Assembly: GCF_034190915.1 (NCBI RefSeq) | Contig: NW_026947493.1 | Span: 41,038,501-41,102,500, forward strand | Direction of reading: 5' to 3' | Source: Cavia porcellus | Lineage: Eukaryota > Chordata > Mammalia > Rodentia > Caviidae | Length of the DNA: 64,000 nt | Part shown: positions 1-64,000 of the stretch, piece after piece | Layout of the letters: each line of letters opens with the position of its first letter | How positions within the stretch are numbered: position 1 is the first letter of the stretch | The notes under the pieces: generated by a model | Told to the model about the DNA's origin: nothing | Seen by the model: only the letters and a program-made list of their open reading frames with translations | The model's database searches: none | Program-made: the position numbers and the translations under genes

Positions 1-951
1 GTAACTAATAATGCTCTTAAGAATAGCTGAATATCTAGTTCATCTAATTTAAAACTACAAAACTAAATAAAAAACCCAGCACTTCATTTTTATGGATGAG
101 AAAATAGTGGTTCAAGGAGATTCAGGAACATATTCAAGATCACATACTGAATTGTAACTTACACAGGATTTTAATCTAGAACCCATTAGTTCATCCATTC
201 ATTCATGTGTTTATTGAACAGTGCCAGAAATTCACATTTTTCTTGGGATATGAAGATGAAGAAATCATTGGGTCATGATCAATAGTGACAGAGCATAGGT
301 TAGATAAAACAGAAGGTGTCAGAAATGGAATTGGCTGTAGCCTACCTCAAGTTGTCAGGAAGCATTCCTTGAGATAATGACTATCTTTCATATAAAACTT
401 AACTAAACTTAAATACAGATTCCTTCAGGATTCTGATTCATAATGCTTGAAGATAAAGCTTACAAGTCTCTATTATGGACAAGATCCTCAAGTGAATATT
501 ACCAGGAGGCACCCTTGAGGAACACAAACAATTATACTACGTCCGTTTCTCAAAACTGGCAAGGACCTTGGAGAGTTCTGAGCTCAACCCAAGCATTTAT
601 CAATTAAGAAAGCTGAGAAAGTGTTCAACATTGAAGAAATAGCCTGGACAAGAAACTTCTTCGCTATGCTTTTCTTTATAAAATGCTGGTTTCTTCTCAC
701 TGGAGTGCTGTTTTAAATTCCTTGTAATTAGAAATATTATGTATATAGTACCCAATAATAGCATTTAATAAATCTCTCCTTTCCAAAAATACATAGGAAG
801 TTTAGATGATCCTAAAATTTCCATCTCTCTCTGTCTCTGTTTCGTTCTCATTCTTTCTCTATCTTTTTAGCTGGAGTACATTCCATTTGTTATGTATAGT
901 AACACAAATGGCATCACAAAAATTTGATTTGTTCTAATTTATTTAGGATAA

Positions 952-1109
952 TTTTTTTTTTAGAAACCTCTCACTGTGTGCTTTTTTATTTTTATTTATT
1001 TATTTATTTATTTTTGTCTTTTTCTTTTTTTATCGGTACCGGGGCTTGAACTCACAACTGCCTGCTTGCAAGGCAGGCACTTATGCCGCTGAGCTAAATC
1101 CCCAGCCCC
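952..1109 (-). mobile_element. ID-type SINE with long A/T-rich tail
   Basis: Reverse-complement of a tRNA-derived ID element: the head (GGGGCTGGGGATTTAGCTCA) lies at the right end near 1109, and the box B-like stretch and CCGGTACCGAT end are to its left. The tail contains a TTTA microsatellite (about 980-1015). The 9-bp direct repeat TTAGGATAA at 943-951 and 1110-1118 is the likely target-site duplication. If so, the inserted unit includes a short non-SINE stretch and a second T-tract at 952-980. Confidence 0.8.
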
Positions 1110-1118
1110 TTAGGATAA

Positions 1119-3844
1119 ATTTTTAAATAACTTTCAGCCAACTCCTAGAAGTAGGATAAATGTGTTTTTGATTTAGTCCTTGAAAATATGGTTAAAGTTT
1201 TTAATGTATATACATTGTGGTTTATTTTTGAAAAATGAATCATATAAGTTGAATTTTCTTCACTCCATTTCCCCTTTTATAAAGCCAATCTAAGAATGAG
1301 GGAAGGCTAAAAGAGCTACTCTTTTTCATCTAACACCAAAGAATGTCTTCTACAAAGTAAACTAGATATTTACTTTATCTATCTATCTATCTTGGGGAAA
1401 ACAAAATGGACTCAACTGGATTTGCACATATTTAATAACACCTGCTTTTCCATCACCATTTAATTAAATAAAATTTCCAGCATCTGCCTGACAAATAATT
1501 GGAGAAAAAGTGTCAATTCTCTTATTTTCAGGAGATACAATTTCAGGTAAAGTTGTATATTTTCTCAGGTGTTGAGTGATAATCTTCTTTTATTAAATGA
1601 AAAGATTTTGCTAAATAATTCTAGGGTTATTTTAAAAGATTCCCTAAAACTCAGAGAATTAAAAACTATTTAACTGTAAAACACACACATCTTTACAGAA
1701 TATTTTGAAATTTTTCCTACTAATTTTCTATCTTCAACTAAATATAAGTGGGAAGACAATGTGTTCAGACCCTAACCTGCTACCTGCTCCTGGGCTCTTG
1801 AAGTAGAGGCTGGATGTATATAAGTTTGTGTTTTCTCTGTAATTCACCAGAAATATACACATTCTCTGCCCCTATTTCTCTTTCCTCTCTTCTGTCCTTC
1901 CATACAATGGAAATGTGAAGTTCATTTCCAAGAAAAGAAACACATGTTGAATGTGAGAAAAACTGTTTCAGGTTTGCCAGTTATTAATATATTTCTTAAA
2001 AACAATTATTTTTCTAGGTTTTTAAAAAAATCATTACTGATTAATTTTGGTCTATTTGCTGATAAAATTCTCAATTCTTGTCCTTCTCAAGATCTTTTTA
2101 TTCTATGATTTGTATTTTCTCCTTCTTGTTTTTATTTTAATTTTCTTCAACATCAAGACACGATGCATTTTACCTTCTATCTTTTTGATTGAGATGTGGA
2201 TTGCTTTAGAAGTACAAGTTTTGATTATTCAGATTTTACCTTCCAAGTGGGTTTGGAAGTACTAATAACCCTGGAGATGTTATCTGGCTTTCCAACTTTT
2301 AATCTTCAGTATAAACAATTTAAGCTAAGTTTTCCAAAATTAATATTAATTTAAACCATCTGTCCACCATCTGCTAATGTGAGATGCAAAACCAGAGTTT
2401 CTTTGTGATCTTAATCAGACAGTTAGGAAAACACATATACATTCATAGAAGGAATTTAAATTTTCTAACAAAGGAAATCTTCTGAAAAGTTATGTTATGG
2501 GCTATGTATTCTTGGGTCAAAATTAACTTTTGCTCCAGTGTGGCTTTATGTAAATGATTGCCGTGAGTCAATAGGCACGTAGCCTAGTTCACAAAGATCA
2601 CATAGTAGAAACAATATCTTTTGCCATGTTTTCAGAAGAGAAGAGAATACTGTCAGCAGTTGGTATGCAATAGTGATTTAAGGAATTTCAGAGTTCGCAT
2701 TTGTCTAAAATATGAATGTCAAAATGGGTCCCCCCTGCCTGAAAAAATATAATTAAACAGTCCTTCTTTTAAACAGTATATTTGAAAAGGGGAAAACTTT
2801 TTAATATCTTTCTCTTAAATTATTTTAGTCTCTTCCTTTTAAAGGGAGATAACCTAAAAAGTTCTTTATGATATTAATTCTAGCATTCCTGTATAATCTG
2901 TACCTGTTCATTTACTAATGCAATAGACTTTTCCCTCACCAGAATTGCTTTTTTTAGGAAACTGAAGCTACATGGTTCAAAGTACAATGATGAATGTATT
3001 TTTAAAAAATCTAGATAGTAATCGTGATGTCTTATACACAAGAAGTTTAACATTTGAATCATTAGAAATTAATTTTGATGTTTTTATGTCTGATATTTGA
3101 TATTGTATAGGGACCTAGCCATGGAAATTCAGGACAACTATTTGCCTGGGATAGAAATACTCAGCCAACAAATATAAGACAAATTTTAAACTTAAAGAAT
3201 TTTTCCATAATTATAACCTTTCAATTTCTTTGTCTAAAAATCTCAAACTGAAAGTGTTAGCTGTGTGAATGAAGTATGAGCCAACTTTTTATTTTATGAA
3301 GATGACCACTTTTACATAGTCCCCTTCTTATTAGGGAGATTTTGCTAGCTGTTGACAATGATGTACAGTGGAACTTCGCTGGGGTGACATCTAAGGAAAA
3401 TGATTCCACTGCACCACCACACAAAACCAATTAGAGAACTATTTTCTGAGACAGGTCATGAATTTAAGTGGTTTCTCATGAAAAGATGTATATTTTAATT
3501 TCTTTATTAAAATGACATCCACGTCCCTTGAGACTTTTTAGGATGACAATCATTTGTTCATCCTGCAAGAATGTATACTAGCTGAAATCACGTTATGGGA
3601 CAGGGGTGGAAGACTCTGTTATTCATTTTCTAAATGAGCTACTTTGGAATCTGATCATTAGAATCATACACAGTAACAGGATTTATTGACAGGAATTTAT
3701 TCAAACTCTAGTAAGAAGTGAAAGAAAGGCAGTAGTACTTATTCAATTGTGTTTGTCTACTATTGAGTTCAAATATGTAACCATGGCTAAATTATTTAGA
3801 AATTAAAAATTCAGTAAGGTTCTCAGAATTTAAAATTAACATGT
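1119..3844. other. Intron sequence, no feature recognised
   Basis: AT-rich sequence with many stops in all frames. There is a short ATCT repeat near 1376-1392. I see no exon, SINE or well-preserved repeat; open frames here are short and look random. It lies in CYP7B1 intron 2 if the exon call at 9996-10132 is right. Confidence 0.5.
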
Positions 3845-3873
3845 CAAATGTAAAACAAAAACAAAACACTTTT

Positions 3874-3954
3874 GGGCCAGGGATTTAGCTCAGTGTCATA
3901 AGCACCTGCCTGGCAAGCACGAGGTCATGAGTTCAATTCCCAGTACCCAAAAAA
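3874..3954 (+). mobile_element. ID-type SINE
   Basis: Plus-strand ID element with Pol III box A-like GGATTTAGCTCAG and box B-like GGTCATGAGTTCAATTCC, ending in an A-rich tail. It is flanked by an imperfect direct repeat of about 29 bp (3845-3873 and 3955-3983, both starting CAAATGTAAAA and ending near CACTTTT), which suggests a diverged target-site duplication. Confidence 0.85.
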
Positions 3955-3983
3955 CAAATGTAAAAAAAGGAAAGCCACTTTTT

Positions 3984-5779
3984 TTGGTAAAGTGATAAAG
4001 TTATTTAAATCTTTCACAAATTTCTGCCAAATCATCATAGGTAAATTTGCATAACATCACTTAAAACGGAAAAGTTGAAATTTTAAAATAATTTTTGCAC
4101 CTACTTACTGGAAACATGAGCTTTAATTTCATTAGGTAAACATGATTTTTAAAAGAGAACATAGTTTTGTACTTTGGGCCAAACACTCACTTACAAAAGA
4201 AGCACCAGCTGTGTCTTTTATATATACTATAGTATTTCATCAATTATAAGATTCTTGGAATTTTTTCATGAAAACTTACTGACTTACTGTGAATCAATTA
4301 TTGCTGAGCTCTGAACTAAATGTTGATAATACAAGAGCCAACAGAATAATGAAGGGAGACAGACAAGTGAATTAACAATAAATTCACAATGTGTTAAATG
4401 CTCTAAGAATAGTAATAGCAAGAGGAATTGGAACCTGAAGAAGACGTACCAAAGGTTTGGGCAGGGAAGAAAAGATTGCAGTAGGAAGTAGTATGTGACC
4501 ATAGATTCAAAGATAAGTCCTGTCAGTCAGGAAAGAACAGCACCCTAGCATAAAGAACAGCAAGAGGCAGGGCAGAGGCACAAAAGCTATGGTTCTAAAA
4601 GTGTGGCATGTTAATAGTACAGCAAGCACAAGGCAAACAGTACCAAAGAGCATGAATGGAGAATGGATTGTAGAATGGATCTTGGGGAGCCTTGCAGGGT
4701 CACATTTTATATTACAGTTCTTTTTTTTATTCAAAGATGCACGATTTTTTCCATTTTAATTTTTTCTGACATTAGAGTACACAAAATTTTTAGAAGAGAT
4801 CTGCAGGTACCAGGCAAAAGGGTAAATTGTAATAAAACTAATACTGTTTGTTCATGGGGGAGATCCACCATGTCCAGTAGTTCACCCAATTGGATTATTT
4901 TTAACTCAAATATTACATTAAAATGGTAGCTCTGAATTTAAATCACAGTATACATAAAAGGTTGCCTCTGACCCTAAGTAAGTAATAAGCAGAAACCATG
5001 ATTGCCTCTTTAACCATAGAACATAAGATTCTCAATCTATTTGGAAGAAGCTAGGAGGGCTGAACTAAAAAAGACTCATCCATAATGTTCTAGATATGCA
5101 CCACTCTGTTGATTAAGGAACCAGAAGGGTCAGTGTCAAGAAAGTAGGATATTTCAGAAAGAAACAACAGATCCGCAATGTCAAACCAGGTACACAAATC
5201 TGTTTAGGCAGAACTGCAGATGATCTCAGCAAGGTCAAAGTCTGGTTATTATTAGAGCTCTAGAAAGGGTAACTAGGGACAGTAAACACAGGCAAATCAT
5301 CTAGATGCAAAAGAGAAAGCTAAAGAAAAGAAAAATGAAGAGTAGTTAGAAACTATGAGAGAAACATAAGCTTGGTCACAGAGCCCAGGGGGAAAAAGAC
5401 TAGCAGCACCTATAAAATGTGAAGAACTTAAATTCGGATGCCCAGAAGAGGCAGGAATAAAGAGGGATAGGTAAATGGGGTTTAAACGTTTGTGAAAAAA
5501 TAGTAAGGATAGTTACAAAATGTAAGTACATATAGTAGATACAAGGGATTATGAGGGAGAATATACCTATTATCAGTTATGTTATCAGTTGTCTAATGAA
5601 GGAAAGAGTAAACAGTTTCATCAGAGTAAGTAAGAGTTGGAGGACGAATAGGTCTTCTGCCTGCCTTCTCACTGGTAATAACCAACCAGAAATCAGAGAA
5701 CAAATGAATGTGTGTAATTTTGTCTGTGGAGCTTAGCCCTTAGGATATAGACAAAAATTAAAATTAACAAAAGGGAGTC
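3984..5779. other. Intron sequence, no feature recognised
   Basis: Unique-looking AT-rich DNA. Short open frames near 4284-4929 and 5551-5736 show no recognised domain, and neighbouring frames are equally open by chance. Nothing here can be supported as a gene. Confidence 0.45.
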
Positions 5780-5869
5780 ACTAGTCCCAGTGATAAATTG
5801 GTGTGAGAATTATGTCCAAAAATGGCCAGGATCACTGCCTTTGTCTTTCTATACGAGCTTCTATATATT

Positions 5870-6262
5870 ATGACTTGCCCTTGTCCAGGAAGAGGCCTAG
5901 GCAATTTTTCTAACCTTTCTTTGCCTTTGAGCTGCACTGTGACTTGCACTAACAGAATGTAGTGGAAGTGAGGTTTTACAACTCACAGCCAAATATACAA
6001 GAAAGTTTGCTTCTTTCCCTCCTGTTTTCTTGAGATCCTAAATGCCAGGTAAGTAAGAAAGTTTCTTGGAGGATGAAAAGCATGTGGACATGGAAGACTG
6101 ACCAGCATGATGAGGACACCTTGGAGCCTGTAGCCCAAGCCAGCAGGTAGATGACACAAGTGATTATGCCAGTAATCATAGGAATATACAAGAAAGAAGA
6201 GTTGTTACTGTAAACCATTAAATTTAGGAGAGATTTGTCATGCAGCAATAGATAACTAACAG
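5870..6262 (+). mobile_element. Ancient MLT1-like LTR (ERVL-MaLR)
   Basis: The block resembles old MLT1-class LTRs. It has a central segment with a GACTTGCACT-like motif and the characteristic 3' end with 'taaaccattaaattt' followed by GCAGCAATAGATAACTAACA. It is highly diverged, so the left boundary is approximate. It lies in the same transcriptional sense as the plus strand, opposite to CYP7B1. Confidence 0.5.
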
Positions 6263-7318
6263 CTAGAGAGCTGGGTCTCAAAAGGGGTTAAGAACATTTC
6301 TGGCTTTCCTAATCTATGATGTAATCATGCTGTTTGTTTTAGTAAATATTTTTTATGGAATTATGAAATACAGTGAACATTTTCAGAAGAAGAAGTACAT
6401 TCCAGGCCATTGTTTTCTAGGAACTCAGAGGTAGCAAAACAAGACTGAGTATGTGGAACACAGAGACTTTAGGGCAGGGAAACCGTTGTGTATATTGCTG
6501 TAATGGTGGACACATGATGTCATGCATTTGTGAAAATCAAAAAAAAAATCAGAAAAAGTAGACTTCAATACAAAATTGACTTTAATAACATATGAGAGGA
6601 AGGTATAGAACCAGGTCAAACTAGCAGGAGGTCAAGGAGCCAAGTTCAAGCGAGGAGAAGGCACAAAGAGTGTCTCAGCCTGAACAAAACCATGCTCCAG
6701 CCTCATAGCCAGAAACTAGCCTAAATGCTAGTGGAACTAAAGGCTCAGTCTTGCTGAGATTATCTGCTATCCTCTCATCCTGGCCTCTATCAGTCCAATT
6801 CGTCTACTAGTGATAGAAAGATGCACCTTGAAATGGACATTTTTTCTTATTTCCATTTTTTCTTTTTGTTTTCTTTTTCTTGATTGTTTATTCTTGTTTT
6901 TATATGAGTATGAACAGTTTCTAGTATTTTTATTGTTGTTATACCCTGTTTCTATTTATATTTCTTCCTTCTCTTTTTACTCTGAGTCTTCTTCACTAGT
7001 TTCCCAAAGTTTGTGTGATCTTCCTTTGTCTTCCAGTCTTAGTGTAATCTCTTCTGCTTCTTGTGTTTGTCTATTTCCCCCCTAGTTCCTTTTAAATTTT
7101 TTCCCTGGGGGTAAAATTACCATATTGAGGGCATATGTACTATATACAATTTTATGGCTTGATTTAGATTTTGCTGTCTAACCACAAATATATTTTATAC
7201 TATTAAAAGTGTCAAATTGTTACCCCAGTTTGTCATTTTGTAGGCTGTTTTTGATTCTATTGTTACTGTTGATTATACTAAGTGATTCAATTGTTCTAAT
7301 CAGTTGTTCTTCCTAGTA
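6263..7318. other. Intron sequence, no feature recognised
   Basis: AT-rich; a T-rich stretch at 6838-7000 gives a chance open frame rich in F/L/S. No recognisable repeat or gene. Confidence 0.4.
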
Positions 7319-9760
7319 TGCCAAGACTGAGACTGCCTAAGGATTGTAAACAATACTATAGGCCAGTACCAATAAACCAGGGGCCACATCAAAGAGGCAG
7401 AAACTTCATATCCCTAATAAATTGAAGGTGTAGGATTTTGTAAAGAGGCTCAAAACCCAAAAGCCAGCTACACCTAGAAGATGTCTCTGAGAAGTAATCA
7501 TTTCCTAAGAGTTCTAAATATTAGCAATAAAGCTACTTGGCATAAGCAATTTGAAAGCATCAATGCAGAAATTTAACTTAAAGAAATAGGAAATAAGAAG
7601 ACACTTAAGCAAGATGTAACTCCAAACCTGCAGTTCACCTAAAACAAAGCCAGATGACAGTGAGGTGGAACAATTTAAAAGCCATTACCTGGATTCTATG
7701 AAATAGTAACAGCAGAAGTTAACAAAGCAGTTGAATGAGGCTTCAGAAAAAAATCAAATCAGAAATAACTTCTCAGAAAACTACAGAGATGGTAACCACA
7801 ATGCAAGACTTGATTAGTGACTCTAAAGCAGATACAGATGAAAAAGTAGAGAAGCTTGTGAAAATGATGGAAACCATAAGTGCTCAACATAAAATAGAAA
7901 TAGAATCCATGAAACAGATTCAAACAGATATCCAGGAGACTAAAAAGTCTATTGAAAAATATATGCAGCAGAATGAGGCAGTGTGAGGACAGAATATCTG
8001 ATATGGAAAACAGCATTGCAGCTAATGATCATCCAAAGAAAGATTTCTTAAGAATAACAAGGCACTTTGAAAAATAGATCCAACAGCTGTTAGGTGATGC
8101 AAAGAAGAACAACATAAGATTGGAGTCAAAGAAAAAGCAGGAGGTAGCACCAATGACAAGAAAAACCTGCTTACAGAAGTAGTGGCAGAATATTTCCTAA
8201 ACATGGAAAAAAGAATTTAAAATACAGATAATTAAGGTATGTAGAACTGCAACTAGCTGTGATAAAAAATCTACAACAATGAATATAACAGTCAAGATTC
8301 CAGAAATTCAACACAAGAACAGAAAGTTAAAGGCTGTTAGAGAAAAGAAACAAATCATCTATAAAGAAAAGTCCATTAGAATCACAGCAGACTTTTCAAT
8401 ACAAACCCACAAGTCAAGGAGAATTATGAGTGAAATATTTAAAGCTCTAAAAGAAAACAACCTCCAACCCAGATTGACGTATACTGCAAACAATACTTCA
8501 TGGGACAGGAAACCAGGAAATAGCAGGAGTAGCAATTCTATTTGCAGACAGAGTAGATTTTAAGCCAAGACTGATCAACAGAGATAAAGAAGGTCACTAC
8601 ATCCTTGTAAAGGGGGAAATTCAAGAGGAAGAGATAATAATCATGACTATATATGCAGCAAATACCAGTGAATGCCATTATATAAAACAAATATTAAAGA
8701 ATACAATTGTAATGGGGGACACCAATACCCTACTGTCACAAATAGAAGATCAAACAGACAGATCAACAAAGAAATATCAAAAACTGAACCAAACTTGAAC
8801 AAGTGGACTTAGCAGATGTCTACAGAGTGTTCCACGCTACAGGGAAATGCACATTCTTCTCAACAGCACACAGAATATTTTCTAAATACTACAAGCTAGC
8901 TCATAGAACATGCCTAAGTAAATTCAAAAGAATTGAAATTATCCCATGAATATTATCAGTGCAATGAAATTGGAAATCAATAAAAAAATGAAACTAGAAA
9001 TTAGTTTCTACCATTAACTAATAATGTCAATACAATATACCAGAACTTACAGCATTCAATGAAGCAGTACCACAAAGGAAATTAATAGTAAATTCTCATT
9101 TCAAAAGAACAGAGTGAGCTACAATACACAAACTAATTGTAAACCTCAACCATCAAGAAAAAGAAGAGCAAGTCAAGTCCAGAGTACATACAAGGGAAGA
9201 AATTAAAAAGATGAGAGCAAAAATTAATGCAGTTGAGACTAAGAAAATATAAAGAATTGATGAATCAAAGAGTTGGTTCATTGGAAAATTAAATAAAATT
9301 GACAAACCATTTTCCAAACTTATCAAGAAAAGGAAAGACTCAAATCCATGCAATTAGGAATGAAAAGGGTGAAATCAAAACAAATCCTGCAGAAACCCAG
9401 AAGATCATCTATACCTACTTTGAAAACTGGTATTCTAGTAAGATGGAATACAGAGAAGAAATGGACAGATTCCCAGAAACATGAATTATCAAAACTGAAT
9501 TAAGAAAACATAAAAATTCTAAATAAACCAATATCAGTGAATGAAATTGAAGATGTAATTAAAAACTCATCAACAAAGAATAATGTATTATTATTGGCTT
9601 GTCAGTTATAATAGATGTATCACCATGATGCAGTGTTAATAATTGGGGAAACTGTGATCAGGGAAGAGAAGGTGTTTATGGGAATTCTGTACGCTATCTG
9701 CTAAATTTTCTGTAAACTGAAATCTGCTTTAAAAAATGAAGACTTACTAAAAATACATTC
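7319..9760 (+). mobile_element. Old L1, plus strand, internally deleted
   Basis: A degenerate L1 in sense orientation. 7319-7730 resembles 5' leader/ORF1 start sequence. 7735-7986 encodes a Lys/Glu-rich coiled-coil-like ORF1 segment. 8279-8510 encodes the ORF1 RRM/C-terminal region, including IPEIQHKNRKLKAVREKKQI, close to the intact ORF1 at 23666-24715. From about 8510 the sequence switches to the ORF2 endonuclease (FADRVDFKPRLINRDKEGHY, then an MGDTNT motif near 8715) and runs through the ORF2 linker to about 9570. It then jumps to an L1M-type 3' UTR (GGGGAAACTGTG ... TTCTGTAAACTGAAATCTG) ending near 9755. Multiple frameshifts and stops are present and the reverse transcriptase domain is missing. 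Confidence 0.8.
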
Positions 9761-9995
9761 TGTTGACTGAATGAGATTGGGGTTTTTTAGTTATGACAAA
9801 AAGTATCCTGAAATTTGTTTTAAAATATGATAATCACTGTACTCAAGAACATGGTATGCTTTTGTATAGGCTCTACAAATAAGGCAATGTTACACTAATA
9901 TATCAAGTTTTATCTGCAGAAAAATATAAAGGCATTCAGAATAAGTGAGAAATTGTGACATATGTATGTAAGTTACTCATAGCAGTGTTTCTTAC

Positions 9996-10132
9996 CCCCA
10001 AGAAGAATAGTGAATATGTCACCATACTGTTTTTGCAGAGTTCTTATCAAACCCAAAGGATCTTTTTGGAACTTCATGGTCATTCCAAAGTAAGGAAGCC
10101 AGCCTTTTATCAATGGAGGTTCACCAGGACGC
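9996..10132 (-). CDS. CYP7B1: CYP7B1 exon 2 (oxysterol 7-alpha-hydroxylase)
   Basis: Cytochrome P450 7B1 is an endoplasmic reticulum monooxygenase that 7-alpha-hydroxylates oxysterols and neurosteroids (acidic bile acid pathway). This 137-bp minus-strand segment follows a T-rich tract and an acceptor ending ATTTACAG (intron bases down to 10133). It ends in GGGG followed by the donor GTAAG (9995-9991). It begins with the last base of a split codon, then has 45 complete codons and one further base, so the upstream intron is phase 2 and the downstream intron phase 1. The peptide begins [17 protein letters not shown] and ends [14 protein letters not shown]. This matches the family: the proline-rich hinge after the N-terminal anchor, the KDPL motif, and the LQKQxGDxFTxLLGG end that continues into exon 3 (KYITF in known proteins). 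No stop or frameshift is visible. The haem-binding Cys lies in later exons outside the window. Neither exon 1 nor exon 3 is recognisable in the window. The assignment rests on remembered family sequence, not a search. Confidence 0.93.
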
Positions 10133-10158
10133 CTGTAAATAAAAAAAAAGATGAATGA
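10133..10158 (-). promoter_or_regulatory. 3' splice acceptor of CYP7B1 intron 1
   Basis: On the minus strand this reads as a run of nine T's, then ATTTACAG, directly before the exon. It is a strong polypyrimidine tract plus YAG acceptor. The matching donor is GTAAG at 9995-9991. Confidence 0.85.
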
Positions 10159-10784
10159 AAAGGAGAAATTAAATTATTATTTTAATATTAACATTTGTTC
10201 ACTCTAGAAATAGATTGCATGAGTGGCCTAGCTTCTTTTACTTCTCTTGTTTAATGATTCTTATATGGTCATGTATTTATGGAGGTTTTCCTGGGGTAGG
10301 CAGTTTAATTCACAATTTTTGCTGAGTAAGTTTTGAGAAAGTCTGTCTCTAAAAGCTTGAATGACTGATTGATAGTTAAGTAGCAACGTGTTTTTTTTTT
10401 CATTATCATTGTCTTGTCATCATAAGTAGTCATCTGCAGAACCAGAAAGTCTGTGACTAAAGGGATTTCTAGGAAACTAAAACAATTGTTTGAATAATTT
10501 TTATACAACTGCTAATTTGGTATAATGCTGATAAAAATCAAAGGTCAGATGGCTGATTTTCTTAGTTTCTCACAATTCATCTGATAAATGATGCCTGATA
10601 AATTTAGTCACAGAGACACAAACAACTTTTTGAGGAAATCTGCAACTATATTATACATCAAGGCTTTTGAAGATGATGCATTACGGGGTTTGAAATTTTG
10701 AAGTCATTTAAGTACCTTTCATATCTGAAATGAAAGTAGTTCTATTTGTTGGGTACTTTTTTACTGATTGTATTTAGCGAAGAT
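10159..10784. other. CYP7B1 intron 1 next to exon 2, nothing recognised
   Basis: AT-rich single-copy-looking DNA. No repeat or exon recognised. Confidence 0.5.
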
Positions 10785-10930
10785 CTTAGAATCACATGGC
10801 ACCTTTGGAGATTTAGTGCAATAACTCATATTTGTAGAGAAGAGAGCTTAGGATTAGGTCAACAAATCTGCCTAAAATCATGTAACTGCACAGGGACATG
10901 GGGAGCACCAGGATGCAAATCCTGGAGCAA
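10785..10930 (+). repeat. MIR-like SINE relic
   Basis: Shows the order of motifs in mammalian-wide interspersed repeats: TTGTAGAGAAGAGAGCTTAGG (degenerate 'gaaactgaggc'), then a 'catgtaactgcacaggg' segment and a 'GGATGCAAATCCTGGA' end. Highly diverged. Confidence 0.5.
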
Positions 10931-13309
10931 CACAGCTTCACACTGAATCCCCAGGGATTCAGGCATTCTACCTATGAACTTTGCAAAAACTAAAAAAAGA
11001 GATTAAATCAAAGCAGCTCTTGGCCAGAAATGAATGACAGACACATGCAGTAAACACGGCACCCGTGTGAATCTGAGACCTCTTGCTGTGATCTGTGTTT
11101 TAGATGCCTGATGGTAGTTGCCAAAGTACAGCTCTTCATTGTAAGATGTCAATTAGACTGGAATTGCATAATCAGAAGAGGGACAATTAATAAATCCTGC
11201 AGAGTATTTTATACTCTTGAGAACAATGAAAACCTCAAACCTATTTCCATGAGTTATTTTGCTATATTCTTTTATGATGCTTTTAGTTGAAATTATAAAT
11301 GAATAGGATTAATTATTAAATTTTCCTTAAAATGGCATTTTTAATAAAGCAGCTCTTAAAATATGAATTACAAGACAAATTTCTTGTTTCTTGATCTGTT
11401 ATTCTAAAAATCCTGTATTTCAAAAACTTTTCCTAGTCACTTATTTCGTACACGAAATCTGACATAATGTAAAAACCAAAACAAACAAACAAAAGCCATT
11501 TTTATCCTAGAAGGGATTAAAACAAATATTCAAAAGAACTCTGATTCTCTAGTCTGCGAGATGACTTATACTACATGCAAACCATTTTGATTAATCACAA
11601 GATATTACTAGCTCAGATCTAATCAGATCTAATCTAAGATCAAGATTATGATCATTTCAGTATGGACTTTTATGTAGCTGGATTAACTATCAGAAGCTTT
11701 TATTTACCCACAACTCATCATAGAATTAAACTTTAAAAAAACAATAACAGATCTTTCAGGGAATAAATTAAGACAAAATAAATTTGTTCAGGGAACAAAA
11801 TAAGACAAATTCAGGAAGAATGTGACAGAAGTCAGATTTTGCTCTTTCAAAACACAATGTATCAATAGTAATTTGTAAAATATATGCTGCTGTTTGAATA
11901 TGTACAAATAAGAAATATAGCATAAAATTAAAATCTTATTCTTCATACTTTTTTTAACCATTTTTCTGAATACAGTCATTAGCAGTAAAGACTTGCTTTT
12001 TGGGAAATTTAAAAAGAATCAAGAAAACACTGTAATAGTTGATTTTATATGCACAGATTAAATAAGAAAAGAATCCATGTATGACTGGAGAGTCAGATCC
12101 ACACGTTGGAAACTGTCACAGGCCATATGCTATCCACCCATAAAACTTCTTTTCAAAATATTAACACTCTTCCTTGGTCCACATTGGCTAATACGTGTGG
12201 CTTAATGTTGTACTGTAAGAAAAATTCAGAAAGGATTTTTGGTCACATTCTAATTTAATATAACTAATGCCACCCTCTATGCTGTCATTTGGTCCAAATC
12301 TGTATTCTTCACGGGGCTTCCTCAGGAGAAGATGGGACTCAGAAATCCACAGAATAATAATGTTCAGAGTGAGGGAAGCATATTAGGGATAATTTTATTG
12401 TTACAAGATGAGAAGGTCATCATTTCTTACAGTTGTGTTTATTTTGGCAGCAGTAGGCTTAAGATTATTAAACACCATGTCACAACTGTGCATTGTTTCA
12501 GGAAAAAGTACAGAGCTAGTTCAACTTATGACCCATTCAAGACAGATAACAGAAATCTGTCTTCATCAGTATATTTGTAAAAGTTATTTAGGGAGGAAAG
12601 ACATCACCATAATGTTCCAGAAAGGCCTGTTGACACATGGCACTGTGAATACTGCTATTTGTCTTCCTCGTACTCAGTGACTTCAAAAATGAAATATTCA
12701 ATGCCCATGCTGAATAAGGTTATAGGGTGATTCGTGTGCGTTGGGGATAATCAAATTCCAAAGCTTTAAAGAAATAGGTCCTAAAATAATGATGAATAGT
12801 TAAAAAAATTATAGTCCACACCCTTTCTTAATTTCAGTTAAACAGTATACAATTTCTCAAAGCTTTTCATTAGTATTTAAGGGACTATGCACGAAAGAAG
12901 TCATGCAAATAGACCTTATAAATGGTCTCAAAGATTAAAATAAAGTTCTATAAATACACCATTGCATTGTCTCATGGAATTTCCTCCATATACGTGGAAG
13001 GACACATCTTAAAATTCATGCAAAACAACAGGTAAGTCCAAATTTATGTGGAATATAAATTTGGAAATATGGAAATACACTTCCAGAAGAATATTGGATA
13101 TTCAATATTGAATATTCCTGAAGAATATTGAAAATAAATACTGAAGAAGAATCAAATAGCTCAGGATGACTATAAATTATGAAAAAGTGTTAATGCATGT
13201 CTCTTTGTTTAAAAAAAAAAGGCAGGGGGACACCGACATTTAAAAGAGTAGAGCAACACTGAATGCTTGCTTCCTTACAATACCATCTTTATGCTGCAGC
13301 TGCACTTAA
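10931..13309. other. Intron sequence, no feature recognised
   Basis: AT-rich. The short direct repeat CAGATCTAATC near 11614-11634 and AATATTG-rich repeats at 13085-13140 are local low-complexity features. Overlapping short frames near 12332-12680 show no recognised domain. Confidence 0.45.
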
Positions 13310-13311
13310 AT

Positions 13312-13724
13312 CTGTAGTTTCTATGGTTTAGAACTGAAATGTTCCCACAAAGTCACATGTGTTTGTAGGGGATTGGACTATAATGCAATTGGATTATTAT
13401 CAGTTGGCTAACTGGATACGCTGATGAATTCATCGGTGATTGTGCTGATAGAGCTGGGGCCTGGTCAGCAGTTTCTTGGGGGTAGAACCTGGAAGGGTAT
13501 AGCTGCTCCCTCTCTGGACCCCTCTTTTTTTCTTCTGCTTCCTGGCTGCTATGAGAGGAGCACCTTTTCTCCAGCCAGGTCTTTCCACCATGTTTTTCTG
13601 TCTTGGAGCCTGCTGACCATGGCATGAAATTTATAAAGCTAGGCCAAAATAAATCTATCTTCTTTGAAGTTTCAGGTGTCAGGTATTGTGTCTCAGCAAC
13701 AATGGAAGTGACTAAGATAACAGA
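13312..13724 (+). mobile_element. ERVL-MaLR solo LTR
   Basis: Starts with a MaLR-like head (TATGGTTTAGAACTGAAATG, compare 'tatggtttgaatgt'). It ends with the diagnostic CCAAAATAAATCTATCTTCT ... TCAGGTATTGTGTCTCAGCA ... GACTAAGATAACAG, including the AATAAA polyadenylation signal near 13651. About 410 bp, the size of a rodent MT/ORR1-class LTR. The open frames inside it (for example 13353-13625) are not genes. Confidence 0.8.
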
Positions 13725-14722
13725 TTAAAAAACTTGGCTAATAACTACTGCACATTGCTCCCCTACATTTAAAGCCCAGGACTATTCACAGCAACCAATT
13801 CTTGTCAAAATAACAGTATTTTACTTTATTTCTCCAATCTTCTAGGTCAAGCGTCTAGAGTATGGTAACACTAACCTAAGTGGCAAGCCACATTTAAACA
13901 AAAAGCAATTTCACTGGAAAAATGAAATTTACCTTGTAGTGTGTCTTAGAACTGAATTGTTTGAATACCCACTATTTCTGGTATAGGCACAAACCTGCAT
14001 AAAATGCTTCAATAACTCTTACTAATCGTGAGTTGGTAAGCTTTTCTAGATATGAGGGAGGAGGGACCTCACTGCAAGGCTACAGGTGGGAGATCCCAAA
14101 GAAGGAGAAGTAGACGGAAGGTGTGGTTGACTGTTAGGATGCTGGAGGCTCCAACAGCTTCAGTGAGAGCTGAGGTGGTACCAAAACGCATGGACAGCAA
14201 TGCAGGTCTTTGGCTGCAAAAGAGGTGGGTGATACAACCAGCCGGGGACATTTCAGTAACTGATGCAAAGGGAGTATACTATACCTGAAGACTTAACCAA
14301 GGGGTCACCTTAGGGAAGCCAGAAAAGACCAGTAAGTCTACAGAACAGGACTCAACAGATAGCAGAAATACAGGGAGGGGAATTCTAAAATTTATTCAGT
14401 GATTATATAGAAGACATTATGTTTTTAACTAGAAGTAACTCAACTACTGATCATTGAAAATATTCAGTAGTTTCTGCCATCAACAAAAATACAAGCTTAT
14501 GAGAAATTTCAGTTAAGGAGAAATTTACATTTTCTGCACATCTGACTCATTCTGGGAAATTTTACAACTAGTACATGAGCTATAAGCTCAGTTTCTTCAC
14601 CTGTGAGAATAATAATGTCATCCTTAAAAGTATAGAAGTATATCATTTGGACTAAGATAGCTAGGACACAGAGCAAGACTGGGTCTTTCTGCTACTTATG
14701 TACTATAAAAAAGATGTATATA
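13725..14722. other. Intron sequence with a GC-richer patch
   Basis: 14050-14340 is purine-rich and moderately GC-rich, and is open in two directions (78 and 60 codons), but no protein family is recognised. The rest is AT-rich and unassigned. Confidence 0.4.
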
Positions 14723-14811
14723 GGGGAAAGGGATTTAGTTCAGTGGCACAGGTACCTGCCTGGCAAGCAAAAGGTCATGAGTTCAGCCCTTGTACCAAAA
14801 AAAAAAAAAAA
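14723..14811 (+). mobile_element. ID-type SINE
   Basis: GGGATTTAGTTCAGTGGCAC head, CCTGCCTGGCAAGCA middle, GGTCATGAGTTCAGCCC box B-like segment and a 15-A tail at 14797-14811. No convincing target-site duplication. Confidence 0.85.
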
Positions 14812-16099
14812 TGCATGTAAGTAAGAGTGCCTCATACATTTTTCTGATTAAAGTGTTTCAGTTGTCAAAACTTTCTGCTTGCCAACATCTCTCATGGAAT
14901 TTCATAGGTTTAAAGAACATTTCTACACTTTGAATCATTAGCTAAATGAAATTATGGGCTCAGATACACAGACTACTGCAGATCACAGGCAAAAAGGACT
15001 GGGTTTCTCATGAAAATAATTATTTTCATTTCAAAACACAGCTTCAGTGGTGTATTTAATTTTTGTGATGATGTGCTTTGGGCAAGTACTAGTCTAAGAA
15101 ATAACAAGATTGTTCTGCACATGTGAATGGGATTTTGGAAGGATGTACATTAAGGGAAAAAAGAAAAAAGACAGTGAGGGGAAGTCCAGGGGACTTACAG
15201 CGAGCTGGCACTCTCTGAGGACATGAATGGTAGTAGCGAGGCTTATAGGAGTAGAAATGACCAAACTTAAACTCTGATATGTTCTGGGAATGCAACAGAG
15301 CATGAAGCCAGAAAAAAACAGCTCATCAGAATCATGTATTTAGAAGGGACTTTAGTCTTTATGCTCCATGTAGGATAGAAATTTCAGACAGATTTACTTA
15401 AAATATTTGTACAAATAAATGTATATAGAAATCAAAGGGTACATTTGGAGAATGTATTAAAACTGAAAAACTGCTATGTGAGATAGATGAGAGGAATGCC
15501 AAACGAGACCAAGCTTCAGCTAACTCTTTGCATTGAGAAGCCCTACTTTGGGATCTTGGAAATCACAGACTTTCAGTAAAGGGCTGTTGTTTGAGAAAGA
15601 ACATGCAAATTTAGATGTGTTTACAGAGTCTAATTTTACCGTTCTAATTGATTATTAATCACTAATTATCATAAACCATTCACGTAAAGGAAACTAGGAG
15701 AAAAACCACTCCCATACACTCAATTTGAGACTTGCAGTTTCTGCAAGTCTAACATGTAAGGAGGATGGGGGATATCACTTTTATCTTCATAAGAAAAACA
15801 CTGAACAACCTGGAAGTATGGAGAAACAATGTTAGATACATCTGAGGTGATGTCATAGAATGATCTGTCATCCTGAAAATAAGAACAGAGTGAATACAGG
15901 GAGTCATAGTTTACTAAGGCCAGAAGTTGCTGCTGGTGCCATCAGCTAAAAGTGAGAATCTCACCATCAGTTAAAAGGTAATTAACTCACTCTTGAAGCC
16001 AGCAAGGAATAATCTGAGAAAGGGAAAGCGTCCCAGAAGCCCAGTTCTCTGGAGTCTTTACAGAGCTTACACAAAGAGAAATAGATATGCATAAAGATA
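14812..16099. other. Intron sequence, no feature recognised
   Basis: AT-rich. A short perfect inverted pair lies at about 15731-15750 (ACTTGCAGTTTCTGCAAGT). The frames at 15089-15303 look like chance. Confidence 0.4.
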
Positions 16100-16480
16100 T
16101 ATTTAGTAAAAAAAACTGAATAGATAACTTATAATCTTCCATAGCAGAAAGTACCAGACCCAGATAGTCTCATTGATGAATTCTATTACAAATTTAAGGA
16201 AGAAATGGAACCATTTCTCTATAATATTCTGCAAATGAGAAACACAATTATATACCATGAGTAAGTGGAATTTTATTTCAGGTATTCAAAGCTGGCTTAA
16301 CCTTCAAAAGTCATTAATGTAATTCATTAACTCAAGAGACTAAAGAAAAAAATCATCTAATAATATCAATGGAGAAAAATTGTGACATAATTCAATACTT
16401 TTATACTACATGTAATAATCAATTGAAAATGGAAAAAAAGCCTTAAACCTAAGTCCCAAAGTTTTAAAGGCCCTATAAAA
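16100..16480 (+). mobile_element. L1 ORF2 fragment (reverse transcriptase N-terminal part)
   Basis: Translation with frameshifts gives PDPDSLIDEFYYKFKEEMEP, aligning with the L1 'GPDGFTAEFYQRYKEEL' region. Downstream sequence resembles the '[21 protein letters not shown]' start of the reverse transcriptase. Heavily mutated. Probably the same L1 copy as 17290-17830, with other DNA in between. Confidence 0.65.
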
Positions 16481-16519
16481 ATCACATATGGATAAAATTC
16501 CTTGATATTTGTATCAGCA

Positions 16520-17275
16520 GTTGTTATGGATTAAAAACTGGTGGTCAACTTAATGCCAGCTGGGTTACATCAGCATTGTTGCTGAGTGTAGATGTTCCAC
16601 CTGAGGAAAGTTGCCAGCATAAACAGAAATGTGGAGAAGGAGAAGTGAGGCATTGGTGTGTTGAGGCGTTCATGCGTTGAGGGTGTTGAGATCTCCTACG
16701 AGTTGCTGTTTGAGCCATCGGTTCTCCTGGAGAAGCTCTGGTCCTCACATTGAGCATTGCTTCCTGACTCTGGAGAGGAAGAAGTGTGCAGCTTGGTCTC
16801 CAGGATGAACTCGTCACGCTGGCTTCCTGGCATATACTCAACTGTGCTTGTGAACGGAGGAGCTCAGGGCCTCTGTGTCGCTGAGAATGGCTGTGGTGCT
16901 TTGCAGGACAGCCCTCGTCTTTGTTGTAAGTGTGACTTCTCGGCTCCAGAGTAGAACTCTCAACCTACCAGCACAGCTCCTTCACTCTGCTGGCATAGAC
17001 TTTCTAGCTTCTGCCACTGACCTTTGGGCTTTCCCAGCATGGATCCATAAGAGAGACTGGTGTGAATCTTTCTTGTAGGCTCCAGACCTCCAGTTGGACT
17101 GGAGGGAGGCATTGTCATGAGCTCTGGGTTTTCATCTGGATCATGTGGAACATTGCTATGGGATTCAGGCTCTTGGCTGAATATTCTGTCTTAGGTGTTA
17201 TGGATAGATTTCTAGCATTTTCTTGTGTTAACTCTGGATGACTATCATAAAACAATATTATAAACTCCATATCCT
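16520..17275. other. Unassigned GC-richer block between two L1 fragments
   Basis: This ~750-bp segment is distinctly richer in G+C than its surroundings and interrupts L1 ORF2 sequence. Open frames of 98 codons (minus, 16545-16841) and 65-67 codons (plus) have no recognised domain. It could be an old LTR or a decayed retrocopy; I cannot decide. No poly(A) tract or duplication is evident. Confidence 0.3.
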
Positions 17276-17289
17276 GATGGTAATTGTTC

Positions 17290-17830
17290 TCTTCCCAGTC
17301 CCTAACTACAACAGCAGTGGTTTTATGGATATGACACCAAAAGCATAAGCATCAGAAACAAAAATAAACAAATTCGGCCACACTAAACTGAAAAGGTTCT
17401 CAACAACAAAGGAAAAAATCAACAGAGTGAAAAAGCAACTTATACACTAAGAGGAAATATTTGCAACCATATAGCTGATGAGAAGTTAGTGTTTAAAATG
17501 TAAAATATTAATATTTTATATAAAATATATAAGAAACTTCTACAAATTAAAAGTAACAATAGTAAAAATTATTAAACTTGGTTTAAAAACAGCCACAAAC
17601 TTGAAAAGCTATTTTTCCAAAGATGATATACAATTGGGCAGAATGTATCTGAAAAAATATCCAAAATCACTAATTATCATGACAATACAAATTAAAACCA
17701 TAATAAAATATCAACACACATTTTTCAGGAAGGCTGTCATCAAAAGTGCTGGTGAGTTTATGAAGGAAGTAGAACCTCTGTATGTTGTTGATGGGAACAC
17801 AAATTTCGTCAGAGCAAAAAGATTGGTGCT
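17290..17830 (+). mobile_element. L1 ORF2 C-terminal fragment
   Basis: Begins with GGATATGACACCAAAAGCA, a conserved stretch of L1 ORF2. It continues to a frame encoding SKDDIQLGRMYLKKYPKSL and MTIQIKTIIKYQ, the L1 C-terminal segment seen in human ORF2 as FSKEDIYAAKKHMKK ... MQIKTTMRYH. It ends near the 'ggaacctctgtatgttgttgatggg' stretch. Confidence 0.85.
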
Positions 17831-19131
17831 GAGTAACATACAGCACATTCTCTTAGACTTGTCCTCGGAGTAAAAATCCTGTTCTGGAAACTGCTCACCC
17901 TCACCACTAGTAAAAGAGTCGGAACTTCCCTAGGTGAATGTAGTTCAGGAAGATGAAGGACTGGAGCCACTCCCTGACTACAAAGATCCTGGTGGGATGA
18001 GCAGACAATGTCTGTGAACACCAGAGTTAATGGGTGACAAGCACTGACACGATGTGAAGGTTGTGAAGATTGTCCAGCCTGAATCCATATAGGCAGGTAG
18101 AGAAACTTTGGGGTGCTGCATGACAGACATCTCAAAGAGTCCACCAACATTTACTTGTCTGAGAAATTTGTTCACAATATAATTGTAAGTAAATAAAGCA
18201 GTAATTAACTATAGGCACAATGACACAATCTGATTTTCCTTCAACAATATGGGAATATGAATGCAAAGAGAAAAGTCTTGGGTACTTTACCTCAAGATGT
18301 TAATGGTCATGATTTCTGGATGATGAGATTAAGAGGCTTTGGACATGGATGTCTTTCAATCTGCACATGATATGGTCATACTAATTTTGAAGAACGATTA
18401 CTTATTTTATAAAATGACTCTTCATTTAGGTTTTATGATGTTTTCTAATGATTACATTCAGGTTGCAACATTTTGGAAAAGACTCTTACAGAGTAATTTG
18501 GCTTTTTCAGTCTATTGCTGATTTATATTATAAAGAAACACTAGTTTAAAGATGAAATTAATGGACAGAGGTTTTATCTTGGAAAAAAGCGCTGATGGCC
18601 AAAAAAAAAAAAAAAATACACTCTAGGAATGAATGTAAGGCTGATTCAAGAGACCACCTCAACATTCCTAAGGCAGATGACTACAGAATCAGACTCAAAT
18701 TTGCAATAAAGACAAGCAGAACCCACCAAAGGCATGGTCAGTGAGTTTAGAGCAGACACCAGGAGTCAGATGTTGACTGTAGAAACTGTGGGCACATGGT
18801 GTTGCATTATTTTTGATAGGATCCAGAGGACAGGGTCACAAAATAGGGGAAGTTTGTTTCTATGACAGCCATAGAATGGAGTAGTGTTCTTAATCTCGAG
18901 CACCACAAACTTGAAGAGTGTCAGCACTACTCAGAGGAAGAAATCTGTGACCCCGAGACACAGTCTCTATTCGCTTTTCAAAGCCCTCAAGCAGCACCTC
19001 ACTAGTGCAGATAGAAAACAGTTTAATTTGCCCCTTGTGTATGATGAATCACATACCCTTTAGAACTCACAATTCATATGTTGAACATAAATGATCTGCT
19101 TAATGTCTGTTTACTGTAAGAATCAGACCTA
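17831..19131. other. Intron sequence, origin unclear
   Basis: 17870-18175 contains overlapping minus-strand open frames (113 and 65 codons) without a recognised family. It may be a decayed retrosequence. A 17-A run lies near 18601. Nothing can be assigned. Confidence 0.3.
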
Positions 19132-19602
19132 CTATAATCTTTTTTCAGGATGAACACTAATCCAACTCTGTTTAGAAAAATTATGCAATTCATTACCATA
19201 AGTAATCTCTATTGTACCCTGTGCGTGACCTTCATTTCCCCCCAATCTTATAATCTTGCAAATCCACTGGTGGCATGTGATCAGCATCTGGTGTTCACAC
19301 AACCTCTGCCTCACAATAAATATATGAAAAATCCCTGGGTGAAAAAGACAGTTTCTAGGCTGTCCATGATTTGACTCTACTCTTTGATGACCTGTGTAGC
19401 ATCTAAAAAGGGCTGGAATAGTAAATACGGCTTTACTCTGGAAAGCTTCTGACTCCATCAGGAAGGCAATGGACTTCAAACTTGTCTGAATGTCCTGATA
19501 GTAAAGATATTCATTGTTTAAATACTGATCAGAGTATTGAGTGTAATGGCAATGTAAAAGCAAGCAAAGCTGAATGGTCACACATTTCTCCATTACAGGC
19601 AT
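19132..19602 (-). other. Unassigned 156-codon open frame, probably not a gene
   Basis: Starts with ATG at 19602 and stays open for 156 codons, apart from the retrotransposon ORF the longest open frame in the window. The protein is Cys/His/Ile-rich with no signal peptide, membrane segment or motif I recognise. There is no evident splice context or poly(A) signal. In AT-rich DNA of this size one such frame by chance is plausible. I do not claim it is expressed. Confidence 0.2.
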
Positions 19603-19886
19603 GGAATCAGAGCAAAACCAGTGTTAACAGGACTAAATATATCTTCACACCCCGGAGAATAAATCTTCAAGCCATACGCCTACATTTTAAGCCATCAGTT
19701 CATCTATGCAGTTTTGTGATCCAAATAAAGCTTTGTTTGTGGAATATGTAATCTCAAGTCCATTTGTAGATTTATACTAATACGTTGATTAAGTCAGTGA
19801 CTTGAACATACTTTTTAAGATAAGAAATATCCAAAATTGAAAAGTATCCACATCAGTGTAGAATTCACACAGAAAAGTATATTACA

Positions 19887-19996
19887 GATCTCTCTCATCT
19901 CCTCCCCTCCACTCCCCTTTGCTGTCCTCTCTCCTGTCTCTTCCTTTTCTTTTCCTCCCCTTCCTCCCCAGTCCCTTCCTCCCCCTCTCCCTTTTA
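19887..19996. repeat. Polypyrimidine tract
   Basis: About 110 nt of almost pure C/T (TCTCATCTCCTCCCCTCC... to ...CCCCCTCTCCCTTTTA). Low complexity; open frames on both strands here are artefacts of composition. Confidence 0.85.
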
Positions 19997-20279
19997 TGCC
20001 AGGAAAGATGCCCAGATTCACATCATGCAAATAATATTAAGGTGTATATTTTCAAGAATATTAGTTAAATCTTAGTTGATTTGCAAGCAACAAGACGATG
20101 AGTGACCACATCACGGGGTGTATTTCTTTATGAACTTGACTCTAGGCATTAGGGCAGAGTTTAAGCCTTCATTCTTTGCCTGGGCATTACAATAAAGTCC
20201 AATAGTCTCCTGGTTAGTCTTCTCACAGTGAACCAGGACACTAGAGGCACACTGTGTTGCTCAGATCCCAAGCACTATC

Positions 20280-20490
20280 AAATATTAGCTTGGCAACTTT
20301 GACTAATTTGCTTATCTTTGCCTATTCTCTTATCTGTAAAGTGGACACACTACTATACTTTGCTTATTTTAGAATTATATTTTAATAAATTTAAAAAGCG
20401 GAAGGCAACGATGTGTACATGATAGGCACTGTAATATATCATCATTATCCTTGGCAGCGGTATTATTATTATTATCATCATTATTAATTC
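20280..20490 (-). repeat. MIR-like SINE relic
   Basis: Antisense MIR pattern: 'cttatctttgcctattctcttatctgtaaagtgg' (compare 'gagcctcagtttcctcatctgtaaaatgg'), followed by 'gataggcactgtaat' and ATTATT repeats. Diverged. Confidence 0.55.
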
Positions 20491-21560
20491 AACACTACCA
20501 TCTGACATCATCTGAAACAATAGATCTAATCATGGTTTATTCTTACTTCCTAGAATTTTTTTTAAATACAGTACAAGTTTTTAAGTTCTTTCTTTATTTG
20601 CTTGAGCACTTCCTTTATTTGCCTAATCCAGATCATACTTTGGGGCTGCCAGTTATGACTTGCTGCTCAGAGACGGGGCACCAGAGTCACCTGATACTTT
20701 GACAGAAATGCTAATGCTTCTGGCTTTACGTTCCCTGTGTGAATGCCCTTTGAAAGGAACAGAAGTGGTCAGAACAGCACTAGATCTTAGGAAAAAGGCA
20801 GTCAAAAACGTTTAGATGCCCTAGACAGTTCCAAAGGAGGGAAATCAATTCATACTTGAAGCTATTTCAAGTCTTTAATTAAAATAAAAAAACATGCAAC
20901 TCAATTTTTAATTTCCGATATGACCACTTGCTAATTTATTTTACAGATAGGATTTGATTGGATTCCACGGAAAAGATATCAATTCCATTAATCCATCATT
21001 TATTATCATTTGATTAAATCATTTGATTTTTAAATATTTAATAAAAAATTAGAGCCCATAGTTTGTGGACACTAAATTATAACAAGACTCACTCAGAAAT
21101 TCTTGGTAATGACAATACAGACATAATGGTAATGATATACAAATGGGTAGTCTGCTTACCAAAAGGCATTTCATCAACTCAAGTTAATAAGCATCAAATT
21201 TCCACTGCCCCAGACCAGCACTAACATAATCAAATGCAGCTTATTGAAAACATAGGTAAGGTAACCCAAAGGTACTTGTTTGCTAAGGAGAGAAGCTAAT
21301 GAAAAGCATGAAGATCATTTGCTTTATAATGTGACACTTCATAACCATATTTTAATATTGGATAAAGTATTAACAAAAATTAAAATAGCTTTTCAATTTT
21401 CATACATTACAAAGCCCTGCAAAGGCAACATTTTGATCCGTCAAAAGTTAAAGAAAACCTAATTTTGATGATATTAAGTTACTGCATAGAAAGAGTAAAA
21501 TTCCTTCATGAAATCTGTGATCATCAATGGAATATGGAACATAGGCATTATATTTATATG
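20491..21560. other. Intron sequence, no feature recognised
   Basis: AT-rich, no SINE or L1 recognised. Short frames only. Confidence 0.4.
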
Positions 21561-21598
21561 CACTTCACCAAGGACTGCAGTCCTTGTCTGGTGAAGTG
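21561..21598. repeat. Near-loopless inverted repeat
   Basis: Outer arms CACTTCACC (21561-21569) and GGTGAAGTG (21590-21598) enclose the perfect 16-bp palindrome AAGGACTGCAGTCCTT (21570-21585) with four extra bases (GTCT) on one side. A partial repeat of the right arm follows (GTGAAGTCTGGTGG). Confidence 0.9.
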
Positions 21599-21897
21599 GT
21601 GAAGTCTGGTGGAGGTAACTTCTGATAGAATTTAAATGTTGTTATTCTTGCAGCATGCTTTGCTTATATTCTTCTTTTTTACTTGTACCTCCCCCCTTAT
21701 TTTGTGAAATCAATTTTTATGTATGCTTTGAAAAATCATATTCTTCAGTTGCTTTGTTTTGTGTTTGCCCTGTTCACTAAGTATTGATTGCTAAGTTCTC
21801 ATAAAAGTTTTTCAGTCTTTTCCTTATTCTCAACATGGTCATACATATTATGATCCTGTAATTCTAATATAGCACCTCTCACTTTTAATTTTTCTGT

Positions 21898-21919
21898 CCT
21901 TCCTTCCTTCCTTCCTTCC
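21898..21919. repeat. (TTCC)n microsatellite
   Basis: Five to six tandem CCTT units followed by imperfect ATCC/GTCC units. Confidence 0.9.
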
Positions 21920-21940
21920 ATCTATCCATCCGTCCAATCT

Positions 21941-22115
21941 TTTATTTTTCAGTACTGGGAACTGAACACTGGATCATTACACTAAGGTACATTTCCAATA
22001 TTTTATTTTTTATTTTGAGGCAGGGTCTCATAAGTTACTAATTTCTCAGGCCGGGCTGGATCTTGGGATCTTTCTGCCTAAGCCTCCCAGAGTGCTGGGA
22101 TTGCTGAATGCCACT
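21941..22115 (-). mobile_element. B1-dID dimeric SINE
   Basis: Reverse strand: the right part is a B1 (7SL-derived) with the antisense signatures GAGGCAGGGTCTCA, GGCCGGGCTGG and AAGCCTCCCAGAGTGCTGGGA. The left part is an ID-like monomer (AGTACTGGGAACTGAACAC ... CTAAGGTACATTTCC). The fused arrangement is the B1-dID dimer known from several non-murid rodent families. Confidence 0.8.
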
Positions 22116-22296
22116 TTTACTCATTTATATGGTTAGGAAATGTAATTCTTTGGTATTTTTTCTTCAGTTTCCTAAGTTGTCTATTTTCTGTCTGTTTTGT
22201 TTTGTTTTGTCTCCTTCCTTGCATGATGGAAACTTTCTCTCATGTCTCACAATCCTTTCACACTAAGGAAGGCTTGCTATGTATGTTTTGGTGAGC

Positions 22297-22311
22297 CTGG
22301 AAAACTTTTTC
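22297..22311. repeat. Target-site duplication, 3' side of half-L1
   Basis: CTGGAAAACTTTTTC, identical to 25450-25464 on the other side of the element (15 of 15 bases). The base outside each copy differs, fixing the length at 15. Confidence 0.95.
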
Positions 22312-22325
22312 TTTTTTTTTTTTTT

Positions 22326-23665
22326 AATTTTTATTTAAGGAGAAAAGAAAAGAAAGAAAAAAAAACAGTGAAGGGGTACAAGTTATACAGATTTACAGAA
22401 TAAAAAAATGCGCAGTAGGAAATCACTAGTTAATGGATTACATATTGCCATCTTAGAAATAATTGTTCAAGTCACAAAATTAAAGCTTGTAGAGTGGACA
22501 TTCCAACAATGATACTGCAGACAGTTCTGTTCAATGATCCAATAAAACTCTGTGATATCATTTTCTATCTCATACATTTAAATATACATGCAGTTATATA
22601 GTTTAGAGCACTTTCTTTTCCTCTCTTTTGTACAGTGACTATTACACATTTTGGGTTTCATTGCTCCCACGGTTCTTGTTGCTTTTTTGGAAGAGAGTAA
22701 AACCAAATGTGACATAACAGAACGAATCGGTCAAGTCAAAAGGGTGGACATAATAGATAATATAAAAACATAATACAAGGTGATCAACAATGGTTACCAT
22801 AATGCCTCCCGCTATTTCTAATAGAATTGCCTATATCATTAGTTGTAATACAATTGAACAAAACCGTAAAGAATAAAACCGACAAAACCAAAACATTGGA
22901 GATATTGTAGGTCTTCAAAAGTAGATAAAAGTCAACGAGAATGGGCGTTATAATGAATCTCATTATCTTCTCAGCTGATGCCTAAACTTTCGAACCTGAT
23001 ACTATCCAGCAAAACAGAATAGAGGAACCTCAGTCAAAAACCAGATGGTGAGAGTAACACAGGGCTTCAAATCGAGATAATAGAAAGTCAAAGTGGGTTA
23101 CTATATTATATCCTGCTATATTTTTCCCTTTAATTAAATGGATAAAAATAAAAAAGTAAATAATGGAGTGGAGATTGAGAAAAAAAGAGGGCATAACAGC
23201 GAAACAGGGCAGATCAAAACATAACCATTTAAGCAGAATAGTGTTTCACCACCAGATAATCCTGACCCAAAAATAGTTACCATATTGACTCCCTCCCTGA
23301 AGTCCTTGAGTACAACTTCATATACTGTAGCATTAAGTATATCAAAACAATGTAAATCCATTTAAGAGAATGACAGCATTATAGAGTATTTAGAATCGAC
23401 TAACAGAAAAAGAAGAATGGTCTCTGTATAATCTCCTTGTCTTTAAAAGGTTTTTTCTTATACTATCGTACTTAACAAAATCCAATAAGATACAACCTGT
23501 TTAGACCATTGGAGACAGAAGAACAAAAGCTAGATGAGACTTCAAAACAAGATGGTACTAAATCAGCATTACCTATTAAGATGTCATTTTCTCCAAAAAA
23601 AGCTGTTCCTATCATCCAATCTTCTCTGTCTCATTTCTGTTGAGCTCTTTTTCTGTCAGTAGCTG
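22326..23665 (-). other. ORF2-less 3' region of the half-L1
   Basis: About 1.34 kb between the ORF1 stop and the poly(A) tail, AT-rich, with only short frames (largest 75 codons at 23134-23361, hydrophobic, no motif). The last ~150 nt in sense resemble the end of the L1 at 40.62-40.78 kb: both have an AACAATATG/GGCAATATG stretch, then an AATCTGT..TAACT segment, then CCTTAAA(A)TAAAA(A)TTAAAA before the tail. This suggests a shared 3' tail, which an L1 reverse transcriptase could use. This is a visual comparison, not an alignment. Confidence 0.7.
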
Positions 23666-24715
23666 TCAGTTTGTCTTCTTCATTTTGTTCTCTGCTCCAT
23701 TCGTTGTGGCCTCCCCGCCCCTATTTCTGGGTTCTTTGTATTTTTCTTTTTTTAGAATATCCTGCAATACTTTCTGTAGGGTTGAATTGGTGGTTGCAAA
23801 TTCCCCCAGTTCCTCTTTATCCTGGAAGCACCTCGTTTTTCCATCAATTTCCAGGGACAGTTGTGCAGGATATCTCAATCTTGGCTGTAGATTATTATCT
23901 TTCAAAGCTTGAATTATTTCTCCCCATGCTCTTCGTGATTTGATGGTTTGTGAAGAGAAATCTGCTGTAATTCTGATGGGTCTTCCCTTGTAAGTGATCT
24001 GTTTCTTGTCTCTTACAGCTTTTAATATTCTGTTCTTGTATTGAATTTCTGGAATTTTTATTATTACATGCCTGGGTGTTTCTCTGTTAGGGTTGTAGGT
24101 AGCTGGGCTCCTGTATGCCTCATACATTTGAGTATCTTTACCTTTTGCTAAATTAGGAAAATTCTCCTGGATTATTTCTGTGAGTAGCTTTTGTAGTTCA
24201 CTTGTTTGTGTCCCTACTTCTTCTTTTATGTTCTTAATCCTTAAGTTATGGCTCCTCTTATCATCTTCTTGTCTTTGTATTATTGCTGTGTGTTTCTTTG
24301 TTATTTTTAAGAAGTTTTTCATTTCATTCTCCCATGTTTCAAGTCTGCCCTCCAATTCAGATAGTCTGTCCTTAGTTTCTTTCAAGCTGTTATGCCAGTC
24401 TTGGGTAGACTTCTTAATTTCTTGATAGTCCCTTTGCACCTGCTTCACATACTCAATGCTTTCTCTGTTTTCTCCATCAAGCAATTCTCCCCTCTTTTTC
24501 TGTTCTTCCATTCCACCATCTGCTTTTTCCTGGGTGGTGCTTAGCATTTCTCTAACTATTCTGCATACTTCTAGCTTCAGGTCATTGATAACTTCATTCC
24601 TGAATTGGTCTATGAGGCTCTCTAAATGGCGCTTAATGTATATTGGTGCAGTGTCCACTGCCTGATTCTCAGGATTGGGGGTCGAGGAGCCTTTTTTGTT
24701 GCTTCCCTTCCCCAT
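23666..24715 (-). CDS. Intact L1-type ORF1 protein
   Basis: 349 codons from ATG at 24715, close to the usual ~340-370 residues of L1 ORF1p, the RNA-binding trimeric nucleic-acid chaperone of the retrotransposon particle. Regions: basic disordered N-terminus (residues 1-20, MGKGSNKKGS...); charged heptad-rich coiled coil (about 30-150); RRM (about 155-250) starting HNLRIKNIKEE and containing ENFPNLAKGKDTQ and TPRHVIIKIPEI; C-terminal domain (about 251-325) with ADFSSQTIKSRRAWGEI and LQPRLRYPAQLSLEIDGKTR; a basic tail. Residues corresponding to human ORF1p N157, R159, R261 and Y282, important for RNA binding, are all present, at the same numbers in this protein. No frameshift or stop. The ORF is antisense to the plus strand and in the same sense as CYP7B1. 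Confidence 0.95.
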   Translation of the reverse strand: MGKGSNKKGSSTPNPENQAVDTAPIYIKRHLESLIDQFRNEVINDLKLEVCRIVREMLSTTQEKADGGMEEQKKRGELLDGENRESIEYVKQVQRDYQEIKKSTQDWHNSLKETKDRLSELEGRLETWENEMKNFLKITKKHTAIIQRQEDDKRSHNLRIKNIKEEVGTQTSELQKLLTEIIQENFPNLAKGKDTQMYEAYRSPATYNPNRETPRHVIIKIPEIQYKNRILKAVRDKKQITYKGRPIRITADFSSQTIKSRRAWGEIIQALKDNNLQPRLRYPAQLSLEIDGKTRCFQDKEELGEFATTNSTLQKVLQDILKKEKYKEPRNRGGEATTNGAENKMKKTN

Positions 24716-25449
24716 ATTTTCTGTTCCTTATAAAATGTAATCTTACACAGGAGGCCCGGCTTCCCTGCCTGTCAGCCACAGCTTGATCAAATTGCGCTGG
24801 CTAGTTGTTCCCGCTCACCGCTGCGCCCCAGGGAGTTGCGGAGGAGGCAGCCTACGCGGGAGTCGGTCGCTCCTCCGGGCCACCGTCAGGCTCTGGGATC
24901 TGGGTTAGGCCAGCCTAGGGAGTCCGCCAGCAGCATCCCTCCGGTCAGGCACCTTTCACCAATCCCGTCCGAGAGGGAAACGTGCGGCTGCAGTTGCCAC
25001 CGCGCCCTGCTCTTACAGGACTGCCCGCGCCCAGAAAAACCTCCACTGGAGTCAACCTGCGGTAGGGAGTCAGTTCCTCGCTCACCTCGCCACCAGTCAG
25101 CCTTCCTCCCTGTCCGTCGCGTTTCCGACTCCGTTCGCAGACTCCCGTTCCCAAGCCTCTGCGTGTCTCTCCCGCTATGGAGGCAGCCGGCCGCCGGGCG
25201 GCGGGAAATCCAAACCGCGGTTTCCTATGGCGCGGAGTCGAGCCTCCACACCGAGATTTTTCTGTTCCTATTTTAGCGCCAGGACTGTATTCCAAGTTGG
25301 ATTCTCTCAGCCCAGTTCGTTCCTGAGTCAGCAGAGCATATCTCTACTGGTTCGTATCTCCTTAGTCCGCATCATTCCTGGCCTCTGAGCCGAGCCTTTA
25401 GAGAGCGTTCAGTAGTTGCTGTTGTCTGTCCGCCATGTTCTCCAACTGG
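24716..25449 (-). promoter_or_regulatory. CpG-rich 5' UTR / internal promoter of the half-L1
   Basis: About 734 bp upstream of ORF1, strikingly GC- and CpG-rich (especially 24770-25280) in an otherwise AT-rich intron. Autonomous L1-type elements carry their promoter here. An ATGGCGG core sits at positions +14 to +20 of the element (25436-25430), like the YY1 site at the start of human L1 that positions transcription initiation. Long stop-free frames occur on both strands (116 codons sense at 25295-24945; 146 codons antisense at 24836-25276). Neither opens with ATG (both with TTG), so they may only reflect base composition. Confidence 0.75.
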
Positions 25450-25464
25450 CTGGAAAACTTTTTC
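25450..25464. repeat. Target-site duplication, 5' side of half-L1
   Basis: CTGGAAAACTTTTTC, identical to 22297-22311. The T-rich strand TTTTT/CATA fits the loose L1 endonuclease preference for TTTT/A-like sites. Confidence 0.95.
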
Positions 25465-26419
25465 ATAGGCAAGTTGGAAGGTGAACTATTCACTTTGACG
25501 AACTAATTTTCTTCTTATTTACACAGATAAGGCTACATATTTTAATTTTAATTTTATTTTGGGGGTTTTAGGAATAGAATGTTATACAAATATACATATA
25601 TAATTTTTTTCAACAAGGAGTAGCTTTTTTTTGGACATTATTGCCAAAGTCATTTGGTGTAATATTGGTTGATAAAAAATTTTTGAGAATTAAAATGTTA
25701 TTTCGCAGTATTGTTTCTCAAATTATTCCAACACTCCTGTAAGTAGTGTTAACTTGTTTCAGGGCTAGATGGATTAGGAAAAACTGACAGAAACCTGAAT
25801 AAAGCAAGATATGTACTGATTTTAACATGTATGTGTACACGGATGCATATGCATTTTAAACTGACCTTGAAAAATTGATGTCCAAGTCAATAATTTATTA
25901 ATTCTCCCCACAGACAACTTCTCTTAAGGCAAATATCTGAACTCACAGTAGGATACACAGGGATATGCTGTGGCTTTAGGGCCTGTCCCCTAGCTTTCAG
26001 ATACTTTTTCACTCCTGAGAAACAGCTGCCTTCTGAGGCATGCTTATGTATTTGTACCAAGTGTTGTCATTTTGTTTTTTGCTTTATATTTTTGCCCATA
26101 ACAGTAGGGCAGAGGCTAAGAAAACAAAGGCCATATTATATTTGTAAAACATCAAGATAACATTTGAGAACTTACATATAGGATCTTAAAATACTGATTT
26201 TATGATTACTGATGGACATTTAAGAATTCATTTTGCTTCTTTTCAAGAATGAGAAGTATATTTTATTTTCACAGGTTGTATTTCAAAGACTGAATGTGAA
26301 AGAAACAAGTAGTTTATTTGTATTTAAATACATAGATGCTAAAGGTGGGAAAAATCTCCTAAGGTTTAGGGTTATTACACAGGGGAGGTTTACAACCCTG
26401 TAATAATAATAGATAAACA
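25465..26419. other. Intron sequence, no feature recognised
   Basis: AT-rich unassigned DNA. Confidence 0.45.
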
Positions 26420-27208
26420 ATAAGCAATGAACAAAACATTTGAATAAACTTTTCACTAAAGACAATATGCAAATGGATACTAAATCCATGAAAGGATGTT
26501 CAACATCAGTAGTCTTTAGAGAAATGCATATTAAAAACTAAAATAAAATTCTACCAGATACCTACTACAATGATTAGAATATATTTTAACCAATGACTGT
26601 TCCAAGTGCTTTCAAGGATGAGAAGGAAAGGTCATTTCATAAACTGCTGGAAGAAAATATAAAATAGTATAGTCACATTAAGCAGAGTTTAGCAGTTTCT
26701 TATAATGTTCAACATACATTAAATGCTGTAATACTGTCTATGGCCCACTAACTCTAATCCAAGATAATTCTGCACCCCTAAAATATCAAAAACATTGTCC
26801 ACAGAAAGATCTGTACAGAATATGCACAGGGGCATTAATCATAACAGCAAAAAGCTGGGAACAGTGCCTACTCCCTAGTGAATGATGCACAGTATAGTAT
26901 ATCTATATGATGGAACATTCAGCAGTAAAAATCAAGACAGAACAAGTCACGCATTCATAACTTGATAATATAAAGTCAACGATTTTAATAATCTTCAAAA
27001 GCATTTTGCTATGAGTAAAAGTCAGATGCATCATTTTATTTGTATAAAATTTTTAGAAAAGATGGAAATATGGATAGAAAGCAGATCAGTGCTTCCTTCA
27101 AGTTTGAGGAAGAAAGAGATTCAATGCAAACAGGCATTAGGAAAATTTGATGGAGGATGGAAATATTTTAAGTTAGATTGTGAAGATGGTTGCACAACTC
27201 TATGAATT
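26420..27208 (+). mobile_element. L1 ORF2 end plus 3' UTR (old L1M-type)
   Basis: Starts in ORF2 near the C-terminus (CATTTGAATAAACTTTTCACTAAAG ~ 'catttctccaaagaagatat', then GGATGTTCAACATCAGTAG). It continues through GGAACATTCAGCAGTAAAAA (the MEYYAAIK-coding stretch) to a 3' UTR with GGATGGAAATATTTTAAGTTAG and GGTTGCACAACTCTATGAAT. Many frameshifts. Confidence 0.85.
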
Positions 27209-27227
27209 AAAATGCATCTAATCAAAC

Positions 27228-27397
27228 TCAGGTGTGTGATACAAACTCCTAAGCCTAACATCCAGGAGGCTGTGGCAGGGGGATAGCAGGAGTTCAAGGC
27301 CACATAGTGAGTTCACTAGGCTACATAGTGAGTTCAAAGCCTGCCTGAAGTATGTAGTGCAACCCTATCTCAACTTGCCCCAAGTAAACAAACAAAC
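27228..27397 (+). mobile_element. B1 SINE with 19-bp duplication
   Basis: B1 with the internal quasi-duplication typical of rodent B1 (ACATAGTGAGTTCACTAGG / ACATAGTGAGTTCAAAGCC) and an (AAAC)n tail. Flanked by AAAATGCATCTAATCAAAC (27209-27227) and AAAATGCATTTAATCACAC (27398-27416), 17 of 19 identical. It inserted just after the L1 3' end. Confidence 0.9.
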
Positions 27398-27416
27398 AAA
27401 ATGCATTTAATCACAC

Positions 27417-30400
27417 AATTAAAATTGATTAATTGATCATAGAATGTAAATATCTCAATGAGCCTGAAAAATACATGAGAAACATCCCATGACTAATTTC
27501 ATATTCAATGGTCAGATGTCTCTAAATGAAATGTCACTCAAAATATTATTTAAATTTCTATTATTAGGTAAAGAAAAAATAAGTATCATTCCCCAGAACT
27601 TAAAACTACAGATACTGTTAGCAAAACATTTATACACTATCCAGGTAATGTTGTGTCATTTTTATATATGAGGAAACATTTTTATTCTCCTATTTTAAAA
27701 CTCTGTTCATTAACAATTCTTTTTTTTTTTTTGTCTTTTTCATTTTTTCATTAACAATTCTATAGAACTCAAAATACGAATTTTGCAAAGTTTCCTAAGT
27801 AAATCAAGGTCCTCAAGCTGAAGAGTCTTGAGAGACTTATCTACTCATTCTAAGCTTCACAAAGAAACACAATCAGAGAAATAAAATAAATTGCCCACAG
27901 TTATGCGGCAGCAAAGCAACAGAAAAGATCAGGGTCCAGGTCTCCCGACTCAGAATCTGATGTGTGTTTTCTCTGGCCATACATTCCAAGGAAAGACAGG
28001 TACATGTCATGGTTAAGAGAGTCTTGACCTTCTGAAATTGGATTTTTTATCTTTTCTGGTATGTTTTTGCACTTGCAGTGGGGCCAGATGTGGTAATACT
28101 ATAAAGTAAATAAACGTAAGATGTTATCTCCCATCAGGCAACTTCTGTTTGTGACTAAGTGAGCCAAGATGAAGATACACTTCAAATAAAAGACTCAGCT
28201 GGACTAACACAGCCACAAGGCTTCTTAGCTTGAGATGAAATCTGGCACCTAGCCACTGAGATTCATAAACTATAATGTAATAAACTCATATGAACAAAAA
28301 TCTAATTTACATATTCAACACTAGTTACCTGAATAAGTCATATGAGAACTAATTTTTGGCAACCACATTAATTCTCTGAAAACAAAATGAGCCCCTTTAT
28401 ACTAGACAGAATATGGTAGTTTAAGGGTTCTCAAATCTTATATTCCATCTATATATTTTCTGCATCTCTAGATTCCAAGAGGTACTTCTAGAAACTTTTA
28501 CATTGCATTTGAATCTAGTTCAGTATCTATTGTTTTACTCACCTATTGATGAAAATACAGTACAAAAATTAGGCATGTGAAGGAAAAGAAATGAATTACA
28601 AACACCAAAAGTAAATAAAATGTTGATGACTTTTAAGGAGAAAGGACATGAGAAAATTCTTCAGGATTGTGAATCCACCATTGTGAGAGATACAACTTCA
28701 TGTGTGGATTTCAGTATAATTATGAACAATCAGGACAAATACTATTGTGGTTTAGATCTAAAATGTGTCTCAGAAATCGCACTAGTACAGAGGTAGGGCT
28801 TTTGGAAAGTTACTCGATCATGGAGCTGCTATACTCATGAGTGGATTAATGCTGTTAGGAAGGTGGGGTACGCTTGGAGAAAGCAGATCACTTCAAGTGT
28901 GACTTGACTTAGTTGATTCCAACATTAAACAGTTTATTACATTCAAAAATAAATAAAAGCACAAGTTTGCAAAGACTTCTCCGTAGTAATAGTACACTCA
29001 GAATAAAGACATATTGGATTGTCTGCATGAATCAAAGTTATTTAAACTGCGTAATATCCAAAATGAGTCCAATAAGTGTAAGTATGTATTAATACAAACA
29101 GACTTACTGTTTTAGAAAAAAAATAGAAACAAGGCAAATATTACTCTTGGAAAACATTTAATTCTTTAAATTGTAGATAAAATCATTTTTTAAAATAACC
29201 CAGGCAATGAATTTTAAAAGTTTAAATGATAGCTTTGAAATTTTGTTTAACTTGGACATCTGGAAAACTTAAAATTCAACAATGCAAACTAAGTGCAACA
29301 GAAATTTTTCTGCATTTCAGATTCACATTTCCTTTCACCCCTACAGTGCGCCTGAGAACTCCTCCACAGCACATGAGGATTGGGCTCAAAAGAAACCAGT
29401 GGCATGAGAGCCTTTCCACAGCTGTCACTGGGTGTGTGAAATGTGATTATAAATGCTGATTTCCTATATTAAAATAAAGTAAGAAGATACGTTTAGTCAG
29501 TAAAGAACAGAGTCAGAGTTCTACTGAGTGTCATGATAACCTAAAAACTTTAGGAACATTCTAGTTGGGGGATGTTTTCAGTGGTTGCTTAATGTTATCA
29601 AAGACATTTGATTTTTCTGGAATACTTTCTCTCATAGAAGTAGAACAATGTAATTCCCCTCTACTCTGCAGCCGGCAGGGAACCAGCAGCTTGAGAGACC
29701 TGTTTCTTCAAAACCACTCTGCTGTGATGCCTGCTACACAGATCCAGATTAACACTGCAGCTACTTATTTACACAAAATAAAATGATATGGTTAAAGAGA
29801 CCCTGGGGAAAGCGGAGGAACAGTTAAGACTCTGGAATTTAAAACAAATACTGATAATGCTTCCTTGGTGATTGTGGAGATCAGGAGCACAGGATATGAA
29901 TTTGAGTATCGGTTTGTACTATACTGCTACTTAATCCCCAGTTGACAGTGTTTGAAGGATTTGGGACCTTTGGCAGTTGACTAGTTTCACAGAACTAGTG
30001 TCTTTTAAAACAAGATCCCAAAGAGCCCCTTTTGCTCTCTGCCTTGCTGTGAAGCCACATCCTGAAATTACACATACAAGTATGTGTACACATACACATA
30101 CTTGACCTCTTAACTCCTAGTCTTTGACCTTTCCAAATTACTCTGCAAACTTCAGCCATCCACAGACCACTGCCAAAAAAATTTAGCTACATTCATAGCC
30201 AGATCCATGAAACACCTGATCAGATTATTTCTTAGTATCTTTTAAAACTGTCTCATTCCTTTTAGATAAATAACTACCATAAAAAAGATAGAAGAACAGA
30301 ATTTTGTTACTAAATTTTAGCTAGATAATCTAGTCTGCTGAAAGTTGCAAGCTCTTTTGGTTAGAAGGAAGATTAGCAAGTGCCATAGAAGCTTAGACTT

Positions 30401-31859
30401 GGTCTTGAAGTTACTGAAACTTTGCAGCAATTTGCAAAGAAGCTGACAATTCTTGAAAGATGATTCAGCACTGATGGTCCATCTCAAATAACACACAGAC
30501 CACAGAAGGAGCTCCACACACTGGGAAGAGCTGTTCCATGGCTCTGCCTCCTGAAAAAGGGCCCTGCAACAGTGAACATCACAGAGATGTGAAAGGGAAG
30601 ATTTTGCTTGCTGAGATACCAGAGAAATGTTTCATTCACCATATAATTCTCAATATTTTACACAGGAAGAAGTGGTCTAAGTGAGTCCCACTATCAAAGA
30701 GAAATCCATTTTTAAACACACAAACTCACAAAAGAGTCCTAGGAGAGAAAAGCTCACTACAGAAAACTTTCACAGCATGCTAGTTTTTGTTTCTGAATTC
30801 CTTTTACTGATGTTAAAAAGTATCTTTGATGCTATAGGCTTTATAATAAAGGGATGTCAAGACTACACTGGGACTGGGGAAATCACTGGATTTTAACTAC
30901 CACAAATATGAATCTTTATTTGAAAATTTCAACTACAAGCAAAACATAAACAGTGAGATGCAGATTGGTAGCTGAGGATCTATTCTGTCCCATAAAAATT
31001 CTTAGGTCCATAAAAAAAAGTAAACTGATTCTGTATCTTGGTGCCCATTACTAGAAAAGTTCTATTTATGAAGGACTGGCTTTTATAACAAAATGCTATG
31101 TCAAAAACACACAAAATACTGTGAGATTCATCACATTAAGCATTAGTGGCAGAGAAAAGTAGATAAAACCAGGATCTGAATAATTTTTGTAAACCTTAAC
31201 ATTTTTCATGTCTGAGGTCTGAAATGAAACTCATTCTCTAGAAAGAGCATTCTTGATTTGAGTAATTTCTAGTATAAAGTACTACAGCCAATGAGCATCT
31301 GTTTCCTCTCAGGAGAAAAACTTTAATATTGGAGAGCAGTACTCAGAAGCCCGCTCCAACTTCCTGAGGAAGAGGAGCTAGTTTCTCCTGGGAGTTCTTC
31401 TGACATTCTTATTAGATGTAGGACCTACTATGAAAAATCCATGTCATCCAGTAGATATTTGCGCCAGGCCCTACCTCGTTTTTGGAAAGAGTTGAGTTTT
31501 TCCTTTTAAACATCCAGCACTTGTCATATTGTCAGGTATGAGCAGGATTCCAAAATGTATGTTAAAGAAAGTAAAGCTTAAAAATCTAGATTTGGTTTTA
31601 AAAATCTGTATCTGTGATAGAAACAATACAGAATCAAGAAGAGCAAAACGTATAACCTGTAATTCAACTACCTCAAAATAGATATTATTAGCATCTAGCA
31701 TACATCCTACAGGCTTTTTTTTTTTACTAACATACAGAGAATTTCTGTTTTCATTATAGTGTAGAGCCATACAACTGACTGCATATGTACTAGGGATGGG
31801 GTTCTGTGGCAGTGCTCACCTAGAATGTATATAGTTCTGAATCTGATCCCATAGGGCAC
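27417..31859. other. Intron sequence, little recognised
   Basis: 4.4 kb of AT-rich DNA without a repeat I can name. A T-run lies at 27720-27732. Open frames are short (up to ~99 codons, 31471-31770 minus) and show no domain. A possible alternating purine-pyrimidine patch (ACATACAAGTATGTGTACAC) lies near 30069. Confidence 0.4.
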
Positions 31860-32046
31860 AAAGAAAAGAAAGGAAGGGAAGGGAAGGGAGAGGAGGGGAA
31901 GGGGAAGGGAAAGGGAAGAGAAGGGAAGGGAAGGGAAGGGAAGGGAACGGAAGGGAAGGGAAGGGAAGGGAAGGGAAGGGAAGGGAAGGAAAGGGAAAAG
32001 GGAAGAGGAAAAAGATGAGAGGAGAGGAGTAAAGAGGAAGATAAAG
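31860..32046. repeat. (GGGAA)n purine repeat
   Basis: About 180 nt of G/A-only tandem pentamers with variants (AGGGGAAGGGGAAGGG). Open frames on the minus strand here encode only FPSLP-type repeats and are not genes. Confidence 0.95.
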
Positions 32047-32077
32047 AAAGAGGATTGCAAGTAAAATTGTAAAGTAA

Positions 32078-32926
32078 TCAGACTTTGTTTGGGATTCTAT
32101 AACAAAATACAATAAACTAGATGGTTTATAAATAGCACAGAAATTATTTCTCACAGCTCTGCTATTTCTGGAGATACTTGCAGATCAAAGAGTCTGGTGA
32201 GGGCCCACTTTCAGGTGCACACTTAGTTACAGCTGTGTCCATTCATAGTAGGAAAGACAAGGGGTCTCTTTAAAGAGGAGGAGAATCAGAACACCCGAGA
32301 TCCAGCCATGGTGCGACTCAGGCAGCTTATTCACCCGCCCTCTTGGTAAGCACCCGTGGTATGGGCTAGGAAGAGAACTATTACATGTGAGCCTTTCCCC
32401 CCACCCCCCCATAGCTACCGGGGACAGATGTCTCAGCATCTCTTGGGAGGATGACCATATGCCATATAGCAAATACTGGGGATTTCCTTCTATCTTCTGT
32501 TTGAAGCAAAGGTTATTTTCACTGATTCATTTTGTTATGTTTCTTTTGCTCTATTCAGTACTCTCAATTGGTTTTATAATGTTCTATTTTTGGTTTGATT
32601 TTGCTATACCTAATTGACTGGACAACTATTGTGAAGTTAAAAAGATGTACCATAGAACCTATTACTACTATCCCAGTATCCTACTGTGAAATCCTGTACC
32701 AATTTCACTGCATTGTCTTGACTGGCTTTGTTCTGTCTTGTGCTGCTGAATTTTTCTACCTTCAAAATAAAATTAAAAAAAAAATAAAGAGCACTAACTT
32801 TAATCATGAGTGCTACGTTCCATGATAGAGATACCTCCTAAAGGCCCCTCCTCCTAAAAACATCACCTCAAGGGTTAGGATTTAGACATATAAATTTTGG
32901 AGGACACAAACATTCAGATGCTAGCA
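32078..32926 (-). mobile_element. MLT1 LTR (antisense), split by an insertion
   Basis: Antisense MLT1-class LTR. The 3' end is at 32078-32230 (ATAACAAAATACAATAAACT ... TTATTTCTCACAGCTCTG ... GTCTGGTGAGGGCCCACTTT). The 5' end is at 32792-32926 (AATCATGAGTGCTACG ... CACCTCAAGGGTTAGGATTT ... GAGGACACAAACATTCAGA). The two halves join naturally at 'ggggtctcttta...gcactaac' once 32278-32784 is removed. Confidence 0.8.
32278..32784 (+). mobile_element. Polyadenylated retro-insertion of unknown source inside MLT1
   Basis: Inserted between TAAAGAG (32271-32277) and TAAAGAG (32785-32791). It has an AATAAA signal at 32766-32771 followed by an A-run at 32775-32784, so it was probably copied from an RNA by the L1 machinery. 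The 507-bp body is not a SINE or L1 segment I recognise. It may be a 5'-truncated mRNA 3' UTR or a non-LTR element of this lineage. Confidence 0.6.
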
Positions 32927-34579
32927 TCACCTTATTAACTAATAAGAAAATTACAGTTCTGTGATTTTTAAAAGTTATTTTCAAAGCATCCAATCTCTCT
33001 TACTGTTGGTTATAAGTGTATACAGTAAAATCAATATGTTTTTAGTATACTGTAGTTCAAAACATTTAAATAAAAACTCATCAGCAGTACCTAGGACAGT
33101 GTTCTCTTTCTTTTCTTACAACTCACGACCCAGAGTAAGTACCTTTTCTACGCTCTTGGTAAACTGCTACACTTGTTTCTAGCTTTTTATTCAGCTTCTG
33201 TCACTTTACCCTTTGCACTTTCAGCTTGAAATATCTCAGAGTTTCTTGAGGTGCAGTTATTTGTTGTCATGTCGCCTGGGAGATCTTTATCCTTTTCATC
33301 ACAAGTACTTCACTAATTCAGGTGAGAAAGTTCACCTTGAGCTCTTCTGCTTACAATCTAGTCTCTCCAGGGACCATAGTGTCAGCATTCCCATGCTCAG
33401 ATGCTTCTCTACATCCATTTATGGTAGATTTGAATCCTACTTTTAGCACTATCACTTTTTGTTTCCGTGCTACACTTTCATCCTTCCTGGTCAATTCTCA
33501 CTTTCAGGTACTGGGCTTGTCACAAAGCATTATCATTAGGAGAAAAGAAGGAAACAACTACACACATGCACAAACAGAATCACAAATGTGCAGTGACTGA
33601 TCACAAAGAGACCTGGGAGACCATGGTGTGCAGCTAATACTGACAGTGATTTCTGGACTGAAGATCTAGCTGGACTGAAGAGCCAGACTGAAGAGCCTGG
33701 TGGAGGTACCAAACAGGCAGTAATGTTTATGTTGTATTTTTCATATTTATATAGTATGTGACTGATATTTAAACTGTGTTATTAGAGAATTGATATGTTA
33801 ATTAAACTGTGGTAACAAAACTTGTGCATTATAAAGCCATGTAAAATGGTAGCCTATTATAAAAATTGTTATATATATTCACATTGAAGTTTATATTACT
33901 ATTGTGCTATTACACATATTTTTCAATAGTTGATTTCTCAAATTTTACAGTATTTAAAGATTATTTTTCCATACCAGTAAATCTACAATTACATCATTCT
34001 TTAAAATGGACTGTGCAGTGTAGCACTAAATGAATATAAATAAGGTAGTTGTAGTGATTTAAGCAATACTATACATGTGTGTATACATGTGTTCATATTA
34101 TTCATATAACAAGAACTAATGTTTATTATTTAGCAGATTTATAGGTATTTAAGATAGTTCCTAAATTTCAATGAGACTTTTTGATGACTATCCTTTTATA
34201 TAGAGGGTAGTGTGCTTTGCAATTGTTGTTTTAAAAGACAAACAATTACTCTTACACAAAATACAATTCTTAGATCATATCTTTTAGGTAAGCAGCAATA
34301 GCTTGAGTAGAAGAAAAAGTAGGAGCTCAAACTGAGTTTCAGAGTTGAGGTCCTCTGTGTAGAAGAGGCTGGTAGAGATACCAAACAGGCAGCAGAAAAT
34401 GAACATCTTTAGTTTAGTGAAGCTTGCGGGTTACCAGTGCATACAAATGCGAAAGTCCTGAAGTGTATGAGATCCACTCAAGGAGAGCCAATAGTAAAAG
34501 ACTAAGGACAACACCTGAGGCAAAAACCAACAGTTAAAAAATAATAACACTAGATACTGAATACAATTTAAAAGCCAAC
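32927..34579. other. Intron sequence with a dispersed pair of similar segments
   Basis: Mostly AT-rich and unassigned. 33653-33700 holds three copies of GACTGAAGA. The stretch GAAGAGCCTGGTGGAGGTAC (33690-33709, then CAAACAGGCAG to 33720) recurs as GAAGAGGCTGGTAGAGATAC near 34360. Source unknown. Confidence 0.5.
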
Positions 34580-34800
34580 ATTGAATATTTACTGTCAGCC
34601 AGAAAGTCTATCAGCATTTCCTATAGATTATGTAACTTAGTCCTCAATTAACCATTTACTATGTAAGGTATTTTTATTATTGTAGCTTTTTTACAGATTA
34701 GAAAATGGAGGTTTACAAAAGTTAACTTTCTCATTGCCAGTTGTAATCGTTGGCACACGGTGTCAACTTGAGAAGGACAGAAGTTCAAGTCATTCAGCAG
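34580..34800 (+). repeat. MIR-like SINE relic
   Basis: Contains 'tttttattattgtagcttttttacagattagaaaatggaggtttacaaaag', the MIR core pattern (tattatccccattttacagatgaggaaactgaggc), and weaker flanking similarity. Confidence 0.6.
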
Positions 34801-35326
34801 TGAGCCAGGGTCCCTAGTCTGTAACATCCTCAGCCTGTGTAGGGGGAGGAACAGGCAGATGGTGTGAGTGCCACACTCCTGAGGCCAGCAGTCTGGGTAC
34901 AATAAAAGGCAAATGAGAAGGGACCCACTGCTGGTTCTTCGGAGGCGCTCCAGTCTTCACCTTCAACTTGGACATCCCTCTCCTGGTTTCTGGGACACTG
35001 TTCAGCTTCCACCGGAACTCTTCAGCCTTCAGTCACAGATTCTTCAGCCTTTTGTGGAAGATTCTTCAGCCTGCCCTTGCAAACCTATCACTCTCCTAAT
35101 ATGGACTTGCACAGGACACTGAAGTAAGCTCCAGGTCTCATGTTAGATAGACCCTTTCACCTCTTGTGTGCAAGCACCCACTGCACACTCCTCATTGGAC
35201 TCTGTGGCTGATCACCGTTTGTAATTTCTTATACATTTGTGTATCTTGTGTTATATATGTTTCTCCAGTAAACTCAGATTGATGCACTAGTTATTAAACG
35301 TGGTGCAGACAGGAATTTCATATACA

Positions 35327-35330
<4 letters not shown>
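34801..35330. other. Unassigned block with TTCAGCCT repeats
   Basis: Includes three spaced copies of TCTTCAGCCT between 35019 and 35073. It is probably part of an old interspersed repeat whose family I cannot name. Confidence 0.3.

Positions 35331-35402
<72 letters not shown>
35329..35402. repeat. (CT)n(AT)n compound microsatellite
   Basis: (CT)n at about 35329-35364 passes directly into (AT)n at 35365-35402. Confidence 0.95.
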
Positions 35403-35404
<2 letters not shown>

Positions 35405-35412
35405 GGATCTGT

Positions 35413-35860
35413 AGTATTTTGTATTAGTTATCATGTTGCATAACAAGTAATTCCTAAATTGAGAGACTAAATCCATAAACATTTATTATCTTACAATTTC
35501 TGTGATCAGGAACACAATCAACAAAACTATTCTCAACTGTTGCTTAAAACAGTGGTCTCATTTAAGAGCTCAGTGGAGCAAAGCTGCCTCAGATCTTGAT
35601 CTTTTGCAAAGTGATTGCTCTGCAGGGCTGCCCACAATATCAGAGTGGACTTCCTCAGTGAGTGACCAGGAGGGAAGTCATAGTCATTTTACTACCTAAT
35701 CTTGGAAGTTCCACTCTACCGGTCTACTGTTTCTGTCAGTTAACACAAAGCAAAGAGTCCAGCACATGGTCAAGTGGTGGGGAACAAAGGAGGGAGGACT
35801 ACTGGGGGCAGGACCATGGGGAGCCTTTTGAGCACCACCTGTCACCATTCTAAAAGACAT
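35413..35860 (-). mobile_element. Ancient LTR-like repeat, antisense, family uncertain
   Basis: TTTGTATTAGTTATCATGTT ... CATAACAAGTAATTCC ... TTATTATCTTACAATTTCTG ... TACCTAATCTTGGAAGTTCC recalls a widespread mammalian LTR-like repeat read in antisense. Diverged; boundaries are approximate. Confidence 0.45.
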
Positions 35861-37020
35861 TTTGGTTAAGCAGAGGGACTGACTCAGCAACTGGTAGTGG
35901 TTGCCTGCACATTATTGGTCAATATTTGGAGTCTGAAACATCATTCTTGTTTTTGATTTTGCTAAGTTGATAGAGGCTAATCTGGAAAATATGAATGACA
36001 CAACTCACAAAGGTCATCAGTGACAGGTTAAAAAAATTTTGAAATTTTCAGAAAACTGAGAGAAACAATCTTCTAAATGTGAAAGAAGATGCATTATGAC
36101 TTGCAGCTCTTCAACTTAAAGGATAGCAAAGCAATACCATCATAAACTGCAACTCTTAAGATTTCAGAAAAGCTTGAAAGGTAAGATCCTGGATGAGAAC
36201 TTCTGTGAACACAGGAACAGCAGCTCACTACAAAGTGTACACCTTCCCTCCAGACTGAAGAGTGTGACAGAGGCCCTTGTTGAACATGAAGAGTTGGACC
36301 AAATATCTAGATTCACATGATGACAAAATTAAACAGAGCATTGTAAAGCATTTGGAATGAGGCAGGCAAATCTTTCCTAGAAGCCAATTTAGTCTCCTTG
36401 AAATTTGTATCTATCAGTTCAAAAATTCTGAGATGACTTATTGCCACTGGTTTGCAAGGAAACCAGTTCTCATTTTCTTTCTTTTTCTGTTTCTGAATTA
36501 AATATGGTTTGAATCACGTTTCCATTGTAATGGAATCAGAGAAGTTGATCCTGGCTATAGCCATACTGGGATCCAGCTGTACATACGGTTTGTGTTGCTC
36601 AAGTTAATTTTTACTAAACTGTTTAATATTGCTAATAATCCTTTAAATCCTTTAAATATATGTATATTTGTGTGGTGGGGAAAGGAAAACAGATCTGATG
36701 CAGATTGGAAATCACAGCTCCTGCAGAATTTCTGTTGATTTGTCAAATCTGACTGGTTTCTAGCATTTGTTCCAATTTTGTTGAACTCATAGTCACCTTC
36801 CCTATAAGCTCAGCTTCAGTAGTTCACTAATAGTGACATCAAGTGAATGTGAACTTGACTGTTCTGGAAGGATATGCTTTTAATATGAAATGCATACTTT
36901 ACAAAAAAAATTTAGCTCTAGCCCATAATTCTATACAGGATAAACATACAGTGAAGGAAAGATAACCAATAGCAATATTCTCCTCTACAATCAATGGATT
37001 CCATGATTGTCAGTTTTCAA
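35861..37020. other. Intron sequence, no feature recognised
   Basis: AT-rich DNA without a named repeat. Short direct repeats 'aatcctttaa' occur at 36637-36656. Confidence 0.4.
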
Positions 37021-37132
37021 TTTTTAGAGATAAGATCTTGACATACTGCCCAGACCAGTCTCAAGTTTCTAGGTTCAAGCTCTTCCTGCTTCAACTTCTT
37101 GAGTAGCTGAGACTACAATGTTCAGCTTCTGT
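37021..37132 (-). mobile_element. B1/7SL-type SINE monomer
   Basis: Antisense 7SL signature: AGATAAGATCTTGACATACT, GCCCAGACCAGTCTCAAGTT, and CTTCTTGAGTAGCTGAGACT. Diverged. Confidence 0.7.
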
Positions 37133-37289
37133 TTTCATTCTTATGTATCTAATACCTGTGCCTCTAGCCTACATTAGAATGTAAGGCCCTACTGTTTTCC
37201 TCAATTAGATCAACAAAATTTTCCTGAACTGCTGACAGCTTTGCATTCAACTTCATTCCTACAAAGGTAATTAAAATAAGAATGAAGGT

Positions 37290-37450
37290 ATACTGATAGA
37301 TTATTATTGGGTTAGGCACAGTGCTAAATTCTTTCCATGATTTCTTTTAACCTACATTACAATATAAGAAGTGTTCTTTTACTGTCTACATTTTATAGGT
37401 AAGTAAACTGAGGCTCAGAGAAAGTTTATTCAATTTTCCCAAATCATAAA
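37290..37450 (+). repeat. MIR SINE relic
   Basis: TTAGGCACAGTGCTAAATTC, then ACATTTTATAGGTAAGTAAA followed by CTGAGGCTCAGAGAAAG and AAATCATAAACC; the canonical MIR order. Confidence 0.8.
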
Positions 37451-37461
37451 CCAATTCTATC

Positions 37462-38020
37462 TTTTCAGTTCACTATGGTTTGAACATAGGTTTGAACGGG
37501 TTTCCTTCCAAAGATTTCAGTGCTTGAAGGTTGATTCCCAGTGTTGCAGTACTGAGGTACTAGAAATTACAAAGTGGGGCTTAGTGCAAGAGAGTCAACT
37601 CCATCCTCAGAAGATAGAATGCATTTCTCTTGTGACTCTATTTAATCTGTGACAATGAGGGCTGGGGATACAATTCAGCAGCACAGCGCCTGCCTAGCAA
37701 GCATAAGGTTGTGAGTTTGATTCTCAGTACCAAAAGAAATCAAGAACAAAACAAAAAAAAAAAAACAAAAAAAAAAAAACTTGTGACAATGAATAATTAT
37801 GAAAACAGTGATCCTGGCCCCTGAAGCTCTCTGGATTTCTGTCTCACAATGTCACTTCTTCTGCATACACTTTCACCATATGATGCCACCAACCATATCA
37901 CTTTACCAGAGGTGAATCAGATAAATCTGCCTCTTTTTGGGCTTTCAGCCTCAAAAATTGCACTTTAAAGAAAATTCTTTATTTTATAAAGCAGCCAGCC
38001 TATTTTTTAATAGCAAAAGA
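37462..38020 (+). mobile_element. ERVL-MaLR LTR carrying a nested ID SINE
   Basis: Begins CTATGGTTTGAACATAGGTT and continues with GATTCCCAGTGTTGCAGTAC, interrupted by the ID element at 37659-37781. It resumes through CACTTTCACCATATGATGCC to CTTTCAGCCTCAAAAATTGC near its 3' end. The family is inferred from these MaLR-style motifs; the right edge is approximate. Confidence 0.6.
37659..37781 (+). mobile_element. ID-type SINE nested in an LTR
   Basis: GGGCTGGGGATACAATTCAG head, GCGCCTGCCTAGCAAGCA, GGTTGTGAGTTTGATTCTC and a long A-rich tail with C interruptions. Perfect 11-bp duplication TGTGACAATGA at 37648-37658 and 37782-37792. Confidence 0.95.
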
Positions 38021-38134
38021 ATATGTAAAAACATACTATTCAACCAAAATGTAAAAGCAAATCATGCCACTTCACAGATTAAATACCGTTACTGGCTCCT
38101 TGAAATGAACAAACAGACAAATTACTTAGCAAGA

Positions 38135-38440
38135 TATTTAGTATATTGGTCAGCTTTCCTTTTGCTGGACAAAATATCTGACACTTGCACTTTGAAAGAG
38201 GAGACTTGTTCTTTGGCTCACACTTTCAGAGGGTTTGATCCATGGTCAGAGGTTCCGCCCATGGCAGAAGGGCACGGTGACCAGAGTTGCTAACTCCAAA
38301 GAGGTGAGAAACTAGAGCACAGAGGGACAGTCACAAGGGTGGGGACCAGAAAACAAATCTAGTTCCCAAAGACATGCCCTAAGACCAAACTGTTGAATGT
38401 TTATGCGGAAGCTGACACCTCAACTTTATCACCAAAGTTT
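38135..38440 (-). mobile_element. MaLR-type LTR, antisense
   Basis: TTGCTGGACAAAATATCTGA near the start, GGCTCACACTTTCAGAGGG and CCCATGGCAGAAGGGCACGG in the middle: the antisense pattern of rodent MaLR LTRs. The element at 55375-55760 is similar. Confidence 0.55.
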
Positions 38441-39299
38441 ATTTATAACAGATAACACAGAATCATACGTTAATTTTCTTCTACTTAAATTTATCTCTGT
38501 TTCCCCAGCTTTTAGCACAGGGTGTGACAATATTTAAATGCTCAAAAAAACAAGCAGCTGTAAAAAGAATGAGTAAACTAATGGAGGCTTCACTCAGGAG
38601 TTTGAAAAGGCTGATTTAACAACCGTCATTTCTGAATCAGACTGGAAAGCTCCTGAGATATGATCTACCAGGACTGATCCATTTTCTTTCTATATTTGTG
38701 CTAAGGGCCTCCTTGATCTACATGCCAAATTTTTAAAAGAGGCATTAAGTAGTCAAGCAACACTTGTAGTCCCTGAAAGTTGCAAATACCAAGGAAACAT
38801 GTTTTACTTTTCTCCCTTCTGAGGACCAGCAATTTCATTCCTGTCTACTTGAATCAGGCATCTATATGCATCTCTCTTGCCTATCTCCCCGCACCCAACA
38901 TCCCCTCTTATATTGTCCAACACTCACCATCTGTCAGCAACGCTGTCCTGGTCAGGGTCCCTCTAGTACGGTGGAAAAACTAATGATGGCTGCAGAGTTT
39001 TTAGATCCATCCAGGTCATGATGGAAAAGAGTCACTTCAGGATGAAGTCATTAATGCTCCCCATAAATGTCTTCAAATCCCACATGTAGCCCCTGCCTGA
39101 GGTCAGCAGCTGGTGTGAGTTTGCATGTGTGTGCACATGAACATGTGTGCACTGGGGAATCAAAGGCAAGATTTGAGAAGAGCCCCATCTATTTGAGATT
39201 TGATTTATCTAGCTAACAAGAGTTCACTATTTTCTCATGGTACATTGTACATATTTACACACACATATGCGTGCACACACATTGCTACTGTCTGAGTTT
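38441..39299. other. Intron sequence, no feature recognised
   Basis: AT-rich with a weak TG-rich patch at 39113-39150. Unassigned. Confidence 0.4.
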
Positions 39300-39480
39300 A
39301 ATAATACTAGCTATTATTTATAGAGTCCATTTATGTCAGACACTGCTAAGTGCTCCAAATAGTTATCTCACAGCCATCTTCTGAAGAAGATTTTATTATT
39401 ATCCTCTCTTATAGAAGAAGGGAGAGAGCCCAAGACTACGAAGTTAGAAACTTGCCTTTCTCTAGGCAACACAAAACCTG
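39300..39480 (+). repeat. MIR SINE relic
   Basis: AATACTAGCTATTATTTATA, GTCAGACACTGCTAAGTGCT, TTTTATTATTATCCTCTCTT and AGTTAGAAACTTGCC follow the MIR consensus order. Confidence 0.75.
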
Positions 39481-40500
39481 GAATTTTACAACATAGGAAA
39501 AAGAGTCTGGGGGTTCAGCTGTCTGACCTGCAGGACTCACATATCTAAATCTTTACTTTGCCCTAAATTATTATCCAGCTTTCATTGGCTTTTTATTGAT
39601 GAATGCAAAGATGTAAGAGGTGCACTTACAAAGATCTGTGAGACCTGTGACAGGACAGAGCTGTGCGCTCACCCTTATTCTCTATGACAGGGCTAGCGAG
39701 GCTGCACCTTCACTTTACCTACAGATTGTTGTCTGTCCTAATGGCACTGAAGCATAAGAAATATGGAGATAGTACAGAGTTGAAATTCCAACAGAACAAT
39801 AGCACAATTAGTTTGTCCTAAGGAAACTAAGCCAAATGCAATTTGGCTTGGTTATGCATAGAATGAAAATTTGTCTCTCCCAGTCACATTAGCATCATCA
39901 TAAAAGAAGCTCTCAGACCACGGCTAACCAGTGAATTAGAACCCAGTAACTTACATAATTACTGGCTATGTGCAATATATGAAAATGGTGCTGGTCCATG
40001 ACTGTCAGTGGGATGCACATTAGTATTTATCAATCAATTCAGCAAGCACTTATTTAGTGCCTACTCTGAATGGAGCTTGGGCCAGCTCATGTGTGTGGTA
40101 CCATACAAAAAGCTATCATTTTGCCCAACTGTAGGAGTCATAATCAAGAAGAGATGGGATGATTAAGCGGGGGAATTAAGGCTATATGAGGTATAAAGTA
40201 TTCTCTTGCTTGGGGAATTAGAAGTTATGTACTTAGGAAGTACTCTGGACAGGCTTCAAGGAAAAGGAGGTGTTTTACATGAAATAAGCAAACAGGATTT
40301 CAAAAGACAGAAATGCTAGAGGAAGGAATTCTAAGAATAGAATTATAATAGTTAATATCATGCAATTATAAGAAAACCAGGTTTGGAAAAATTATTTTAG
40401 TTTAGCTAAACTGCTTCATCTTCTGGTGGATTTTAAAATTTTTAATATAATTTCTTGAAAAAAATTTTATAACGGCCAAGTTAGTGTTAACACAGAGACA
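39481..40500. other. Intron sequence; faint L2/MIR-like patch
   Basis: 40028-40080 (ATCAATTCAGCAAGCACTTA, TTAGTGCCTACTCTG) recalls L2/MIR-type ends. The rest is unassigned. Confidence 0.4.
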
Positions 40501-40548
40501 TTACACTTTCAGGTAGATGTTTATGCTGCTGAGTTATATCCCTGGCCC
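40501..40548 (-). mobile_element. ID SINE fragment
   Basis: Only the head half of an antisense ID is visible (GTTTATGCTGCTGAGTTATA then TCCCTGGCCC). Confidence 0.65.
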
Positions 40549-40838
40549 ACTATACTTTCAGTAGCTGAAAAGTTAATATATTCATTATGTAGATCAATTT
40601 TTTAAATCAAAAATATAGAATCTTTATTTTTTAATTTTATTTTAAGGTAAAAAAGGTAAACAAAGAAATTGAGTTATAAAACAGATTAGTAGAACAGTTA
40701 CATTGGTTGATACATTGCATATTGTTGTCTTCATAGTAGTTATTTAGATATAAACATATTTTCTAAACAATATTAGCAAAAAACATTGCTTTCAAACAAC
40801 AGAGAAAAACTACTTATATAGCAATTTTAACTGTCTTG

Positions 40839-40840
<2 letters not shown>

Positions 40841-40879
<39 letters not shown>
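40841..40879. repeat. (AT)n microsatellite
   Basis: About 19 AT units inside the L1 3' region. Confidence 0.95.
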
Positions 40880-40881
<2 letters not shown>

Positions 40882-41596
40882 CCCTTTCTTTCCCCTATCA
40901 CACAGATTTTTTTCTTTTGAGCAGTGTCTTCTCAATTTACAATATGCATTTTGGACCCTATTTACTTGTTCAGTTTCTCACACTAGTCTGATTTATTTCC
41001 TTCATGAGTATAGTATTGAATTCCAACCATTTACCTATGAAAGTCTTCAGTTTATCCTTCTTTATGGCTGAGTAGTACTCCATTATAAAAAAATACAACA
41101 TCCTTTTATCCATTCAGCAGTTGATGGCCATCTGGGTTGTTTCCAAGATTTAGTTATTACAAATAGTGTTGTTATAAACATCATGGTGCATATATTGCTG
41201 TGGTATGATGTTTTTAATTCTTCTGGAAAAGTATCAGAAGAATAACTGGATCAAATGGGACCTCTAATCTTAGTTGTTTGAGGAATCTCCATACTGATTT
41301 GCACAGTGCTTGTATCAGTCTATACTCCCACCCACAGTAGAGAAGGGTTTCTTTTTCCCCACAGCCCTACCAGCATTTGTTATTGGTTGGTTTCTTGATA
41401 ATAGCCATTTTTCTTGGAGTGAGATGGAGTCTCAGTGTTGTTTTACTTTGCATTTCCTGAATGACCAGTGATGGTAAACATTTTTTCATGTATTTAGTAA
41501 CCATTTGTACATATTCATCTGAGAAGTACATATTCATCTCAGGTCCCTATTTTTGGATTGGATCTCTGAATTTTGGGAGTCTGATATTTTTCAATT

Positions 41597-41668
41597 TCTT
41601 TTTCTGGTGTCAGGGATCAAGCTCATAACCAAGCAGGTGCTTATGTTGCTGAGCTAAATCCCTGGCCC
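41597..41668 (-). mobile_element. ID SINE inserted in L1
   Basis: GGTGTCAGGGATCAAGCTCA, GCAGGTGCTTATGTTGCTGA, GCTAAATCCCTGGCCC. Antisense ID with a T-rich start, disrupting the L1 ORF2. Flanked by similar TTCAATTTCT / TTCCAATTCT. Confidence 0.85.
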
Positions 41669-44600
41669 TTCCAATTCTTTGCATGTTCTAGATAGAAGTC
41701 CTTTGTCTGAGGGACAGTTAGCTAAAATTCTTTCACATTCTTTGGGTTTTCTTTTCACTCAGTTGGTGATTTGTTTTAATGTTCAAAAACTTTTTAATAA
41801 GATGAGGTACCAGTTGTTTATTTGTGAAGTTTTTCCCATGCAGTTTGAGTTTTGTTCATGAACTCTTTGCCTACACCTATGACCTCAAGATTTCTACCTA
41901 CTTTCTCTTCCCGATGATTTAGTGTTTCTGTTTTAATATTTAGATCTTTGATTTATTTTGACTTTAGTGCATGATGATAAACATGGGTCTAGTTTTAGTT
42001 TTCAGCATGTGGAAAGCCAGCTTTTCCAGCACCATTTATTAAAGAGATTATCTTTCTTCCAGTGAACATGTTTAAAGCTCCTTTGTCAAATATAAAATGG
42101 CTATGTGTGTTGGCGATGTGCTTGTATCTTCTAGTCTGTTCCACTGACCCTGTCCCCTGACGCATACTGTGTTAATTTTATCACAGTAACTTTGTGTATG
42201 ATTTCAGATCTGGAATTATGATGCCTCCTGACTTGCTTTTGTTGCCCAGAATTACTTTTGCTATTTTGGGTCTTTCCTGTTCCAAATGAATTTTAGGAGT
42301 GTTTTCTCTATATCTGTGAAGTATGATAATGGTATTTTGATTAAGATTGCATCAAATCTTTATAGCACTTTTGTGAGTATGTTGATTTTCACTCTGTTGG
42401 CTCCTCCTATCCAAGAGCAAGAGATATCTTCCCATTCTCTGATACCATCTTCAATCTCCTTTTTTCAGAGCACTGTAATCTTCAATATATATGTCTTTTA
42501 TTTCCTTTGTTAGATTGATTCCTAAGTATTTCATTTTTTGAATATTATCATGAAGGATGTGCTTTCCCTAATTTCTTTCTCTGTGAGTTTGCTGTTTGTG
42601 TATAGGAATACTGTTGACCTTTGAGTGCTGAATTTGTATTCTGCTACACTACTGAATTTAGAAATTAAATCTACAAGTTTTTGTTGGAGTTTTTGGGGTC
42701 TTCTCTATAGAGTATCATGTCATCTGCAAATAATGGTAATATAACATCTTCCTTTCCTATGTTTATTCATTTTATTTTTTCTCTTGTCTAACTGCTCTGG
42801 TCAACATTTCCAGAACTATACTGAGTAGGAATGGTGATATGGGTATCTTTTATTTTGCTCCTGATTTTAGAATGCAAGTTTTCAGTTTTTGGTTTTATCT
42901 GGTGGTTTGTCATAGATGGCTTTTATAAGATTGAGATAAAGACCATATTTCCAATTTTCCATAGAATTTTTATCATGAATGGGTGTGGGACTTTGTCAAA
43001 TGCTTCTTCTGCATCTACTGAGATTATAATGTGAATTTTGTCCTTATTTCTGTTAATATGATGCATTACATTTATTTATTTGCATACAGTAAACTATCCC
43101 TGCATCTCTGGAATGAATCATACTTGGTCGTATTATATGATTCTTTTGATGATTTGCTGCATGCTGTTTGCCAGTATTTTATTAAGGATTTTTGCATCAA
43201 TGTTCATTAAGGAGGTTGGCCTGTAGTTTTCCTTCCTTGTTGGGCTTTTCTCTGGTTTTCAAATCAGGGAAATGCTTTTAATTTCTTTAAATAGTTTTAG
43301 TTTTAGTAGCATTAGTTCTTCTCTAAATTTCTTGTAGAATTCAAAATGAATCCACTAGGGCCTGGGCTTTTATTGTTGGTAAATTTTAATTACATATTCT
43401 ATTTCATTGGCTAATATTGGTTTATTTAAAATTTTTATATCTTCTATTAGCTCTTCTTGGAGTTTTTTCTTGAGTATTTGGTGACCAGTTTTGGCTTAAA
43501 GTTCACATTGTATGCAAACAATAGTTACCCCTGCTATTTTCTGGATCCCTGTGGCTTGCAGAATTGTTTTTCATCCTTTGACTTTTAGTCTATGAGTTTC
43601 TCTTCTTGAATGCAGCATACTGTTGGATCTTGCTTCTTCATCCATTTTGCCAACCTGTTTCTTTTGATTTGTGAGTTGAGACCATTTACATAAATGGTTA
43701 TGACTGCTATGTGTTGGCTTTTCTTTTTCATCTTGTCTCCTTGTTGTTTGTTCCCTGTCTTTCTGCTGTGTTTAATTGATTGCCCTGCCCAGTCAGTGGC
43801 TTCTTTGTATTGGTGTTGCTGCGTATGTGGTCTTTATTATCTCTTTCAAATATGCTTTTAGAGCATTCTGTAGAGCTGTTTTGGTGATCATACATTTCTT
43901 CAGTTTCTCTTTTTCATGAAAATACCCATTTCTGTCTTCTAGATCTGATATTCTATCCTTGCCTTCATTCAGTCTCCTGCAGATATTTTCAATGGAGTTT
44001 CTAATGTCCTTCATTTCCTTTTTGGATCTGTTTCATTGATTCTATTTCTTGTCTATGTTTGGCATTCATGGTTTCTATAGTTTTCTTGAGCTTCTCTATT
44101 TGTTTTTCTGTGTCTTCTTTCATGTCTTTTGTTTTGATAGTCATTTCTTTTTGCACCTTTAAGATTATTTTTCTATGGCCTCTTCCATTTGTTTTTTCAC
44201 TTCTGCTGCTCTGATTTCAGAGAGTTCCCTTTGTTGGCTTCTGATTTTTTCTGCTTATTTGTGTTCTGGACTTGTCTTGGTTGGGCTGGACATTTGGGAT
44301 TGTATTTTGCTTTTTCATCTTGTCATTTTTGTATTTTATTTTGTTTTCTCTATTGATGCTTTTAGATATCTAATGCTAGGTAGCCTTATCACTGAAATCG
44401 AGGCTTTCCTAAGGGTGTCCTAACTCCAGATCCCCCCCCCCCAGCAGCACTGCCACACCGTTCTTGCCTGCACTTAACCTATTCCTCTGGATGGCAAGCC
44501 ATCCTGGTGACCATGGAGGAGCACAGATCTCAGGTTCACACTCTATTTGATGTCACCACCTTCTTGGGGGCAACAGAGGAAGGGTAGTGCATGGTCTACG

Positions 44601-44821
44601 ACTGACCAATTCCACAGAACAGGGTCAATAGAGGAAGGGCAGAGGCATACTCTACTCACCAGCCAGATAAATTTTCTTTAAAAAAAACTTTTAAAAAAAA
44701 GTTAACTGACACATAAAACAAAAATTGTGCACATTAATAGGGTACCATTTAATGTTTCAATACATGTATGATAATGTTTAAATCAGGATAAATATTTATT
44801 TCATCAACCATTTATTTTCTT

Positions 44822-45120
44822 TTCTCTTCTTTTTAAATTTTGTGGGGATTGAATTTACTGGGGATTGAATTCAGGGCCTTTGCATTGAGCTACATCCCCA
44901 GTTAGCCTCCCATGCCCTTTTGAGATAGGGTTTTCTTTTCTTTTTTATGGGTACCAGGGATCGAACTCAGGACCATGCACTTGCAAAGCAGGCACTTATG
45001 CCGCTGAGCTAAATCCACAGCCCCAGAGATAGGGTCTTCTTAAATCACTCAGTTGCCCAGGTTGACCTCCAACTTGTGACCCTTCCACAAAAGCCTCTCA
45101 AATTGCCAGACCACTGTCAT
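44822..45120 (-). mobile_element. B1-dID SINE split by a younger ID
   Basis: Antisense dID part at 44835-44905 (GGGGATTGAATTCAGGGCCT, GAGCTACATCCCCAG). The B1 part resumes after 45036 (CACTCAGTTGCCCAGGTTGA, CCTCCAACTTGTGACCC). It is interrupted by the ID at 44932-45025. Confidence 0.7.
44932..45025 (-). mobile_element. ID SINE nested in B1-dID
   Basis: GGGTACCAGGGATCGAACTC, GCACTTGCAAAGCAGGCACT, GCCGCTGAGCTAAATCCACA. Perfect 10-bp duplication GAGATAGGGT at 44922-44931 and 45026-45035. Confidence 0.95.
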
Positions 45121-46069
45121 TCATTTACCATTTGTTTATGGTGAAAACATTCAAATCTATATTGTGTAGGTAAACAATTTGTAATGCTCTGTTTAAAATG
45201 ACTTTTTATTGGTGCAGAGGACAAAATTAAAGGCTGTCTGCATACTAATCACTTGTTTGTTCTACCACTGAGATACACCACCAGTCCTAAAATAACTTTA
45301 TAAATCCTGAGAGAAAAAGATTTGAAGCATATATACCACAATGTTAAATTAACTGTAATTGTTTTTAAGTATATTGGAACTATGGTCAATTTTCCTTTTC
45401 CTTTTGTGCTTTTCTGAATTTTTAAACTTGTCAGTAATAAAGATGCATTTCTTTTATAGCACATAAAAACCACAAAAATATTCTAAATGATCCTTTCAAT
45501 TATATATTTCACAGAGTCAGAACGAATAACTAATTTCATACATTTTACAAATACTTGAGTCTCTCTCATTGTCCCTGTCATTATTGACAGAGGTGAGCCA
45601 AAGGCTCCTGATGGGCTCTGCAGTCTATTGAAGAAAAATAAATCAAATGACCCACATTCATTTAAAAAATACAGAATTACAACTAGAAAGAAATGAACAA
45701 GATTATGTGCTATGAGAGAAGATGATAGGAACACACAATTAACTGGGTGACAGGAAGTTTAGGTGATAGGAAGTTTAGAAGAGCTTAGTTCCTGAAAGTG
45801 AATCAGTGGTGAGGCAAAAACAGCATCCTTGGTCAGAGGCACAGGAACTGAGCTGGGGTGGGAGTGGGGGTGGGAATGGGCAGCTCTGCTCAGTAGCAGA
45901 GGTGAGGGTGGGGGTCTCCAGATGCCATCAGAACTTTGTAGGCTCTGGTCTATAGCTCACAATAAAGCTATTTTCATGAATAAGTAGTAGAGAAGTCAGG
46001 GCTGGGTGAAAATGAGGTAGGCAGTCCAAAGGAGGTCAGTCAGACTTCATATGAATCCCAGGTTCACGT
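45121..46069. other. Intron sequence; possible short SINE fragment
   Basis: 45213-45290 (GGTGCAGAGGACAAAATTAA ... CCACTGAGATACACCACCAG) looks like an ID/B1 remnant. The rest is unassigned; a G-rich patch (GGTGGGAGTGGGGGTGGGAA) lies near 45857. Confidence 0.4.
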
Positions 46070-46230
46070 TTTGTGAAAAGAAGGTTGGCACAACCTCCTA
46101 ATCCTCTTCTCTTTAATTCATCTGTGAAATGAAACCCCAATGTGGAAGTAATTGTGAGGATTAAATGAGATATATTTGAAAGACTGTGCCTTAAACAAAG
46201 TAATCAATCTAGAAACAACTAATGATTTTT
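46070..46230 (-). repeat. MIR-like SINE relic
   Basis: Antisense MIR: AATTCATCTGTGAAATGAAA, then GTGAGGATTAAATGAGATAT and GACTGTGCCTTAAACAAAG. Confidence 0.7.
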
Positions 46231-46621
46231 ACCATTTTAGATATCGATATAAAAAATCCTTTTCACATTCTTGAAAAACACTAACAGAGTAGATATAAAG
46301 TGTTCTCCCCACAGAAATAGGAGCTATATAAGGTAATGCACATGTAAATTAGCTAGATTTAGTCATTGCATAATGTATATATAAATTTCAAAATATCCAT
46401 TGTGCATAACAAATGCCTGCATTTTATATGTCAATGTGAAATAAATAATTGTAAACAAATCCTTTTCATTACTTCTTTCTAGAGATGAAAGCAAAAGTAA
46501 TATGCATTGGATTTTTAAAAATGATTATTCATTACACAACTAAGAGACACATAGGGAAGATCTTGTTTTATGGTATAAGTTTTTATGAAAAATGAAATAC
46601 TTGTTTAGATATATATACCTA

Positions 46622-46697
46622 GGGGTCAGGGATATAGCTCAGCTGCACAAGCACCTACTTGGCAAACGTGAGGTAGTGAGCTTGATCCTTGGAACCA

Positions 46698-46745
<48 letters not shown>

Positions 46746-46766
46746 ACACACATACACACACACACA
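46622..46766 (+). mobile_element. ID SINE with (CA)n tail
   Basis: Sense ID (GGTCAGGGATATAGCTCAGC ... GTAGTGAGCTTGATCCTTGG) to about 46699. The A-rich tail has become a ~67-nt (CA)n with TACA interruptions at 46700-46766. Chance (TH)n open frames over it are not genes. Confidence 0.9.
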
Positions 46767-47957
46767 GGTACATTCACGTCGTGTTTCTTTTTTACAATAC
46801 TATTACAGGTTTCCATCACTAACTGTACTCAAAGTGAACAAATAAATTTTATAATGCCAGTGGAATCTACTTTTTCATGTAATCACAAATGCATTTTAGA
46901 AGGGATATAATGCACAAGGCATTGCATCATCAGATTCATCATCAAAATGGATACAGGAGGATGTGCGTTCTTCAAGTTAGGTTTTGACAACATTAACTAA
47001 AATCTGATGTAATGAAGGAGACTGAGTAGAGCAAACTACAGTATTAACTCAGAGAAAAACTGTCCAGTATCCAGTTGTTTATTTCTTTGGAGTTTCCCTT
47101 TCAATAACATTGAGTATCTCTGTTATTTAACATTATGATTAGTTGATTTGTTATCGCTTTTCTGAGTTTTAAAAAAATTACACACAAGACCAAACAATAC
47201 TGGTTTTTAAAAAGTTAAACTAGTATCATTATTTTTTAATCTGGGAAATTCAATTCAAGTGAAAATATATACTCCTACCATGTTCTATTTCTAAAGTCTT
47301 TTCAGCTCTAGAGATATGTTGGGGAAAGAAGCCAGGTTTTCACACTATCCAAACAATTCACCAAGTTGATTTGGAAAATTGTTTTCTAATTAATATAGCT
47401 ATTTACTCTTAAAGATGGTGAAATGTTTGAATAACTGGGTTCATAGGAAAAAATAAAAAGGGAAAACTCTCACTATGTACTGAGTCATGCTAATAAAATT
47501 GTAGTCTTTAAAGAACAAAAAATTTTTAAAAATGATTTCATATAATAATGAAGTAATTTGAAATTGGGCAGAATTACACATTTCTTCAGGGACCATGTCT
47601 CCTACATAAACACTCTTATGGTAGAAAATGTGCTACTACACCAAAAACCCAGTATAAGAGTGCAAATCAGGGGCTACAAAGATTATTTTTTGATATTCTG
47701 AACACAAAGAGGACCTTGAAAAACCACCAGGGTCCTAATACTCTCAGGAAACAAATGTTTTAGGACTTAGTGACAACAATGACCTTTAAAAATCGTTAGG
47801 CCTTGAAACAGGTAAGGAAGATAGTTCTTACTTGACCCTCTTCTGCTAAGGCACATTGTAATAATTTATTAGACTACTCATCAAGTGACAAGGGATAAGA
47901 TTCACCTTTAATTTGCATTAAAGGGACAACCTGCCATCAGACAATGAAGTTAGGGTA
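46767..47957. other. Intron sequence, no feature recognised
   Basis: AT-rich unassigned DNA. Confidence 0.45.
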
Positions 47958-48008
<51 letters not shown>

Positions 48009-48016
48009 TGAGTGTG
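47958..48016. repeat. (TG)n microsatellite
   Basis: About 25 TG units followed by TGAGTGAGTG, directly abutting an antisense SINE, so probably derived from its tail. Confidence 0.95.
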
Positions 48017-48119
48017 TTTGGTACTGAGGATTAAATCCAGGACCTATTCATTGAACTCCATCCTCAGGCTGCCCTCTACCTTAGGTTTTATTTTGAGACA
48101 GGGTCTTACTAAGTCACTA
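48017..48119 (-). mobile_element. B1-dID SINE, truncated
   Basis: GGTACTGAGGATTAAATCCA, CATTGAACTCCATCCTCAGG, then B1 start GAGACAGGGTCTTACTAAGT; antisense. Confidence 0.75.
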
Positions 48120-49385
48120 ATGTTTCTTATGCATTGCAAAATGTCTGACGGAAGAAATCACAGTTTGCCTTCCATGTAGTGAGATGAGAAAATGCGTATC
48201 TAATTCTTTTTTCACATAAGAAAGTGTTTTGATTACATTAGCAGCTATAAATATTAAATATAACATAACACATAGTAGATGACTCTGTAACTTCATTAAG
48301 TAACAATTTAGTGACATGATCCTCTTGAAACAGTCATTCAGAGTCTCTGTACATCTCTGAACTCAGTGTTATAGATAATTGCTTAATCCTCCAGAGTCAT
48401 CTTACAGTATAGGAATAGTTTCAGAGGGTGATTCTTTTTCTTTTCTCTTGTGTGTGTGTGTGTGTGTGTTTTTCCCCAAGCAAGACCAGCCTTTCTGTCA
48501 ACAGCAGTGTTTGAGATGTTTGGGCCTTTACCTTTGATGAATACATGACATGCCAAGTTCTGTGTGCTTACAGATTCATCACTCTCCAAATTTATAGGGA
48601 TGCATGCAGTGTCATTTGATAAATTGTTTTGTTTTGCCTTTCATCACTCACGTGATATTGGAAGGATGCTCCCTGTATATCTTAGGCATCATCTATCAAA
48701 AATAAGGCTTTGGAGAGAACAAATAAAATGCAGTAAAAACTTGTTGAACTGATAACTATATAATATGAATGTGTCGTCTCTGAATATGAAGGGCCACTAT
48801 ATGAGGCTCATATTTTATGTTTTTTAGCAATTTTACATGTCTATATTCCTGTGGTTTAAATTGTACTTTGGTTCAAATGTTTGCAAAGCTTTCCAAGTGT
48901 CTTTGGAAAAGAGAGTGCTGTAAATTAAAGTAGTTATTAATCTTACTAAATCTATTTCTTTTTACTGGTATTTACTTAGAAATTCCATGCCTCTTTGTGA
49001 TGGATTGGTTTGACAAGTTACTCCACAACTGGGACATAAAGTAAGAAGCTAGAGGAACTTGATACTTGGTTTTGCTTTTTGTTTTCATAGGGAAAAAAAA
49101 TTTCTACTAAACTGACAAATAAATTGACAAAAATGTTAAAAAGAGAACTCTGAGGCTTTACAGTTTCCAGATCTGACAATTTAAATCAGGGTGAAAATAA
49201 CTAAAATTAAACATATATATATATATATTTTATTATGAGAAGCACAAGTTTTCTCTAATTAATAAAATATTCTCTATACAAGGTGACTAAGGACAACAAA
49301 CCCATGGAAATCTGTTTGAATCCCAGAAGAAACTTGCTTTAAGGACTAAATTTCTTTCATTCATTCATTAAATACCAAGCACAAG
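48120..49385. other. Intron sequence with minor microsatellites
   Basis: (TG)n at 48449-48469 and (AT)n at 49210-49229. Otherwise AT-rich and unassigned. Confidence 0.45.
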
Positions 49386-49560
49386 CTGGTCATGGGCCTA
49401 CAATTCCAGTACTCTGGGAGACCAAAGCAGGAGGACCACATATTATAGCCATCCTAGACAACTTAGCAAGACACTGTTTAAAAAATTTCTTTAAAGGATT
49501 TGGGGCCACAGTTCAGTGTGAAGGTTTTAGGTTCAATGTTCAGTATTATAAACAAAAACC
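49386..49560 (+). mobile_element. B1-dID dimeric SINE
   Basis: Sense B1 (CCTACAATTCCAGTACTCTG, GGAGACCAAAGCAGGAGGAC, ACTTAGCAAGACACTG) joined to a dID (TTTGGGGCCACAGTTCAGTG ... TTCAATGTTCAGTATTATAA). It lies immediately upstream of the SPACA1 retrocopy. Confidence 0.75.
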
Positions 49561-50698
49561 ATAGGAGTCCTGAAGCTTCAATGGTTGCATGGACCAGGCA
49601 CAGGAGTTCGGAGTGCTTGTGTCCTGACTTCACTCCTGGAGGCGCCCTCTCGCTGGAGTGGGTACTGCTGCTGCGTGTTAAACGGCTACTGGGGCCTGAA
49701 ACCATGAGCCCTGGGGTACAGACTGCTCTGCGGGGCTGCTGCTATCCATGACTGGTTGCTCCTGGCAGGCTTTTGGTCCTCCAGTGCAAAGAACATCACT
49801 GACCTTCAGGACTGGGATTTCACCGTGAGGGTGAGGGCAAGGGCAACAGCAAGAACCACAAGGATAACTACAACTAAGTGGCCACTACAGAAAGTCTGAC
49901 TGAGGCCAGGGATGATGTTGTGAACAAGACATTAGTCAAAGAAGTAGAATTTGGAATGTGCACAGCCACCTGTGGTACTGGTTTTAGAGTTTTATTAACA
50001 AATAGGTGTCCTGGATATGAATCCAAGTGTATTATTCTGGTAGAAGGATGCTGTGGACGAGTATGCTATGGCTGTGGTCAGCCAATTTCAGAAAGTCTTG
50101 AAAGTGTTACACTGGCTTGCATTCATATATTTACTGTAAATCAGTTCATAATCTGTGGAAATTTCTAAGGCCAGACCAATACCCATTGTACTTGCAAATG
50201 ATTCAGCAGTCCTGGAAGTACAGAGATGTTCACTTGGGCTTCTGAATGTGACACTCTGGAGAGCAGTGATGGTAGCATCTGTTGGGTTCACAGTCTATAC
50301 AGTAAATGAAATGCAGATGAGATCAAGCCGACCAGACACTGATGGAGTCCTAGTGTATGTGCTGACCACAGGAGTCATTATCTGTATATTCATAATCTTC
50401 ATATTGGTCTTTATAATTACAAATTGTCTTTTCCTCCTAGGTGGCAGTGAAAGCTTTCGAGGGGAGGGGCAAAGACCTCTACAACTGAGATGGGCTCTAT
50501 GAAACACAAAGATTCAGCTTCTCTTGACCAGGCATGAGCAGAGGTACCCAGACAGGAAGATGACTCATTAAGCGAATGGAATGAAAAAGGTGGTGTGGAT
50601 GATGTAAGCTGAGCCAAAGGCTACTAGAGCTCAGATTCATACTATAAAAATAAAATATTTACCAAAATGCTTTAAACAACAATAACAACAACAACAAA
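49561..50698 (+). pseudogene. SPACA1: SPACA1 processed pseudogene
   Basis: SPACA1 is a sperm acrosomal membrane protein. This is an intron-poor, broken copy. The start-like ATGAGCCCTGGGGTACAGAC is at 49704, with probable 5' UTR before it. The ectodomain follows in frame at 49878-50168 ([28 protein letters not shown]). After a frameshift/stop near 50166, 50155-50502 continues (LANDSAVLEVQR; FTVYTVNEMQM) into the transmembrane segment (LTTGVIICIFIIFILVFIIT). The C-terminus is at about 50555-50590 (EDDSLSEWNE). Premature stops occur in the signal-peptide region and elsewhere, so it is non-functional. A/CAA-rich sequence with AATAAA motifs follows (50648-50703). A 14-nt insertion TCTTTTCCTCCTAG at 50427-50440 resembles a retained intron end. 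No target-site duplication is obvious. It lies in sense opposite to CYP7B1. Confidence 0.88.
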
Positions 50699-51623
50699 AT
50701 AAAGCATAACAATAATTGCTGAACAGATCTCACTGTTGAAATATTCACACCTTTTCCAGACCTTAGCTGACCAGCAACATTATAAATAATGGCATATCTG
50801 TATTGCCATGATACAATGCACAGAGGAATGAGAATGAGACAGAATAAATTGAAAAAACAGAATTATGTCAAATTTGCCCTTTTAAAGAAAGACATTTCAG
50901 AAATTGATAATTCCCAGGGCTATTGATGCATAGAGCAAACAGGATTTCCCACATGCTTATTAGCACTGTTTGGCTCTTAGAAAAAAATCAGGTATAGCAT
51001 ACTGATACAGAAGGACTTTTAAGGCACATTGTCCAATGCAAAAGGTGCAGAATAATAGTTATAGTGTAATCCAATTTATCTAAGTGGTTCACCCAATCAT
51101 GTACATATAAAATAAATGTAAAAGTGAGGCTTTGGAAAGTTTCATATTCTCACAAGAGGCTGGATGGGGTAGGGAACAAAGGAAAGTGGGGAGCAGGTTA
51201 AGAGGCACCCCACTTTTACTTTAGATGCAGCTGGACTGACTAAACTTTAAGATGTCTTGTATTTCTTATGTAATTATTATTTTTTAAGCATAGATTTATA
51301 AAAACCTGTGAATGAATGACCTCACTCACAATTTCATATTGAATTTCAAGGCAGGCATAGGCATCATTATATTCTCTCAAGATTATGATTTGTAAACTAA
51401 TCTGGAGTCCCCTTTGGAGTAGGTAATGAAGTGCACAGCTGGGACTTTGTATGTGTTCCGATGCATGTACGCACACAAGCATACACACACAGAGATATAC
51501 AGAAAGACAGACAGACAGGTATTTCTGCCTACTTTAACTTCCAGCTTTGCTTTACTCTGTTATACAAGCTGTATTTAAACATAATTCTATGACTTAAGTA
51601 TACTTAAGGGCTGTACAAGCTCA
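50699..51623. other. Intron sequence, no feature recognised
   Basis: AT-rich. 50980-51240 has a weak L1-3'-UTR-like feel (TGATACAGAAGGACTTTTAA, ATAATAGTTATAGTG) but I cannot assign it. Confidence 0.35.
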
Positions 51624-51730
51624 GTTTTGTTTTGTTTTTGTTTGTTTGTGTGTTTGTACTGGGGATTGAACTCACGACCTCATGCTTACGAGGCAGGCAC
51701 TTGTCCTGCTGAGCTAAATCGCCTGCCCCC
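51624..51730 (-). mobile_element. ID-type SINE
   Basis: (GTTTT)n tail at left, then TACTGGGGATTGAACTCACG, ACGAGGCAGGCACTTGTCCT and GCTGAGCTAAATCGCCTGCC; antisense. Confidence 0.9.
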
Positions 51731-52027
51731 CTATTTTGAGTTTTGAGTTATCTCTGCAATGAAAGTGTGACTGGCTGAAAGCCATACTCTACAGATTGAG
51801 AATGTATATCATTACTTCCCTCAACTGCACAGGGCCATGTTTCACTTATCTTCTCTGTAACATATGGGTCCTTTCATCCCACAAGCACATTCACTGACCT
51901 GAAAAGCAGTGCCACCAGCAGTAGCACCAAAGTCATGAGAATACATTTTCTATATGGTTATATTTATTTTTTAAATATCATATACATGTGCAATCACATG
52001 TTCCTTAGGAAGGACAATGATTGTGTC
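51731..52027. other. Intron sequence, nothing recognised
   Basis: Unassigned AT-rich DNA. Confidence 0.45.
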
Positions 52028-52205
52028 AGAAGTGGTGGCACATACCTATAATCTCATCACCCAGAAGGCTGGGGAAGGAGGATCCAAATTTCAAGCACAG
52101 CTCAGACAAATAAGAAGGTCTGAGGAAGTAGCTCAGTGGTACAGTATCCCTGGTTGAACCCCAGTAGTAGCACCAACACTCTCCAAAACAAACAAACAAA
52201 CCAAA
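52028..52205 (+). mobile_element. B1-dID dimeric SINE
   Basis: B1 part AGAAGTGGTGGCACATACCT ... GGCTGGGGAAGGAGGATCC, then dID part GTCTGAGGAAGTAGCTCAGT ... GGTTGAACCCCAGTAG and an AAAC-rich tail. Confidence 0.85.
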
Positions 52206-53994
52206 ATGTCCATGTTTGTAAGTATACAAAATAGAAACAAAATATGTTTTCTCTATTTTTCTCAAGATAAAAAAATTCCAAATTAATAAATAAGCGAAAA
52301 CCAAAATTTGTTATACTCTAGTAATTCTATATTGAATTTTAATAAGTACAAAGTAGCTTAAATGAACCACCTCCTTCCACCCAATGAAAGCTGACCCACA
52401 GGATCAACAGGTAGGATAGGACTTGCCACTCATTCTCCAGAACCAAAGTGAAGGATGAACCAAAAGTTCTCCCAAGAAAACAATTTTTGTCATCATACCT
52501 GAAGAGACAACTAAACTGAAGACAACTAAAGACTGGGAGAAGACAAAGGGAAAGCACCTCACTAGGTTATCAACTACTGCCACATGATGCCACGTACTCT
52601 AAGATAACCCAACATGAACTTCCTGGCCCCCAAATGAGTCTCCTCTCACTTTTTGTATTCACAAAGAATCTTTTCTTCTCTGAATTTCTAGTCTTTTTTT
52701 GTCTTCTAACGGCATCAGTATTCTCATTTACATTGCCCAGTACCATGACTGAATTATTTCCAGGCAAGAATGTGTCTTCCCATCTGGAATGCAAGCGCAA
52801 ACAAAGCAGAATCTTATCTTTTTGGGTATCTTATACGGCTTGTACAACGAATTAATTAGTGAGTTGCCAACAAATATTATTGACAAACTACTATGTGCCA
52901 GGCATTCTTTTAAACACTAGTGATAAAGACATGTGCTGTTTAGTGTTGTGTGTCAATTGGGCTAACCTACAGCACCACATTATTCAGTCAAGAAGTAATC
53001 TAAGTTTCATTGAGAAAGTGCTTGGATCCAGTAAATATCTACCTTCAGTTACTCTTAAGTACAAGAGCTCATTCTCAATAACATAAGACACATCTAACTA
53101 GATGAAAAAACTTGAAAGCAAAGTTGATTGGCCAATGCACTTTAGCTTACATAGGAATAAGAAGCTCTGGTATGCTATTAAAGGTAGAGGGACTATAAAT
53201 AACAATATGTTTCAAACAGCTAGAAGTATTTTGAATGTTTTCATCATAAAAAATAATAGATGTCTGGAAAGATATATTTACTCTGATTTAAACACTTCAA
53301 TGTATACATGTACCAAAACACCACACTGGTACCCTGTAAATATATAAAATGCTTAAATTTGTGAGTATTACTTAGAATAAATAAAAAGGCGACACCAAAT
53401 TTTTCCCAAGGAAGTAGAAATTCTGACTCAAGACTGTAGCATCAGTCCCTACCTGAAAGTCTCCAGTGAGCCAGCCTATGGATTTTGGGCTTGATACGTC
53501 CCACAATGGCATGAGTCAACTCCTTAGCATAGATGCAATACATATAGCACACATCAGAAAGCCCCCTCCCCCAGGACATATGTATACATATCCTACTGGC
53601 TTATTTCTCTGAAAAATCTAGACCAAAACAAGAGTTAGACAGGATGCAAGGTTCTGCTACTAAAGAATTCATATTCTCCTACGTAGGGGAAAACTAAAAA
53701 TTTCTCTAAAATATCACTAATCAAAAGAAATGCAGTGAGTGACAAGTCTGTGAAGAAAATGAAGCAAGACAAATATGACTGTGCATGGTTGGTGAGCTTC
53801 ATTTAGATGAGATGATCAGGGAAGGCTTCTCTGAAGCAGTGACATTCAAGCAGATACAGGAGTTGACATTCTCATTACTGTTTTTGTTCCTCCCATAGAT
53901 CTTGTATAAAGTAATTTACATACTATGAGCTTAATAAATTATTTGGAAAAAATAATGAATAAATTAATAATGTGGTTTTAAGGAACTCTAGCCA
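52206..53994. other. Intron sequence, little recognised
   Basis: A faint L2/MIR-like patch at 52885-52925 (CTACTATGTGCCAGGCATTC). The rest is unassigned; open frames are short and without domains. Confidence 0.4.
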
Positions 53995-54200
53995 TTTTAA
54001 TTTTAGGTAACTAAGAAACAAGCTGAGTTTAAGACCTTAATGAAAAGATTCTTTCCTCCGAGGTGAAATTATACCCACCTGGAGCTGCAGGCTTTTGTTT
54101 CTAACGTGATTAATGAGTGGAGGTGACTGATTAAGTCGTTTTAAGTATGCAATTGCTTTAACCTGCACTAATTTGAAAACAGTATAGACACGACACAGTT
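53995..54200. other. Candidate conserved non-coding block
   Basis: Free of recognised repeats, with clustered homeodomain-like cores (TGATTAATGAG, GATTAAG, GCAATTG) between 54100 and 54170. This is a reading impression only; conservation was not measured. Confidence 0.25.
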
Positions 54201-54420
54201 GGTAAAACAAGTATAAAGCAGAACAAATATCTCTTTCTGGCCCTAATCTGGCCCCTTCCTGTCTCCTTTTTTGTTCTTTCCTTCAAAACACAAACATCTT
54301 TTCCATCCTAAACATACAAGGCTTGATAGGTTATTCTTCAGGAAGAAAAGATGTTGTATCTCATTTTTTTGTCTTTGCTTCCCACTATATGCCAGTTGTG
54401 TTTACTATCTTTATTTCTGA

Positions 54421-54425
<5 letters not shown>

Positions 54426-54470
<45 letters not shown>
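54426..54470. repeat. (TG)n microsatellite
   Basis: About 22 uninterrupted TG units. Confidence 0.95.
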
Positions 54471-54471
<1 letters not shown>

Positions 54472-54828
54472 GGGAGGAAGTGGTAAAGAGAAAACTGAAA
54501 TCCCCTCTTAATCGAGCATGAAGTGACCTTTCATTCAAGAGCTGGGACTCTTTATCCATGAGGGGCAATCTGAGCCAAGTAAACATTTCAGAGCGGGCAG
54601 CAACATACAGTTCTGCCTCTCAAGGAATGCTGACTTGCATGTTCTGATTTTTGGCACATGTAAGCTGACTTCTGGGTCTGAGAGCATGCATATGTCACAG
54701 ATAAAGACCAGATGTAAGTGAAAGCAAGGGCCACTGTCAATCAGAGAAATCCCATTAATTTGTTTCTTGGATTGTAACTGTTCAAGTAATATGAACTGTT
54801 GTTTAACTTTGCTCAAAAATTTTACTCT

Positions 54829-54952
54829 GCCCAGGCATGGTGGTACACGTTTGTAAATCTAGTAATCATGAGGCTGAAGTTAGAGGATTGCGAGTTGTAA
54901 AATAGCCTGGGTTGCCTAGGGGAAGCTCTCTTGAAAAACAAATCAAAAAAGT
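54829..54952 (+). mobile_element. B1-type SINE monomer
   Basis: GCCCAGGCATGGTGGTACAC, ATCATGAGGCTGAAGTTAGA, AATAGCCTGGGTTGCCTAGG; diverged 7SL-derived SINE. Confidence 0.75.
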
Positions 54953-55370
54953 TACTTTATTCACTTGGGTTTCATAAATATCAAGTATGAACTGGGTGGC
55001 ATTGTTCAAGGCTAAGAAAGAAATTAAAGAATAAATGACACACAATGGCAAAACTACACCATGAATGTTAGAAGCTCTAAATCAGAAAGCCAGACTGAAT
55101 TGTCTCTAGTTAACACCTCCAGAGAAATCATCCCTACCTTCACCAGCGCAACATGTCAGTGCCGAGCCAAAAAAGCCAAAAGAAACCCATGTGAGGCCAT
55201 CTTGTATCAGGCTACTGGGAATGATGGGGAATGAGGCAGGTCAAGGAGCTGGCCACTCTAAAGGTTCAAAATGTGTTGTTAGTTAAGATACCATGCTTCA
55301 AAATGATTCCACCCTATTGGACAAGTTAACTGAGTGAAGTCTGTGCTGTTGTCCTCTTGCATACACTGTT
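54953..55370. other. Intron sequence, nothing recognised
   Basis: Unassigned. Confidence 0.4.
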
Positions 55371-55374
55371 GGTT

Positions 55375-55760
55375 AACTTTTTTTCTCCTTGCTGGGACAA
55401 AATACCAAACACACACATTTAAGGGAGGAAATGTTTATAAACCTCAGTTTGTGGAGGTTTTGGTCTGTAGTCAGCTGGCTCCGAGGCAGGATGCCATGGC
55501 ACATGTGCAATAGTTCAAGGCAGCAGATGACAGCAAAACCAATAAGAACAAAAATAGGGGATCACTAGAGAAGACTCTTTATCTCCCTTATATTGTATGT
55601 AGAGGGCCCGCCAAGGGCAGGCGTGGTACTAAGATCCATAATCCCAGCACTGGAACATGAATCAATCACAAACTCTAGAAGCCTGCCTCCAAAAGATGCC
55701 TCCATGACTGTACTAGGTTTTGGAAAGACATCCAGACAAAAGTCATAACACATACTATTA
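55375..55760 (-). mobile_element. MaLR-type LTR, antisense, with B1 fragment
   Basis: GGGACAAAATACCAAACACA, GGGAGGAAATGTTTATAAAC, CCTCAGTTTGTGGAGGTTTT: the antisense 3' part of a rodent MaLR LTR. A short B1 fragment lies at 55613-55655 (GGGCAGGCGTGGTACTAAGA, TCCATAATCCCAGCACTGG). LTR-like sequence resumes to about 55760. Confidence 0.55.
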
Positions 55761-57389
55761 TTCTGTAAACGCTCTCTGACTTGGTTGGTATATAAAAATC
55801 ATGACCAGAGGGTGAGACTCCAGAGAGGCAGTTTGCAGAAATTCCAAGCAAACTCCTGTAGGCAGTAGAGGTTGACCCAAGTAGAGAGTGTGCAGAGAGA
55901 TAAAAGGTGGTGCTAAAGATACACCTTTTCTCAGAGTAACAAAATACACTACCCAACAGGCTTGAACAGGATTTTCATCAAAGCAGGATTTTCTCCCATA
56001 AACAAATGCTTGTCTTCTTCAGGTGGAAGCTACCCAAGTTAACCAATAAGTTCTTGATAGAAAAATATTTCTTCAAAGGCTTCCCTGTGCTATGATATTA
56101 CAATAAACCATTTATAAATGAAATCCTATTGTTTCACAATTTGTGAGTCATCCAGGTATGATCACAGCTGTAATCTCAGCTAAGCTACACATATAACAAT
56201 AATACTAGTAGTAGACACTATATAAATTGAGAAAGGCCAACATGCTGAGTATTGTGGTAGGGATTTATAGGCAATAGTTGATGGAAAAGTATTTTAGGCA
56301 ATATGGCAATTGAATTTCTCTGTGAACCCAGTATTTCTGATAACTCACTATATGTAGAGCACTTTATGTGGCACTATGCACCCCCCGCTGCCCCAACCAT
56401 ATATAACATACCCTGAAGACTCAAGCTCTCCACCTAGCCTTCTAGTTTGCTTGTTTCTTGGTCTTTCTTTGTCTTTTGTGGATCCTAATATCTCCAACAA
56501 GTTTATGGGACTGCGCTTTGTTGTGATTTCTCTCACTTTGTTTGCAGGTGAATTTGTTTTGATGACTGTTCTGCATAATGTATAATGTGTTCCTCTAATC
56601 CTAAACCTTGACTAAATATACCCCAGGCTTTAACTATTCAACAAATAAAATGCCTTGGCCACTTCTTGATATGAACTTCATTTCACAGGGCTATGAACGA
56701 CTTTCTGCCATGTATAAGGTACCACATTTAGCCTCCACCTTGTGCTTGCTAGCTTTGGGCATGGGCCCTCTTCCTTCCAATGGCTGCTGCTGGAGCATCA
56801 CAGGCATTTCCTGGAAACAAACTGTAACAGTAAATGTTTGAAATTCTATAGTTCTTCCTATGGTAAGTCAGGTGTGGTAGCAAAGGCAGAAAACATAACT
56901 CAAACCAGTACAGAATTATGACCTGCAGGTAATTCATGATTCTAGTAATTGTTTGTTCTTTTCTGTTCTGAGTGAGATATTAGCTACCATTGAATCTTTA
57001 GCTATAACAAACAGGCAGACAAGGTGACAGTGGAAACAGATCCTTGATTAAAAATCTATGCCCTGCAAACCTGCAAATTAGATAATCAGAATGGATGAAA
57101 CAGAGGTTCTTAACAAACATTGCTACTACCACAGACCTCTCAGAAAATACACAAATCACAGATCTAAAGGATATGTGATAAATGATGACTGGAAAAGTAC
57201 AAAATATGCTTTAAGATTGTGGTGATAGCCAATATCCACCTACAACCTTAAAAACAATATAAACTGTGTGGTCCTGAAAAATGCCAAAGAGCTAGCTTGA
57301 CTGCTCTTTTTCACTCCTTCCCTCTGCTTGCCCCTCTGGAACTGAGCAAGGTTTTAGTACCTTGTTGACAGAGCCAAGAAATGAATGAT
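55761..57389. other. Intron sequence with a short SINE scrap
   Basis: A B1 scrap near 56150-56185 (CCAGGTATGATCACAGCTGT). A run of C's at 56382-56387. Otherwise unassigned. Confidence 0.4.
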
Positions 57390-57690
57390 CGACACTAATG
57401 GGATTTTTAATCTTCAACCTAATTAACTTTGTTAAAATTAAGGCTTACCAGGAAGATTCTGCACAAAGAAATTAATTAAAGCAATGGAATTTTTGCTGGA
57501 TTTAACAGCTGAGTACTGACTATATCTACAATGCACATTGAGACAGATATTTTAAATTCATCCCCATTTTTCTATTGTCACCTTGGTGTTTGTATTTTCT
57601 AGACAGCCTGTGTTCCCATTACTGAGAGTGCACATTGCTGATTTGTCATTTAGCACAGGCCAAACTGTATGCTCTGGAGGGGATTTCTTC
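57390..57690. other. Candidate conserved non-coding block
   Basis: Repeat-free AT-rich stretch with several TAATTA/ATTAAT-like homeodomain cores (CCTAATTAACTTTG, AGAAATTAATTAAAG). Impression only. Confidence 0.25.
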
Positions 57691-57734
57691 ATTAAGACCA
57701 CTGTATGATTTACCTTGTTGATCATGGATTTTTG

Positions 57735-57810
57735 CTAGTGCCTAGCAAGGTGTCTAGCATATGGCAAGTGTTTGGTATATGTTTATTAAAAGAATAAATG
57801 CATAAATGAG
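57735..57810 (-). repeat. L2/MIR-type relic
   Basis: GTGCCTAGCAAGGTGTCTAG ... GTATATGTTTATTAAAAGAA ... TAAATGAGC recalls 'gtgcctggcacatagtaggtgctcaataaat', the common L2/MIR end. Confidence 0.5.
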
Positions 57811-60800
57811 CAATAAATGATAATTAAATAAGCATGGCATCAAATGATAGTGCTAATACTTTCATACCATCAGGATTCATAGGGATGGTCATCTATAATG
57901 GTTTTAATTCCTTTCTTTACATCTGTCTTCATTCCAAACTCTCAGACAAAACATATCTCTAAGAAAATAAAAAAGAGTGGTGATTCATGAAGTTCACCAT
58001 GGTACCATATGTGGGCAGAAAAGGGAACAGAGTTCTTGTTGGAGTTGGGAGGAAATGCAGGTAACTACATGGGGCTATTCCTTAGAGCCCTGGAATACAA
58101 GCAGAGATCTAGATGGTACAGCAAGGGAATGGAAAAAATAGTGATTCAAGAAAAATGAGTCAGTATAAAGAATGGGAACAGTAGCTGGTCAGCGGTGGGT
58201 AAGGATTAGAAGAGAAATAGAAAGCATGTTCTGGTATCTGGAAATACACTGGAAAGATCTGGACCACAAAGGAAGGAGAAGCCATTAAAGATTATTATTA
58301 AGAGAAGAACAAAATATGTAAAAAGCATTCTGTCATCAAGGTGAAGAATAAGCAAAAGTGAAGAAAGACCCAAGCAGTGGAGGGGAGACATGGAGAGGCC
58401 CATTATACGTCATTGCAGAGAGACTGCAGAGAGCAAATAGGGATGTGGATTCTGTGAGCAGCATCTCACCAGCAACCTGATGTGACCTGTTGGGAATCTC
58501 TTGAGCACTTGAGTTCCCTTTCCACAGCTGGGACACCACAGTAACTGAAGGAGGTGGTTCCCACAGGGGTCCCATTGCTTGAGACTGATATATGATCCAC
58601 ACTTCCCTCTTGCATTGGGTGTCTTGGTGTACTGCCTGCTGACAGCCTGCTGACCCCTCCTAATTCCTTCCTAGACCATCCTGACTGATAGCTTCACAAG
58701 CTGAATCTAGCTAATTCTCAGATCACAGCAATTTCTATTTGGGTCCATTTCACTCATACAGCCTTGAGTTATAAATGTGACATCTGTGATCCTTATCTTT
58801 TTAACTCTAAATCAGTGATGCCTGGGTTCCACACTTAGAAATTCTCATTAAATGCCTCTGGCATGAAACAAGCATAAGTAGTTTGTAAAATTCTCCAAAT
58901 AATCCTAAAATGTGGGTTGAGAACTACTATTTGACCCATTGCCCCATCTTTGAAAGGGTGTCAATGGCAGAACTTACATATTTCCAGTTACTGTAATTGT
59001 TTCATTGCCCTTGGCTTTATCCAGTCCCATTTCCTCAAAGCTCTTAGCTGGTGACGGAAGTATTATATCCCACCCTCTCCTGAAGACCTACAGGTAAAAT
59101 ACACATAAACATAGCTTCATTCATCAGTTTGCTACTTCTTATTTGTTAACAACCAAGTCAAGGAAATATTCTGTATCATAATGGAGCTGAACCAGCAAAT
59201 AAGCAAGGGAATCATGATCTGAAGAATTAGTATCACTAAAGGCAAACAGAAATAAAGAAGCACAATACTCCAGGCACAGAAGTTATAGTATAGAATGTCA
59301 GTAAGTAAAGAAGTTGCACCAGTAGAGAAGTAACAGACACATACAGGAACAGATGGATCAGAACAAACATTTTTAGGAACAGAGATAAGGGTCTAGCCAG
59401 TGATGGCAAACTTAAAGAGTTTTCAGTGATACAAACAGCTCACTTCAGGATGTGCACCTTAGGTTTGCCTCCACTGGTCTACACAGGTTCCACAAAATAC
59501 CCCTAACATCTGCCTGAGGAAACCCTGGTTCTACTATCAGGCAGGCCTAAGTCAACTGGTGGAAAAAGGAGATGGTCAAGTGACATAGCAGAACAAGGTA
59601 GAACCGTGGATATAGTCCATCTTGGGTTCAGCTAATAAGGTGAGCAATATGTACAAAGGGTAAAAAGGAATGATAAAGCTACAAAAACGCACCACCGATT
59701 CCAAGTTAGTGACCAAACAAGCCACATCCTAAAAAAAATTATTGGTTTCAAATCCAAACAGATGTTGGGAAACTCCTGGAATTTTTACTTACGCTTAAAA
59801 CTTAGAACAATGAAACAATGAAAATTGTAAGTTGAATTCTTTTTATTTGGTAAATGTGAATTTTAGTTCATGCATGGCAGATTTTACTGATTTTGAATAG
59901 TACCTGTAACATTTAGAATCTTTATTAATTTTAGAATTTAAAATATTAAGAAAGTATTTATTACTGGTTATAACATAATAATAAATGTCATAACAGAAGA
60001 AAACTACAAATCTGCCCTAGGTGTTAAATGCCTCAGTTAATAACACTGCAACACAGGTGCAGGAAAATGAGGAGGATAAGGGCAGGGAAAAAGTACAGCA
60101 TTCCTTGGGGTGTGCACTTGAACTTTTAGGAATAAGTTTAGGGTTACAATATTATTACATAGCTAGATCCTGAACAAGGGTTAATTCATTTTTCCTGCTG
60201 AGATTTAAATGACCTGTTTATATGGCTCCAAGGTCCTTAGAGATCTATGATGCTGAGTAATATTCCACACAGTTCTTTGATTCAGATTCAGTCTTTAGTT
60301 TCATCAGAATAATGCAGCTTATACAGGTTAACCCTGTATCTTCTTAAGAATAAGGACTAGCTGTTTTATTTCCTCCCTGTGCTGTCCTGTTACAGTGCAT
60401 GGAACAGCTTAAGTGCAAACAGTATGAAAAACCAAATGAATATTCTGCAAACAAAATAAAGTTCTTCTAGCATATCAACTGGTACCTCTCTAAACGTTGT
60501 CTAATTATTGTTTTCAGTTTATGTGGATTTTTCTGTCAACTATTTACTGATCAATATTTACTGTACACAAGCAAAATTTTAAGTACTGTAATATCATCAA
60601 TCAATGGAGCAAGATATTTAAGTCTTAGGAGTAAAGAACATCCTAATGGCTAACAATGTGAAATGGCATCTCAACCAAGAGGAACACACCTTGTGCACCT
60701 GCCTAGACTTGTTAGAGCCATCTTGTCAGTGATTCAGGAAATACAAGCCAAATGGGATTCTCCAATAAATCATACTCAGTGCCTTAGGTTTTACACAGTG

Positions 60801-60925
60801 TGAGTCCATCCAATACAAAATCTTTGAAGAACTTATTCAGACATCAATCTTTGAACTGAAATTTTGTCCTACCACATTCCTAGAACAAACACATTGGTTC
60901 TGAACTCTGGTCCCATACATTTCCA
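57811..60925. other. Intron sequence, nothing recognised
   Basis: Three kilobases without a nameable repeat. Open frames (for example 58336-58602 minus, 88 codons) have no recognised domain. Confidence 0.4.
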
Positions 60926-60929
60926 CTAA

Positions 60930-60985
60930 ACTTATTACCTGGCACATAGTAGACTCTCAATAAATATTTATTAAATGAATTAATC
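60930..60985 (-). repeat. L2/MIR-type relic
   Basis: TACCTGGCACATAGTAGACT followed by CTCAATAAATATTTATTAAA and TGAATTAATCATG; strong match to the common L2/MIR terminal motif. Confidence 0.65.
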
Positions 60986-61109
60986 ATGTAATATCATAAT
61001 AATACCTTTGTGATTGATTAACAATACATAAAATCCACAGTGATGTATTTTCTATTGTAACTTGATTTCTCTTGCACTCTTAATTTAGTCTTAAGTGATC
61101 GTTTGCTCG

Positions 61110-61450
61110 TTTTCTTTGAGTAGTGCATAGCATTAAAACACTGCTTTCTTCCCTCAAGCTTTCAATTTAAATATGCTCACAGAAATTCCTATTAATTTCA
61201 TTCCAAGTATTTGCACAGAACTGATCCACATAGCCGTCTGCTAATGATGCATCTGTCATTTTATTGACACCCCTAAACAGCTTTATTCTCTTTTCTAATT
61301 AAGAGACAAAACTGGTATTGTCAGCTGATGAACCGACATTTGGGGGCTTTTGTTTTAATGTAAAAGGCAACACATTATGATGCTAAAACAAAAACTCGGC
61401 AATGTTAACAGATAGCTCACTAGACAAAATTTATTTACATGTATGTTTTG
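61110..61450. other. Candidate conserved non-coding block
   Basis: Repeat-free; contains ATTAATTTCATTCC, CTAATGATGCATCTGTCATT, TCTAATTAAGAG and CAGCTGATGAACCGACATTT. Clusters of TAAT cores and an E-box-like CAGCTG are typical of developmental enhancers, but this is impression only. Confidence 0.3.
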
Positions 61451-63170
61451 AATTAAGCTTATTATAAGCTTAATAGGCATACAATATTTTGAGTTACAGG
61501 GGAAAATATACACTGCAACAAAATATATTCAAAATAAAAAAGTAGTGTTCCTACCCTAACTATCCATTAGATTCAGAACAAAGAGTCTCACATCCTCTCC
61601 AGACAAATAAAAGTCCTGAGAAAAAAACTAAACCTTTTAAATCTAATCATAATGAAGTACTGGAATATAAGTTGCCATAAAAAACCTCATAACACTCAAA
61701 TAACAGCTAAATAAGAACTGTAAGTCCTTACAATAAAACACACAAAAAAAGGTAAATAGCTCATTTAAAGGCTTAAAAAAGATAACTACTTCTGGATGAT
61801 TATATTAGACAATTCCCAGGGAAATGACAATTACGTGCAAGTATAGAACTCACAGCTCACCAGAATGTGAGCAACTGAGGACAGGCAATAAAAGAAGTAT
61901 CATCATCACATTAAAAATCTAATCTAAAATCATTGCATGTCAGAAAGTCAAGGTTTCACCAAAATATTCTCATAGATTATATACTGAAAGGAATGCTTAA
62001 GAAGTCGCCACACTTCTTGATTTCTTTACATAAAAGTGTATCTTAGGATCTACATTTTAAAATAAAGTGACTATAAAATCTGATCTGCCAAATACTTGTT
62101 ATAAACGAGTACACTTTCTTACATACAGTTTCTGATAGTGTTAAAGTGTTGTTTAATATTGTGGTGTCTGAATCAGCTCACTCTATTTTAAGTTTAGAAG
62201 AAACTCTAGAAAGATTCCTTATGGCTAAACTGTAATTCCAGCTAATTCTTCTATTGCTATCATCTTTTCTGTGTTTTCCTTTGGTCTGACCCTTTGCTCT
62301 CATACTCTTAGCTTGTACCTAAATTTTTTGCTTAAATGAGTGAAGCTTTATTGCTAAATTCCCACCTTTAAGTTTTGTTTTCATTACCCGTTTAATGGTA
62401 ACTTGTCTTTGTAGCACTCAAAATTAGGGACAATGGATGAAAACGGCTACACATGCAGTCCAGGGCTATGCTCAGATTTCTGCTTGTTGAGTATATTAAG
62501 AGTGAATATCATTTCATCAGCCTTGAAGCCTACAGGAGCCAAAGCTGAGAATCTACCACTGTTCTAAGTTCCTAAACTTTTGGCCCTTCACTTAAGGACT
62601 ATACACTGTTCTTTTGGTCACTAATTTAATACATTTCTTTTAGCACCAATTCCTTAATCCTACAAAATCATTAAAACAAAAGGAAGAACCTATCAGGTTT
62701 AAAAAAAAAAAACCTGTGATAAGAAAATCAGCATATTAGCAATAAATCAAACCTGGTTCATTTGTCATGATCTCCAGGACACTCATGGAACATTTAGTGG
62801 ACACCTCTGACTACCATCCTCAGAGGAGATACTGTGGACAAATGACCCACTTCATTGGTCCTGGGTGGGCATCTCACCCACAATGAGCAAAACTGAGTCT
62901 ATTCTCTAGAATATCTTGGACAAGAGAAGAATGTGACAACATTTAGCATAGCACAAAATAGTCAAAATGTACCCACATGGCTTCTGCTAAGTATGCTCAT
63001 TCTATCCATAAAAAACAAAATAATAATGCTTTGGGGTAGACAATATACAGTGATGGCAGTGTGGGCACTGGTAGTTAGTTTATGTGTTAGAAGAGATTGA
63101 TCCCTATGTGATGAGGAGTGTACAGGCCTTTCTCACCCCAGTCAGGGCTCTTGGATAATTTGAGGAAAAT
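61451..63170. other. Intron sequence, nothing recognised
   Basis: AT-rich; a 12-A run ends near 62711 (AAAAAAAAAAAACCTG). Unassigned. Confidence 0.4.
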
Positions 63171-63184
63171 GGTTTTATTAAGTG

Positions 63185-63209
63185 AAACAGAGAGGTAGAG
63201 GGAAAGAAA

Positions 63210-63258
<49 letters not shown>

Positions 63259-63323
63259 AGGGAAGGAGAGGGAGAGAGGAGGGAGAGGGAGGTAGGGAGG
63301 GAGAGAGAGAGAGAGAGAGAGAG
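63185..63323. repeat. (GA)n/(GGGA)n purine tract
   Basis: About 140 nt of purines on the plus strand: (GA)n, then GGAGGGA-type units, then (GA)n again. The minus-strand frame over it is only S/L/P repeats. Confidence 0.95.
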
Positions 63324-63519
63324 CTGAATGTTTCAGAAAAGCAAGGTAGTATATTAAAAACTGAGTGGGAGGTGCTTAGGAATATATTTGGCTGCAATTA
63401 CACATCAGGCCTTGTGTGTCCTGAGTTTTATAACCTTTCTGTTGAAATTAAGCTTCATTAAGATTTTAAAAATTAAAATGCTAGCTTGATAGTAAAACTA
63501 TTTTTCACATTCATATACA

Positions 63520-63554
63520 CATTCATTCATTCATTCATTCATTCATTCATTCAA
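63520..63554. repeat. (ATTC)n microsatellite
   Basis: About eight tandem CATT units. Confidence 0.95.
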
Positions 63555-64000
63555 CAGCCACTTTGAAGGATAGAACACTGACTCAAAACAGTTTTACTCT
63601 GAAACTGAGTACTACAGCTGCCTTAGGGAAGGTGATAAGGATTCCCACCATCATGGCTGACTAGTCAGTGGCAGGGTTTGGTCCACAGGCAACTAGGAGA
63701 ACACATTTTGTGAAAGGCAATATTGCAAGCCTATGAAGATACAATTAATAGTAAGCAAACATCTTTTAAATTTGAGCCAGAGTCTTACTGAGCAAGGGTC
63801 CTTCTCTTTGTGTATAAATGGAAACGAATTTTGCAGATATTTTCTTGTTTTTGAAAATTTTTATTTTCTAACACTGAAACATGATTCTTAAACTCTGTGG
63901 GCAAAAGACTCAATGTAATGAATAGCAGAAATGGTTTATTTTAACTATAAGTTATGTGTTTTTTCAACGTTTTCTTGTTTCTCCTAATTCTATTTTGTAG
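63555..64000. other. Intron sequence to window end
   Basis: Unassigned AT-rich DNA; no exon 1 of CYP7B1 seen. Confidence 0.45.

What the first reader, a model, noticed from the sequence alone, without database searches (positions are those of the whole stretch)
22312..25449. Structurally complete, apparently young half-L1 (HAL1-like) element in CYP7B1 intron 1
Seen: a perfect 15-bp duplication (CTGGAAAACTTTTTC), a 5' end with promoter-like sequence, an intact 349-codon ORF1, no readable ORF2, a ~1.34-kb 3' region, AATAAA and a poly(A) tail. Known: HAL1 elements are L1 derivatives that keep only ORF1. Inference: this is a full-length, recently inserted member of an ORF1-only family in this rodent lineage, mobilised in trans by L1 ORF2 protein. 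If so, it is a sizeable non-autonomous family that still keeps its own RNA-chaperone gene.
Basis: partly seen in the sequence, partly recalled or inferred. Interest (0 to 1): 0.9.

Follow-up and report, generated by a model that had tools for sequence, protein, structure and literature searches.

The report
Young guinea-pig half-LINE-1 jumping-gene family
This stretch of a guinea-pig chromosome holds a complete copy of a jumping-gene family that keeps only one of the two LINE-1 genes, has many near-identical copies in the genome, and likely borrows its copying enzyme from intact LINE-1 elements; three related copies begin with what look like exons of one host gene.

Summary
Confirmed. 22312-25449 (minus strand) is a full-length HAL1-type element: 15-bp target duplication, CpG-rich 5' region, intact 349-codon L1 ORF1, 1.35-kb 3' region without ORF2, AATAAA, poly(A). 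The genome is guinea pig. Two searches (40 scored of 2,325 and 40 of 2,889 candidates) gave 75 loci at 97-100%, window copy included. In 20 copies read with flanks the ORF1-to-3'-region junction is kept and no ORF2 is present; 17 share the 5' end; 19 of 21 elements have private 12-18-nt duplications at TT/AAAA-like targets; ORF1 is unbroken in 16 of 20. ORF1 looks conserved along the lineage (omega about 0.2, weaker by another yardstick). Open 1291-codon reverse-transcriptase frames exist in the genome, but the ORF1 beside one of them is only 55% identical, so this is an old separate lineage, not a recent L1 deletion. Young guinea-pig HAL1 families were listed in 2011, so the kind is known. 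New to me: three HAL1 insertions from two families begin with the same apparent first exon of a multi-copy host gene; in two, sequence from behind a splice acceptor 13-47 kb downstream of that exon follows, which suggests repeated launch from that gene's promoter.

The parts
25450..25464 (-). 5' target site duplication
   Evidence: exact 15-bp repeat
25428..25439 (-). AACATGGCGGAC at element position 11-22, YY1-like site near the start (motif recalled; a YY1 site in the HAL1b 5'UTR is mentioned in a passage of PMC7586669)
24716..25449 (-). 5' untranslated region, CpG rich, likely promoter; 5' end shared by 17 of 20 other copies read
25127..25235 (-). unit present once here and duplicated (122-125 nt extra) in 5 of 20 aligned elements
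23666..24715 (-). intact L1-type ORF1, 349 codons
22312..23665 (-). 3' region without ORF2; bases 22330-23665 are covered whole by all 40 scored loci at 98-100%
22330..22335 (-). AATAAA polyadenylation signal
22312..22325 (-). poly(A) tail
22297..22311 (-). 3' target site duplication
   Evidence: exact 15-bp repeat

Best explanation
The element at 22312-25449 is a full-length copy of a HAL1-type (L1-derived, ORF1-only) retrotransposon family with many near-identical copies in the guinea-pig genome; it is likely transcribed from its own CpG-rich 5' region and predicted to be copied into new sites in trans by the ORF2 protein of intact L1 elements. Shown: shared 5' and 3' ends, one shared junction after ORF1, no ORF2, private target duplications, poly(A), unbroken ORF1 in most copies read, older copies with the same layout, and a genome with many open reverse-transcriptase frames of ORF2 size. 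Inferred: that ORF1 is kept because its protein packages its own RNA and makes it a better customer of L1 ORF2p; that the family may still move. A side mechanism is also inferred: several HAL1 insertions started as transcripts from a multi-copy host gene's promoter, whose first exon was cis-spliced into a HAL1 lying downstream in that gene.
For: Family: 3' region, 2,325 first-look candidates, 40 scored, all 40 over 1-1336 at 98-100%; 5' UTR, 2,889 candidates, 40 scored at 97-100%; 75 distinct loci, window included, 5 in both lists. Anatomy: 17 of 20 other copies start at element position 6-8, three are 5' truncated (L033, L041, L043), all 20 run through the same junction. Direct repeats of 12-18 nt in 19 of 21 elements; at 18 sites (one, L034, on a doubtful 8-nt repeat) the first two bases are A in 14 and 16 and the base before is T in 12. 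ORF1 unbroken in 16 of 20 elements incl. the window and in 25 of 30 loci L001-L030, an overlapping set. Youth: mean pairwise difference 1.1% in the 3' region, closest pair 0.26% overall. Selection: 35 synonymous / 31 nonsynonymous young-fixed changes against two old copies (p 2.9e-9 against neutrality); 13/11 since the split from L057, p 2e-4, against 1/9 private to L057, Fisher p 0.024. Two old copies at about 76% are colinear across the junction. Partner: 28 of 150 scored RVT_1 rows lie in open frames of 1291 aa without a stop.
Against: Copies read were those most like the window copy, so youth and intactness are biased upward. Constraint is weaker with another yardstick: against L057, dN is 0.044 but the 3' region differs by only 6.0% while dS is 0.125, so synonymous sites may be fast or the 3' region itself constrained. 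The old copies' private changes together did not differ significantly from the young lineage (Fisher p 0.09), and O_L049 alone shows omega 0.25. Within the young set pooled pN/pS is 0.57. No RNA, protein or polymorphism data. Only part of one partner L1's ORF1 was read; no L1 3' end or 5' UTR was compared, and the 1291-aa frames were called L1 by size and by that one neighbour.
Confidence: 0.9

Rival explanations
1. A one-off internally deleted L1 that lost ORF2 during or after insertion.
For: L1 ORF1 domains and an L1-like target site.
Against: The same junction is in all 20 copies read with flanks, in one further locus, with four more holding the 3' region at the matching distance, and in two copies at about 76% identity. 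The ORF1 beside an open ORF2-size frame is 55% identical over 147 aa.
Confidence: 0.02
2. A recently formed internal-deletion family of the current guinea-pig L1, with ORF1 simply carried along as unselected cargo.
For: Young copies; pooled pairwise pN/pS within the young set is 0.57; constraint is weaker when the 3' region is the yardstick.
Against: ORF1 far from the one sampled L1's ORF1; older copies of the same layout; lineage omega about 0.21-0.22.
Confidence: 0.08
3. For the host-exon chimaeras: RNA-level trans-splicing or template switching joined host exons to HAL1 RNA, rather than cis-splicing from a HAL1 inside the host gene.
For: No HAL1 is present at the four C11 junction sites read (L060, L061, L063, L064); in L031 the element is joined directly to the exon end.
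Against: In L056 and L057 the 85-87 nt between exon 1 and HAL1 lie on C11, on the same strand and 13.6-47 kb downstream of exon-1 copies, directly behind a splice acceptor, as expected if HAL1 had been inserted there.
Confidence: 0.2

Closest known systems
HAL1 families of guinea pig (HAL1-1E/G/H_Cpo, HAL1-3D_Cpo), listed in PMC3183009 (passage seen)
   Same: Same species, same named kind; copies under 1% from consensus reported (37, 50, 106 and 54).
   Different: Repbase sequences were not at hand, so which name fits the window copy is not settled; counted in a 2.66-Gb assembly.
HAL1/HAL1b of other mammals (PMC5753468, PMC5322556, PMC7586669, passages seen)
   Same: L1 derivative with ORF1 only, poly(A), target duplications; YY1 site in the HAL1b 5'UTR.
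   Different: PMC5753468 cites HAL1s as arising several times independently; this lineage is young and keeps unbroken ORF1 in most copies read.
Guinea-pig L1 (L1-1C/D_Cpo named in PMC3183009; open ORF2-size frames)
   Same: ORF1 domain kind.
   Different: Has ORF2; the one ORF1 sampled is 55% identical over 147 aa.
SINEs such as mouse B1 or human Alu (recalled)
   Same: Depend on L1 ORF2p in trans.
   Different: No protein, Pol III, short; HAL1 keeps its own ORF1.

Membership tests
HAL1 (half-L1) | ORF1 of L1 type | tested here: met
   Pfam L1 RBD and dsRBD; solved LINE-1 ORF1p chains by sequence, best E 6e-44
HAL1 (half-L1) | no ORF2 in the family | tested here: met
   20 of 20 copies with flanks; 5 of 5 further loci, one across the junction and four by distance
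HAL1 (half-L1) | multiple copies with target duplications and poly(A) | tested here: met
   duplications in 19 of 21 elements, A-rich tails seen
HAL1 (half-L1) | mobilised by L1 ORF2p in trans | not testable with these tools
   only indirect: TT/AAAA-like target, open ORF2-size frames in the genome
A named Repbase guinea-pig HAL1 subfamily | sequence match to a HAL1-1 or HAL1-3 _Cpo consensus | not testable with these tools
   Repbase not held; Bao and Jurka 2010 not held
Autonomous L1 | ORF2 with endonuclease and reverse transcriptase | tested here: not met
   longest open stretch after ORF1 is 75 codons

The most novel reading that the evidence does not exclude
One multi-copy gene on guinea-pig contig C11 is a recurrent launch pad for ORF1-only retrotransposons: HAL1s of two families that fell into its introns were transcribed from its CpG-island promoter, spliced to its first exon and retrotransposed as host-exon/HAL1 chimaeras at least three times, so an ORF1-only lineage has survived by its own conserved ORF1 together with a borrowed enzyme and, at times, a borrowed promoter.
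Probability: 0.55. Interest if true: 0.7.

Novelty: new member of a known kind. Interest (0 to 1): 0.5.

Why it matters
Why a parasite that borrows ORF2p should keep its own ORF1 is an open question about what ORF1p does and whether it acts in cis. A lineage with unbroken ORF1, recent copies and a likely partner L1 whose ORF1 is far diverged makes that testable in one species. The host-exon chimaeras suggest how such RNAs can be made from a host promoter.

Tried and rejected
Rejected: one-off deletion (shared junction). Considered that loci best matched by the 5' UTR but absent from the 3'-region list might be L1s with ORF2; five stretches read (of 35 such loci) were HAL1 sequence at 99%, so the lists likely differ because only 40 candidates are scored. 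Considered plain 5' transduction of genomic flank for L031; the extension ends exactly where four C11 copies go on with GTAGG, so splicing fits better. Viral and bacterial collections gave no relatives with six peptide patterns; Rfam at gathering thresholds gave nothing in the window. The L031 junction has no located acceptor; L032 shares only its five odd 5' bases.

Full report
The 15-bp duplication, the 349-codon ORF1, the absence of a readable ORF2, AATAAA and the A tail are in the sequence. The element runs on the minus strand from 25449 to 22312. Its first 600 bases are CpG rich while the rest of the window is CpG poor.

Source. The two best protein relatives are named as Cavia porcellus proteins and lie on contigs whose lengths equal C2 and C6 of the window's own assembly, so the window is guinea pig. 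The names given to those proteins (JAZF1 and ZNHIT3 isoforms) are most likely gene-model artefacts; they cover 100% and 94% of the ORF1 query.

Family. The 3' region gave 2,325 first-look candidates, of which 40 were scored; all 40 cover it whole at 98-100% (one further row is a 43-base piece). The 5' UTR gave 2,889 candidates, 40 scored, at 97-100% over at least 727 of 734 bases. The lists share 5 loci and make 75 in all, window included. Seventeen of 20 start at element position 6-8; L033 starts at 1765, L043 at 27 and L041 inside an extra 5' unit. All 20 pass through the junction after ORF1. Direct repeats of 12-18 nt flank 19 of 21 elements including the window copy; for L033 none was found and for L034 only a doubtful 8-mer. 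The target matrix from 18 sites is TT/AAAA-like. Between target duplication and the common start there are a few to about ten bases that differ between copies. Five of 20 aligned elements carry a 122-125-nt tandem copy of a 5' UTR unit, recalling the monomers of mouse L1 promoters (recalled). Of the 35 loci found only by the 5' UTR, five short stretches were read: one spans the junction and four hold the 3' region at the distance expected without ORF2, all at 99%.

Age and ORF1. Twenty elements (L033 dropped) differ by 1.1% on average in the 3' region and 1.3% in ORF1; the 5' UTR value is 4.2%, probably inflated by the repeat unit. The closest pair differs by 0.26%. With a recalled rodent rate of 2-3 per billion years this suggests roughly two to three million years for the set; these copies were picked for likeness to the window copy. 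ORF1 is unbroken in 16 of 20. Two young copies lie inside older HAL1s that keep the same layout at about 76% as far as the stretches reach. Changes fixed in the young copies relative to both old ones are 35 synonymous and 31 nonsynonymous, omega about 0.22, with 75 positions that vary among the young copies left out (p 2.9e-9). Changes private to the old copies are 13/27 plus 3 stop states, and 16/16; the contrast is not significant (Fisher 0.09). Since the split from L057, which is 94% alike in ORF1 and 3' region and 83% in the 5' UTR, the count is 13/11 on the young lineage and 1/9 on L057 (Fisher 0.024). Against this, the 3' region of L057 differs by only 6.0% where dS is 0.125, so synonymous sites may not be a clean yardstick, and pooled pN/pS within the young set is 0.57.

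Partner. RVT_1 in the own genome: 53,092 first-look candidates, 150 scored; 28 rows lie in open frames of 1291 aa without a stop. I take them for L1 ORF2 by their size and by one neighbour: a 451-base stretch upstream of one of them reads as L1 ORF1 without stops, 55% identical over 147 aa to the window ORF1 and 96.7% over 150 aa to protein P0005. The HAL1 ORF1 is therefore a separate lineage from that L1. Trans-mobilisation is inferred from these facts, not shown.

Host-exon chimaeras. L031, nearest to the window copy of the 19 compared (0.55%), has about 195 GC-rich bases between its 5' duplication and the element. That stretch matches 9 places: four on C11, where it is followed by GTAGG in all four and the surroundings are 92-97% duplicates in the copies compared; L031 itself; and two more elements. 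L057 on C4 is a HAL1 of this family (90% over its length), with a 14-bp duplication. L056 on C3 is a second ORF1-only family: 354-codon ORF1, 51% identical, no ORF of 100 aa between ORF1 and its tail, own 16-bp duplication. The remaining two matches are partial (55 and 116 bases) and were not followed. In L057 the exon is followed by about 87 nt found at C11:61793292-61793378, same strand, 13.6 kb downstream of an exon-1 copy, behind TTTTCAG. A further copy on C22 has the same 87 nt and HAL1 start but another upstream sequence, joined at the same base. In L056 the exon is followed by 85 nt found at seven C11 places at 94-100% and one at 82%; three of them lie 37-47 kb downstream of exon-1 copies on the same strand, the others have no exon-1 match paired with them. 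In the three read it lies behind a good acceptor, and the sequence just before the element start reads as a target duplication, AAAGTAAGACCTAAC. The four C11 sites read are empty of HAL1 at the junction, so the source insertions themselves are not in hand. Reading: HAL1s lay in copies of this gene, were transcribed from its promoter, cis-spliced to exon 1 and retrotransposed. The gene was not identified, and that the exon is its first is inferred from its CpG-rich make-up and the donor site.

Known or new. A passage of PMC3183009 lists guinea-pig HAL1-1E, 1G, 1H and HAL1-3D with copies under 1% from consensus, so young HAL1s in this species are on record. PMC5322556, PMC5753468, PMC4161310 and PMC7586669 were seen in passages only; Bao and Jurka 2010 is known here only through their citations. 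Searches for HAL1 with transduction, and for spliced LINE-1 transductions, showed no title on host-exon HAL1 chimaeras in their listings of three papers each; those papers were not read for this, apart from HAL1 passages of PMC7586669, and most subscription papers are not held.

Noticed in passing
window 7750-9600 (+): A decayed true L1: ORF1 remnant (41% aa over 179 residues to the window ORF1) followed by sequence that by eye reads as ORF2 endonuclease.
   Followed up: partly
L056 214-4206 (C3): A second ORF1-only family with intact 354-codon ORF1, 51% identical to the window ORF1, with two apparent host-gene segments at its 5' end.
   Followed up: yes
L057, L065, L064 (C4, C22, C11): Two HAL1 copies share an 87-nt host segment but have different sequences joined upstream at the same splice acceptor, as if from alternative first exons.
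   Followed up: partly
G000 C17:45914998-45950164: Seven reverse transcriptase matches at about 5.73-kb spacing with equal scores, likely a tandem array of an L1 unit.
   Followed up: no
L062 (C3:15701980-15702230): A second-family copy whose 5' end shares about the last 12 host bases seen in L056, perhaps a 5'-truncated sibling of that chimaera.
   Followed up: partly
element 3' region, L057: The non-coding 3' region differs less from L057 than synonymous ORF1 sites do, which may mean that it is constrained.
   Followed up: no
P0001, P0002: ORF1 proteins annotated as isoforms of guinea-pig JAZF1 and ZNHIT3, likely gene-model artefacts or read-through transcripts.
   Followed up: no
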